Source: Crambe crambe (lineage: Eukaryota; Porifera; Demospongiae; Poecilosclerida; Crambeidae). From it: DNA of 64,000 nt. The translations under genes were made by a program, and so were the position numbers. Below the pieces are notes generated by a model. That model ran no database searches. It saw only the letters and a program-made list of their open reading frames with translations, and was not told the origin of the DNA. The DNA lies in NCBI GenBank assembly GCA_963924555.1, contig OZ004588.1, positions 6,545,205-6,609,204 of the forward strand, read 5' to 3'. This document shows, piece by piece, positions 1 through 64,000 of this stretch; the stretch's first letter is position 1, and every line of letters starts with the position of its first letter.

Positions 1-235
1 GGAGACACTGTTACTAGCTATAAGACCAATAGTGCTAATATAGGATGTCACTTATCCAACTTAGTGGGACTGAATGGAATTCTCAGTCTTCTGCCCTTGG
101 CACACTTACGTAGGTGTACCACTACATCAAAGGGAACTAGCCACCAGTCGTAATTCTAGTACATTGTGGTGCCAGACAGTTGCCTACCTTTATAATTGCA
201 TTCAACATAGCTAGCTATATAATTATATTAGACTT

Positions 236-331
236 ATTACACGAGTCAGCGTGAGATATGGGGAGATATTTCACGAGCCGAAGGCGAGTGAAATATCTCG
301 CGCGATATCTCACAGCTGACGAGTGTAATAA
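236..331. repeat. Near-perfect palindrome of about 95 bp
   Basis: The left arm (TTATTACACGAGTC...) reappears reversed at the right end, around a GAGATATTTCAC core. It could form a hairpin. It sits just left of a second small inverted-repeat insertion, and is absent from the matching host copy near 35600. Confidence 0.55.
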
Positions 332-335
332 GTGA

Positions 336-693
336 TTTATTCTTACAGTGAACTACATATGTCACAACTAACAAGTCTAAGGAGTGTTTATAGCCATCAT
401 GTAAACATACGTCTGTAGGAAGCTGTTATGAGAACCTGTAATACTCACCACGAAGCACTTTAGATAAGCCTAGCAGCCTACCGGGCCCTACAAACAACTA
501 ATGCACTTCGACAAACTGCTGTAAGATTCAATTAAGCTTGCCTATCATCTTCAGAAATGTCGGCCAAAAAGGTTACTAGGCTAGTGTGCGCATGCGTAGT
601 AGACCGTTGAATATAACCGTTGAATATGAGGATTTATTCAACGGCTCGTCTATGGGGAAAATATACTAGTGGGCGTGGTCTGTAAGAATAAAT
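336..693. mobile_element. Small non-autonomous inverted-repeat insertion
   Basis: Ends are TTTATTCTTACAG (336-348) and its reverse complement (680-692). There is no coding capacity. The related host segment at 35.6 kb lacks this sequence. Target duplication not resolved. Confidence 0.4.
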
Positions 694-2989
694 AGTTATA
701 TCTGTATGAGATAAAGGCAACACTTAAGTGCAAATTTCCAAATTTCCAGGGCTGATATGAAGTGTCTAGACAGGCAGGCCTGATATGCATTCCAGGAAAC
801 TAGATACTACCACAAAAATCCATTGTTTTGACTTCCACTAAAGTTCTATCTATAGCCAACAAATTTTTCAATAGCAAAGTGGATGGTTTTCTCAGATCCC
901 AAGAATAACTTATTATTAGCTTGCTCTCATCACCTTATAAGGTAATTATTTTGTGAACAACAATGTGCTGACCGAATGAAGCGAGCCTCTATTTGCAAGT
1001 GAAGTGGGGGTGTTACTATCATACTGTATAGCTATGTATACGTCTGTTCTTTGCGATAAGGTGACGTCAACAACTAACCACAATTGATACGTTCATTATG
1101 ACTCCATGAATTACGCATGCCCACAAACACTTGGCAACAATCAGAATACCTTAATTTCTATCAGCATTAATTTTTGTGATTGTATAGGCGCTTGGCTTAT
1201 GGTAAGCATTACACCAACTAAATGTCCAGTCATGAGATTGTACTGGTAACCATAATTGTACCATTAGTACAGGGTTTTGCAGAATCTTTGCAACAGAGCT
1301 TGAACCCAAGACCATTCCTTATTTGGAAGTAGTGATAGCTATAAAGTACATACACACTTGTTTTTGCAGTGTGTTAGCTAAATTAATACCTGCCAAATAC
1401 ATGTACTAGCACATGTAAAGGGTTTGGCTGGAATATTTTGGAATCCAAGTAAAAGCAGATATCTAAGATGATGCCCTATAGCTAGATATAGGCATTGCAG
1501 CTAACCTCAATAATATTAGTTATATAGTCCTATCAAAGAAAAAAAGGGCATGGCATCAGGATCTATTTCTCTGCTAACTTTACCCTCAAAATTACTATTC
1601 TCAAAGAATTGTAGTGAATAGGGCTAGGCTGCACTGCAAGCACACAACTTGCATGCTTCCTCTATACAAATACTTGCTTTCAAGCTTAATTAATATTAAT
1701 ATTAGCTATACAGGCATGCATGCATCCCTCCCTACCTGTGCCCAGACCACACACTTACATGCTGATTGATCTGGCATTCTACAAGGTAATTCTCATGCCA
1801 AATCACATGTAGTCATTCAAAGCTTGCTGGAACCTAGCTACTTCATTTATGTGCACACAATCACATAGAGTTCCCAATACAATATACAATGCATGGAGTA
1901 GGAATAGGTCATTTATTTGGGGGGAGGGGGGGGGGGGGGGGCAGGAACAATAATAAGTTAATCACAGTAATAATTATAAAGCAACAAAATTATATCTAAG
2001 TCAAAGAGTAATCTATCCTTCTGTCATTACATTGAGCATATGCATTAGATAACAGTCAGCAAGCAGCAGTGAAATTGCTGACATCACACTGCAATGACAG
2101 CATTGCTTGGTCCTTGGATATACTCAAGTTAGCTGTTCATATTATTATAGTTGATTGTATTTCATTTGACTTGTATAGTAAACTACATAGACGATTACAG
2201 CTATTTCAATGAAATTCATAGCTAATCTGTAATAGTGAGCTACGTTTTGTAATAGTGGGCTAAATAGTGCTCGTGTTAATGCGCATGTGTGTAATTGGCT
2301 AATTACCTTCCATGCTATTGCATATACTTATTGGGGGGGGGGCAGTGGCCCCCTACCCCCCTATTCCTACTCCACTGCTGAATAATTTCAGTAATCACTC
2401 TACCTATCGAAAAATTTTCTATCGAATAAAAGACTACCGTAGCTAATTCATGTCCTTTGGTGATTAACAAAATATTTTATCTCTGAAAAAAGCCCGCTGT
2501 ACGGTACTAGCTATCTGGTAAACTGGGCTTACAATTTATATTCTAGTGCCTGGTAATAAGCTTATAAGATTTCTGTAGTTAGCTAGCTGTGAAAGTGTCA
2601 TGGCGGAATGTAGGCACACTATTCCCTATCTACCTTGCCTATACTATTTCCCCATGTTAACTGGAAATGTTCGAACTGCTGTAGCTATAACAGGCCAGTC
2701 CATGCAACTGCCATAGCAGCAGAAAAGGCTGCCAAAAATTAGCTCTTAACTTTTCTGGGCCAGCCAATTTTAGTTAACTTCAACTGTTAGGTTCTTTTTC
2801 TTGTAATAATAGACATGCACTTGTAACTTAGATACTTGTGTGAGTTTTAGACACTTTGAAACAAAGAAATTATACTCATATAATTATTATTCATACATTT
2901 TCTAATACTAAGTGACACACAACAGCATGCTATAAACAGTTAGCTATTATGTCACGTGACTAACTATAATAATAATTCAGTTAATAGCT

Positions 2990-3457
2990 AGCAATGCATC
3001 CTTAAAGTATGAAGGAGATTGCAGTAGCTGCCATCAGAACCAGTATCATTGGTACAGCATGAAACATGATCGAGCCATTGCAAACTATGATGGGGGTGGG
3101 GTGGAGAGGGAAAAGGGGGAGAATATTATTCTTGCAGAGTAGCTACAGTACTGTAAGATCATGCATGCAGTATCATACTATCATAATAAATGGCAATTAA
3201 GTTTCACTACTGCGGCTATACAACTATCAATAATTTCCTTACAGTTGCCGATTGCATTCGCTATATCAGCTCTTCCGCAAGTTCTGTAAGCGTTAGTTAC
3301 GGCATTTATGCACTCCCGATCACTGCATAACGCTGAGGGCTGTATGTGCATATATAGAGAATATCTATAACTCTTTAGCTTCGTGCATAAACAAGTTGAG
3401 CTAGATATTAGCTATAAACGTACATTAGAGAACTTGTTAGCGCAGTCTAAAGCTTTG
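2990..3457 (-). pseudogene. Copy of exons 2-3 of the small secreted-protein gene
   Basis: On the minus strand this matches exon 3 (about 2997-3079), intron 2, exon 2 (about 3245-3342), intron 1 and the last bases of exon 1 of the gene at 39752-40351. The coding sequence that remains is almost identical, including the hydrophobic C-terminal stretch. Exon 1 with the signal peptide is missing: the match ends at about 3457, where P-like element A starts. It is a truncated gene copy carried by the segmental duplication. Confidence 0.75.
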
Positions 3458-3522
3458 CGTACGGGAGTCTCTCTTAATAGTAGCAAACTAAAGCTAGCTC
3501 GAATCGGCGGCTAAGGCTAGGG

Positions 3523-4547
3523 ATGGAGTCTCCTCTTCAAAATGGTATATTATCATTACTAGCTAGCTACTGCATTATGCATTATTACAGCTTAAGATAT
3601 GAAACTAGCTATGATAAAGAAAACAGTGCTGTAACAATAATTTTTTTTAGATATGATTTCCATTCAATTTTTCAAAGAAGCTTGTGACAGTATCCTAAAA
3701 GATGAAGAGTTTTGTGCTTGTCCAAAGAAATCAAAAACTTTAAAGGAAATTTTGGAGAGACTTCTAAGTCAGCTTTGTGCAGTTGAGAAAGGCACTGTAA
3801 ATTTTTCTAATTGGTTATATTCATCACTAAAGAGAATAATTGATGGTGCACAATCAGAACGTACCAAAAAAATTAAGAGGGAGAAACTCTGGGTGTCATT
3901 TCACCAGATACGAAGTGCACAAGATTTCAAAGAGAAATGGGAAGAGTTTTTAATTAGTCAAAAATTAAATGCTGATCCAGCTTTGTATCAGTATTTATCA
4001 TCTATTTATTTGAAGTTATTGATAGATTCTATTCTACCAATAATAAAGGATGTTGGTACCATTCCTAGCGATCTTTCATATGAAGAGATCAATGCTATCC
4101 GCTACATAGGTGGCTATATCATTCAATCAATATCCAAGGATCAGAGCGTGTCAGCTAGCACAAAATATCTGATCAAAGATGAAGCTTCTCCTATGTCATC
4201 TTCAAATGAATGGGTGTGCTGTGTTGATAGAGGTGGGCTTATTCATAGCTTTTGCCAAACTCTTAGTGCCATCGAGTATTGTATTCGCTGCCATTCAACT
4301 ACAAATGAGTTTGATAAGAAAGAAATACATGACAGCATTCTAGCTAGGTGATTCAGATGTTTTATTTAACTGGTGCTCTGCAGCAGGAATGATAGATAAA
4401 GATAAGAAAGGAGTGATTTTAAGTTTGATAGTAGCTAAGTATGTAACAATTCGTGGATTTTCTTTCACTAAATCAGTTATGGAAACTTATAAACAAGTCA
4501 GCAAGAAGAACACATCAAAATCAAAGCCTCTAAGAAAAAGTATCTGA
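3523..4547 (+). pseudogene. Partner gene of P-like element A
   Basis: Predicted two-exon gene. A tiny first exon (3523-3544, MESPLQN) joins in phase across a GT-AG intron (3545-3650) to the main exon. The main exon has the motif NAIRYIGGYI, then CVDRGGL, and after one frameshift near 4340 a tail ending YVTIRGFSFTKSVMETYK and a lysine-rich end. The same modules occur in the partner gene of element B (NAVRYMSGYV, LIDRGGL, LWINVRANAFAKGW). I recall similar proteins from corals and anemones but know of no described function. Some P and hAT transposases have GYVxxKL and RGGL-like motifs near the C-terminus, so this may be a separately encoded dimerisation or accessory module; that is inference. 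The frameshift makes this copy non-functional. Confidence 0.65.
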
Positions 4548-6871
4548 ATAGTTTATATATACCTCACTCCTTAATCAGTCAATTACATTTTATGTTCAAT
4601 GAATACGATAGCAGATATGCATGGGGAATTATAATTCTCAATGTTTCTTGGGTTTCTTTTTCCGTGATTGTTTTCGCTTTGGGAGCTTACATGTATCATC
4701 ATTGTCATCAACTCTTTCCTTCTTGCTAGCTCCTCTGCAATTGCCAGTGATTGTTGCAAATCTTAGGGAGTTAGCTACTCGCAAAGTTTGTGTGGCTGTC
4801 AGTGCCTGAAGCACTGTAGGGTTATCATTAACTCGACCATGTTGTCTAATGCAGCCAAAAAACTTCTCAAGTGGATCTTGATTAAGTTTTACACTCAAAA
4901 AGACAGTCACCCCTGGCACTTTCAAATTGATGGCACAAACTCCAGGAATGAAGAAACTACAGTTATCATGTTTAATATAGATTGTGGTAGAAAAAATACT
5001 AGAGCATACTTGTAATTTTGATCCCAGTCAAAGTTTCCCTGCTTAACATCATGTTTCTTCGTTCAACATCAGTGAAGCCTTCCCTATTCTTGACACTCAC
5101 TTCCCATGCATCCAGATATCCCAAAAATTCATCTTTAAGAAACTATAATGTATATAAATAACAGCATGCATACATAGCAGCTCGTTACATCATACCTTCA
5201 ATCGAAAATCAGTTGAACTTCTGTAAGGCTGTAAAAAAGGCTTTCTCTTCAGCCTTCCCTCATCAAATGATGTAACATTGAGAGAATCAAAAAATTTGTC
5301 TATTTTGTTAATGAAGTTAGCAGTTTCATGAGCTTGTTCTCCTCCAGTTAGATGAAGTGCTAGTGATACACTTTCACTCAAGACCTGAAAAAAGTTTCTT
5401 ATGCCTATAGCTAATATGCATGATCATCAACTCAGTCTAACCTGTGCAGCAAGATCCACACGCATTTTAGACCGTGAAATATACATGTTCATATTTCAAT
5501 TTCGGTATCAAGCACAAACCAGTGGCTGCACCAGCATTCTGATAGTAGAGTCTGATAATATGGCTCCATTTAATGTCCCTGCCTTTACACTTTAAAATAA
5601 AAAGAATATAAAAGGTGGTCATAAATTGACACACAGAATGAACTTACCCATAAATTTCGGGTTGAACTTGCAAAACAATTTTGAATGGTTTTCAATAAAT
5701 GTGGAGGATCACATATAAAATATATAGGATACTGATCTTCACTGTAAACATTAGTGGTTTTGAAAATATTTTCATCTCCTGTTGAACTATGCATGCGGAA
5801 CATTTTTCGATTACTAGAGGCTCCATCACAAATAATTGCCCAAACCCTGAAGTCGTGACGAGTAAGTCGTCCAATAACTTCCCAAACCAGAGGAAATAAG
5901 TTATAGCCCTTCAACGAGCTCACAGGGAAAATAGTATATGGGAAGATCAAGCTGGTCTCACTCCTCGAACCATGAAGACAACTATGGTTTTAGCTAAAGA
6001 TTTTTGTTTCTTTGGCTCATATATATATATATATGGAACGCTCATATTCATTAAGGTGAGAATCAATGTCACCCAATTCAACAAATCCTGTAAGAGCCCC
6101 TGAAAATTTATTGTACACCAATCCCTCCTTCACGTACATTTCATCAATCAAGATCGCTATGTTCTTTGCCATTTCAAAATTGGTCTTTGTAGCAAGATCG
6201 AGAAGTTGCTGGTCATATGCAGTGCTGAATCCAGATTTAGCTGGAGCAAAATGGCGATAGTCACGAAGTGTTGTGCCAGATGGTAAAGAAAGAAGTCCTG
6301 ATTCCCGTAATGTTTTATAAGCACCATTCGATCTGTGGTGTAGGTAAAGGCACCACTTAATTATCAGAGGATGCCATCGAATAGATCGTGCATCTGATTT
6401 AATGATAGCATCTAGTTGCTGCTTCCAAAACAAGTATTGAAATGACCTATTAGAGTTTTCAGGTTGTGAGCTCATCACGATAGATGAGTATTTCTCCACC
6501 AAGGCACGCATGTCACAATCACTATCATCATCCAAAGTCACTGCTTCCTTCTCATGTAACTGCTGTATCTTTTTTTCAAGTGAATGCAACTGCCTACATT
6601 TTGCACGAAGCTCAGAGTGCAGTGCCTTAAGACGCTCATTCTTTTGAATGCCAGTAAGAAATCGATAATTAACATGGCTACTTGCAGAGCATAAATCATT
6701 TTCCTTGTTATCTTTCAATAAACGATTAAGTTGACGTAACAGAGAGTTCTTCTTGTAAAGCTTGCACTGTTCACAGATTCCATCTGGCTTTACCAACATG
6801 GAACAATTCACATGTCGTATGGTCTTGTCGTCCACTTGAGCAATCATATTACCTTATTAGAAGATAGATTA

Positions 6872-9800
6872 GGCCACATCAACTTAATTACTTGTTTATC
6901 ATCCGGATCTCTCAAAAAAATTGGAGAGGGGGGGAGGGTTTTATTATTTTTTATTATTCGTTTCCATGACAACCATTACTATTAAAACCACAAAAGTATG
7001 ATATACACAAAAAAGTATGAGTAGGTATATGAAAAAGAGATCAATCCTTTGGCTTGAATGCCCGCCTACGCTTAGGTACGGGTTGTTCCTTTTGTAAGCA
7101 CAGTACACAAGCCGGATAACAATCAGTATTGTTCTGAACATCTTCAGCACCACAAAAATAGCATATAGGAGAGTTCCCAGCAGAGTAGTATGGGATTTCT
7201 ATGGTAGAACTGCATGAAAGGTTAGCTCTTGTGTGTATTTGATTCAGTACGGAGCTATCATCACACTCGATGGCAGAGAGGGAGTCACCACACACATACA
7301 GGACTTTGAGTAGGATGCTTTCCAATTCACACTTCTGGCTTCTTTTCAAAGCAAACTTTGCGTAAATCAGCCTCCATTTGCAGCACTCCGAACACTGAAT
7401 AACTGTTCCTACATTTTTAGCGCATTGAGCACTTGGAGAGAATGGCATCCCATGGGATTTCACAGATGCATTATCTTTGGATGAAGGTCTGTGTTCCTCT
7501 GATGTTGTGGTACCAAAAAGGCTAGCAAATGGTTTGTATCGATCTCCATTTGGTACTGGGTCGGGTATATGATGTAAGTACTGAAACACATCAAATGGTA
7601 GCCGAGGAGGCTGGCAAATTGAACAACTCAAATTACCACATTTCTTCACACTGAACATGTAGCGTCGGCGTACACAGTGAGTATCAAAAAAGGCTTGCAG
7701 CTTCTTCTTGGGCAACAGTAACTTGACAGTTGTATCTTCCCTACTCAAAGTTTCATCCACCTTATGCATCTCTTTCCACAATTCTTCAATTTCCTGGTCA
7801 CTTGAAGCATGAAATATGTGCAATGGCTCCTCCTTCAGCTTTATCCTTGTAAAAAGTGAACAGAGAAGTGACTTTGGAGCTTCAAGGCTATCAGTTACTG
7901 CCTCCTTCAACCCGGGAACCTGTGCAGCAAGCGAACGAATCTGCTTGGTATTGTTGCAAGCCTTTAGCTGATCTTCAAAACTTGTTGCACGTCGAGCAAT
8001 TCCTGCTCCTTGAAGAGCCAGATTAAGTAGTGACATCACTCTCTCAGCTGGGTTTTTCCAGCTGTTGTAGGGCGGTGTTCTGATAGCACAAAGGAAGTCC
8101 AGATCCAAACGAAGAAACAAAGTAATCATGGAAATCTGAACAGAAGGGTAGTTACTTCGATGATCTGGGCCACCATCAGTGTATAGCAAGAGGATAGGAT
8201 TCACATTACTACACTCTGATTCTAGAATGTTACAGAGTTCAGTAGCATGGCGAATGGGTGATGAATTTTGAAACGCACTGCTTTTAAGACCCACAAAAAC
8301 TTTCCCATGGTAGAATGTATCCTCTATTGATTCAGGAATCTCCACAATGAGGTTAACACTTGGAGTTAGCGTAAGCTTAGTGAAGTCATGATCTCCTACC
8401 ACCATTTTTTCATTGAGACCGACTAATACTTGCTTGCCTCGCTCCACTGAAGCAACCGGATAACCAGGCTCACCTACTTTGACCGAGTGTTTGTCATCCT
8501 GGCAAACGAAAGTAGTGAAATTACGAAACTTGATGGAAAATTCCCTCTCATATCTGAACAGTGCAGATGCATAATGACTGAACCATGAATTTCAGCTTTA
8601 ACTGACCAGTGTACTTCTTAGAAGCTGCAACAGAAACTCTCCGTGGCCAGAACTGAAAGCACAACCACTGAATAGATGGAATTAAAGTACCAGGAGGGCA
8701 GCGCTTGGAGACTTCATCATGAAGATCTCGGACACTAAGTGCCCGTGCTAGATGGGTGATAACCTCTCCACCAGACCCAACACTATCATGTCGTCGCTCA
8801 TCAACAGCTATTTCGACAGAAGAAGATATGTAGCATTGACATTCCCCAAGAAAAGCACTGTATACTTCTGGACGACCAGAATTAGCATGCCGCAAGTCCC
8901 ACACAATGTCAGGATCCTCTACTTCAAGCAATTGTGCTATTCGTTCATCCACAGCAGCTTCTTCTAAAGTGCTGGGTGCACTGGCATCACCAGTGAGACG
9001 CTTGTATGCTTCTCGTAAAAAAGCTGGTTTTGTGTGTGATACAGTACCAAAAGTACTGATAAATTCTCTCCTCATTGCTCGGGTGTGATACCTTGGAAGG
9101 CTTTTTTTCAACTCTTGCTGGATACCCATATTTTTTTGCAACAATTCTGTTTCGGAGAGATCAGGGGAAATCTTCCAAATAAAGTGTAAGTGATTCTTAC
9201 TACCACTGTATATGTACAACAGACATTTGAAAGGTACCACCAGGCCCTGATTGTACTCATATCGACGCCTAGCATCACAAGGTGAGTAATCCTCAACAAG
9301 AATTGGTTCATAGTCCGAAGCTTGTGCTACAGAATCATGAAGATGTTGATATCGATCGGCAAATGCTGGTGAAACAGTTTCTTCTGGATTTAGGACCTTC
9401 ATATCATCAACATCTGTACGTACACATGACTTTTTTGCATGGTTACCCTGTACAAGTTCATTTTGATGACTCAAGTAAGCTGCATGCTTCCTCAAATTCT
9501 CACCAAGACGTACAATAGCTTCTCGAACCGAGTTCCATTGTGAACGTTTCATGTACGAATTCCCCGAAAGATTGAATAGAGATGCTGAATGGGAAAGAAG
9601 TGATGATGACTGCAGTTTGCTGCTGTCAATCCTTTTCTTTTTGTTGCCCTCAGGCTTGTTATAGCCCTGGAAAGCTTCCAACAATGCAGGAACGCCATGA
9701 CCGCGATCCTTAAGAGTGTGATGGTTCCCATCTATGTACCAAAGGACGTCAGAGAGGATATTAACAAATGCTTTGCCACACTGTTCAGCATAGGCAGCAG

Positions 9801-10404
9801 ACCATCCTAGCTTATTCTTTGCTAGGAAGCCAATGATGTTATTTTTGAGATCCAGCTTTTTATTGGGACTTGCTATTGTCCACTTCTTGGGAAGGCTACA
9901 AGTTGAATGGCTTGACTGCATCAGTACAGCAGCAGCATCTCTTGCTGGTGGTAAAAGTAGAGGTCCAGTCTCACCAGCAACAGCTTTGGACACAGCAAAG
10001 TCAATGTACTGGCCCAGACTGCTAACCACTTCCCCTACAGAGCACTGACTGTTGACTGGTATCATATCAGTTCTGTTTCTACCAGCCTTTACAGAATCAA
10101 GAGAGCCTTGGTAGTCATCAGGAATGGGAAGAGTTTGATCCAGCCTTCCAGAACTGAAGTCAATAAAAACATCAGCCATACTGCTTGAATCTGGTACTGA
10201 GCATCCATACCAGGGCTTCAAAATGGTAGCTCCACACCTCACTTGAAGGATAACAAAAACCATCTTGCCAAAACAAATAGAGCACACTGAATTCTAATTA
10301 GAACACACCATGCGCATGCGCAGTAGAAATAAAAATTAAATTCAAGAATGACCAAAAATTGGAGAGGGAGGGGATGATAAACAAGTAATTTAGTTGATGC
10401 AGCC
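6872..10404. mobile_element. TTAA-flanked DDE transposon inside P-like element A
   Basis: Terminal inverted repeats of about 32 bp: the right end, read inward, starts GGCTGCATCAAC and continues to TTACTTGTTTATCATCC; the left end starts GGCCACATCAAC and continues the same way. The flanks are TTAA on the right (10405-10408) and TTA on the left (6869-6871), so the target duplication was probably TTAA, as in Kolobok and piggyBac elements. The interior is one long minus-strand gene with no visible introns. It lies between the splice donor (10465) and acceptor (about 6837) of the host element's first intron. Confidence 0.75.
7041..10287 (-). pseudogene. DDE transposase of the TTAA-flanked element, one frameshift
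   Basis: Two long minus-strand reading frames (10287-8548 and 8447-7041) belong to one intronless gene of about 1,080 codons. One frameshift lies near 8575, and the bridging sequence reads HYASALFRYERE then DDKHSVKVGEPG. Candidate catalytic residues: Asp in DDKHSVKVGEPG, Asp in LLLYTDGGPDHR, Glu in NSWKNPAERVMS. The C-terminal quarter is cysteine-rich: CSICQPP, then CSECCKWRLIY (CW-finger-like), then CYFCG...CVLCLQ, ending in a basic tail KRRRAFKPK. The N-terminal 540 residues match nothing I recognise. I recall unnamed relatives in corals, anemones and sponges. TTAA flanks hint at a Kolobok-like superfamily, but I cannot confirm that. Apart from the frameshift the gene is long and open, so the insertion is fairly young. 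Confidence 0.75.
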
Positions 10405-10930
10405 TTAAGTAACTGATTGTATACAATGATCTATGACTATATAATCTCTATAGCTACTTTCATACCATGACAGTCATAGAACAATCCACTGTGCTTCTCG
10501 ATTAAAGGTTTAAACTTCGGATCATCAATTGCTGGACAAATACTATATGTGTTCAACTGCTCTAGAATAAAAAGTAACTCTGATATACTAGATACTGCTT
10601 TATCATAAAGAGGAACAGCTTTGGATCCTGCATACACTTTGCATGCATTGTCCTCAACATCCACCATGATTAATACTTTTGAAGGAATTGTGGAATGGTC
10701 ATATTTGCATATCCTTGCAATTGACCCTGTGGAGGAGACATATAATTTGGTCCATCCTTCAAGTTCAACACTCTTCATCTGACTAAAGAGTAATGCTCTG
10801 TCTGCTACTTTTCGACGAATTTTTATGAGAAGTCTTTGCTGCTGCAATTTTCTCTCCCAGTTTTTTGGGGTATAAAATCGAAGCTTTCGCCGACTCATGC
10901 CTTTAAAGAATAAGTAGAACATCATACTAT

Positions 10931-11343
10931 GTAGCTAATTTGAGTATTCTCCCTACTCTATATGCCAGTATAAGTATAAGATACATTTCAAAGACTTATT
11001 ACCATGCAACAAAGAAAGACATGCAATAGCTATACGCCTTATTTCTACCAAAATAGAAGTAACATGCACATAAAACCAGTTATTATGGTCTTAAGGAAGT
11101 CATGATAACCAGGAGATAACTTCATTTCTGAATATATCCTTCATGGTGTCCCACAAACTTTGGAGTGTTCAGGGAGATACAGTGACTGTATCATCATTAA
11201 CTAACATATTTTTATCCTAGAAATGATACTAACGCATAGAACTAAGTTAATATGAGTGACTTATTGCTTTAACAGCTACGTATGGCTAGACTGTGATTAC
11301 TTATGGTTCCACAAAAGTGGTTTCCATGGTATTTCTAGCTATT
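10931..11343. other. Stretch without a recognisable gene
   Basis: AT-rich DNA between the first transposase exon of P-like element A and the first snap-back MITE. It probably holds the right end of element A and any upstream exon, but no terminal repeat, promoter motif or open frame could be assigned. Confidence 0.4.
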
Positions 11344-11605
11344 ACAAGTGAGCGCAAAAAATTTCTTCTAAATAAAAAGGTTAAGTAGGGATAGCCTAAA
11401 ATCTAGCTGGGCTATATAATGTACTGCAGCCTCGTATGAAAATAATCCCTACATTTACATTCACTGCCTATAGCTAACTATGGCAGTTGTAAAAGTATAG
11501 GGATTGTATTCATACGAGGCTGCAGTACATTATATAGCCCAGCTAGATTTTAGGCTATCCCTACTTAACCTTTTTATTTAGAAGAAATTTTTTGCGCTCA
11601 CTTGT
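11344..11605. mobile_element. Snap-back MITE 1 (262 bp)
   Basis: The whole element is a nearly perfect inverted repeat starting ACAAGTGAGCGC and ending GCGCTCACTTGT, with a short unpaired centre near 11475. The arms contain GGGATAGCCTAAAATCTAGC and the reverse. No coding capacity. Related to MITEs 2 and 3 by the terminal ACAAGTGARYGCAAAAAATT. Confidence 0.85.
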
Positions 11606-12242
11606 TTCTATCCTTTTTTCTTAGTGCTTGAAGTTGAATATAAGTTTGTGTATGTAAAGAATTGAGGGTGAGCAGTATTGATCGTCACTTCAACTGAGAG
11701 TATGCATGCAGTGATTATTAATTTGATGTGAGTCTACAGTACAGTACTATACAAAGCCAACTCTACATAAACCTTATCTTTTTCTTTTGTAGGTACATAT
11801 GCAATCTCTGGTTGAAGAATTTGTTTAGCTATTTAAGTTTTGTCTATTATTTAATATAAACTTTACAGCAACAGCAATGTAAAATTAATGACATGTGCAT
11901 GGCATGGTGAAGTGAGCTGACTACACTACAGCCAAGTACTGGCTATAATACGATGAGCATCTGTACTGTAATTCAGCAAGAAGTGACTGGAACCAAACTA
12001 AAGACCTAGCTAAACTTAGAGTGAATTGAAGCTTACGTGGCTCCGCCCATAAGCCACGCCCCTAACGACGTGCGCTTCAAAATGGCGTAGAAAGATTAGC
12101 TAGTGTTCCGAGTGCTCGAATAGTGAAGTAGAGCCTTAGTCAAAACTAATAGCAAAAGATCAGCCTCTAGGTACCGCTCTAACAGATGGCCAAAGCAGAA
12201 TTTTGATGACTATAGCCAGTAAGTCGGTACGTCGATCTTATA

Positions 12243-12273
<31 letters not shown>
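11606..12273. repeat. Dispersed repeat R, most complete copy
   Basis: Non-coding repeat with landmarks TCTCTGGTTGAAGA, GTGGCTCCGCCCATAAGCC, TTCAAAATGGCGTAGAAAG, GTCGGTACGTCGATCT and a terminal TTA microsatellite (12243-12273). Other copies are at about 13210-13755, 14257-16339 (interrupted), 28222-28515 and, inverted and split, 48889-49035 plus 57719-58110. It often lies between snap-back MITEs and repeat T, so R, T and the MITEs may travel together as a composite element. Confidence 0.7.
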
Positions 12274-12275
<2 letters not shown>

Positions 12276-12722
12276 AAGTGAATGCAAAAAATTTCTTCGA
12301 AATAAAAATGTGAAGTAGGGATGCTATTATAACTGCAGCTTCATTATGAAAACCAAGTACTGCAGCATCGAAGCAGTATGGCCCAAAAATCTAGCTGGAA
12401 TATGTATTATAACTGCATGCAAGAGAGTGAATTTAGTGAAGTGACCCTTACCCATCATCAAGTACGAGATACTATTCCTACTTCACTCCCTTGGCCCTTG
12501 ATCATGGGAGTGAAGTAGGAATAGTATCTTGTACTTGATGATGGGTAAGGGTCACTTCACTAAGTTCACTCTCTTGCATGCAGTTATAATACATATTCCA
12601 GCTAGATTTTTGGGCCATACTGCTTCGATGCTGCAGTACTTGGTTTTCATAATGAAGCTGCAGTTATAATAGCATCCCTACTTCACATTTTTATTTCGAA
12701 GAAATTTTTTGCATTCACTTGT
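12274..12722. mobile_element. Snap-back MITE 2 (449 bp palindrome)
   Basis: Starts ACAAGTGAATGC and ends GCATTCACTTGT. The two arms of more than 210 bp are almost identical inverted copies, with a small core TTGGCCCTTGATCATG at about 12490-12506. The ends match MITEs 1 and 3, but the arm interiors differ (TTCACTCTCTTGCATGCAG, GGGTAAGGGTCACTTCAC). No gene. Partial inverted copy at 58623-58904. Confidence 0.9.
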
Positions 12723-13102
12723 TTGCATTCTTTTTCTTTGTGATTATGAAAATTGATAGACACTAAAGGCTTCCTTGATTGAACTAAATTTATTTAATGA
12801 TCAGTATTTCATTCTGTTCAGGGAGGAGAGTTTGAAGGATGATCATCTGCAGTGTAATGGAGTACTGAAAGGAGTGAACATTTTAAAAAGTGAACAGCAT
12901 TAGCTAATTGTTACATATGTGATTACTGAAATAATTATTGAGATGGTACGTATGTCTTGCTTGAGGGAGGAGTATGGGGAGTTTATGCATTTGGTGTAGT
13001 GATCATAATAGTGGATGCCATCAAATGGCCACATCCTGTGCAGGTGTTATATGAGGAGAACTGCTATTAATTGCCCCACCCCTTTTATGAGGTAATATCG
13101 CG

Positions 13103-13761
13103 AAGATTTTTTTCATACGAGGCTGCAGCACATTATAGATAGCCCAGCTAGATTTTAGGCTATCCCTACTTAACCTTTTTATTTGAAGAAATTTTTTACG
13201 CTCACTTGTTTCTATCCTTTTTCTTAGTGCTTGAAGTTGAATGAGGGAGGCTACAGTACAGTACTATACAAAGCCAGCTCTACATAAACCTCTTTTGTAG
13301 GTACATACAGTGTCTCTGGTTGAAGAATTTGTTTAGCTATTTAAGTTTTGTTGATATAAAACTTTACAGCAACAGCAATGTAAATGACATGTACACGGCA
13401 TGGTGAAGTGAGCTGACTACACTACAGCAAAGTACTGGCTATAATGCTACTATAGGATGAGCATCTGTACTGTAATTCAGCAAGGAGTGACTGGAACATC
13501 ATCAGATAATGAATGAAGACCTTGGCTATAGCTAAACTTAAGCTTACGTGGCTCCGCCCATAAGCCCCGCCCCCTTCAAAATGGCGTAGAAAGATTAGCA
13601 GCTGTGTTCCGAGTGCTATCGAATAGTGAAGTAGAGCCTTAGTCAAAACTAATAGCAAGATCAGCCTCTAGGTGCCGCTCTAACAGATGGCCAAAGCAGA
13701 ATTTTGATGACTATAGCCAGTAAGTCGGTACGTCGATCTTATACATTATTATTATTATTAT
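13103..13761. repeat. Half snap-back MITE plus repeat R
   Basis: 13103-13209 is one arm of a MITE 1-like palindrome (CATACGAGGCTGCAG ... GCTCACTTGT). About 13210-13750 is a shortened copy of R, ending in a TTA run. The sequence from about 12780 through this block reappears inverted at 57730-58640. Confidence 0.75.
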
Positions 13762-13993
13762 TATAAAGAAAAAGAACGAAAAGTCAATTTTAGAACTCGT
13801 TTTTTTCTTATGTTGGCGAATGAATTTTTGGCTTTTGAACATTCTCCTCTCTTCTTTGTAGATATAATAATTCACTGTAGCCTTCTGAGAACCTGTAGAG
13901 TAAGGGTAGAAGAGAAAGAAGAGTTTTTAGTTTATACTGTCCTATGGACTTTGACCTGCCATCCCTACTTAGAGAGTGCTACCGCACTCTCTG
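13762..13993. repeat. Repeat T (about 230 bp unit)
   Basis: The unit starts TATAAAGAAAAAGAAC and ends in the hairpin AGAGAGTGCTACCGCACTCT. Further copies occur in tandem at 28516-29163 and inverted at 47651-47877. A short open frame spans it (MLANEFLAFEHSP), but it recurs in every copy simply because the DNA repeats, and has no protein-like features. Confidence 0.75.
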
Positions 13994-13996
13994 ATT

Positions 13997-14256
13997 ACAA
14001 GTGAATGCAAAAAATTTCTTCTAAATAAAAAGGTTAAGTAGGGATAGCTTAAAATCTAGCTGGGCTATATAATGTACTGCAGCCTCGTATGAAAACAATC
14101 CCTACATTTACATCCACTACCTATAGCTAGCTATGGCAGTTGTAAAAGTAGGGATTGTTTTCATACGAGGCTGCAGTACATTATATAGCCCAGCTAGATT
14201 TTAAGCTATCCCTACTTAACCTTTTTATTTAGAAGAAATTTTTTGCATTCACTTGT
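13997..14256. mobile_element. Snap-back MITE 3 (260 bp)
   Basis: Starts ACAAGTGAATGC and ends GCATTCACTTGT. Near-perfect palindrome with the interior of MITE 1 (GGGATAGCTTAAAATCTAGC) but the end sequence of MITE 2. It abuts repeat T on its left and repeat R on its right. Confidence 0.85.
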
Positions 14257-14302
14257 TTCTATCCTTTTTTCTTAGTGCTTGAAGTTGAATGTAAGTTGTG
14301 TA

Positions 14303-15971
14303 GGGTAAAACGGGGTAATTCCGGTCACTCTTTATGACTGCTATGTTCAGTCCCTCGAAACGCAGAGGTTAAGCAAGGATGAGCTTCGAAAAATTTTTTC
14401 CAGACAGCACCACATTAGTGCAGTTTATGCTCCAAAAAGATAGAGTGCAGGTTGAAATAATTTAGAATTGAAAATAATTTAAAGTGTGCAGCTAATAAAT
14501 TGATAAAATCAAATTCATGGGGTAATTCCAGTCGGCTCATCTATTTTGCAGTTAAAGCTGTATAAAAGATTTATGAAGTTGTATTATAATTATTTGCACC
14601 TGTTTAGATGCAACATGGACCTGGAGACAGTTGTAACTAAGTTCTATCAACCATTTGCAGTGATTTAGATTGAAAAAGATGATGAATTCAATAATAATGT
14701 CTGGATACTGTAATCATAGACTATATAGGTTCCTACATGGACTGGAAACGCCTATTAAATTAATATTAACAAGCACTTCCGGTCGTGTGATATCCGTGTT
14801 GCGCCTATTGCGCTGCAGCTGTATCTCCATGAACAGGAAAGATCACTTTAGTGGTTAACCGTACAAGCTTGTAAGTGGCTATGAAGAGGCTGAACTCTGC
14901 CAGGGAGACTATACTACAAGATGCCAAGACCCTGGGATTATTGTCAGAGCAAAACTCGAGTTAAAGTGTGCTCTAGCAGTTAAAATTGCATATAAATACT
15001 TTGTGTAATTTTATCTCCTGAAGTAGTTCTATCATCCATAGTTAATGTGGTTGAGGACTTGAAGTACATGTTAGTAAATTGTTTTAAAAGATACATATCA
15101 ACTTTCTACTACATTGTTACTAACTACTACACCTTTCTTTGTCAAATAGTATACCTGCTTTGCGTAATTTTCTAGGACCAAGTTTAACCTATCCAGCTCA
15201 TACTGTAATATAAGCAGTTCATATAAAGTTTGCAGTGTTGCATGGTATTGTTTTTATCCATTTGGGGTACATATTTGGTTGTAGAAATTCACTAGACAGT
15301 TAATTAATTGATGGAAACAGCCGGCCCAGAATACAATATCCGGTAAGTATTACCATAAATATACGGAACACCGCAAGGCGGATGTAATTAATCATTTCCA
15401 GTCCATTCTGGAACCTCTATAGTCTATGCTGTAATAGCATGGTCAATTCCTCTCCTCCTTGCCCAGAACCTTGAGGGTTACTTCTCTGGCAGTTCCAGAT
15501 AAAGGTTAAAACTTAATATTTACAAAATGTTTTTTTACACACAATCGGTAAGGGGTCTGGCTCGAGAATAGTCTAGATACTAGGTCCTGTAAGCTGTAAA
15601 CTAGTGGCGATATTTCCTCTGTGTCTGATCTTTAGCTGCAAACTAAAGAGTAGTTACTTTCAGTATAAATGTAGTTAATAGTCTCACAGTTATGAGCTGC
15701 CTGCTTACCTTATCTCAGTAGCTATATACAAAATTCTGAAGTTTTGACTAACAGGCCTACCGTGATCATGTCAAACGTGACAGAATAACAAGTGCTCCTC
15801 TGCCAACAGGAAACAAGGTATATGCTAATCATTCTACCCAAATGTAGTCAAGTGAACTAACTACCTGTAGCAGGAAAAAAAATTGATTTGGTGCAAAAAC
15901 TCTGTAGATACTGACATTCTTTCTCCGCGTGACCGGAATTGCACCGCGACCGGAATTACCCCGCTTTACCC
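14303..15971. mobile_element. TA-flanked transposon remnant (Tc1/mariner-like ends)
   Basis: Terminal inverted repeats: GGGTAAAACGGGGTAATTCC at the left and, reversed, GGGTAAAGCGGGGTAATTCC at the right, continuing to GGTC. Flanked by TA on both sides (14301-14302, 15972-15973). Repeat R is interrupted exactly here: uninterrupted R reads TTGTGTATGTAAAG at this point. No transposase frame remains. A 714-bp element is nested within it. TA duplication suggests the Tc1/mariner group. Confidence 0.75.
14715..15428. mobile_element. Nested MITE with CATAGAC ends and 7-bp duplication
   Basis: Inverted ends: CATAGACTATATAGGTTCC at the left and, reversed, CATAGACTATAGAGGTTCC at the right; both arms continue to ATGGACTGGAAA. 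Perfect 7-bp target duplication CTGTAAT (14708-14714, 15429-15435). The terminal CATAGA and the 7-bp duplication match P-like element B and the MITE at 17104, so it is probably a non-autonomous relative of the P-like family. No coding sequence. Confidence 0.75.
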
Positions 15972-16339
15972 TATGTAAAGAATTGAGTGGCAGTATTGAC
16001 TGTCACTTCAACTGAGAGTATGCATGCAGTGATTATTAATTTGACACGAGTCTACAGTACAGTACTATACAAAGCCAGCTCTACATAAAACTTATCTTTT
16101 TCTTTTGTAGGTACATACACAGTCTCTGGTTGAAGAGTTTGTTTAGCTATTTAAGTTTTGTCATTATTTAATATAAAACTTTACAGCAACAGCAATGTAG
16201 CTAAATGACATGTGCATGGCATGGTGAAGTGAGCTGACTACACTACAGCCAAGTACTGGCTATAATACTACTATAAGATGAGCATCTGTACTGCAATTCA
16301 GCAAGGAGTGACTGGAACATCATCAGATAAGAATAATAG
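15972..16339. repeat. Repeat R fragment, left of P-like element B
   Basis: Continues the R copy interrupted by the TA element and runs to the ATAATAG duplication (16333-16339). The same R copy resumes at 28222 after the 11.9 kb insertion of element B. Confidence 0.75.
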
Positions 16340-16619
16340 CATAGATAATATAGATACTCCGTATGGATGTGAAACGCTTCCGGATATCCTTCTACGGCAA
16401 ATTCAATCATTGTCTCGCGCATGATGCGGACTAGTATGCGCGCCTAATTGAAATTACGGGGCTTCCATGGTAACTAGAGATGCTCGTATAGCATTACATA
16501 TAGTTGGGCGAGCAAGCAGCCAGTGGTCATTTCAATGTGCTCCTTCCTCACTTATGATTATATAGCCCCAACAGTGACTTTCGATATCTAGCTATTCAGG
16601 TTGTTAACTGACTTGGTGC

Positions 16620-16870
16620 ATTCCCTGAACCCAGGCTACCACTCCTGTTCAGACTCAGTAGCTAGTCTCTCAAATAATGAGGCCTCATTTGCTCTAATCT
16701 GGCAGCTCTGTGTTCTGCTGACTCTGCTCTCCTTCTGGCTCTCATTTGCTCTGCTCTTGCAGCATTATCTTCTGCTGACTCTGCACATTCCCTCCTCCTG
16801 GCTCTATCTGTCGCATTTCTTTGCTAGTCTTATTTTTCTCTGTTCCTTTGACTCTGTTCTCCTTCTAGCT
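16620..16870 (-). pseudogene. Remnant encoding Arg/Glu-rich repeats
   Basis: Read on the minus strand, the CT-rich block encodes two imperfect repeats of about 24 residues of the type RARRRAESAEHRAARLEQMR, with a weaker, stop-interrupted extension. Similar charged repeats occur at the N-termini of some transposon proteins, including Helitron-like ones, but there are too few residues left to assign. The leucine-rich plus-strand frame over the same bases is its antisense shadow. It lies inside P-like element B, left of the nested MITE. Confidence 0.4.
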
Positions 16871-17103
16871 CTGTCTCTTTCATTTCTTTCATGAGGTCTT
16901 GCTCTTCTTTGCTGGTCAGTTTCTAGAGGGTGTTCTGGGACCCTCCTTCGCTTGTTTTCTGGTTCTCTGGGTTCCATAATACTCGCTACAATAGTGTTTC
17001 AACTTCAAGCTTAAGGAAAATGATTGCTTATTATGACGTTGCTTAGTAGCTATTTCATGCGCATGTGTAAGCGCATGCGCATTTTGAGTGACGTACGTGT
17101 AAC

Positions 17104-18212
17104 CATAGATATAAGAGGTTTTACGGGATTGGAAACGCCCAATGAACTGCACAACCGTGGCGCGTTGACAGATGCGCACGCGCATGCAGCATTAATTATA
17201 TTAATCGTTGTGAAAAGAGATCAATATTCACTCCTTTCAAGGCAGTTAAAGTGATATTCTGTCCCTACAGCTCACAGAATAGTACAAGTAAGCTAAGGGG
17301 AAGGTATTGAAGAAGTGAAGAGTCAGAGAGTTGAAGTTGGAGAGTCAGAGGAAGGAAGTTATTAATTATTCATAACTTTTTTCCTTGTAATTATAACTAT
17401 GAGTACCTATCATTGCTCATTATACATTAATTTTATGTGATTGATTTGAAAGAAAGGCCAGAATGACTTTTGGTATTAAAATTAGACATAAATTCATCAT
17501 TATTATAGCTATATAATTTTGCCCCAAAGTTATCCGCCAGTTTCTGCTCAGTTCTCCCTCATCAACATTATTGCAATACTTCCAGCTTTTGGCTGTTGGG
17601 TTTTGACACCATCCACCTCAAGAATTCGGCTCAGTCAGCTGTCCTGTGGACCCTATGGATATTTGGGGGGAAATATAGTAAGCTTGCCATCTCCATAGGA
17701 TGACTATTGTATAGAAAACGAATGCACCAATTCCATTTACTGTTCTATCCTTTCCCTGAAATAACTAATACAGTTTCAATATTGTTAATCTATTTCTTGG
17801 GAGAGGGATTACAGTTTTAACACCACTTGCAAATGCTAGAGACAATATATGTCAGCTAATACTAAAACCAACATTACTATTCCATGTAGCTAAAGTTTAC
17901 ATGCCTTTTGATCAGAAAATGGGCAACAGCAATTGATTCCATCAAGCGTGAGAGGGATTACAGTCCCATTAACCACTACAGTAGTATTTGTAGGAATAAA
18001 CTTGAAAATCTGAGCTGAAATTTATTTCATACAGTAAATCTATGCCCTAGTGTATTATAGTATCATTGGCATAAGTCTTACCTCACGGATCTTGTCAGAA
18101 CAGCAACTTTGACAAAAGTGCTATGTCATTCAGCTGTCAACGCGCCTCGGTTGTTAGTTGCTAACGAGAGCACGTGATCCGTTTCCAATCCCGTAAACCT
18201 CTTATATCTATG
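17104..18212. mobile_element. P-type non-autonomous element nested in element B
   Basis: Inverted ends CATAGATATAAGAGGTTTTA (left) and, reversed, CATAGATATAAGAGGTTTAC (right), both continuing to GGGATTGGAAAC. Perfect 7-bp duplication GTGTAAC (17097-17103, 18213-18219). No coding capacity in 1,109 bp. The ends begin CATAGATA like those of P-like element B, so B-type transposase is the natural candidate for its mobilisation. It lies just upstream of the partner gene. Confidence 0.8.
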
Positions 18213-18388
18213 GTGTAACATATAAATATCGCAATTTTCCATTTTGACCAATTAGTGTGGGGCTTCGCTCGCTCGCCAATAACAGCAACAATAATAATAA
18301 TACCTGTGCTAAGAGCTCTTTATGCTGCATAAGACTGGTAAGTACTGCATGATATGCATGCAGTGAATGATTATAGTTATTCAACAAA

Positions 18389-19635
18389 ATGCAGAATAGA
18401 AACAAAATGAACTCAGAATTGAGTGATAATACTGATTCTAGTGATGAGAGCCTGTATGAAGAGGAAGTAGAAGATGATGGATGCAAAACAATGATTTTGG
18501 TTACTAAGAAAGATGTTAGTGTAGTTTTTTAAAAGCACGTAGCTTTCTAGTAGTGAACCTTAATCATTGTTGATTCATTATAATTATATAGGGACATTCA
18601 GTGGCATCACAAGTTACTCCAGCTGTAGAGTCATTGCCTGAAGGATCTCTGGGGGGGTTGGGCTTTTCAGGGTTTTTTGCAACTCTGATTTCTGATTTGT
18701 CCACAGAGCAAATTATCAAACGGTCTCCAAGAGGTCAAAAGGTTGGAGAGCTATTAGACCAAATCAAGGACTGTGACTATCATCATCTTGCAGTTCATAT
18801 TTTAACAGAGCTCAGCAAATGCCTCTGTACTGGAAGGAAACACAAACTTCCTTCCCTTGCACAATCTGCTATGTGGACTGCATTTCATAAAATGCGTGCC
18901 AGGGAAGACATTAGACAGACATGGAAAGTTTTTATCACATCCAATGTACTTGATGTAGACCTGAAGGAGTATGAACTATCTTTACAACTATTGTTAGATA
19001 GAGGAATGAAGAAACTCATTAAGAATTCTGCAGAATTACTGAAACATCACCAAGGTCCTGAAAGAAATATGTCACTTACGATATATGAAAGTAATGCTGT
19101 CCGATACATGTCAGGTTATGTGGCAGTAAAACTACTTAAAAAATATCGACGTTCGCCCAAAAATCCAAAAATTGTGGCCAAGCACAAACTCTTTGTAGAC
19201 ACACTTGAAAAAATGAAAGCATGTGAACAGCCTGGGAACCCTAATTCTGTGGCAGAGTATAGCACTCTATGGCTGGAGTTAATTGATCGTGGTGGATTGT
19301 ATCAAATTAATGATACTGTATTCAAACTAATGGAAGGAATAGAAATTGTAACTCGAAGGCACTTAAGTATATCTCATATGGAAACAGGTGTAAACATAAT
19401 ATCAGTTATTCGTGAGGAAGCATTTAATACAAAGAAAATAATGGATACATGGGAAGAAATAGCAGATAATTTCCCACCGATATATGAAAAATATAGTTTG
19501 GAATTACTTTCAAACATCATGGACTTATGGATAAATGTACGTGCCAATGCATTCGCCAAAGGGTGGACAATGAACTTTGAGAGGAGGTGCAAGAAGGGGA
19601 CTAGAAAGTCATTACAACAGGAAATGGAAGCATGA
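18389..19635 (+). CDS. Partner gene of P-like element B
   Basis: Two exons, 18389-18514 and 18592-19635, joined in phase 0 across a GT-AG intron, giving about 389 residues with no internal stop. The first exon is acidic (SSDESLYEEEVEDD). The main exon carries NAVRYMSGYVAVKLLKKY, then LWLELIDRGGL, then LLSNIMDLWINVRANAFAKG and a basic end. The gene lies within the terminal repeats of element B and ends 62 bp from the convergent transposase stop; element A has the same pair. No catalytic motif is visible. Relatives that I recall from cnidarian genomes are annotated only as uncharacterised. A DNA-binding, dimerisation or regulatory role for the transposase is inference. It looks intact. Confidence 0.75.
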
Positions 19636-19697
19636 TTTCATTTATTATCATGATGTAAATTTATACAGTGATTTTTCATTACTTTCATTAGCTACTT

Positions 19698-22511
19698 CTA
19701 CGCCGTGGCCTTTTTTTCAATCATCAGTGGCTGTGAAGCAACCTCTATGTTGACTTCTTCAGGCTCAACATTCATTGTTTTCAGATCCCTATATATTGAT
19801 CTTTGTTGAACTAATGTGGCTGCATTGTAAGGCACTTGATGAACTGTGGGGTTATCACAGCTTCCTCCCCGGTGGCGCTGTCTGCTGAAATACCTCTCAA
19901 GAGGATCTTGTGAAAATACCTCACTGAGTAAATATTTAACTCCTTCCAATTTCACAAGTTTCGGTCCCAATTCAGTGAATGAATGTACTGTAAGTATAAA
20001 AGCCACTTTATAGTAGAGAAGCTTAGTCATTGTAGTTCTTACCAGTAATTCTGATCCCCTCCAAAGTTTCCCTGCTTAAGCAGCACTTTAATTGAAGCCT
20101 TCTGCTCATAGGGAGTAGCTTTACCTCATCCTCCCATTCTCTGAGGTAATTTAGGAAGTCTTTCTTCAGCCACTGTATCACAAAGGAATATCTTAGCTAA
20201 TTGGTCCAGGTTTGCATTGTTTGGTACTTACGTACTTCAAACCTTTCATCTCTGCAACTTGTGTAAGGCTTCAGGTTTTCTTTTCGTTTCAGCAGTCCCA
20301 CTAAGGGGCCCTTTACGTTTAGGCAATCAAAAAATTTGTCGATCATTCTGATGAATAATCTAGTTTCCCGAGTATTATCCCTGTTCAACATCTCTAAACC
20401 ACATGCTACTGTTTCACTCATTACCTATTATAAAAAATAATGCATTATTATAATGTAAGGCTTTACCAGTATAAGTGGTAGCTGCCAAGTATACTTTCAT
20501 TCTTGAAAAAGCATTCAGCCACACATGATCCCTAGAGAGCTTAGGGCAAATCTTAACCCCAGGAGTGTCTGTTGTTGATTCTGTGAGGTAAAGGTGCTCT
20601 ATCCACTTCCATGAAATTTGCTGGCCATTTTTCTGTCATACAGCATTATCATTCTCATTATAGCTAATTCATCTAAGGCATGATTATTTACCTGCATCGT
20701 CCGACTACAAGAATGAGCAAAAGAATTGCTAAAGCAATTTCTAGCTGTTTTTAAGAGGTGAGGAGGATCACAGATAAAAAATAGCTCACGACCTTGACAG
20801 AATGGATTGAATGTTTTGTATGGTAGCTTTTTCCCATGCTTTTCTGTCTGACACATTCTGTAAAATCGCCTGTTGGGCTTAGCACCATCACTTGTAAGTG
20901 AGACCACAGGAATGTTGTACATTTCCAAAGATTGAATAACCTCCCACACCATTGGAAATAGTTTCTCACCTGTGTCACATATAATATTATGTACATCATT
21001 ATCACTGTGTGTATACATGGTGATCTTTACTTAAGCCATGCATGCAGATCATACCTTTGAGATTCAAGCTGAAATAGTGGGCTATTGGCATAGTTAAAGA
21101 TGGTTTAAAAACAGCTCGTGCCATGAATACTAGCGTCTGGTCAGCAAATTTTGTACTTGAATCTTCCCCACTCAACAGCAATTCAATATCTCGATTGACA
21201 CCACCAAGATCCACAAATCCCACCAATTTACCATTATGCTTATCAAATACTAGCCCGCTTTTTATTTTCATCTCATCCATGCTCAAGGTGCAGCAGTGTT
21301 GAGCACTAGGTATATCACCCATCATTCTAGCGAACTCCTCAATAAACTCAAGATTAACACCACTATTGGGAGTTGACCAGTGTGTGTAATCGGATAAGGT
21401 TCGCTCACTTGGTAAGTGTATAATGCCACTCTGGCGAATCGCCTTATATGCAGAAGTTGATAGGTATTTTAAGTTGAGAGCAAATCGAATGATGAGTGGA
21501 TGCCACCTCATCAGTCGTTTGTCCTTCAGAGCATTATATGAAATTTGCTGATCCCAGAAAATCTTTTGAGGTGTATATGATGGAAATCTAGATTCAACAA
21601 TAGGACTCACTTCTGAAATCAGTGAAAGAGTATCACTGATATCAGATTCTTCAAGATGGATGCCTTGATCATCAATCATGTGTGCCACTTTAGAATTTAA
21701 CGTTTTATTCCTTTGTTTCATCACAGCTAGAGAGTGATGAATATTTCTCAGCCTTGCATCCTTTTCCTCAGATGTGAGGTTATGGTAAGTGGTATGGCTA
21801 TGAGCTAATATACATCCATCATTTGGCTTCTGTTGGCGGAGTGCAGCTTTTCTGAGTGTGCCTCTGAGATGTACACATGACTTACACGTTGTGAGCTTCT
21901 CACACATCAGTTCACAGTTGACACTTCGCACAGTTTCTAACATGCACACCAATCACTCAAAAAGTTAAACTTTTCTATAGTTATGTTCTTACCATGTGAA
22001 TTTCTGACATCTATGTAGCCCACGGTCTCACCAAACCCTCTCTCTCCACTAATTTTTTCATCCTTTCTTCTCTTGCACACATCAATATATTTTTCTTCTG
22101 AATTTCCAGGACATAATGAAGCATGATTCAAAACAAAAATGAGTTGGTTAATCACATCAATTGAAGTAATATTATTGGGAAATTTTCCTAAACTCATATT
22201 TGTTTTAGGAATTTTATGTCCGACAAAAAATACACTCCAAGTACCATCTAGATGGATGGAAAGTGAGGTTGATACTTGGCACATTTCTTCTTTTTTCCCA
22301 CTGTCAATCTTGACAAAATGAGTGATATCATCACTCACATGAGTCTGCCATTGCTGTGGCAGTGTGAGTGTCATTTGAGAGGTATATATTGGGGGGATAT
22401 TTTCTTTGTGTCCACAATGGCTTTCTCTTCTTCTATTTTTTCTTTTGTCCAACTTCCATCTTGCTCCTTTCTTCCGCTTCTTATGATATGGGAAACCCTT
22501 TTTTCTTTGCT
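19698..22511 (-). CDS. P-element-type transposase of element B, apparently intact
   Basis: Seven minus-strand exons with canonical splice sites: up to about 22507-21993, 21936-21055, 20969-20692, 20632-20467, 20424-about 20236, about 20178-20042 and 19987-19698. Landmarks: CCTLSMDEMKIKSGLVFDKH (first Asp), SLTSDGAKPNRRFYRMC (second Asp), ICDPPHLLKTARNC and SQDPLERYFSRQ followed by CDNPTVHQ, the P-family C-terminal block with the likely acidic residue. The block QISYNALKDKRLMRWHPLII upstream is typical of this family. The first listed exon opens with a splice acceptor (CAATCATAG) and no in-frame ATG, so a further 5' exon, possibly with a THAP finger, is unseen between 22520 and 23150. I found no frame break, so this copy may be functional. 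Confidence 0.8.
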
Positions 22512-23189
22512 ATGATTGTACATCATTTAAAAATAGCCATTGAAATGCATGAAATGTCCAATTACAACTATTATTGCCACTGGCTATAGGCTGAAAGTAT
22601 GAGAGTCCTCTACTTTAAAGGCTTCTAGAACTAACCATATCAGTTAGAAGGAAAAAATGATAGATTCTCCCGGTGTACCAATATTTAAACTGTTGCATGG
22701 CATGTAGTCTCAGTGTTAACAATGCGTAGTCCTGAAGAAAATCTAACCAAAATGGACTACATTAATATGCTCAAATTCAGCTCTACAATGCTATACATTC
22801 CTATTTGACATTAACTTTCACATTCTCCCAGTCTAACATAATGTATTGTTGCCTCTGTATTACTTTTTTTCCTGATGCAGTGCATTGGTCTTCAGTAAAT
22901 CTAACCAAAAGTTGTTTTTAGTGTTGATACAATATTGTAGCAGTTCCCATTGCTGACTGGTTGGTTATTTCCACTAATTTTTTTAAGGTACTACTTACCT
23001 GATTATCATCCATTAATTTTCGCACGTGAACTATACCACAATACAATTTAGTAAGCAACCGCAAAAGAAAAACTGCAGTGACACCGCTTGCAACATTGGT
23101 AGTCAAGCGAGACAGTGATTGTACCGGGGAATTCCGTATACTATTCCGTGTTCGCGGGCGTTTCATATCCATACGGAGTACCCATAATT
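22512..23189. other. Leader region and right terminal part of P-like element B
   Basis: Between the first recognised transposase exon and MULE-C. It should contain the promoter and first exon of the B transposase. A possible donor follows a short frame ending KLMDDNQ at about 23000, but I could not establish an exon. 23150-23189 is the inner part of B's right terminal repeat. Confidence 0.5.
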
Positions 23190-23650
23190 GGGTGTGTATA
23201 AACTTCGGACCGGACCGGACCAACGGACCGTGTACGATCTGCGTGCGCGGAGCGAGGCGGACCATGACGTCATGCAGCTAGCTGCAAACTAACTGTATCG
23301 ATCAGCAGCATAGGAACCGATAGTCTTATTACTATAGGAGTGTTTGAGCTCAATATTATTTAGCTATACTTGATAATTGAATAATTCATACCTCAGGCCT
23401 AGAAGCCCATGCAGTTGCTACATCTATATAGATAGCTAGCTAGCTAGCTAAACTGTAGTAATCTGTAGTCTGAAGCTAAATATTGGTAGCTAGCTAGCTA
23501 GCTAGTCTGATAGTGCCACTTGCAAACTGGTTCACTATTAACTTTTTATATTGGTAGTCTGAAGCTGGTAGCTAGCTAGTCTGATACTGCCACTTGCAAT
23601 CTGGTTCACTGAACATCGACTGTAGTTAAAGTAGTTAAAGTTAGCTATAG

Positions 23651-26600
23651 CTAGATTAGTTGCTCAATTAATGATTGTTCTTTTAACTCTAAAATCATTC
23701 TTTTTCTGATATTCTTTATGTGTTCCTGCAGGGAAAGAATAACTAAAAAGCAATAAAAACACAACATTATGCTAACCTGACTGAAAGAAAAAGGCCGATT
23801 AAACGCTTGATATCTTGCATACTATACAAAAAAAAATAGCTAGTTTTATATTGATATTAATTGAAGTATTCTTACCATGCATGTGAATACACCACAGTCG
23901 TAACCATTTGTTTGCTTAGGTATATCCTAATAATAAAAATATAATAATAAATAAAAATTCTTAATAAATAAATTACTTTTGGGCATAGCATCTTCCAACT
24001 GGAGAAGTCTACATTGGGATTTGCCTTGCTTAGGTAATTTCTGAATCAGAAAAACAGACAATCAAACTCAATGTTGTAACAATAACGAATAAGTTTAGCT
24101 ACCTGATTGTTTCCAAGCATCTGATGTATTCACCATATATGGAATCATAGTAACGCAATTCCTGCATAGTAGTGTCTACAATAGCCAGACACCAGTGTGC
24201 ACCTCTGTTGATTGGTACTATAAATTTTTGGTATGTGAGAACATTGACCTATGTATGTATGCATGGGCATCGTACGAGTGAAAGGCAAGAGCAAAGTTAA
24301 TGACTATCGTGGAACCTCAATAAAGGAGACTCCTAAAGAGGACAAGTCTTTGAAAGGACAAAAAGTTGGGCCCTGAGTGTGTCCATTATTTAGAGGTTCC
24401 ACTGTATACATACTAACTACCTTGATCCAGTTGGCAATCGAATGGTACCCACTTTCACATAGCTTTTGATAGAAAAAACATGAAACACAAAAGACAGAGT
24501 TAAGCCTTTCAGAGTTTGCTTCCCTCATAAGAAGAAACATGTAATAGTCAATGATCTGTTGATATTAAGAAATCATAAATACACCACCTATTATTAATTC
24601 ATTAGGTCACCTTATCATCCAACCAATTAGTGTCACCAAGTGTCTTTAAATTGCTGTCGTACACTTGACAGTTGTTTATACTGCAAATTAAAACATCTTT
24701 GGGCTTAGAATCAGCAACCTGTGGAAAAAAGAATATGCATGGCCTTTGAACAATAGTAGCTATAATAATAGCTACATACAGTGGAATCTCCAATAATTAT
24801 TGTGTACAAAGGACAATAAAAGAAGTCTCTATAGCTGAGGTTCCACTGCATGTATAATCTATTATACATTTTCCTTCTCTTCCATAATTTGGCTGAATTC
24901 CTTCTTCTGATCATTTGTTTTCTCTTCTGTAATAATTTCATCAGTTTTATGGTCTCCTGAATGACAATAATAGAATGGAGCAATCAATAGCATGCAATTT
25001 TCTCTTGGACATTAAAACCACACTTACAGAAAATGCAAAACCTATACATTCAGAACTTAAATTCCGCTAGTGATTTTTTGCCTTACATATAGCTACATGT
25101 AGCATGGCCTGGCCAAGCAAATGTACATTATGTACTATAATGTATAATCACCTTCTGAATCAAGTCTCATCCTTTTACACTTCCTCTTTACACAACATTG
25201 TCTAAGTAATCCTCTCCCACCAAATTTTGGCTTATCTTTACAATAGCGACACTCCCCACAATCTGATGTTGTGCAACTGTTACAAGTTCCACACCTCTTT
25301 CGTTTTTTACCTGCAAGTTTACATGTCAACAGAGTAGCTAGTAATTCTTAAATTTTTATACCTGAATATCGTTGACTTGGTGGATCAAATTTCTCATGAA
25401 TTTGAGTCTCTTGCTACAAGTAATAATTATAATGACTATTTAGATTACACATTATTAGCTAGCTAATTGTTTACCTCTTTGATGGAAGTAGAGGTTTGGT
25501 TGGCTGGATTACTTGTGTCCTCGTTTTCCTGGTGAACATAATATGGACCTAATTTATTTGTTCTAGATTATGTATTCCATAACATACATTTTTATCTTCA
25601 AAGGCCTTGGGGTTGACGGGAAAACTTTGCTCAGCACCATCTTTTGATTGCTGAAATTATTATACAGCAACATGACATCAAGTAGCTGATACAATAAATG
25701 TATAGTAATTAACCTTTGTAGAAGCACTTGAGTCAGGAGCAGGTACAATATCATAATCACCAGCTCTAGGTGCTTTTCTTCCACTTTTCTTATCTCCTCT
25801 TGATCTTGTGTTACGTCTCAGCTGGGATAAACTAACCTTTTGTTTAGAATCAACATCCTCTAACCCAATGCTCATCCTAACTGCCAAGATGTGATAGCAT
25901 CGAGAAGTAGATGGACATGTGCATGATTCTTTCGGAAACAGGCGGATAGCATGAGGTTTCCCAGTTGTTGGAAAACCCAATGACTGATTGTGGCTGATTA
26001 AATTGTTCTCAATAATTGACCTACATGATTCACATAGTTGTTTGTGCACTGATCATTTATTACTTATCAAGACTAACCTTGCTCGTGAAAATTGGGTAAT
26101 CAAATGTTCACCATTCTCAGTATCTTTCTCTTCTTGCAATATAATTTGGGATGGACCTGTGATAATAATGCTGTGATTGGAATAAAGAAATTAAATTATC
26201 TATTACTCTTTTCCGAAGAATTGTCGCCTGTAATCATTTTTCTCTTTATCCTATCCACTATATCTTGTGGTGAATAGCAGGTGATAATAGAGAGTTCATC
26301 CTTTGTCCTAGCTGCAGTACTGAACTTAGATGAAAGTTGGTAGTTTCCTAATCCTATATAAAATGTAAGCAATATTAAATATTGAATGTGAACAGTATTA
26401 ATGAAAACCAACCTGCAAACCCTCTCTGTATTTCATTGTGAAAGTAGGCTTGGAGATGATATAGAGCGAGCAAAATGCAATCAACTGGAACCCTCCATCT
26501 TTGTAGTCGCTTCAGTGTCACATTAAAGCTTTCTGATTGGTTATTGGTAATGCCAGTAAAGGGATGATATAAATTCATTGGCTCCAACACAAATCGACCA

Positions 26601-28061
26601 AGAGTGACAGGTAACTATTGCCATCATAAGCATTAATAAATCGTGCGGTCATAATAATAATATTTAATCATTACCTCTGGATGTATCTCACTCATGAAAT
26701 ACTGCACAAAAGCTTGGCTCCACTTCATTTTGAACACCTTCAGTCTTTGCTCATAACTAGCATAACTGCTTTCATTTAGCAAGTCACGAACATGGCTCAC
26801 GTATGCTGGAATTTCTGCATGACTAGCTCCATGCTTCTTGAGCCATAGTTTGACTGCATTGATGGTATGATTCCAACAACGTAGGCGAAGGACATTTGGG
26901 AGGTGCTTGTCGATTGCCTGCATGTATTAAAATCAAATTCGCATAATGATAAAACAAATTTATTTTGCTTACTCGGTGTATACCAACTTCATCATCAGTC
27001 ACTAATGGAACCTTGTGCTTTCCTGTCACTAGACTTGGTACTGATCGAGCTAATTGCTGCATAAATTCCTCATGGCATGCTTGGAACTTCCTTTCATGAA
27101 TGAGGAATAGGGAAGGAATGACGGGTGATGGAGAAAAAAGGGTATGTCGAAACAGTAGCAGGGACAAGTAGAAATCGCCCAACTGAAAAGTGGTATCATA
27201 GGAGAGTAACTGTGTAGACTCAAATTGTGCTTGCAAAACTAATTCAAGCTCTTTCAGGACTGTGTCAAAACCACAAACAATAACCAGGTCTGGAAACGTT
27301 TTAATCATCTTCACAAAGTCACCCAAATCATAAGCCAACTCATGCAGGTTATATAGAGCATCATGAGTAAGGCGTGATTTTTGGCGTTCCTTCTGCTGTA
27401 AATTGATGACTTGTCTGGAATTGCGTGGCAAATGACTAGACTGGAATTCAGGTGCACACGCACTTGAAGAAATAGAATTCTTATACACATTAGCTGGTAG
27501 ATCAGGAACAGAAGCAAGTTTGGTCAGAACAGAGGGACATGTACGATGAAATATACGGTTTTCAGACTTGGAATGTCCATGAGGAAAGTTTATAGCAACA
27601 CTTTCATCTCCTATGTAGTGAATTAAAACTTGGTTATTTCTTGTAGAATCCATAAGGAAATAGGCATGACGCTTGAATCTTAGATCTCTTCCTGAGGGCA
27701 AAACGATTGAAAAATATATTTTTCGAAATTTTGGATCACTGTTAGGAATCAATTTGGTCCCATTCTGGTACCAGCGATAACCATCCACTTTCCAGTCATC
27801 TACAGAATAAGTATATATGGTGGTATGAAAAGAAGTTAAGCAAGCTCACTTCCAAAAAACTAGCAACACAACACAACACAACACATATTTACCTTTGCTT
27901 ATATCATTCTGGATTAAGTAAAGATATACTTCTCCACCTTTTGCATTCCTAGGAGGATAAGTGGGCTTGAGATTTGTATTTTTCTTGAAATACTTCAAAA
28001 CATCAGTAAACTTAAGTTCTTCATTGCAGTTAAGCCTAGCTACAGGAGTAATCACTTCCAT
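23651..28061 (-). CDS. MULE transposase fused to CG-1-like, SWIM, CXXC and Ulp1 protease domains
   Basis: 19 exons (minus strand): 28061-27893, 27799-26973, 26917-26675, 26614-26413, 26353-26207, 26156-26078, 26020-25714, 25650-25588, 25528-25475, 25413-25362, 25310-25152, 24956-24868, 24718-24611, 24555-24421, 24248-24103, 24040-23977, 23926-23876, 23821-23777, 23725-23651. All junctions are GT-AG and in phase, giving about 1,004 residues. Domains: CG-1-like DNA-binding region (about 57-125; VDGYRWYQNG, LIHYIGDES); MULE DDE core with Asp 258 (LLSYDTTFQLGDFY), Asp about 325 (VTDDE), CWNH about 346-349 and Glu about 441 (NNQSESFN); SWIM finger about 589-599 (CTCPSTSRCYH); CXXC finger about 718-760 (CGTCNSC, CGECRYCKDKPKFGG); C48/Ulp1 protease about 798-1004 with His 896 (GAHWCLAIVD), Asp 913 (YYDS), Gln 953 and Cys 959 (TNGYDCGVF). 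The protease would cleave SUMO- or ubiquitin-like conjugates; the CXXC finger should bind unmethylated CpG. No break seen. Confidence 0.9.
24306..24405. mobile_element. Tiny MITE-like insertion in a MULE-C intron
   Basis: Ends GTGGAACCTC and its inverse GAGGTTCCAC about 100 bp apart, as in pogo/Tigger-type mini-elements. Lies in the intron between Ulp1 exons 14 and 15. Confidence 0.5.
24779..24848. mobile_element. Second tiny MITE-like insertion in a MULE-C intron
   Basis: CAGTGGAATCTC at the left and GAGGTTCCACTG at the right, 70 bp in all, preceded by TA. Same family as 24306-24405; it lies in the intron between exons 12 and 13. Confidence 0.5.
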
Positions 28062-28221
28062 CCTTTAGCTGACAAAAAGAGAACGGCGGGCAAATCAGCC
28101 ACGTGTACGTCTGATCAGCATGACGTCATGGTCCGCCTCGCTCCGCGCACGCAGATCGTACACGGTCCGTTGGTCCGGTCCGGTCCGAAGTTTATACACA
28201 CCCCTATAATTATTATCTATG

Positions 28222-28462
28222 ATAATAGCTAGCTAAACGAAGACCTAGCTAAGCTTACGTGGCTCCGCCCATAAGCCCCGCCCCCTACCAACGTGCGCTT
28301 CAAAATGGCGTCGAAAGATTAGCTAGTGTTCCGAGTGCTCGAATAGTGAAGTAGAGCCTTAGTCAAAACTAATAGCAAAAGATCAGCCTCTAGGTGCCGC
28401 TCTAACAGATGGCCAAAGTAGAATTTTGATGACTATAGCCAGTAAGCCGGTACGTCGATCTG

Positions 28463-28515
<53 letters not shown>
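28222..28515. repeat. Repeat R, right half, with TTA microsatellite
   Basis: Resumes the R copy interrupted by element B: ACGTGGCTCCGCCCATAAGC, ATGGCGTCGAAAG, GTACGTCGATCTG, then a TTA run at about 28461-28515. Confidence 0.75.
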
Positions 28516-28516
<1 letters not shown>

Positions 28517-29163
28517 AAGAAAAAGAACAAAAGTCAATTTTAGACATCTTTTTTTTCTTATGTTAGCGAATGAATTTTTGGTTTTGGAATATTCTCCTCT
28601 CTTCTTTGTAGATGTAATAATTCACTCTAGACTTCTGAGAACCTGTAGAGTAAGGGTAGAAGAGAAAGAAGAGTTTTTAGTTTATACTGTCTTATGACCT
28701 TTGACCCGCCATCCCTACGTACTTAGAGAGTGCTAACGCACTCTCTGATTATTATAAAGAAAAAAAACAAAAGTCAATTTTAGACATCGTTTTTTTCTTA
28801 TGTTAGCGAATGAATTTTTGGTTTTTGAACATTCTCCTCTCTTCTTTGTAGATGTAATAATTCACTGTAGCCTTCTGAGAACCTGTAGAGTAAGCCATCC
28901 CTACTTAGAGAGTGCTAACGCACTCTCTGATTATAAAGAAAAAGAACAAAAGTCAATTTTAGACATCGTTTTTTTCTTATGTTAGTGAATGAATTTTTGG
29001 TTTTTGAACATTCTCCTCTCTTCTTTGTAGATGTAATAATTCACTGTAGCCTTCTGAGAACCTGTAGAGTAAGGGTAGAAGAGAAAGATGAGTTTTTAGT
29101 TTATACAGTCCTATGACCTTTGACCCGCCATCCCTACTTAGAGAGTGCTAGCGCACTCTCTGA
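28516..29163. repeat. Repeat T in three tandem units
   Basis: Units at about 28516-28747, 28748-28933 (internally deleted by about 50 bp) and 28934-29163. Each ends in the hairpin AGAGAGTGCTAACGCACTCT or a close variant. Short open frames in each are repeat artefacts. Confidence 0.8.
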
Positions 29164-30242
29164 TAGGCCTAAATTACATTTAAATCTCTCCTACAGTTTT
29201 AATTTTTGCATTAGTACCCTTTCAGCTAGGATACTTACTGTTTTCATCTTATTAATGCGACTATAAGGTAACGCACATCCCGCATACGGCGAATAGGAGC
29301 CTCCTCTTCCTGCTCGAAACGGTGGACACGGAGTGGGATTGTCATTTCCTATTGTGGCTATGGCGCACGTGATCTAGTTTCCTATCCCGGTCCCGTGTAC
29401 GTAGTCTATCCCTTAGCCTGCAATAGCAGTGTAGATTTTGAAATCAAAATCGAATGGGCAGGGATCGTCACGCTAAGAGTCGCATTTATGCTTGGCAACT
29501 GATAGGCCACGCCCACTATAGTGCTCCAGTCCCTTGCAGCCTCTTCAAGTCTCCGTTCTCAGTAGACAGAGCCCGAGCTGGATCCGCTCGTCACCCAAGA
29601 CACTCACCATGCCCTCCTGTGTCTTCTTCTTTAAAAAAAAAGAGTGTTGAAAGCAAAGATCAAAGCTTGATCAAAGCGAAACCACTTATGACTCATCACT
29701 TCAAAGTTCCGATTTGACCGCTCTATTGTTCTCAGAGATTTTTTGAGATAGATAAGGCCGCCAAATGCCGCCAATTCCAATTTTACATCTATTTAAGCGA
29801 GTTTTCCCATTTAAACGACTAATGTGCAAAATTGCACGCTTTTGGTAGGCAAAGGGCTATAGTATCTATGGTCGGGGCCGGCCGGGGCCGGGGGGGGGGG
29901 GGGGGGGTCGCAAATTCGATCAAGTCAGAGATTAGAACTACAGATATGTTTGCACTTGTCAATGTGCATGCAGCTAGCTATTGTACTTGAAAATAGAACG
30001 AGCTAAGACGTGAGGTCGAGAGCGACACTATCTCACAGGAGCGACGAAATCTCCCGGTAAATTCGAGCGACACAATTTTCAGTGAAATTTTGTCGCCGCG
30101 ACAAAATTTCACAGCGACAGAATAAACCGTGACAACGGCACGGATTTCGTTTTTTTATTTTTAATCAATAACTTTTCAGCTCCTGTGTGCTCGTATAGCT
30201 GTTTGAACTGTGCTAAGTGCGCTAGCTCCTAGATCAGACAGT

Positions 30243-30275
<33 letters not shown>

Positions 30276-32880
30276 AAAACGTTTACTATAACCCTTGCGC
30301 ATGTGCTGAGGGCTAGCTACCTTTTGGCTGACAACACTGGACCACTCTTTGTTCTTTGAACTAGCTAAAATTTGTAGACAATAATTATAGTAAGCTAACA
30401 CAACAAAACTAATAATAATACAGTATTTAAATAATAAGCTACAACCTGATTGTATGTTAGCTAAGTTCAGGCTCTTTAGTCTCGTTTGGGTGGGTAGCCG
30501 CCGGTAGGTAGCTAAGGGGTCTAGCTTGTGAGACTACTTTCTTTTGTCTTCGTAGGTGGGACATTTCACACTAGAAAGGACTTCCTACACTAGTGTAGAA
30601 TGTCCCCTGGAGGCTCTCCACACTAGGTGTAGACTGTCCGGGGGGTGTAGGAAGGAGTTTGGAAGTGGGGGGAGATGCAAGTGTAATACTGTGAGACTGT
30701 AACAAGTGTGCATGCACCTTGCAAAACTAGGTACGTATTTATGGAATGTGAGGGGGCAATACCCCTTTCCTACACCTATGGGGACATTCTACACTCTGAC
30801 ACTGGTCCTGATGACTCCTGGGAAGTCAGGTGGTTGGGGGTTGCATGACAAGAGATCAAATTTTCACTTCTTGGAAGTGTATTGCATTAATTCCCTAGCT
30901 ATATGGAGAAAGCATGAACTTTCCTGTGTTGTGTGCACCAAATGAATATGTAGGAGCTACTGCATTATCATTTGACACAAAAATAACGATTTGTACATAC
31001 AATTAATGTAGCTAATTTGAAACCTATAGCTAGCTGTTCCATTCTTACTTATGTTGCATCCAATAAAAGTATCAGATCTATAGCTGTCACTACAACCTAC
31101 AGGAACATTTGTTGCAGTTGAATGGATATACATAGCTAGCTATTCAACCTACAGGAACATAGTGACAGCTAGTGCATGCAAAACGCATACACCTTGAGGG
31201 GTAAACAGCTACAGAGCATGGAACAGGGTTGGCAAGAATCAGTTCTGCATGCAGAAAGCATACGTATCTACTCTGGAGCAGTACTGCTGTAGCTAGTAAC
31301 GTTCTCATCATCAATATCAGTGAATCAGGTAACACTATTCATATGAAGCTAAAATTAATGTTAACTCCCAAGTTTTTGTGATTATTACAAGGGAAGGTCA
31401 ATTGCACCCTTTCAAGTTGGAGAGGTGGAACGTATGTACTCATATAATACATAACTGAATGTGTTATGCATGTGTGGATGCTCAATGGAGCTCTAGTGTC
31501 CAGGTGCAATGAGCACTTCTGTGTCATGTGCACAATTATGTATAGATGCCAGGAAGCTAATACTGCATTTCATTTGCACAGTACTACTGTATGTAATATG
31601 TGCAGGTGTATCATTTTTACTTAATGCTGTAGATTATATCTCTAGCTGTCAACCTACGAAAACATATATACAGGTCAATTTTGAAAGAAGGAAAGAGTGT
31701 ATCCTAATGTGCATGCGCACTCACTTTTGTATGTTTGTCGACCATTGTACAACATTATAATTACAGGTTGGTTGACCAGTAGAGTTTGTGCATGTGCAAG
31801 ATAAATTCAAGTGCATGAGCAAAATGTACTGTCATACAAATGCAATGGTCGAGCACGAATTTAATTCTGCACTGTCAGCAAATTTTGTGTCGATCAACCT
31901 AAAAACCCCTGTACCTTACTCATCTACAGGTAAGCTGTGTCTGTGGACGTGGAGTGTGTGCTTCTTGTCAACAAGGTTGGTTTGAAGTTACCTTTTGGGG
32001 AGATCACTATAGCTAGTTCTCATTGTAGGCTTGAGCCTATCATTTATGATAGCATAATTTGAGCATATGCAGTTTACACTAAGACGCGTTAATTACGTGA
32101 TCACTTCCTGGTCAATGGAGTGGAATTTGACATTTAACTTTACCTGTGATATTTCAGCTAGTGCTTTCATTTTTTGATACTTACTAAATAAAAGGTTGGT
32201 GATCATTCTCTTTACCTTTAATTCAGTAAAAACTCAGTGCCCTCTCTGATGTTGCAGGGTTAACTAGTGAGATTTCGGCACGGGTACCTATCTTCTACAC
32301 CGGATATCTCGATGCAAAATGGATTAGGCCTTTGATAATTTGCATGTGGATAGCCAACAGTATGAACTATATAATCATGCAAAAAACTTAAGTTTAGCTT
32401 GAAAACACACTGAATTGCAGGACAATGAAATGTCACAACAAATCACTTCTTTTGGAGTAACACAGCAAACTTTCTACTCATAAAAGGTTTCTGAGACTTG
32501 ATGGAAGCTTATCTAGCCCTTTCTTTATATGTGGAGCAATCAGATTGCTTGTATGTTTAACAATAAAAGTTATACAAGTTTTATTGGTACTAGTTGGAAC
32601 TTTCTCCAAACTGGTCGACTTTAGTACACCGGACATCTCGATGCAAATGGTCTGTTCCCAAAATGCTATCCAATTCACACAGTTTGAACTTTAATATGAT
32701 ATGATAAGATATGCACAAAACCTTGTCAGAAGTGAAATATGACCCACTGTTGTGATGTCATCAAAACGTCAGTTGATACGTGGTTTTGTGGTTGCAGCTG
32801 AATAGAGTCATTAGTCTCTCCATCACGTGAAGAAAGTCATCAAGTGATTTGTAGTGTGGTTTCATAATGTAAGCATACAG

Positions 32881-33028
32881 TGGATTGTAGGTTGCTTGAC
32901 ACTAGTACTTCAGCCACACCGAGGTCACATGGACCAATCAGATTTGCAAGCAATGATGTCAGCATGAATCTGATTGGTCCATCTCACCTTGCTGGCTGAA
33001 GTACTAGTGTCAAGCAACCTGCAATCCA
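32881..33028. mobile_element. Palindromic MITE (148 bp)
   Basis: TGGATTGTAGGTTGCTTGAC and its inverse bound two arms of about 68 bp (containing GACACTAGTACTTCAGCCA and GGACCAATCAGATT) around a short loop. No coding capacity. Confidence 0.75.
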
Positions 33029-34601
33029 CAAAGGTCAAGATAACTATTAATGCTCCAAAGCTTCATTTTTGAGCTCAAGTGCTAAAAAAAGAAGGGCTAG
33101 AGAGCTAAGGATAAAAGTGTGAGAATTAACTAAAGAAGATGGGTGCTGTGAGCCTGTGGCTAGAGCTAAGGATGTTATTCACCTCCCTAATCTTTACTCT
33201 AGCCCTTCCTTCCTTTCCGTTATACTTGCCCTAGCCACCACCATTAGGAATGTTAAGGGAAGGAAGGTTCAAAGTTGAAAATACAAGGGTACAAAGGAAA
33301 TGACATGGCACTATACAAACTGAAGCCAGAGCTAAACTACATTATTATATAAGACCACTGAGATAGCTACACTATACACAGAGTTCTTATGTCTCCCTTT
33401 GATGATGTACTAATTACTACTTTACACACACACGTAAATGAATCATATAGAGCACCTGGTCAAGCCAGGATGCATGTCTGTGCAATAAGCAGGCAGTGCT
33501 GGCAACCACCTGGAGCCCTGGCTAGGAACTTGCAGGAGGACTGACTATATCTCTTCTCAGTAAGTGGTGTAAGTACCCGAAGTCCTTCCCCCCCTTACAA
33601 CCGATATTGGAGAGATAGCAGTTTGATTTGCATCCTGGCACCCATTTCCAGCTGGGTGGACTGGTGGCATGGTGTTTAATCCTGGTGAAAAGGATGATAA
33701 TCACTGCTGTCCTCTCAGCCCTGAAATGTGGTAGAGATGCACTGAGTGGGAATATGGCTTCTAATCAAGTTTGCAGCTGTGTGAATCACACTGCCTGATA
33801 ATTAAGTCTGTGGGGAGATGACCTCAGCCTATGTGGTAGAGATTGCACTGAGTGGGAATAATTATGGCTTCAGGAAACAAGGTTGTGTAAATCACACATG
33901 GCCCTTGTGAAGAAGTCCCACATTCATAGAATGATGGGCAGCAACTGTGCATGCAGGGACTATATGACATTGGATGCCCCCCTCCCTCCCTCCTGTCTCT
34001 TAAGAGCTAGACATGAGATAGTCCACCTACACAATGAACTTCTAATCCTTAGTAGCAGGACCCTCAGAGAGGGTGGGGCAGTCCTGTCCATGCAATTAGC
34101 TAAAGTACATGGCTGGGGAGTCTGGTAAGTATGAATGGAGAACTTTATCTTGTTTTGCATGTGTCTTAACAAGTTAGTCTTTTAAACCTCGGCATGTAGT
34201 AAACTTATTATCATTTGGTTATCACTGATTTATTTGGAAGACCGAAGACCTGCATGTATGTGTACTAGGTGTCATTATTATCACATCATAGTTTTTTGTT
34301 TTTTTGTTAATAGCTACTATTCATAGTTATTTTTAAAGAGAGTGAGCTTTTATGGTGGTCATAGCTATAGCTACATCTGGATATTGCATGAATGGCAGAT
34401 TTCACTCCTAGAATAGAGCCAATTATTAGGCATGGGGCTAATATGCTGGTAATATAATGGGATTGACTGGAATAGCAGCATAATAGGCTAAATAAACAAT
34501 AATAGGCTGCAGTCATTGTTATAGCTCGCTCCCTTCCCTACACATGGGTGTTCTTGAGTGCTAGTCTTTTAGATTTTGTATCTTACAGCGGTGGATCCTG
34601 C

Positions 34602-34810
34602 CACATGAAATCCAGAACACCAAACCAAAAGGAGGCTATGTATAAATTTGTTTCATGTTGCAAGATTGCAGTGATCTTGCAACATGAAATCCAGAACAGC
34701 AAAACCAAAATTTACATAGTCTCCTTTCAAATGGCTTTGGAGTTGGGCTACTTGAGAGGAGGCTATGTAAATTTTTGGTTTTGCTGTTCTGGATTAGATC
34801 ACTGCAATCT
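34602..34810. repeat. Compound inverted repeat
   Basis: Contains a perfect hairpin around GATTGCAGTGATC (TTTCATGTTGCAA arms, about 34650-34690) and a second inverted pair ACAGCAAAACCAAAA / TTTTGGTTTTGCTGT (34695-34795). Probably a rearranged foldback MITE. Confidence 0.6.
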
Positions 34811-35311
34811 GCAGCCTGATGTACTGCAATCCACTGTGGTAGATAAGTGGTAGCTGACTCCATTCCAATGTGAAAGTTTACATAGCTATAACTGCCAGCT
34901 GGACATGTAGTAGATTGAGTGGTATTACAAGTTGGTTGTCCAATGGCAGAAGATTATAACTACGACAAAAATTATACCTTAATCTGGTGGTGGTGGTCAG
35001 TGCATTTTAAGGTGTGGTCAGACTCAAGTCCATGGTGCACACCAATGGGCTATAATAGTGATGATTGTTTGTGTGCATGTCTGTCCTTACTCATTTGGTA
35101 TGTGTGTAGTGAGGTTATAAGTCAATGACAATAATTATAAGGAAGGCAAGGTGTTCATGCAGACATTCTGCATTCTGTGATGAGTTTCAAGGTTTAGGAA
35201 CCAATTTTTTCTGGGTAGGTCTTGGCAACCAGCCAGCCAAGGTTCTCCTACAGCTTGCTAGAAAAATATTTTGGTTAAAATTATAATCTAATCCTTCATA
35301 CATTTTATTAT

Positions 35312-35366
35312 GAAGCCTTTATAATGAAGGCTACTTCATTACAAGTAGCCTTCATTATAAAGTAGC
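35312..35366. repeat. Hairpin of about 55 bp
   Basis: Arms TTTATAATGAAGGCTACTT and the reverse complement around CATTAC. It sits just left of the duplicated host segment. Confidence 0.6.
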
Positions 35367-35391
35367 CATGGTTAGCCATTGCTTACTCATG

Positions 35392-36379
35392 TTGGAGACA
35401 CTGTTACTAGCAATAGTGCTAATAATTATAGGATGTCACTTATCCAACTTAGTGGGACTGAATGGAAATATTCTTGTCACCTCCTCTCAGTCTTCTGCCC
35501 TTGCACTTAGTACCACTAGCTACATCAAAGAGAAGCCCCCAGTCATAATTCTAGTACATTGTGGTGCCAGACAGTTGTCTACCTTTATAATTGAATTGAT
35601 TTTTGTGATAGTATCTCTAGTTTCCTGGAATACATATCAGGCCTGCCTGTCTAGACACTTCAATTTCAGGACACAGCAAGGTCATGGCGTCAGAGAGTGA
35701 GGTAACACTCTCTATGTAGGGTTAGTACAGAATGGGTGTGGTTTCTCTCATTAGAGCAATACAAACTGGACTCTCTGTATCTCTTCTATTCTTGCTACAG
35801 GCTCAACTAAACTTCTTACATCTGGAAAACAATGCAGAAGATGATATGTCCGCTCAAACTCCTCCAGAACATTGTCAACAACCGGCACCAGGCGCCATCT
35901 AAATCTAAAATTTTTATGATTCGTTCATCATCATCATCATCATCAGATTCATCTTCTTTGACGGCTGATAACTCCATGATCCTTTCACATACGACAATCA
36001 ACTTGTGCAGTTATAATCACACAATATGCTTTTACCATCATTATCCACACAGTTTTCCTCCAAAATAATCAGTCATATCGAACGACTTATAGCTACTGTC
36101 AGCCATTTTGAAATTAATGACGTCATTTGTCACACATGAGCATCTGTCACAATCACATATGTACATGCATGTACGCGCGTGACAACCAGTACTTAGCTCG
36201 TGCGTGCCAACCAGTACTTAGCTCGCACGCTAGCCTCTCTAAATAAGAAATGAGGTCATAATAATTATAGTGAAAGGAAAAAAAAAATTATGCTAAATAA
36301 AAAGGCCATGTAGGGTTAGCAGGATTTCATCTAAGGAGGGGGGAGGGGGTGCAGGGGAAGCTTCCCCCCCCCCCCCCCC

Positions 36380-36413
<34 letters not shown>

Positions 36414-38845
36414 TATAATATATTGCCAAATTTTAGGACAAAGAATACTTCTAAGTAGTATATTTTAGGATGCTTGGATTTAAAAAATACTTTTATTAGC
36501 ATTTTTGGCTTCGTCTGCGTGGGAGGGGGTACATCCCCCTCCCACACCCCCTCCCCCCACGTTCCATGAGCTTCCCCTCCAAGGTGGAATTCCTAGATGA
36601 AACCCCGGTTAGTCTCTACTTTTATCTATAGCAGTTTCTGTGAACAAACATCAAAATTATGCTACCTTCAATAAGGCCAGTGTTAATGACATTCATGTTT
36701 CTGGTCAGGATTTTTCCTCACAATCATGTGGGCGGGCGGTAGTTATTATCCATTATACCATTATTATCAATGTCAAAAATGTCCATTTTCTAGCCACAAA
36801 ATCATCACAAGTACAAGCTGCAGCTACTCAGCAGAGTAGCTGTATAAATAATACAATAATGGCTTCTGGAGCGGTGCCAATTTTCCAATGCGGGCGGTTG
36901 ACCAGAAGCATGAATATCATTAACACTGGCCTAATAATCCCTACATCACTGCCTAAACCAAGCAGAATTTTTACACTAACATGAACAATTAAAGCAGCTT
37001 GGTGGGAGACAGTGATGTAGGTATTATTGAAGGTGTCTGTTCACAGAAACTGCCATAGGTAAAAGCACAGACTAACCCTACATGTGCCTTTTTATTTAGC
37101 ATAATTTTTTTCCTTTCGTATAGCTTTATATATATGCCAAAATTTTTGAAGACCCACCTAAACTGCGTAAATCGTCACTTTTTACGCTCTATTGCGATGG
37201 CAGAAGACTTACTTCTCAAATATAGCTCCACAACAGTAGTCTAACTTGGCAAACCACCAAACAGAAATCACAAGTTCTAACAAGTTCGAATTAAACGTAT
37301 GTAATTCGCTCCGTACCTACTACAAAATTTATACGGTTATGAAATCTACGATTGCCCTTGTTGATGGTGCACTTAAGTGTTGCCTTTATCTCTATAAATC
37401 ACATACAGCCCTCAAGGCATGCTATAACTATATAGCTATGTTCGTAGCTAGCGAATAATGTTTTGCCTTCCAAAAAACTAATATTTATCTCTATGAAAAG
37501 TTCTTTGGTCAAAATAAGTATAGCTACAATCTATTTTAAACTAATTTTTCAATAGCAAAGTGGATGATTTTCTCAGATCCCAAGAATAACTCATCTTAAT
37601 TATTAGCTTGCTCTAATCACCTTGTAAGGTAATTATTTTATGAACAAAATTAATGTAATGTGCTGACCGAATGAAGCAAGCCTCTATTTGCGAGTGAAGT
37701 GTGGGGGTGTTACTATAATACATTATTATCATAGCTACGTATGTATTCTTTGTGATAAGGTGACGTCAACAACTAACCACAATTGATACGTTCATTATGA
37801 CTCCATGAATTACGCATGCCCACAAATACTTGGCAACAATCAACACCAACTAAATGTCCAGTCATGAGATTGTACTGGTAACCATAATTGCATTGTAAAG
37901 TACCATTAGTACTAGGTACGTCAACAAGTAATACTACAGAGCTTGAACCCAAGACCGTTCCTTATTTGGAAGTAGTAGCAGAGTAGTGATAGCTAGAATA
38001 ACCCTGTAGCTACAGGGAACATTCTTTGGTATAAAGTACACACACACTCGTTTTTTGCAGTGTGTGAAATTATTAATTAATTAGCTAAATTAATACCTGC
38101 CAAATTCTAGCACATGTAAAGGGCTTGGCTGGAATATTTTGGAATCCAGATATCTAAGATGATGCCCTAGGGTGCAATAGGCATGCATGCAGCTAACCTC
38201 AATTAGTTATAGTCAGTCCTATCGAAGAAAAAAGGGCATGGCATCAGGATCTAGCTATTTCTTTGCTAACTTTACCCTCAAAATTACTATTACTATTTTG
38301 AGATCTATTTCTCTGTAAGAATTGTACAGGCATCCCTCCCCACCTGTGCCCAGACCAGACACTTGTACATGGGGTAGAACTGTCTTAATTGGGCATGGGC
38401 AGTGCATGAGAGCATATGACCATGCCCACGCATTTGGGCTACGGACTGGAGCAACTACAGGATCGACCTAAAGGCACCAGGTGTTCAGAAGAACTTCTGC
38501 TATTTCACTACAACAAAAAGATCAATTCACTATGGCTATACAACCAAGGACTTATATAGCTACTAAAACTCATGAAGAATTCTGAGGCCGATCTATTTAA
38601 GCCTAAAATCTAGACTACTTGATAGCTTTATTATCTAACGATAGGCTAGGTTAGCAAAGCGTAGCAAACTCGAATTCAGAGACAGCTCAATGGCTCAATT
38701 TAGGCCTGATGTGCTCGTGTGCACCGATTCGTCATGGTGACACATGCGTTTCCTTGGACACACCCATGCACCAGGCCCTCCACAATCATATTTTAAAAAG
38801 GACAGGCAATATTGCTAAGTGTTGTCATTAATTTTGTGGGATCAA
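35392..38845. other. Host segment, counterpart of 1-3458; no gene seen
   Basis: Non-coding DNA whose pieces reappear in 1-1600. A TCATCA run at about 35925-35945 gives a spurious serine-rich frame. It holds one 850-bp inverted-repeat element (36272-37118). No conserved coding exon was recognised. Confidence 0.5.
36272..37118. mobile_element. Non-autonomous inverted-repeat element with a nested insertion
   Basis: Ends read GAAAGGAAAAAA then ATTATGCTAAATAAAAAGGC and on to TGTAGGGTTAG at the left, and the inverse at the right (about 37065-37117). A second inverted pair inside (CAGTTTCTGTGAACA, about 36628 and 37040) extends the palindrome. A C-run, an A-run and a TA microsatellite lie at about 36366-36420. 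A further small element (GGATTTCATCTA ... TAGATGAAA, about 36324-36604) seems nested. Possible 5-bp duplication TATAG. No gene. Confidence 0.6.
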
Positions 38846-39589
38846 GGGACAGTGTAAAAGCTGGACTCTGGACTGGACTATGGACTGGAATATGGACTCA
38901 ATTCTAGACTTGTTTTCAAGCTTCTAGCTATGGTAGCAAGCCAGTGTTGGGCAGGGTGATTCTACAGCAGCCCTTGACACATTTTCAGGTGCCAGCAGAG
39001 CTTGCTTTTTACTTGTATGGATCTCCCTCGCCCTTAGTCTTGATGCCAAGATTTCTTCTCCATGACCCAACCTCCCATGTGGAGAGGGGGTGCTATTAGT
39101 CTCAATCCTATAGCCCCTAACACTGGTGTATTACATCACCAGCACAGGAGAGATATGTAAAGCAGCTCCCACAACTTCTTGCTCAACACATAATGTACTA
39201 TTGTGTAAACACTCCTTGCATTGGTGGGGGGGGGGGGGGCTACAAGCCCCAACACATAGGTGTAGCACTGGGTCAGGCAGGTCAGGCATTGCCTAATCAA
39301 TACAAGCGATGGTCTCGCTTCAGGTAGCTACAACTGTATGGGTCCATTAATGTGACTTCAGTCCTATGATTACAACGACACCTCCCACTTCATACCACTC
39401 AGTATTATGGGCTAGCAATACTATTTGCCTGACCATTGCATAAAACACTGCTACACCTCTGCAACAGTGCTCCTAGCCAAGTCCTCAGCTAGCTAAAAGC
39501 TTGAAAATGAGTCTAGAATTGAGTCCATATTCCAGTCCATAGTCCAGTCCAGAGTCCAGAGTCCAGCTTTTACACTGTCCCTGGGATCC
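38846..39589. mobile_element. 744-bp element with 8-bp duplication and an empty-site counterpart
   Basis: The left end GGGACAGTGTAAAAGCTGG recurs inverted near the right end (39565-39582), where the arm has about 7 more bases. Target duplication GGGATCAA (38838-38845, 39590-39597). The related host copy at 60255-60310 (inverted) runs straight through this point, so it acts as an unoccupied site. An 8-bp duplication fits hAT-type transposition. No coding sequence. Confidence 0.75.
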
Positions 39590-39672
39590 GGGATCAATGG
39601 TCAAATGAACGTATGCGCACGTGTATTAAATCAATTCCATATCTGCGCACGCGCAGTGAGTCATTGATTCGC

Positions 39673-39679
39673 TATAAAA
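39673..39679 (+). promoter_or_regulatory. TATA box of the secreted-protein gene
   Basis: TATAAAA lies 73 bp upstream of the ATG, in GATTCGCTATAAAACGC, preceded by a CpG-containing GCGCACGCGCAG. The same arrangement is kept upstream of the exon 1 copy at 58944-59095. Confidence 0.6.
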
Positions 39680-39751
39680 CGCTGTGTTCTCATTTTATGC
39701 GAGATCGTTGCTGGCTATTTGATTTCCTGTAATTTTTCTCAAAAGGCGAAA

Positions 39752-40351
39752 ATGAAGATCTTTCTGAGTGGAGTAGTTCTATTTTGCGTTCTTGCATCTG
39801 TCAGCTGCCAGTTTCCAGTTCCAACTCAAGATCAAATCCTATGCGCTGGTCGAATGCTGGCGAGCCTTGGCCCAAACAAAGCTTTAGACTGCGCTCAGAA
39901 GTTCTCTAATGTAAGTCTATAGCTAATATCTAGCTCAACTTGTTTTATGCACGAAGCTAAAAGAGTTATAGATATTCTCTGTATACAGCCCTCAACGTTA
40001 TGCAGTGATCGGGAGTGCATAAATGCCGTAGCTAATGCTTACAGAAATTGCGGAAGAGCTGATATAGCCAATTCAATCAGCAGCGGTAAGAAATTATTCT
40101 GATTCTTGATAGTTGTATTCTAGAAATTAGCTGCAGTAATGAAACTTAATTGCCATTTTTATTATGATAGCTAGTATGATACTGCATGATATCTTATACA
40201 GTACTGTACTCTGCAAGAATTGTATTTAGTATCCCCCCTTTTCTCTCTCCACCCCACCCCCATCATAGTTTGCAATGGCTCGATCATGTTTCATGCTGTA
40301 CCAATGATACTGGCTCTGATGGCAGCTACTGCAATCTCCTTCATACTTTAA
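39752..40351 (+). CDS. Small secreted cysteine-containing protein, possibly GPI-anchored
   Basis: Three exons: 39752-39910, 39989-40085 and 40269-40351, with GT-AG borders and matching phases. The product is about 112 residues. A signal peptide (MKIFLSGVVLFCVLASVSC) is followed by a mature part with Cys in ILCAGR, LDCAQK, LCSDREC, YRNCGRA and VCNGS, six in all, suggesting three disulfides. The C-terminus is a hydrophobic run (MILALMAATAISFIL) right at the stop, as expected of a GPI-attachment signal or a membrane tail. The ATG chosen is the first in frame after the TATA box. This is the only convincing host gene in the window. Truncated relatives lie at 2990-3457, 58944-59095 and 59540-59999, so it belongs to a duplicating family. 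Function unknown to me. Confidence 0.75.
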
Positions 40352-43159
40352 GGATGCATTGCATATAACTGAACTATTAGCTATTATATATAATAGTTAG
40401 TAACATAATAGCTAACTGTTTATAGCATGCTGTTGTGTGTCACTTAGTATTAGAAAATGTATAATTATTATGAGTGATTCCTTTGTTTCAAAGTGTCTAA
40501 AACTCAGCTATCTAAGTTAGCTATAAGTGCATGCCTAAATAAATTTAGATCACATGCAGGAAAATTATATTAGCTACAAGAAAAAGAACCTAAGTTAACT
40601 AAAATTGGCTGCCCCAGAAAAGTTCAGAGCTAATATTTGGCAACCTTTTTGAGTTTCTGGTGGAAGAGCTGCTATGGCAGTTGCATGGACTGGCCTGTTA
40701 TAGCAGTTCGAACATTTCCAGTTAGCTAACATGGGAAAATAGTATAGGCAAGCTAGCTAGCTCATGGGAATAGTGCATGCGCCTACACTCCGCCATGACA
40801 CTTTCACAGCTATAGCTATAGCTACAGAAATCTTATAAGCTTATTACCAGGCACTAGAATAATTGTAAGCCCTAGCTGTTTACCGGATAGTACCGTACAG
40901 CAGGTTTTTTTTCGGAGGTATTCACCAAAGGACAATACAGATGAAGAATTACGGTAGTCTTAATTCAATAGAAAATTTTTCGATAGGTAGAGTGATTACC
41001 AGCAGTGGAGTAGGAATAGGGGGGCAGGGGGGCTACTGCCCCAATACTATAGCCCTATGAACAGCTAAATTGAGTATATTGAAAGTACACCAAGAACCAA
41101 GCACCAAGCAATTCGTACATCAATGTGTCATTACAGTGCGATGTCAGCAATTTCACTGCTGCTTGCTAACTGTTATCTAATGCATATGCTCAATGTAATG
41201 ACAGAAGGATAAATTACTCTTAGATATTTGTTGCTATTATAATTATTACCAATAAATGTTCCAATAAATGTTCCAAGAGGCGGGAATAGAGCCTGGTACC
41301 CACTGTTTGCACATGCGCCAAAAATTTCACGCGAAATTCAATCATAGATTGTATAGACTACAGTGGTTTTACCCAATCTTGCAAAAATTGGTCGTCAGGC
41401 GTCATCCGTATACGCACGCGCACTGCTTGAATTTTGAAAATTGCGCTCAGATTTGGAAAGAACTTTAGAGAAGTAAGCTTTGAAGAGCTAGCAAGTGACT
41501 GTTCTAGTATAGTTCTAACCTACTAGCATGCCACTCACCTTCTCCGGTGAGATTTTCGAGGCTCAAAGTCGAGCATGCGCGAAAATGCACACTCAGCATT
41601 TTGCAAGATTCCCTGAAACCACTGTACGTGGAAACGCAATATAAACTGCCCGGCCACTCCTTATTGCGCATGCCTGCATTAATTAATACAACAAGAAAAA
41701 AACAACAATAACTAGGGCAATGTTCAACATTCAGTTGACAGCGAGCGAGCAAGCATTCTTTAGTGCTACAACTCTACAGGGGTGTATCCACCACTCTGGT
41801 TGGTCCGGTTTTCACCAGACCACTTTTATTATCCAATTAATAATTATAGCTAATTTCATCCCATGCCTGCAGAGTTAGCTAAGTGATTATAGCTATGAAC
41901 CTTCAAGAATCTAAGCGCCGCCTAAAAATAATACAGGAAGAGGTGTGGCGCTTTTCTAACAACTAATAAAATGTGATTAGTTGCTAGCTGGCACTTAAAT
42001 TATAGTGGCGCTTGAATTACAGTGACTACGGTATGTAGTATATATATATATATAGCCTAGAGTGCCTATAGTATGAAATATGGGCCTCTAGCTGCTTGCA
42101 AATAACAGGAGACAACCCCACCAGACCTAGTACTGAACAAGGAGCATGCAGCAGCAAGCAATTCTCTCCCTTCGTTTGTTCCTTGGGGAATAGTGCAGAG
42201 CTGAGGCTGTCATCTCCTCTGATGGATTTAAGGGAGAGCGGCTTATGGATAAAGCCACTATGAATAGTTTTAGAAGTACCAGTCTTGTCTTAATTCTCTT
42301 CTCCAGAGAATTTCATTGCAATAGCTTTCTTGGGTGGTCTCAAGTGTGGTTGTTCTGCTACACTGACCTAAGTGCAAGGGCAAAGGAGAGGTTAATTATT
42401 GAGTACAAGGGTAAATTGGATAAGTGACATCCTATATTAGCACTTTAGTGCCACATGCCTAAGTGCAAGGGCAGAGGAGGGTATACAAGAATTTCCAGTA
42501 TACATGCATAAAATTCATAGGTAACTGTCTGGCGCCACAATGTACTAGAGGTGGCTTCCCTTTGATGCAGGACTATAGGCTATAGTTATGCCATATAGCT
42601 ACCTTATTGTTTTGTTGTTGTTGTTGCTGTTGTTGTTGTTGTTTTCTAATCTGTAGCAACCAAGTGCAAGCTATAGGGCAGAGAGGGCACAAGAATTCCA
42701 TTAGGTCCCACTAAGTGACTGGTACTTGTGTGTATAGTACTACTTGTTTTTTCTCTAGTAGTGATAGCCAGCATGATAGTAGCTAATGTATACCCCCACC
42801 CCAGCCGAGATAGGGCATAAAACAAACACACCATCCATTTTGGTTCATGCATGTTGTTAACTGGAGTGAATTGCAAGTTGATACGTAGATGCAAAATCTA
42901 CTTTGAAAAGAGCTGTGTAAACTTGAGGCTGTTCCTGAATAGATGTGTGGCTTTTCCTCGATATTAGATGCAAGTTAAAAATAATTGTTTCTCAATGTGC
43001 AGTTTCAGCTTCTATGTTCAATAAAAATGGTGATTTGGTAGATTCAGATATCACCCAGCTACCTATTACACTAGTGCAGCTGGCTTGCCTAAAATTACTG
43101 TAGCTGCGTAGTTATACCTTAATAATTGCTAGTTGCCTAGATACAGCAAGCTATATAAG
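40352..43159. other. Host DNA without a recognised gene
   Basis: 40380-41240 is the counterpart of 1990-2990 (opposite orientation). 41280-41760 is CpG-richer with two facing sequences (TTTTACCCAATCTTGCAAAA, TTTTGCAAGATTCCCTGAAA) that resemble a third near 60600, perhaps an old inverted repeat. A TTG microsatellite lies at about 42607-42645. Reading frames here look fortuitous. Confidence 0.45.
42640..42992. repeat. Direct repeat, recurring at about 44725-44996
   Basis: From GGGCACAAGAATTCCATTAG through GTGATAGCCAGCATGATAGT to AGATGTGTGGCTTTTCCTC, the sequence recurs about 2 kb downstream in the same orientation with small indels. Non-coding. Confidence 0.65.
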
Positions 43160-43512
43160 TAGCGATTCCAGAAGTCATACATTTCCTGAAACTTTGTCTG
43201 GCCTGCGCTGCCTGACAGTTACAGAAGCGCTTGATACTTTAGGTATCACTAGCTAGCTTATAACAAGGCCTACCTGCTGCTGTGGGTTTCCCAAGGAACA
43301 GGTGAAGTATATAGAATCTGATGCTATAGAGATTTGCCATTTTCCATTATAAATTTCCATAAAACTAAAAATCAATGGTGATAACTGTGAACATAGCCAA
43401 CTGGTGTTTGACTAGTTAGTATACGTGTACAACTTTTGTGTTCTTGTGCTGATTGGTCTCTGAGATAGAGCTAGTTATATAATGTGGGTAGGTCTAGCTT
43501 CTGGAATCGCTA
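43160..43512. mobile_element. 353-bp MITE with 7-bp target duplication
   Basis: Starts TAGCGATTCCAGAAG and ends with the inverse. Perfect 7-bp duplication ATATAAG (43153-43159, 43513-43519). The interior contains CCAAGGAACAGGTGAAG and is shared with the larger copy at 47885-48875. No coding capacity. Confidence 0.8.
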
Positions 43513-46500
43513 ATATAAGTATAGCTATAGGTCCCAGTGGCGGATTTAGGGAGTTTCTTGTACTTCTTAAGAAGTACTCATCTTAATTCACATCTTAAAA
43601 TTTAGCACAGCCAGGGCCAGATCCAGGATTTCTAGGTAGCTAGGTGGGGCTGCAGGACTAGAAGCACACACACTGAGCCATGGGGAAGGATGCAAGAAAG
43701 AGCAAGTTATTTGGAGGATCCGTGTTGGCTTGAGCATTTAGCATTTTTGCTTCATAATGCACAAATTGGATCCAAGAAGTCCAAAATTTTCCCCAAATCT
43801 CCCTAGTATATAATTATTTGTGTACATTATATGACAGCATGAGTATAGGTAAAGGGGTGAACCGTCTCAAAAATTGCTAGCTAGCTATTACACTCAAACT
43901 CTGAAGTGACACATACAAGGTCACAGGAAATCACAGTTAGTATGCACTGAGTTATCTAATGTGTGACCTTGAAAATGAAAGCCAGTGCTCCAAAAGATAT
44001 CTTTAAAGTGACACATGCAAGATCACAGGTGTAATTTTCAAGGAAGTCTCAGTTAGTATGTACTGAGTTATCTAATATGTGACCTTGAAAGTGCAAGCCA
44101 AAATGGATGCATCATGTATACATAGACCATTTCTTTCCTGACCATAGCCTTATATGATGATGGCTGTAGTAACCACATTAGTTAAGTTAGCTCATTATGT
44201 TCCTCTAATTATACTACTTTAGAGCAGAAACAAGAAAAATAGATACAGCTAAGCAAGTAGGCATTATGGTCAAATTGCATTAGCTATAATCTAGCTTGGG
44301 GAGAAAAGGGGAGGGGGGTTGCACCCCCTCAACCCCACCCCTGGATCCAGCCATTTGCAATGAAAATATAAAAATGGGTGTGGTTATAGGAGTGGTAGTG
44401 GGATACCCACTAATAAGAAGTATACCCTTTAGAAAATCCTGGATCCACCACTGTAATATATGCCTTTGTATGTGATTTATAGAGGTAAAGGCTTGCTATA
44501 ACTCTCTGGTGAAATTAATGTTTACATTATCGGCTAGAAAGGTATGCCCCCACAAATTACATAGCTATGCCCATAAACTCTTGGCAAGAATCAGAATACG
44601 TAGCTAGCTTAATTGCTTTCCATCATAGAGGTGGATTGTAGCTTGGCTTCTAAGTGCTTGTGGCAAGCATTAATGTCCAATAATTACTTATATGTATGTA
44701 TACCTTATTGTTTTTGTTTTTGTTGTTGGGCACAAGAATTCCATTAGGTCCCACTAAGTGACTGGTACTCGTGTGTATATTCTCTAGTAGTGATAGCCAG
44801 CATGATAGTAGCTAATGTATACCCCCACCCCAGCCAAGATAGGGCATGAAATAAACACACCATCCGTTTTGGTTCATGCATGTTGACAACTGGAGTGAAT
44901 TGCAAGTTGATAGATGCAAAATCTACTTTGAAAAGAGCTGTATAAACTTGAGGCTGTTCCTCAATAGATGTGTGGCTTTTCCTCAATATAATCTGCTTTT
45001 ACTTGTATTCAACTTTACATGTAAATATTTCCCCCTATATAGAAATAGTATAGCTACACTGTAAAAACAAAACAGAAAGTGTGTACTGCACACTAAATTG
45101 TCCCAATACAAAACAAAAACAGTGTGTGTATTAGGACAAAATGGTGGCAGGCCTTTTCTTCCTCTGCACTGCCAGCACAAACTTGCACTGAAACCTTCTC
45201 CTCCTCTGATGGTGAACACAGATCTCAGCCTTAGAGCACAGGCACCCTCCCTCTTGTACCTCTTGTGCCCAGACCTAACACTTGTAGCTAGCTATCACTA
45301 CATGCTGATTGATCTACAGGCATTCTACACAATTCTCATGCCAAACCACAAAAATTGTCATGCTACTCCTGTCTCAGATCTTGTATGGGAGCCTAGCTAG
45401 CTAGCTACTTCATTTATGTGCAACACTATTATCTGGTATTTGTTTACTATAATCATCCTGCATACCTCTTATTATCTTGCACAAAAGAAATGGTAAGGCC
45501 ATGCATGGATGAAGGTATGTTTGCCGCTTGTAAAAGCTAGTCGAACTCTACCCTTCCCCCCATTCCACTTCCCTCCCCTCCCCATATGAAACTAGTACGT
45601 ACAGGTAGCTTACCATTAACAATACACCAGTGACACCACCTGGACCACGAGGGGAGGGGAGGGTAGAGCTTCAGTGGACTTTTGACAGGCTAATTAGCAC
45701 AATTGTATGTGTGTATTTCAGTTGATGATAATACTGTTTAATTGTCACAAAATGTATTTTTGTGGTCAAGTTTAAGGTGAAAGGTCAGTCAACCAGGTTA
45801 CCTTAAAACCTCTGTATCATGTTCTGTTGATGTAGTATAGGCCTTTGCACATTATTCTCAATAATATTCTTCTATGCTCAGTTATTATGCTCGTGTGTAA
45901 AGTCATGTGCAATGTCATTATGCTCATGCAGTGATCTGACCCTGGGTAGCCTCATCCCCCCTAGCCTCGTACCCAGGCTCTAAGATTTTAGAGCCTGGTG
46001 GGTTGGTAAAGGGTCAGCCCACGAGACTAGGCTATGACTACTACTGGATCGACATAAGGCATCAGGAATGAAAAGACAGACATAGGGGGAAGGTCATCTA
46101 CTTTGAGGGGCTGAGTGTAATAAAAGTGACCACACTACGTAGCGTGCCTTCTAGGGGGGTCTGGGGGCATGCTCCCCCAGGAAAATTTTGGATTTTAAGC
46201 CTCATTGGATTGGGTTCTAGGGTGATGTCTCAATTCCCACTGAATATTATAGCTTGTTAGCTAACTAAATACTTTCAAGCTGCCTAAAAATACAACAAAA
46301 AAACAACAAAAAACAACAACAGCAGCAAACTATTTCAGTTACACTTGTGACGTCATAATCCATCATTTTTGAGGGGGCTCAGTCCCCACCTTCTGAATAT
46401 TGGGGGGGAGGGGGGGGGCTCTAGCCCCTCCAGCCCCCACCTTCTGCCTCCTATGACAGATACTAGCTAGCTAGAATGTGTTCATGTTAGGAAACATTGC

Positions 46501-47650
46501 TATCAGCATCTCATTGGTAACCAAATTCAATGCAGTTGTGATCCCATATCTTCCTCATGCTGCTATACTGAAAGTGTGTGCAACACATTATACACACTCC
46601 TAACTGTAGTCAGTTAGCTATAATCTTGAGCTGTGAGAGTATCATTACGTAGCTATAAACTAAGGCCATTTCATGTAGCTACCAATCACATGACTGTGTG
46701 ATTTATCTTTATCTTTATCTTGGAGTCAATGGGTCACCAGCTGGTGGGGAACCACATTTGCAAGTGGCTGAAGGTTTGTGCCTTGGAGTCAGTTAGCAGG
46801 GTTAAGTCACCATATACGTATGTTGGTTCAGGAAATTATTCATGATAGAGGAACCACAGTTGAAGGTTCAAACTGATTGTGGTAACTGTGACACAGGAGT
46901 AATCCTTCATCTCAGAGTAAACACTTGGGGTAAAACAGGTCACCAGATGTTGGTTCAGCCAATAATTATTGTTACAAGAGATATTACTGGTGAGGAACCA
47001 CAAATCTATAGGTTTAACTGTGATGCAGGAGTTATCAGAGTAAGCACTTGGTGTTACACTACTATTGGGGTCACCAAGTGCATGGTGCTACTTTGAATTA
47101 ATTTTTGTGAGCCGTAGCTACATGCACCAAAACTTGTTAACTAGAATAGCTATGTATGTATAAATTCTGTATACATGAACATGATAGCTAATGTTCCAGA
47201 AAAAGAATTAGCTAATCAATATTTAATCATAGCGACAGGAGGGGGAGGGGGATTTCCAGATTAGGACCCCGTCTTTTGTCCATTGTAGAGAGATTGTCCT
47301 CTTGATCTTTTATCACTGTGTAACATGTAGCTAGCCATTATAATTGTTGCATGTAAATAACTAACTGCTTATTATGTGCAGCAAACACTATAGATGTTGT
47401 GGATAATGGAGAGGCTAGTATAGTGCTGCAATCACTCAATGGAGCTCTTGCCATATCCTCAGGCAATGAGCTCTCCTGTATTGTGTACACCAAATCTATC
47501 TAGACTATATGACTATGGTGACTTCACATTAGAGTGACTGTATGTAATTTAGAGTGCCACTGACTGATAAATACATTGTGGTAACATTATCACATTGAGT
47601 GGTAAATTCATATCATTGTTAGTTAACCAACAACATTTGATATTACCAAC
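43513..47650. other. Host DNA without a recognised gene
   Basis: Contains the second copy of the direct repeat (44725-44996), a short pair of related stretches around 43900-44090 (GTGACACATRCAAG, AGTTATCTAATRTGTGACC) and 45255-45425, which resembles 1715-1865. A G-run lies at about 46401-46417. No conserved frame was seen. Confidence 0.45.
45963..46030. mobile_element. Very short relative of the TAGTCT-ended elements
   Basis: CTAGCCTCGT and its near inverse ACGAGACTAG bound 68 bp containing GTTGGTAAAGGGTC, as in the element at 48110-48721. Probably an internal-deletion MITE. Confidence 0.45.
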
Positions 47651-47877
47651 TAGAGAGTGCGGTAGCACTCTCTAAGTAGGGATGGCAGATCAAAGTCCAT
47701 AGGACAGTATAAACTAAAAACTCTTCTTTCTCTTCTACCCTTACTCTACAGGTTCTCAGAAGGCTACAGTGAATTATTATATCTACAAAGAAGAGAGGAG
47801 AATGTTCAAAAGCCAAAAATTCATTCGCTAACATAAGAAAAAAACGAGTTCTAAAATTGACCTTTCGTTCTTTTTCT
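47651..47877. repeat. Repeat T, inverted copy
   Basis: Begins with the hairpin AGAGAGTGCGGTAGCACTCT and runs in reverse to TTCTTTTTCTTTATA, where the MITE at 47885 interrupts the junction with an inverted R copy. Confidence 0.75.
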
Positions 47878-47884
47878 TTATAAG

Positions 47885-48875
47885 TAGTGATTCCGGAAGC
47901 TAGACCTGCCCACATATAACTAGCTCTATCTCAAAGATCAATCAACACATGAACGCTTAACTCATATCCAGCAGCAGCTTAATAAATGTACTAACTACTC
48001 AAACACCAAATGAACCAGTGTGTTGTGTTCACAGTTAGCGCCGTTGATTTTTAGTTCTATGGAGATTTATATGGGGAAAACGGTAAATCTGTATAACATC
48101 TATGTGCTTTAGTCTCGCGGGCCCGACCCTTTACCAACCGCGAGGGAAGGAAAGAGTCTGGTCAAATCCAATACATGATCTTGCTTCAATTGCCCAAAGA
48201 TTTGGTGGCGGGCATGCGCAAAACGTCACGATACGTCACCGCTCTCAAACAGATTTTTTCGCGCGTGCACTTACAGAGTAGTCCTAGAGTTTAGTCATGT
48301 CATAGATATATCTATGGTCATGTTAATGAGCTGCTTGCTTGTATGCAGAGATCTCATTGGTGATCATAGGAAAAAGAAAAGGCTGCATGGTCCAGGGTGT
48401 GCATCAGCCAAAGAACTGCTCCAGGTACTTGCAGGAGTTGCACTGGAAAAATTTCCGACACTTTCTGACCAGAAAGCTGTTTCCAAGCCTCCTCCCACTC
48501 TCTTGAATAGCCGCCTCCAGTCTGTAATCATATTCTTGCTCAGCCATGTAGCGCTAAGAAATCCAGAGCGCAGATTTTTCCTAAATTCGTGATGTATAAA
48601 ACGTCATAGTCGCGCCCCTCCTTCCGAAGATTGCTGACTGTGCACAACAAGATCGTGTATTGGATTTGACCAGACTCTTTCCTTCCCTCGCGGTTGGTAA
48701 AGGGTCTGGCCCGCGAGACTATAATGTGCTTCACCTGTTCCTTGGTTAACCCACACCAGCAGGTAGGCCTTGTTATAAGCTAGCTAGTGATATCTAAACA
48801 TCAAGCGCTTCTATAACCGTCAGGCTGCGCTGGCCGGCCAAAGTTTCAGGAAATGTATGGCTTCCGGAATCGCTA
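47885..48875. mobile_element. MITE with TAGTGATTCCGGAAG ends, itself interrupted
   Basis: Same family as 43160-43512. Starts TAGTGATTCCGGAAGCTAG, ends CTTCCGGAATCGCTA. Perfect 7-bp duplication TTATAAG (47878-47884, 48876-48882) at the junction of repeats T and R. It contains a nested element at 48110-48721, which accounts for its greater length. Confidence 0.8.
48110..48721. mobile_element. Nested element with TAGTCTCGCGG ends
   Basis: Inverted ends of about 70 bp: TAGTCTCGCGG, CGACCCTTTACCAACCGCGA and GGAAGGAAAGAGTCTGGTCA at the left, inverse at the right. Flanking duplication ATGTGCTT (48102-48109, 48724-48731) with one or two extra bases at the right edge. The uninterrupted family member at 43160 confirms that the sequence is an insertion. 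No convincing gene. An 8-9 bp duplication fits hAT-like or Mutator-like movement. Confidence 0.75.
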
Positions 48876-48888
48876 TTATAAGGATAAT

Positions 48889-49035
48889 AATAATAATAAT
48901 CAGATCGACGTACCGACTTACTGGCTATAGTCATCAAAATTCTGCTTTGGCCATCTGTTAGAGCGGCACCTAGAGGCTGATCTTTTGCTATTAGTTTTGA
49001 CTAAGGCTCTACTTCACTATTCGATAGCACTCCAG
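48889..49035. repeat. Repeat R, inverted, left part of a copy split by MULE-D
   Basis: Runs from ATAATAATCAGATCGACGTA (reverse of the R end) to CTATTCGATAGCACTCCAGT. The same copy resumes at 57719 with CTGCTAATCTTTCTACG. Confidence 0.75.
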
Positions 49036-49510
49036 TCGTTACGCAACCTTAAATTTTAATGGGTGCAACTAGTTTCACGTCGTTTGATGCCACTCACGTG
49101 ATAAAAGGGGGTGCAAAGTTCACTAGCGCTCAGCTGTTTTACGCGCTCATTTGGCGGGCAAATACGAACTGGCAATCATGGCTAGTCAGTCTCCTAAATG
49201 GGCTCAAGGTCTCACAGCTAATAATCTCAATTTTGAAGGAATAGTAGATGGGGATATGTTGGAAAATATACTAGAACTTCACAAGAGAGACACAGTTAGC
49301 ACTTTTGGGACTCGGTCAAGTCAAGTCGTAGAGTGACCAGAAAAGATGAAAATAGTGACATAGCTAAGGTATGTGACATGACAGAGATACATAAATATAA
49401 TGTATAAGGTAGCTAGCTGGTCCAGTTGACACTGAACAACATTCTGGAATACTTGACTTGTGGCCAGCCAGCCATCAGGGCTCGTTACAGTACAGTGCTC
49501 TCATCTGCAA

Positions 49511-49528
49511 GGGGGGGGGGGGGGGGGG
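49511..49528. repeat. G-run followed by a GGAA-rich purine tract
   Basis: A G-run in the first intron of MULE-D, followed by about 230 bp of AGGAAG-type purine repeats (49540-49750). It creates long but meaningless open frames on both strands. Confidence 0.8.
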
Positions 49529-49775
49529 AAGGGTCCCAGGATGATGGAGGAGGAAGAGAGGGAAAGAAGGAAGAAAGAAGGAAGAGGGGAGGGAAAGAAG
49601 GAAGAGGGGATGAGGGGAAGAAAGGGACGATAAGAGGGGAGGGAAGGAAGAAAGAAGGAAGAGGGGATGAAGGAGGATGGGGATAGGGATAAGAGAGGGG
49701 GAGGGTAGGAGGGATAAGGGGGAGAAAGGACAAGGAAAGGAAAAGGGGTGAGGAAACTAGAATCACAGAATTGCA

Positions 49776-49776
49776 C

Positions 49777-49824
<48 letters not shown>

Positions 49825-49876
49825 GGTAAATAATTTCTTTCTTTTTTCTTGGGGGGGGGGGGGGGGGGGGGGGGGG
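49776..49876. repeat. ATT microsatellite and G-run
   Basis: About sixteen ATT units (49776-49824), then a G-run at 49852-49876, in intron 1 of MULE-D. Confidence 0.85.
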
Positions 49877-52041
49877 AATCCTATCAACTATCAAAGAGGA
49901 TGAATGGGGAGAGCAGAGGGGTAAGGCAAGGAAAGAGAGGGAAAACTAAGGGGGAGAAATAAAGGGGAAGAAGTCGTAAAAGGGGAGGGGAAAAGGGATG
50001 GGTCCTGACATTGTTGGTTTTCTTTCATACATTAGACAAAACTTTATTGGAAGCACACTACTGCCAATCAAGTAATTGAGTTTGACAACACTCCATTCAG
50101 TCTAGGAGAGAAGCGTACTCTTCACTGCCAATATGGCACCCATTATTATAAGTCGAAACCGCATACCAATAATCGAGTATTCTTGCAAGGGACAAGGAAT
50201 AAAGGGTGCCTAGCTCATATCAAAATAGTCCAGTTCAACAATCTAGTGCTTCCTGAAATGTCTCAAAAGAAAATACGGAGGTTTGTTTCATAAGCTAATT
50301 TTATGAGAACTAATTCTATTGAAAATACGGAGTATTCGAGAAAATAGCCTCAAAAGTCTCAAGCAACAGCTCAGCTCCAGCAAAGTACCAGAAGTAATAC
50401 ACAAGTATTACATTAGCCTACCAACTGAAGAAGCACACCACAAATATCATCCCACAAAGGGGGTTATGGGATTATCACAGCGGGTTCACCCTGAACTCAT
50501 AGCAAAGATTCAGGAATATGTTTCAATTGGAACTGTTGAACCTGTTGAGGTACAGCGGCTATTGAAACACCATGTGAACCATTACATGTGTGCAGGAAAT
50601 TTGCCCAATCCCAATGACAGAGCGTATTATCCTAGTCCTACTGATGTGAAAAACCATATAGCTAGGGCAAAGAGAGCATTGCAGCTATCAGTAATAGACC
50701 AAGAGAATGCAGCAAAGCTAATTCAACAACAAAATAATCATTCCCCAGAATCAAAGTACTTCTTTAGGCCGTACAAGTGTAGTCAGGCCAGAGATGAATC
50801 TGGACCAGATTTACAGCTATGAGCAAACCCTGTTATGGGTCCACCAAGACCCATGGCAACAAAAATTAATGATTACATATGGTAATACCATGAGTCTAAT
50901 GGATGCTACCTACAAAACTACTCGTTACGATCTACATTTGTTTTTTATATGTGTGCGTACAAATTCTGGTTACTGTGTAGTAGCTGAGTTTATAGTACAG
51001 TCTGAGTCAGCCACAGACATAGAAGAAGCACTAAAGGTCTTAATATCTTGGAATCCAGAGTGGAAGCCTAATTACTTCATGACGGATTTTTCTGAAGCTG
51101 AAATTTTAGCACTTGAGACATGCTTTCCAAATATTACTGTATACCTGTGTGATTTCCACCGGGAACAGGCTTGGGAAAGGTGGGTGAAAGACAGCACACA
51201 CGGTTTGAGCTCCTCTGAAAAGGATTGGCTTCTTGATCAACTTAGAGCTTGTGCATGGGCTCCATCAGCTGATTCAAGTGATGGTCAACACTTGGATCAC
51301 CACTATCAGAAAGCTGTTACTACTCTGAAGTCATCAAACCTATGGAAAAATAATCAACAAGTGTCAACATGGCTGACAACTACATGGTTAAGTATGCCAA
51401 AGGTGAGGGTGGGATTCCTTTGGATACCATACTCGCTCCTAATTAAGCACTACTGGCTGTTAAGCGCATACTTTCTTATTAGCACGATTTGTTAATGGAT
51501 GTGTTCTAAATCAAGCTCACCTTAAGTACAAGTGCATGTCTAATAAAACCAGTATCAAAAATGGCAGAAAGTTGTGTTCTTGAGCCTCCACAGCACTCCA
51601 AGAACACTAGAAAGAGCTATACTAGGGAGAAGAAATTGAAAGTTATAATCTAGTTTCTACAGAGAAAATCCTTGATGATGGCCACTACACTTAATGGCAG
51701 GGTCTCTCCAATGAAGGGGGTCCACACCGATTTATAGACATGATGTCCTCTAATGATACTTTCAAACTGGAATGTGAATTCTATGATCTATTTGTCCAAA
51801 TAAAGCACATACTCGGCTGCACTTTTGCTTATAAGCACACCTCGCAATTAAGCTCATACTTGCATATTTTCTTCCTGTGGAGATACAAGCACATGCGCCT
51901 AATTAGGAGCGAGTACGGTACTGGAAAATATCTGGAACGAGTGCTACAAATTTGAATACTTTCAAAAGCAAGGCCAAACAGGAGCAAAAATAAAGAAGTC
52001 ACATGATATTTTCCAGTGTGGTAGCTATGGAACCAAAAGCT

Positions 52042-52072
<31 letters not shown>

Positions 52073-52860
52073 GAGGGCTCACTAAGTTTTCTTATTACAG
52101 TAAGTGGAACTTCTCAGTCTTCATATAATCAGGATATTAACTCAGGTCCCAAGTGTTCTGAATTACGTAGAGAGGTTTCAATCCTTAATAACACTGATGG
52201 TGTCCATTGTGGAGGGATTGTTCTTTATTCAGAGTGCAGTTGGAGTGTATTGTTACTGGTCAAATCATTTTAAAACACACTATAGAGATGGGCAAGAGCG
52301 TACAGGGATACGGTGTATCATGCAGCAATAGAAACTAACAATGGGACAGAAGCTCTCAACAGACTCCTCGAATACAAGTACCTTCCGAAACAGAAACATA
52401 TGACATTGTCTCATATCATCAGTAACATCACCAATCAATTTTTTCCAGCACTACAGTATAAGTATGTATTCCAAAACTTCAAACTATCAAATTTGTATCG
52501 CTCCTACAACCCATCAGTGGTACCCAGTTATTTACAGGGAAGGCCAAAGCAAACCATTCTACACTGCCTGCATAGAGAGGCATCTAGCAACAAATTCATG
52601 AAGGAAGATGTTACACAAATTCACATGGGGAAGTTTGAGGTCAAAGGGAAGAAAGGATCATACAAAGTTAGTTTTGGAGATGAATTCCATGATCCCAAGT
52701 GTACATGTAAAGACTGGTTTACTTTTCACCTCCCATGCAAACATTTTTTTGCCATATTTCACCACTTTCCGGAATGGGATTGGGGGAAACTACCAAAAAG
52801 ATACCTCACATCTCCTTATTTAAGCAATTTTGATGAAATTCCCAGGAAGGTTTGTAATAC

Positions 52861-52870
52861 AAGTGGGGGT

Positions 52871-52908
<38 letters not shown>
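52861..52908. repeat. G-run of about 40 bases
   Basis: Lies just after the donor site of the SWIM exon in MULE-D, so it is intronic; translation into polyglycine is an artefact. Assembly length is uncertain in such runs. Confidence 0.85.
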
Positions 52909-52909
<1 letters not shown>

Positions 52910-53390
52910 AAGCTTGTGATAATGAAGATGGCAATGTTAAAATACATTTGGGGTCTGTGTTCACATGTGAAGTAGGTCCAACATTGACGTGATATTTCAT
53001 TTTCTAGCGTAAGTGTCGGTCTGCAGAAGACCTGGCCCTGGAGGTTAAAATCACCCTCAAAACTATTGGGTCCCTAACCTACAACTGCACAGATGAGCAT
53101 ACTGATGCCTTATCAGAGCTCAGTGCCAAGTTAGAGGATATAGTGACTGAATTCAAAGTGTTACTTCCTCAATTTGATGGGCTACTTTTGCGACCACACT
53201 TACGCAAAAGAGCAAAGTTATCTCTGCAAACAAAGGATTCAGGAACCAGTTCAATACCCCAACCACAAAAACGGGGAAGGAAAAGACAAGATCACACCTA
53301 CCGTAACAGAGTTGGACAAAGGGCACAGAATCTCCGTAAGGTATGCACTGTAGGGGTACATGTATGTACAAGTACTTGATATATATATTA

Positions 53391-53474
<84 letters not shown>
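53391..53474. repeat. AC microsatellite of about 42 units
   Basis: A pure AC dinucleotide run in the intron between the basic linker exon and the next exon of MULE-D. The Cys-Val frames on the opposite strand are artefacts. Confidence 0.95.
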
Positions 53475-53477
<3 letters not shown>

Positions 53478-54812
53478 AAGAACAGTGAGAAAGTATAAGA
53501 ATATCACCACTTTGAAGGATACCAGAACCAGCCCTGTTCACAACAAATCTGGCCTTATCAAGGACTACATATCTCCCAGAACTGGTCTTATCAATGATAC
53601 CATTCCCCTTCAAAGCAGCAAATCAAATTCAGGTACTAGTATTGGTAATTTAACCAGCTCAGAGACTAAGGTGCCTGTGAATCACAGGTGGTGCTCCCAA
53701 GACTAGAAAGAGAGGGTGCATGAAATGCTCAGCATGCATGAGGGAAGATTGTGGTTCATGCGTCAACTGCAAAGACATGGTGAAGTTTGGAGGCAAAGGA
53801 AGAAAAAAGCAACGATGTGTTTATAGGGTGTGCACACAAAAGGAGGCTTCAAAAAGATGTCACAAGGTTTCATACCAAGGTATGGCAGTTAAAATAATGG
53901 GTCCAATGTTTTTACAGACCAAGGTTGCATGATATACTCATGGAGAAGTTGAAGGGTCTGGGATGAAGTTTTTACTTGCCCACCTTCAGCTTATAGTGGG
54001 TGAACTCAACCTCATAAGTAGACAAACACACAATAATACACACCCTAGGCTGGCCATTCATTTTCTGGGTGCTTTCACTATGGTTAAACCATTTTCTTGT
54101 GTGTGTTAGGTTGTCCAAATGCAAAGCCACTCCCAACTATCATTGAACCAACTTTGGATACTACACCAATACTATCACTGACCTACTTTGTAAGAAACCA
54201 TTACCCTATGAACATCAGAAGATGGATTTTGACCCACTGACACCCCCATTTTATAAAACTCACATCAAGGAACTCAAAAAGAGTGGACGGATGGTCAATG
54301 TCACAACAGCAGATGGAAACTGCCTCTATCGTTCTCTGTCCTAAGGCCTAGTGGGAACAGAAGAATACCATTATAGTGTCAGATGTGTGCTGTTCGGCTT
54401 CATCTCTATGAACTCGAATATTTTCATGCCTCACATAAAACAGAAACACCCAGGTATGACCAGCATCAATGACTATTGGTCAGCAATGAGCAACAATGGA
54501 ATATGGGGTACAGATATCGAATTATTAGCTGCTTCAACAATCTTACAAGTACCAATATATACGTTATCACTTGAAAATTCAAAATCATATCGATGGCTCC
54601 AGTACCTACCTCTGTCACCTCCGAGTAGCATTCTATGTGATTATGTTGAGTCAGTGAAGAAGCTAGTTCATATGGCCAAACATGAAGAGTATCATTTAGA
54701 ATTGTTTCATTATGAAGGATGTCACTATGACCTGATCATGTCTATAAATCAGAATGCTCTCCAATTCCCTATATTGTCAAAGTTTACTTGTGACATAACC
54801 ATTAATACTTGA

Positions 54813-56137
54813 AGCACACTGTTAGACTTTCAATAGCATATCAACCACTTTAAATGAACCATGATTGAATGTCTTGCCACAGTATTTTGTAACCATCTAG
54901 CTAGAGATCTAGTAGTCCAACTCACCCCCACCCCAGCAGTAGTCTTAGCTTGCTTACCTAGTTTTCACTCCATCTGCAACTTAGCTGGGATCAGCTATTA
55001 CATAGTAAACAAGCACATCACGTGATTATCTCGTGACTATCTAGTGACTTGGGGCATCAAACGACGTGAAAGTAGTTGCAACCAAATTTTAATTTTTATG
55101 ACGTCATGTTTGACTTGCCACGTGGGCAATTTTTTGTTGAAGAAGTGGTAGGTAGTTCTAGCCTCTCTACTCTCCTTTAGAGCAGTTTTCAGTGGCCACG
55201 CTTGAAGTACCTATGCAGGAAAGCTGTAAAAACGAGCTATGTGTTTATGGAGTGTAGATAGCTGGGCACTCTGTTTTTAACGGGGAACTTCTGTTAGATG
55301 GATTAAAGAGCTGTACTTGGGTCTCGTTGGAAAGCGCGCTCTAGGACAACATTGGAAAGCGTGCACAATTCAATAACCAGGTATGTTAAAGATAGTTATT
55401 TTAGCAGTAGATATGTCATTTTAAAGTAGATGTATAGGTGTCGAAAAATATAATCCACGAGATTACAGAATGATAATAATAATAGAGCTACAATAAATCC
55501 ATCTATCCTCACTTTCAATTTCAAAGTCAATTTCATCTTAAAAAACGAAGTCCATAATATCATCAACATCATGATCTCTCTCTGTGGTGTTGCAGCAGTT
55601 TCTGCATTCATATCCAGCTGAGCAAGAGTTTGCCTTCTTTCTACAATTGGTTTGCACACCTGTAACCTCTTATCAAACTCTCAAGTCTATTCCTGATGGT
55701 CTTGATGTTTTCATTAGTGTCTCACACTACAGCGAGTGAGTTATTCTTTATGGACCATCTGTAATAATTATGATAGTGACTGAAGTATTGTCCCCACAGG
55801 TGCAGAACCCAGCAGGATCTCTTCCAGTGCTTCATTGGAGGCCGTCATCCCATTTTCAAATTTTGTTCTGAACCACGGATGTCATCAAGCCATTTATGAT
55901 GCTATTCTTCCACCGACAATCCCAGGTTATTGAACATAGAGTAGTGGGTGGCCGGACATTGTGTAATAAAACCTTTTGAAGTACACCGTACCCACTAATT
56001 GTAGGAATTCCAAATAGCCTGACTTCCAGTTTAAGGGTAACCCTTAGGCAGCTTTAGTATTAGCCAGTGGCTAGTTGGTTCGCCTTGTGCCCATTTTGGA
56101 CACTAAAGTTATAAAAAAGGTTCCTGAAGCAGTACTT
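54813..56137. other. Right part of MULE-D without a clear gene
   Basis: Includes the inner inverted terminal stretch (about 55045-55110) and AT-rich DNA. 55800-55930 has ragged coding-like sequence with no frame. A short minus-strand frame at 55396-55659 has no recognised motif. Confidence 0.45.
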
Positions 56138-57090
56138 CTAGTAATAAGGAAGCAGAAAAGTGGCTTTACCTATCCCACTGAAAAAGGACACATAATCACA
56201 GCCAGTACATACCAACAGTGTCTGAAGAACATGGGGTAACTCTGATGGTGTGAGCTTGCCTAGCTCTGGATCAGTAGTCTGACGTAGCCGACCTTTTCTT
56301 GGGGGCGGGGGAAGGAGAAAGGGTCTGGTGACTCTAGCATCAACGACTTGTGTCACGCATGAAAAACAACACTTGGATTCATCATGTGATATAGCCATAA
56401 ACTTTTGTTTCTACCACTTTTTGGAGCCTGCCCCTTGCTTTTCTATGGGATCAAGATCGACTCGATAAGCCCTTGATGGGATCGATCGTGGCTGTAGCTA
56501 GCTGTTTCAAGTGAGATGAGAAGTTATCAGCAGGTGGATCAATTGACTTATACGGCATTATGAGGCTAGGGGAGCGAGCATTAGGTGTATGGGACGTACT
56601 ATTCAAAACACTGTTGTGACTCCAAGGCTCTTGTCACTTGATCCCCCACTTCTTAGACTCTCCAAGAATTCTCCTTTCTCTAACTACTGCTTTTCACGCA
56701 AATTACTTGCGCACGGTTTATGATTGCCATGATGTAATGTTCAAAAATGACACAAGTTGTATATGCTAGAGTCACCAGACCCTTTCTCCTTCCCCCCACC
56801 CCCAAGAAAAGGAAGGTAAAGGGTCGGCTACACCAGACTACTGGATCAGCTTCTAATTATGTCCTTGTTTTTGGAAAAGTAACCAGCCACCTAGGTGTAT
56901 GGCTAGGATCTGCAAGTACCCTTGTTATATCCCTTCTGCAGGTTTGACAGATTACTCCATCTTCAGGGACATCAAGGCTTGATATGTACCTGTAACCCTC
57001 TACATTTTTCCACTTGGATGGCGTATTCAGATGGACTTTTCCATGGCAGAGGTAGCAAGCTTCTGTGAGGCTGGTGGTCTGCTCTGTCAT
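56138..57090 (-). pseudogene. Transposon protein fragment: zinc-binding exon and FEN1/XPG-like motif
   Basis: Two minus-strand pieces. At 57090-56857, CYLCHGKVHLNTPSKWK with VICQTCRRDITRVL forms a CxxC...CxxC zinc-binding unit. At 56270-56138, GKLTPSELPHVLQ then LLVCTGCDYVSFFSGIGKAT resembles the GCDYxxGxxGIGxxTA helix-turn-helix of FEN1/XPG nucleases. A 566-bp MITE (56275-56840) sits between them, inside what was coding sequence. I recall similar pairings in unnamed sponge and coral proteins, probably transposon-borne. Only a fragment remains; assignment is tentative. Confidence 0.45.
56275..56840. mobile_element. MITE with TAGTCTG ends and perfect 9-bp duplication
   Basis: Inverted ends of about 90 bp beginning TAGTCTGACGTAGCCGACC (left) and, reversed, TAGTCTGGTGTAGCCGACC (right), both including GGAGAAAGGGTCTGGTGACT. 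Perfect duplication CTGGATCAG (56266-56274, 56841-56849). Same family as 48110-48721. It interrupts a minus-strand coding fragment. Confidence 0.8.
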
Positions 57091-57718
57091 TGCACTATAG
57101 CTATATGTATTAGTGTACTGATAACCTTTTTTAATGATAAAATATTACCATGTATATTCGTTTGTTCCTTCTCTCCCTCAGAATACACTCAGCAGCAGTT
57201 GAAATACTAAGTAATAAGATTGTTTACCTACTTATCAACCTACATACAATTATAAACCACAAGTACACTTACCTTAACCACTTTCAGCTGCACAGTGAAT
57301 GCAGCTGGACTTTGCACGCGCTAAGTACATGCTGCCGATCGTGCACTAGTCCATACTTGGATGATTGTAAGCTAAGGATGTCTGAATAGTGTTGGAGAAA
57401 GTAAAGCTTTAGATCTGTGTCGGAAAATATTATACCACGCTAGTTAGTACATCCTTTCAAAACAGGTATGTTGCGTGTTTGGTGCCCGTGCAAGTGGATT
57501 TTGGCAGTTGTAAGCGATTAAGTGCGTTAATAGTGTACTAGGAAGGTTGTGTGTCCTCGCTAACAAATTTCAAGTCCAAGAATGCACAGGTAACGGAATA
57601 AGAAAACGTTTTCTAGAGGTGCTGTTTTGATTCACCGTGCACCTACGGCAAGAATTGACATTTCCGGTAAAATTAAATTTCAATGGGGCTCAATTGACTT
57701 CCGGTTTGGTTGCGTAAC

Positions 57719-58904
57719 GAACACTGCTAATCTTTCTACGCCATTTTGAAGGGGGCGGGGCTTATGGGCGGAGCCACGTAAGCTTAAGTTAAGCTATAGC
57801 CAAGGTCTTCATTCATTATCTGATGATGTTCCAGTCACTCCTTGCTGAATTACAGTACAGATGCTCATCCTATAGTAGCATTATAGCCAGTACTTTGCTG
57901 TAGTGTAGTCAGCTCACTTCACCATGCCGTGTACATGTCATTTACATTGCTGTTGCTGTAAAGTTTTATATCAACAAAACTTAAATAGCTAAACAAATTC
58001 TTCAACCAGAGACACTGTATGTACCTACAAAAGAGGTTTATGTAGAGCTGGCTTTGTATAGTACTGTACTGTAGCCTCCCTCATTCAACTTCAAGCACTA
58101 AGAAAAAGGATAGAAACAAGTGAGCGTAAAAAATTTCTTCAAATAAAAAGGTTAAGTAGGGATAGCCTAAAATCTAGCTGGGCTATCTATAATGTGCTGC
58201 AGCCTCGTATGAAAAAAATCTTCGCGATATTACCTCATAAAAGGGGTGGGGCAATTAATAGCAGTTCTCCTCATATAACACCTGCACAGGATGTGGCCAT
58301 TTGATGGCATCCACTATTATGATCACTACACCAAATGCATAAACTCCCCATACTCCTCCCTCAAGCAAGACATACGTACCATCTCAATAATTATTTCAGT
58401 AATCACATATGTAACAATTAGCTAATGCTGTTCACTTTTTAAAATGTTCACTCCTTTCAGTACTCCATTACACTGCAGATGATCATCCTTCAAACTCTCC
58501 TCCCTGAACAGAATGAAATACTATAAAATTTGATCATTAAATAAATTTAGTTCAATCAAGGAAGCATTAGCTATACCTTTAGTGTCTATCAATTTTCATA
58601 ATCACAAAGAAAAAGAATGCAAACAAGTGAATGCAAAAAATTTCTTCGAAATAAAAATGTGAAGTAGGGATGACCACAAATTTAGCACATAATAATTATT
58701 ATAGCTATTATAACTGCAGCTTCATTATGAAAACCAAGTACTGCACGAAGCAGTATGGCCCAAAAATCTAGCTGGAGTATGTATTATAACTGCATGCAAG
58801 AGAGTGAACTTAGTGAAGTGACCCTTACCCATCATCAAGTACAAGATACTATTCCTACTTCACTCCCATGATCAAGGGCCAAGGGAGTGAAGTAGGAATA
58901 GTAT
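57719..58904. repeat. Inverted copy of the R / MITE 2 block
   Basis: 57719-58110 is R reversed (CTACGCCATTTTGAAGGGGG, GTGGCTCCGCC reversed). 58110-58210 is a half snap-back arm, 58211-58622 is the reverse of 12722-13100, and 58623-58904 is a truncated MITE 2. The whole mirrors 12480-13600. It is cut off at 58904 by host-derived sequence. Confidence 0.8.
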
Positions 58905-58943
58905 CTATTTCTCTGCTAACTTTACCCTCAAAATTACTATTCT

Positions 58944-59095
58944 CAACTTGTTAGCGCAGTCTAAAGTTTTGCTTGCACCAAGGCTCACCAGATTTCGACC
59001 AGCGCATAGGATTTGATCTTGAGTTGGAACTGGAAACTGGCAGCTGATAGATGCAAGAACGCAAAATAGAACTACTCCACTCAGAAAGATCTTCA
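58944..59095 (-). pseudogene. Copy of exon 1 of the secreted-protein gene
   Basis: ATG at 59095 opens the same signal peptide (MKIFLSGVVLFCVLASISC) and continues to LDCANK with several substitutions against the 39752 gene. The homology stops at about 58944, before the splice donor, and joins sequence like 1565-1610. The TATA region (TTTTATAGCGAATC, reversed) is present upstream. Exons 2-3 do not follow, so the gene is broken. Confidence 0.75.
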
Positions 59096-59216
59096 TTTTC
59101 GCCCTTCGAGAAAAATTACAGGAAATCAAATAGCCAGCAACTATCCCGCATAAAATGAGAACATTTTACAGCGTTTTATAGCGAATCAATGACTCACTAC
59201 GCGTGCGCAGATAAAT

Positions 59217-60229
59217 CAAGGGCGTATCGAGCCGCGAAGCGGCGAGAGGGCATGCAACTAGTATAGACGGCAAAATGTAAATTAATTGTTACTATATTTA
59301 GCCACAGTTTACTGACATATGCGGACGGAGCCTACCACGTGCTAAGCTATTTATTTATTTATTTACTTTTTTTTTTTTTAGATACTTGTGTGAGTTTTAG
59401 ACACTTTGAAAGAAAGAAATTATACTCATATATTATTCATATATTTTCTAATACTAATAATTTCTAATACTAAGTGACACACAACAGCATGCTATAAACA
59501 GTTAGCTATTATGTCACGTGACTAACTATAATAATAATTCAGTTAATAGCAATGTATCCTTAAAGTATGAAGGAGATTGCAGTAGCTGCCATCAGAACCA
59601 GTATCATTGGTACAGCATGAAACATGATCGAGCCATTGCAAACTATGATGGGGGTGGGGTGGAGAGGGAAAAGGGGGAGAATATTATTCTTGCAGAGTAG
59701 CTACAGTACTGTAAGATCATGCATGCAGTATCATACTATCATAATAAATGGCAATTAAGTTTCACTACTGCGGCTATACAACTATCAATAATTTCCTTAC
59801 AGTTGCCGATTGCATTCGCTATATCAGCTCTTCCGCAAGTTCTGTAAGCGTTACTTATGGCATTTATGCACTCCCGATCACTGCATAACGTTGAGGGCTG
59901 TATGTGCATATATAGAGAATATCTATAACTCTTTAGCTTCGTGCATAAACAAGTTGAGCTAGATATTAGCTATAAACTTACATTAGAGAACTTTCAGCGC
60001 AAAAAACATGTAAGGTGATAAGTTTATTCCACAAGGTGAAAACCAGATTCAGTGTGTATGAGGTCAACTGGTGCAGACTTGATGGCATGACCTCTGTGTG
60101 AGCGTGCACCTCTAATGCATCTAAGCTAATGCATCTAAGCTATTTATAGTAATAATTTTATATTATGCCATCTATATTATACAGAAGTTGCATGCCCTCT
60201 CGCCGCTTCGCGGCTCAAATACGCCCTTG
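59217..60229. mobile_element. Inverted-repeat element carrying captured host exons
   Basis: Ends of about 43 bp: CAAGGGCGTATCGAGCCGCG and AAGCGGCGAGAGGGCATGCA at the left, the near-identical inverse at the right. The host promoter sequence of the secreted-protein gene continues on both sides (59170-59216 and 60230-60320), so this is an insertion. About 59381-59998 is a copy of intron 1 to exon 3 of that same gene, flanked by unrelated element sequence on each side (59264-59380, 60000-60186). No transposase. This fits a Pack-type non-autonomous transposon with a transduplicated gene fragment. Confidence 0.7.
59540..59999 (-). pseudogene. Captured exons 2-3 of the secreted-protein gene
   Basis: On the minus strand: the end of exon 1 (9 bases) and intron 1, exon 2 (about 59806-59902), intron 2, exon 3 (about 59556-59640), nearly identical to the 39752 gene and to 2990-3457. 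It lies wholly within the inverted-repeat element 59217-60229. Confidence 0.75.
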
Positions 60230-60752
60230 TTTAAATTTAATACACATGCGCATACGTTCATTTGACTTTTGACCCCACAAATGACAACGCCTGTCCTTTG
60301 ATTATGGAGGGCCTGGTACTCCGGTTTTCGGGAATCTTGCAAAAGCCAGTAAATCTTGGAACAAAAGACGGCCGGCAATAAACATTAAACTGTAGTTAGT
60401 GCATGCGCAATTGTGCATAGTTACCAAAACAATCGACGATGGCTCAGTTAGGATGGGTGTTAGTTATTCTCCAACGATATCTTTACTATAAGGGCTTCTC
60501 CTACCTGGTTCACAGCTGTAAATACTGGCCATTGTAACCTGAGAAATGATCTGGAGCCTTAGTTACCAATGTGCTTGAGCATGCGTGTTCCAAGATTTCC
60601 TAAAACCGCTGTACAGGGTTTTGCGCGATCTTTGCACGTTGAATTCCAAAAGCACCACGCGCATGCTCAAATTTGCTTGGCAACTAACTTCTCATCAGTG
60701 AGTATCAGTACCCTGAGCTGGTAGAGCCCAACTTCCATTGTCATCCAGTGTG
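60230..60752. other. Duplicated upstream region of the secreted-protein gene; no gene seen
   Basis: 60240-60320 reversed matches sequence upstream of the 39752 gene (GGCCCTCCA...GACAGGC...GTCAAATGAACGTATGCGCA) but without the 744-bp insertion seen at 38846. The remainder has CpG-containing sequence resembling 41330-41640. Confidence 0.55.
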
Positions 60753-60769
60753 ATGGTGTCATAGTCAGC

Positions 60770-61030
60770 GGTGACTCCCCTCGGCGATGACTTCCCGGTC
60801 ACTCCTGACTAGGCGTGGATGACTCCCGGTCACTCATGCCTAGGCGTGGATGACTCCCGGTCACTCACGCCTAGGTCTGAGTGACTCCCCGGTCATTTCT
60901 GACTAGTCTATAATGACTCCCCTGGAAAAAATGACTCCCCAGTTCCGAGCACTCTTGACTAGGCGTGGATGACTCCCGGTCACTCACGCCTAGGTCTGAG
61001 TGACTCCCCAGTCATTTCTGACTTGTCTGC
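60770..61030. repeat. Minisatellite, about 31-bp unit
   Basis: Units such as TAGGCGTGGATGACTCCCGG followed by TCACTCAYGCC, with variants TAGGTCTGAGTGACTCCCC. Confidence 0.75.
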
Positions 61031-61965
61031 CCCTGAAAAAAGACTCACCAGTCCCAATTCATTGCATTGCTGCATGCAAAATCATAATAAGTCAAGGATT
61101 TATACCATAGTTGCTTATGAAATTGAGTGAATGGAATCTTTTGCGCCTAGGAAGAAATTACTCCCTGAATCAAGATAGATGGACTCCCCCCATGCATGCA
61201 TAGTTGGAGTCATGACAGCCATGGAAGGGGAATCATTTCATCCTATAGCCAGGCATTAGGCAAGATTATCAGGGAGTTATCGGATAGGGAGTCATTCATG
61301 CCTGTAGGATATGTCGACTCCCCTTCCATGGCTATCATGACTGTCCAGTCATCTCAATTCATGGAGTCATTGGTGCCTAGGATGAAATGACTCCCCTTCC
61401 ATGGCTGCACCATTCTGAATGGAAGGGGAGTCATTTCATCCTAGGAACCAATGACTCCTGAAGTCATTGGTGCCTCTAGGATGAAATGACTCCCCTTCCA
61501 TGGCTATTATGACTCCAATCATGTAGTCCAACTATCTCAATTCAGGGAGTCATTGGTGCCTAGGATGAAATAATTCCCTTTCCATGGCTATGACTCCGGT
61601 GTAGCTGTATAATTCGTGCCACTCCATGTACAAGTTCACTTCATTGTGAGTCATTCGTGCCTAGGATGACTCTCCTATAGCTAGTTTGGCATGTATGTGG
61701 AGTCCATTTATCTTAGTTCAGGGAGTCATTTGTACCTAGGATGTATTCCATGGATATAAATTTTTCAGGGAGTCATTCGTGAAATAGCTCCCATTCCATC
61801 CATGCATAGATTGGGGGACGAAATGATGTTTGCTTATAAAGGGGCAAATAACTCCCTGTGAATGCATTAAAGTTCATTCTCACACAGCTGAGCTGATACA
61901 ATAACAATAATAACGATAAGAAGATAAGCTAGCTATGATTGCATGAACGGCACAAAAATTTTTCA

Positions 61966-62580
61966 CTATATATTGTCATAATCTACACAGTCTTGGTGAA
62001 ACCAATTAAAACAATGTTCACATTCAACCATGTTGCCATATGTCTCTGGCATAAGGCAGTTACAGTATAACTCCAGAATCCAACAGAGGAAGTAATTATC
62101 CCTATGCCCCCTTTCCCCCAACTTTGGAAAAGGAGAAAAAGTTTTCTTCCATAAACATTTAGAAAGATGGCTCCTCATTTCTTCCTGCTGGAATTCAATC
62201 TCTCCCACATTTTCTCCTAGTGCTGCATGGACAGCAAAAGCTATCACAAATACTCCACAATCCACGATACCACTTTGTTGCTGCACAGGAGGAACATGTA
62301 TGTATAGCATATTCCTGTATTCCATTGTTTCATCATTTTCAGCATCCACTTATTCCTGAGCATGAGAAAAACAAATTATAGCTATAATAGCTACCTATGC
62401 ATGTATGTACCTACGTATACGTATTGTTTCACCATTCTGAACTGGAATCAAGGCATCGTTTTGGCAGAGCAATGGTGACTGAAATCCACCAATATTCAGA
62501 AATTGCATCTTCAAGATATGCTGAGCAAGGATGATATGTTCATCACAGATCCATTTCCCACCCAGCACTATATTTTTCAT
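61966..62580 (-). pseudogene. Ulp1-like cysteine protease with C-terminal PHD finger (incomplete)
   Basis: Minus-strand exons. About 62580-62400 gives WICDEHIILAQHILKMQF and IGGFQSPLLCQNDALIPVQN, an N-terminal part of a C48-type protease as found in many animal transposon proteins. After a GT-AG intron (about 62399-62355), 62349-61966 gives QQQSGIVDCGVFVIAFAVHA (Gln and nucleophile Cys of Ulp1), then CNCLMPETYG, CEHCFNWFHQDC, a PHD-type zinc finger. The block between them that normally carries the catalytic His and Asp (HWI..., YDS) is absent here, so the protease cannot be complete. A PHD finger would read histone tails. It sits in the centre of the foldback-like element. Confidence 0.65.
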
Positions 62581-62824
62581 CTTCTTTGGATCTTTCTCTA
62601 CAATAATATATTATGGATTGGTAGCTATTATAGTTGACTATTGATTTTGAAGCAAACTGTAGCAGATAATCTGTTTTGAGGGGAAGTTGACGAGGATAAT
62701 TACTAGGTACCTCCTTATTCTGCACAATCTTAGTATGTAGCACAATGGTCCATTACAATATCCTGACCTTTTGGGAACCAGTTTTGAGGGGAGATTGACG
62801 AGGCGAATTTCCAGGCATGAATTA

Positions 62825-63160
62825 TCAATAGACATGGAAGGGAATCATTTCATCCTCAGCATGAATGACTCCCTAAATGGAAGGGGAGTCATTTCATCCT
62901 AGGCATGAATGGCTGCCTGAAAAATCTATAGCCATGGAAGAGAATCATTTCATCCTAGGCATGAATGACTCCCTGAAAAATCTATAGCCATGGAAGAGAA
63001 TCATTTCATCCTAGGCATGAATGACTCCCTGAAAAATTAATAGCCATGGAAGGGAATCATTTCATCCTCGGCATGATTGAAGGGGAGTCATTTCATCCTA
63101 GGCATGAATGACTCCCTGAAAATCTATAGCCATGGAAGAGAATCATTCCATCCTAGGCAT
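62825..63160. repeat. Tandem array, about 60-bp unit
   Basis: About six copies of a unit containing ATCATTTCATCCTAGGCATG and AATGACTCCCTGAAAAATCT then ATAGCCATGG. The inverse unit is scattered through 61150-61860. Confidence 0.8.
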
Positions 63161-63239
63161 GAATGACTACCAGAATATGCATGCATTAAAGTTCAAAGGA
63201 AGATGCATCATATATAGTGCTTACACAAAGGACAGTTAT

Positions 63240-63450
63240 AATAAAATATGCACAGTTTTGGTGAAACCAGTTCAAGCAATCTTCACATTCCACCATATCT
63301 CTGGCATCATGCAGGCAGTCACAATATGCAGAATCTGACAGGAGCAGTAAATCCATGACACCATTTTTGTTGCTAGCCAGCTATATAGCTATACATAAAA
63401 ATTGTCCCACAGGTTCATCATCATCTTCAGCATCAACTTCTTCCTGAGAT
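63240..63450 (-). pseudogene. Second, degenerate copy of the Ulp1-PHD terminal exon
   Basis: The sequence follows 61985-62345 with deletions (ACAGTTTTGGTGAAACCAGT, CTCTGGCATCATGCAGGCAG, TCATCTTCAGCATCAACTTC). No open frame remains. It implies duplication of the central gene within the foldback-like element. Confidence 0.55.
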
Positions 63451-63610
63451 AAATTAGCTAGCTACATGATTTATTGTGATCAGGCGCCAAGGCAGGAATG
63501 ACCGTGTGGGGAGTCATTTCCACCAGGGGGAGTCATTTATGCCTTAGGCAGGAATGACTGGGGGAGTCATTTTCCGGGGGGAGTCATCCGTGACTTTGAC
63601 AACGGTATGG

Positions 63611-64000
63611 ACAAGATAATATAGTATCTCCAAGAAACATTCCAGGAATCACTAACCCAGACAAAAGTAGCCCATCTATTGACCTATGAGGTCACATAGG
63701 TAGAAACTGCACATTTCCAGGTAGCTAAAGCCATTATGAAACAAAGGTCACGAATAAAACATTTAAAAACATCTCTTTGCTGAAGCTCACAACAAATCTG
63801 GAAGTTTTTCAAGACATTTGATAACAAGAATTGTATTTACAAAAGGTAGATTTGCATGTGTCTCTTTAGTTTGAGTTGCTTCTCATTTTTCCTTGAGGCT
63901 AGACCTATGCAAAGAAACACCATCTTTAGTGGTAAATGTTCATCTTTAAGGACTGTTAAATACCTGCAATGGAGAGAAAACAACCTAAATAATCACAGGT
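63611..64000. other. Window end; nothing recognised
   Basis: AT-rich sequence with no repeat in common with the rest of the window and no coding exon that I can support. Confidence 0.4.

Follow-up and report, generated by a model that had tools for sequence, protein, structure and literature searches.

A Mutator-like element of Crambe crambe with a CXXC finger and a SENP-type protease in its predicted transposase

The element and its predicted transposase gene

The window analysed here is a stretch of 64,000 nucleotides from the sponge Crambe crambe (GCA_963924555.1, contig OZ004588.1). Positions 23190 to 28203 are occupied by a 5,014-bp Mutator-like element (MULE), bounded by terminal inverted repeats (TIRs) that are 100% complementary (86/86 nt), with 12 CpG in 86 bp (observed/expected ratio, o/e, 1.45). 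The flanking 8-mers agree at 7 of 8 positions; target-site duplications of MULEs range from 8 to 11 bp (PMC6446971). Between the TIRs, a predicted gene runs from 28061 to 23651 in a single frame of 1,004 codons plus stop, and all of its introns are GT-AG and 50–195 bp long (Table 1). The identical termini and the 19 in-frame exons had been claimed in an earlier note on this DNA, and both claims hold. The splice model is based on the frame and splice sites, on a second full-length copy (C2) and, for exons 13–19, on intron positions common to a SENP-type gene. Every internal GT and AG site is kept in C2, which is weak evidence because C2 is so similar to the window copy.

Table 1. Features of the element, its predicted gene and a second MULE in the window
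Feature	Position	Strand	Basis
Target-site duplication, left half, imperfect 8 bp, CCATAATT	23182..23189	.	
Left TIR, 86 bp, 12 CpG	23190..23275	+	self-comparison of ends
Transposase gene, 19 exons, 1,004 codons	23651..28061	-	splice model; internal GT/AG sites kept in C2
Exon 19, SENP/Ulp1 end and stop	23651..23725	-	splice model
Exon 18, SENP/Ulp1; 45 nt, the length of its counterpart in the C6 SENP-type gene	23777..23821	-	splice model
Exon 17, SENP/Ulp1, TNGYDCGVF cysteine	23876..23926	-	splice model, SENP1 alignment
Exon 16, SENP/Ulp1	23977..24040	-	splice model
Exon 15, SENP/Ulp1, GAHW histidine and YYDS aspartate; 146 nt, the length of its counterpart in the C6 SENP-type gene	24103..24248	-	splice model, SENP1 alignment
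Exon 14, SENP/Ulp1	24421..24555	-	splice model, SENP1 alignment
Exon 13, SENP/Ulp1 domain start	24611..24718	-	splice model, Pfam, SENP1 alignment
Exon 12, linker	24868..24956	-	splice model
Exon 11, CXXC finger, eight cysteines, KFGG, RQ; symmetric phase 1-1 exon	25152..25310	-	splice model, Pfam, structure-sequence match
Exon 10	25362..25413	-	splice model
Exon 9	25475..25528	-	splice model
Exon 8	25588..25650	-	splice model
Exon 7, SWIM-like finger CTCPSTSRCYH (~25891-25923); lacks 4 residues found in C2 and the C13 relative	25714..26020	-	splice model, motif
Exon 6	26078..26156	-	splice model
Exon 5	26207..26353	-	splice model
Exon 4, third acidic residue within NNQSES	26413..26614	-	splice model, motif
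Exon 3, CWNH motif	26675..26917	-	splice model, motif
Exon 2, remaining CG-1-like domain (to ~27612) and RNase H-like core, first two acidic motifs (DTTF ~27197, TDDE ~26999)	26973..27799	-	splice model, Pfam, motifs
Exon 1, CG-1-like domain start	27893..28061	-	splice model, Pfam
Right TIR, 86 bp, identical to left	28118..28203	-	self-comparison of ends
Target-site duplication, right half, imperfect, CTATAATT	28204..28211	.	
Second MULE, different lineage: CARF/ALS2CR8-like, MULE/ZSWIM1-3 core, SWIM-like, CXXC and OTU segments	49061..55084	+	

The predicted protein comprises a CG-1-like N-terminus, a MULE/DDE core, a SWIM-like finger, a type-1 CXXC finger and a C-terminal SENP1/2-type protease. 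The earlier note had placed all of these parts in one reading frame and had proposed profile searches for each. With the spliced protein, Peptidase_C48 (88.6 bits, E 6.9e-25, cut-off 20.7) and zf-CXXC (45 bits, E 1.1e-11, cut-off 26.5) score above their Pfam cut-offs, whereas MULE (PF10551; 20.4 bits, E 7.4e-4, cut-off 27.6, profile positions 2–97 of 99) and CG-1 (PF03859; 18.2 bits, E 0.0021, cut-off 23.5, positions 12–114 of 116) fall below theirs. The transposase core holds DTTF, TDDE, CWNH and NNQSES in that order. For SWIM, there is a ligand motif of the CxCxnCxH form at residue 589, with no Pfam match in the window protein at E up to 1. The CG-1 and SWIM parts are best termed "-like", and relatives lend them partial support. 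A composite of exon 1 of a relative on C13 and exon 2 of one on C3, which together represent a sister family, reaches 30.3 bits for CG-1; the C3 exon 2 alone scores 15.1 bits and a C6 relative 16.6 bits. The SWIM score is 15.6 bits in the sister family and 14.9 in the C2 segment, both below the cut-off of 19.6. A genome-wide PF03859 search gave a sole match, located elsewhere than the element's CG-1-like region, and a sequence search with that region found no relative of known structure.

The finger of exon 11 shows the hallmarks of type-1 CXXC domains, namely eight cysteines, KFGG, and KQ or RQ (PMC3685328), and its nearest solved counterpart is that of MLL/KMT2A (4.4e-12). Fingers of this kind recognise unmethylated DNA in other proteins. 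The nearest solved protease is SENP1 (1.6e-39), with which the catalytic H, D and C align; they occur in the order expected for Ulp1/SENP (C48) proteases. In a genome-wide search for the C48 family, the element's own short exons were absent among the 8 listed of 93 candidates.

Copies, relatives and the origin of the protease

A genome scan with the element's TIR, another step suggested by the earlier note, gave 40 scored matches among 43 candidates. Exact 8- or 9-bp duplications flank 14 of the 17 TIR-paired copies (13 independent), and two copies have none. These duplications, together with the existence of shorter derivatives, indicate that the element family has moved. C2 keeps all 19 exons but has a frame shift in the last one. 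Two small gaps set the window copy apart from C2 and the C13 relative: 4 residues are missing some 16 positions ahead of the SWIM ligands, and 1 is missing from exon 4. Neither full-length copy is in a pristine state, and the word "complete", used in the earlier note, is slightly too strong. Between the two copies, dN/dS is about 0.47, a value derived from only 14 codon changes, some of them beside indels. A search for relatives in viral contigs yielded 4 pattern matches, 0 of them confirmed.

The SENP module has a recognisable counterpart in the same genome: 5 of its 6 introns match those of a SENP1/2-type gene on C6 in both place and phase, and two protease exons are equal in length to exons of that gene. 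The shared introns suggest that the module was probably captured as genomic DNA. The transposase of the sister family is 56–61% identical to that of the element, and its members combine CG-1, MULE, SWIM and CXXC parts. Their CXXC finger has RFGG and KQ in place of KFGG and RQ, and no recognisable C48 adjoins it in the C13 and C3 stretches examined. In diverged derivatives of the element, C48 pieces adjoin pieces of the CG-1 region, and the protease was therefore in the element before these derivatives split off. A candidate third combination, a C48 at C20:3069548 beside a CXXC at C20:3071613, was set aside because its protease is on the upstream side and its CXXC frame had the look of an MLL-type host gene.

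CpG context of the insertions and possible roles of the CXXC and SENP domains

The genome looks CpG-methylated, given a CpG o/e of 0.40 for the window and an excess of CpG changes inside copies. In nine 1.5-kb copies, the rate of change at CpG sites was roughly 19 times that at other sites (13/234 vs 36/12238); the ratio is approximate, because the two site classes differ in how their ancestral state was set. Against this background, insertions of the family lie in CpG-dense surroundings. The first 100 flanking bp hold 6.80 CpG per insertion, compared with 2.37 at a control MITE (p=1.1e-5, n=20 and 19). The difference persists in a reduced set of 13 insertions (6.46 CpG, p=1.4e-4), from which those beside one MITE family were dropped and in which one was kept per homologous pair. 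Over 36 sides, CpG o/e falls from 1.21 at 0–100 bp to 0.77 at 100–200 bp and 0.57 at 200–300 bp, with 0.57, 0.66 and 0.65 on 19 sides of the control.

This control is one MITE family with young copies, represented by 18 flanks in listed order (40 scored among 247 candidates) plus the copy in the window. Copy L021, which repeats the L020 insertion in an inverted duplication, was left out of the flank tests; L017, whose left end is not intact, was kept, and three unpaired TIR hits (C20:4096053, C3:4472276, C11:6200770) played no part in these tests. The comparison of 0–300 with 1000–2000 bp used 16 paired copies. As a second control, eight MITEs were chosen by eye among inverted repeats, and 6 of the 8 were also CpG-richer at 0–300 than at 1000–2000 bp (0–300-bp o/e 0.82, 0.11, 0.59, 0.23, 0.87, 0.94, 0.63 and 1.11). 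Three of these MITEs (L016, L024, L027) have an insertion of the studied family no more than some 600 bp away, and the flank of L024 includes its TIR. All CpG comparisons were made against MITEs.

We propose, with a probability of about 0.5, that this is an autonomous-type Mutator-like DNA transposon whose single predicted protein combines a transposase with an epigenetic module for landing and staying in expressible chromatin. The CG-1-like domain or the SWIM finger would bind the TIRs. The CXXC finger would anchor the transposase complex at unmethylated CpG clusters, directing new copies to methylation-free sites and away from the methylated majority of the genome, and the SENP domain would strip SUMO from silencing or repair factors at the donor or target. 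CXXC-guided integration fits the CpG-dense insertion sites, and the steering to unmethylated CpG proposed in the earlier note gains from them indirect support, relative to one control family; it loses some force because the maize transposon Mu has a similar preference (PMC2774946).

There is indeed a considerable, if minority, chance that the CpG-dense targets reflect an affinity of MULEs in general for promoter chromatin that is open and hypomethylated, and that the CXXC finger serves otherwise, for instance by holding the transposase on its own TIRs or by keeping these unmethylated. We know of no CXXC finger in maize Mu or in Muta1, and since both show like preferences, a CpG bias needs no CXXC. 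In maize, Mu prefers 5' ends that are rich in GC, hypomethylated and marked by H3K4me3 (PMC2774946), and Muta1 prefers genic sites (PMC5225508). Binding of the finger to the element's own TIRs would be compatible with their CpG richness. In 7 of 20 near flanks, moreover, there is a word, GCATGCGC, that we take to be NRF1-like, as at promoters (0.6 expected); it was picked post hoc from top-ranked words. YY1-like AA(A/G)ATGGC words were not enriched, with 1/20 in both the near and the far flank sets. Several observations nonetheless argue against this alternative. GC in the first 100 bp is only modestly raised (0.468 vs 0.411), whereas CpG o/e is about double that of the control, and 3 of the 20 insertions are found at the CpG-rich end of one MITE family, either inside it or at most 93 bp away, and not at a known promoter. 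CpG decay in the TIRs is not clearly below that inside derivatives, with no consistent signal of protection (2/198 at one end, 15/194 at the other, 13/234 inside). The last two points also weigh against the CXXC-guided reading, as do the CpG-rich lean of the eight hand-picked MITEs, the imperfect state of both full-length copies, the weak codon-position bias of the CXXC exon and the sister family's CXXC without an adjoining C48. As for the CG-1-like domain, CAMTA boxes have the consensus VCGCGB and MCGTGT. They were considered as its target in the TIRs but are unsupported, with 2 vs 3.25 expected (P 0.80) and 1 vs 0.12 (P 0.11), respectively, under shuffles keeping CpG units.

Gene-fragment capture is frequent in MULEs, and Pack-MULEs consist of captured gene pieces without a transposase; the present element has a transposase core. 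It is improbable, all the same, that its CXXC and SENP exons are passive, Pack-MULE-like passengers without a role in transposition on a recently active copy. In favour of this reading, such capture is also described in PMC13317346, the SENP exons retain introns shared with the SENP-type gene, the sister family has CXXC without C48 in the stretches examined, and the codon-position bias of the CXXC exon against the C13 relative is weak (0.35, 0.40, 0.52). However, both sets of exons are in the transposase frame with catalytic residues present, the eight cysteines and K/RQ of the finger are all kept in the sister family, the protease predates the split of the derivatives, and a second, divergent MULE likewise joins a CXXC to an isopeptidase. 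Finally, it is very unlikely that exons 11–19, or 13–19, form a separate gene and the fusion is only apparent: the splice model is a prediction from genomic sequence, and exons 8–10 and 12 have no Pfam domain of their own, but one frame with GT-AG introns throughout spans 19 exons within one TIR pair, C2 has the same exons, the CXXC exon is of the symmetric phase 1-1 kind, and the order and strand of the transposase, SWIM-like and CXXC stretches are the same in the C13 relative.

Comparison with known systems and a second MULE in the window

Some MULE families have no terminal inverted repeats. Among them, Vandal MULEs of plants (KAONASHI / KIU) carry a transduplicated Ulp1, in a VANC-type gene that is one of three, and VANC proteins of Vandal MULEs direct hypomethylation of related elements (PMC13317346). 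The C. crambe element differs in having TIRs and in carrying a SENP1/2-type protease within the transposase frame, together with a CXXC finger. Ulp1 is already known from MULEs of plants, hydra and lancelet, and OTU from a hydra MULE (PMC13317346, PMC2836005, PMC6446971). The hydra and lancelet Ulp1 elements (Repbase, via PMC2836005), likewise animal MULEs, were compared by description only, and a word search of that paper found no CXXC. Ginger1 DNA transposons also have a C-terminal Ulp1 or OTU in the transposase, once with a PHD finger, but with a Gypsy-type integrase, an H2C2 finger and a GPY/F motif (PMC2836005) instead of the MULE core and SWIM-like finger found here. Chromatin or ubiquitin modules were taken up by Rehavkus (PHD finger), Phytophthora MULEs (SET) and the hydra element MuDR-6_HM (Ovarian Tumour gene; Table 1 of PMC6446971); in the main text of that paper, a word search found no CXXC, CG-1, Ulp1 or peptidase, and Porifera are unmentioned. 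Muta1 of Aedes aegypti, also an animal MULE, makes duplications of 8 or 9 bp and prefers genic regions; a word search of PMC5225508 found neither Ulp1 nor CpG.

The literature searched holds no report of CXXC or CG-1 in a MULE, and the earlier note's statement that no described MULE has the whole combination is consistent with it (including passages of PMC6446971, PMC2836005 and PMC13317346). New here are the intron match of the SENP module, the CXXC sister family, the MULE joining CXXC to OTU and the CpG-dense insertions. From the shared protease introns it seems that an animal MULE took up gene sequence as DNA, which probably ended inside the transposase gene. Should the CXXC finger guide integration, the transposase would encode its own reader of unmethylated DNA. 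Such a reader would explain simply how a transposon keeps arriving where expression is possible in a seemingly heavily CpG-methylated genome, and it would offer a module ready for tests of methylation-sensitive insertion.

The second MULE of the window has 32-nt ends that are 94% matched and a 9-bp duplication, AATTTTAAT, at 49052–49060 and 55085–55093. Its pairing of CXXC with an OTU isopeptidase suggests that CpG readers and isopeptidases are not joined by chance. Tentatively, a "CpG reader plus isopeptidase" module (CXXC with SENP; CXXC with OTU) might have been assembled more than once in the MULEs of C. crambe, where it would steer integration to methylation-free CpG clusters and strip SUMO or ubiquitin there, the transposase choosing its target by the absence of DNA methylation. 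The OTU segment of this second element has a parallel in that of MuDR-6_HM (PMC6446971).

Anatomy and copies of the element

The studied Mutator-like element (MULE) is bounded by terminal inverted repeats (TIRs) between which a minus-strand gene is predicted, rebuilt from sequence as 19 exons in a single 1,004-codon frame, with introns of 50-195 bp that are all GT-AG. These exons, the frame and the identical 86-bp ends had all been described in an earlier note and were reproduced from the sequence. The domains named there were recovered in part by Pfam searches of the spliced protein: C48 (6.9e-25) and zf-CXXC (1.1e-11) lay over their cut-offs, whereas MULE (7.4e-4) and CG-1 (0.0021) fell below theirs and SWIM was absent from the Pfam listing. 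Since CG-1 and SWIM are sub-threshold in the window copy and have partial support in relatives, we call them CG-1-like and SWIM-like. We put the probability of this anatomy (CG-1-like, MULE/DDE, SWIM-like, CXXC and SENP/Ulp1 modules in one predicted protein) at about 0.93.

Features of the window
Feature	Position	Strand	Characteristics
TIRs of studied MULE	23190-23275 and 28118-28203		86 bp, identical
Second MULE	49061-55084	+	32-nt ends at 94%, 9-bp duplication AATTTTAAT
Control MITE	48110-48723		74-nt ends (97%), 8-bp duplication ATGTGCTT

Exon 11, of symmetric phase 1-1, encodes a single CXXC finger whose best PDB match is MLL/KMT2A (4.4e-12). Its eight cysteines, KFGG and RQ are among the features described for type-1 fingers (PMC3685328), so that it would be a type-1 CXXC finger with predicted CpG binding. 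The genome holds 27 zf-CXXC matches, four in the studied and sister families and two in the family of the second MULE. Matches elsewhere include L064 and L069-L071, and three equal-scoring ones lie about 40 kb apart on contig C7.

The window spans C11:6545205-6609204 in a genome of 143 Mb and 119 contigs, whose size, compact introns and TAGC repeats might suggest a demosponge. A search of this genome for the element's ends, as the earlier note had suggested, did reveal paired copies: 32 of the 40 matches scored (the best 40 of 43 candidates) form 16 pairs, and a local search at L025 added a partner at 79%, giving 17. Among them are a second full-length copy on contig C2 (5,037 bp) and shorter forms: derivatives measuring 2.2-3.2 kb, and a group close to 1.5 kb long. 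Target-site duplications are exact, at 8 or 9 bp, in 14 of the 17; the window copy matches at 7/8, and two copies have none. One insertion on C8 (L020 and L021, C8:3600215-3613175) occurs twice, in opposite orientations about 7.4 kb apart, which would reflect either an inverted duplication or misassembly.

Neither full-length copy is pristine. Relative to the window copy, the C2 copy has 22 substitutions and 23 additional bases; it keeps all internal splice dinucleotides, and one extra base in its exon 19 shifts the frame of the protease end. Two short stretches that the C2 copy and a relative on C13 have are absent from the window copy: 12 bp lying upstream of the SWIM ligands, and 3 bp within exon 4. 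Contig C1 holds a third copy, a partial one that matches in the C48 part, with nothing found upstream of exon 13 within the 2.4-kb piece examined. In several shorter derivatives, CG-1-region pieces (up to 83% identical, a rough figure because the alignments run through introns) adjoin C48 pieces, with stops. The protease therefore was in the element before these diverged derivatives split off.

Relatives and the source of the protease

The sister family comprises C13:264706 (61% identical) and C3:3022520 (56%), both with frame breaks; their outer end resembles the studied TIR over 34 bp at 82%. The C13 relative retains the order CG-1-like, MULE core, SWIM-like, CXXC on a single strand, and the C3 relative matches in three parts (N-terminus, SWIM-like, CXXC) with no match over residues ~245-507. 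CG-1 reaches 30.3 bits (cut-off 23.5) in a composite sequence joining C13 exon 1 to C3 exon 2, against 15.1 bits for C3 exon 2 alone, and SWIM is sub-threshold in sister-family and C2 segments. No C48 was found at the C13 copy as far as C13:257700. A tandem array of ~700-bp units with repeated MEPREPENKRRR reading frames (L062 and L060, C13:257700-263210) adjoins the CXXC exon there. Further relatives, on C6, C20, C12 and C60, align with the N-terminal region and with portions of the core; of these, C12 also has an in-line SWIM-region match, and at C20 such a match lies on the other strand.

The closest solved relatives of the protease are SENP1 (1.6e-39) and SENP2 (3.9e-36). A SENP-type gene, putatively of the host (catalytic part C6:34077-35060), is identical to it at 79/186 aligned residues. 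The five introns of this gene (WLNDE|V, WTKK|V, LERLR|D in phase 2, CM|Y, FSQ|E) all recur in the element in the same phases, together with an extra one at CPK|D, and two exons, of 146 and 45 nt, have the same length in both. The simplest reading, and a probable one, is capture of the protease from a SENP gene in the form of genomic DNA. Because such shared introns may be old, the donor may be either this host or another animal. Tentatively, the predicted SENP domain may act on silencing or repair factors.

CpG density at insertion sites

The genome looks CpG-methylated, judging from the window CpG o/e of 0.40 and from CpG decay inside nine 1.5-kb copies, where 13/234 CpG sites changed versus 36/12,238 elsewhere, a rough comparison. 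Flanks of 16 paired copies average a CpG o/e of 0.88 at 0-300 bp and 0.50 at 1000-2000 bp, the near flank being higher in 15 (p=6e-5). Over 36 sides of 20 insertions, successive 100-bp intervals give 1.21, 0.77 and 0.57, compared with 0.57, 0.66 and 0.65 over 19 sides of the control MITE (best 40 of 247 candidate ends scored), whose flanks show no clear difference from background (p=0.23). Per insertion, the first 100 bp hold 6.80 CpG versus 2.37 in the control (p=1.1e-5), and 6.46 (p=1.4e-4) for the 13 insertions that remain once each homologous pair is reduced to a single member and those adjoining one MITE family are omitted. Against this contrast stand eight further MITEs, chosen by eye, that lean as the studied family does (near above far in 6/8), though three of them are close to its insertions. 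Three of the 20 insertions lie in, or at most 93 bp from, a copy of a MITE with CATAGATA ends (window 17105-18211).

This bias is as expected of a CXXC-guided transposase, and the steering to unmethylated CpG suggested in the earlier note is indirectly supported by the contrast with the control MITE. To our knowledge, however, maize Mu has no CXXC. Yet it similarly favours GC-rich, hypomethylated, H3K4me3-marked gene starts (PMC2774946). The data therefore fit guidance without proving it, and we give integration guided by the CXXC finger slightly less than an even chance.

Known transposons and the second MULE

MULEs that carry Ulp1 are already on record from hydra, lancelet and plants, and Ginger1 elements are known with OTU or with Ulp1 (PMC2836005). 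MULEs with OTU, PHD and SET appear in Table 1 of PMC6446971, in whose main text a word search found no CXXC, CG-1 or Ulp1. The VANC genes called KIU contain a transduplicated Ulp1 domain, VANC directs hypomethylation (PMC13317346), and fungal DNA transposons carry TET/JBP enzymes (PMC12730594). No MULE with CXXC or CG-1 was found among the literature matches listed, Repbase and most subscription papers lying outside the search; the earlier note's view that no described MULE combines all these domains is consistent with these matches, although Ulp1 by itself, like OTU, is known in MULEs.

The most striking wider point is that a predicted CpG reader stands next to an isopeptidase in two divergent MULEs. 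The second MULE has CARF/ALS2CR8-like (1.2e-7), MULE (1.3e-12), ZSWIM1-3 RNase H (2.6e-10), weak SWIM (0.46) and CXXC (3.3e-12) matches, and an OTU match (1.6e-10) obtained from two stretches joined beside an in-frame stop at 54342-54344; barring an overlooked intron at this stop, this copy seems damaged. Around its single insertion, CpG o/e is 0.85 close by and 0.33 farther out. SWIM, CXXC and OTU stretches also occur in a partial twin on C3 (L066, C3:296400-299000).
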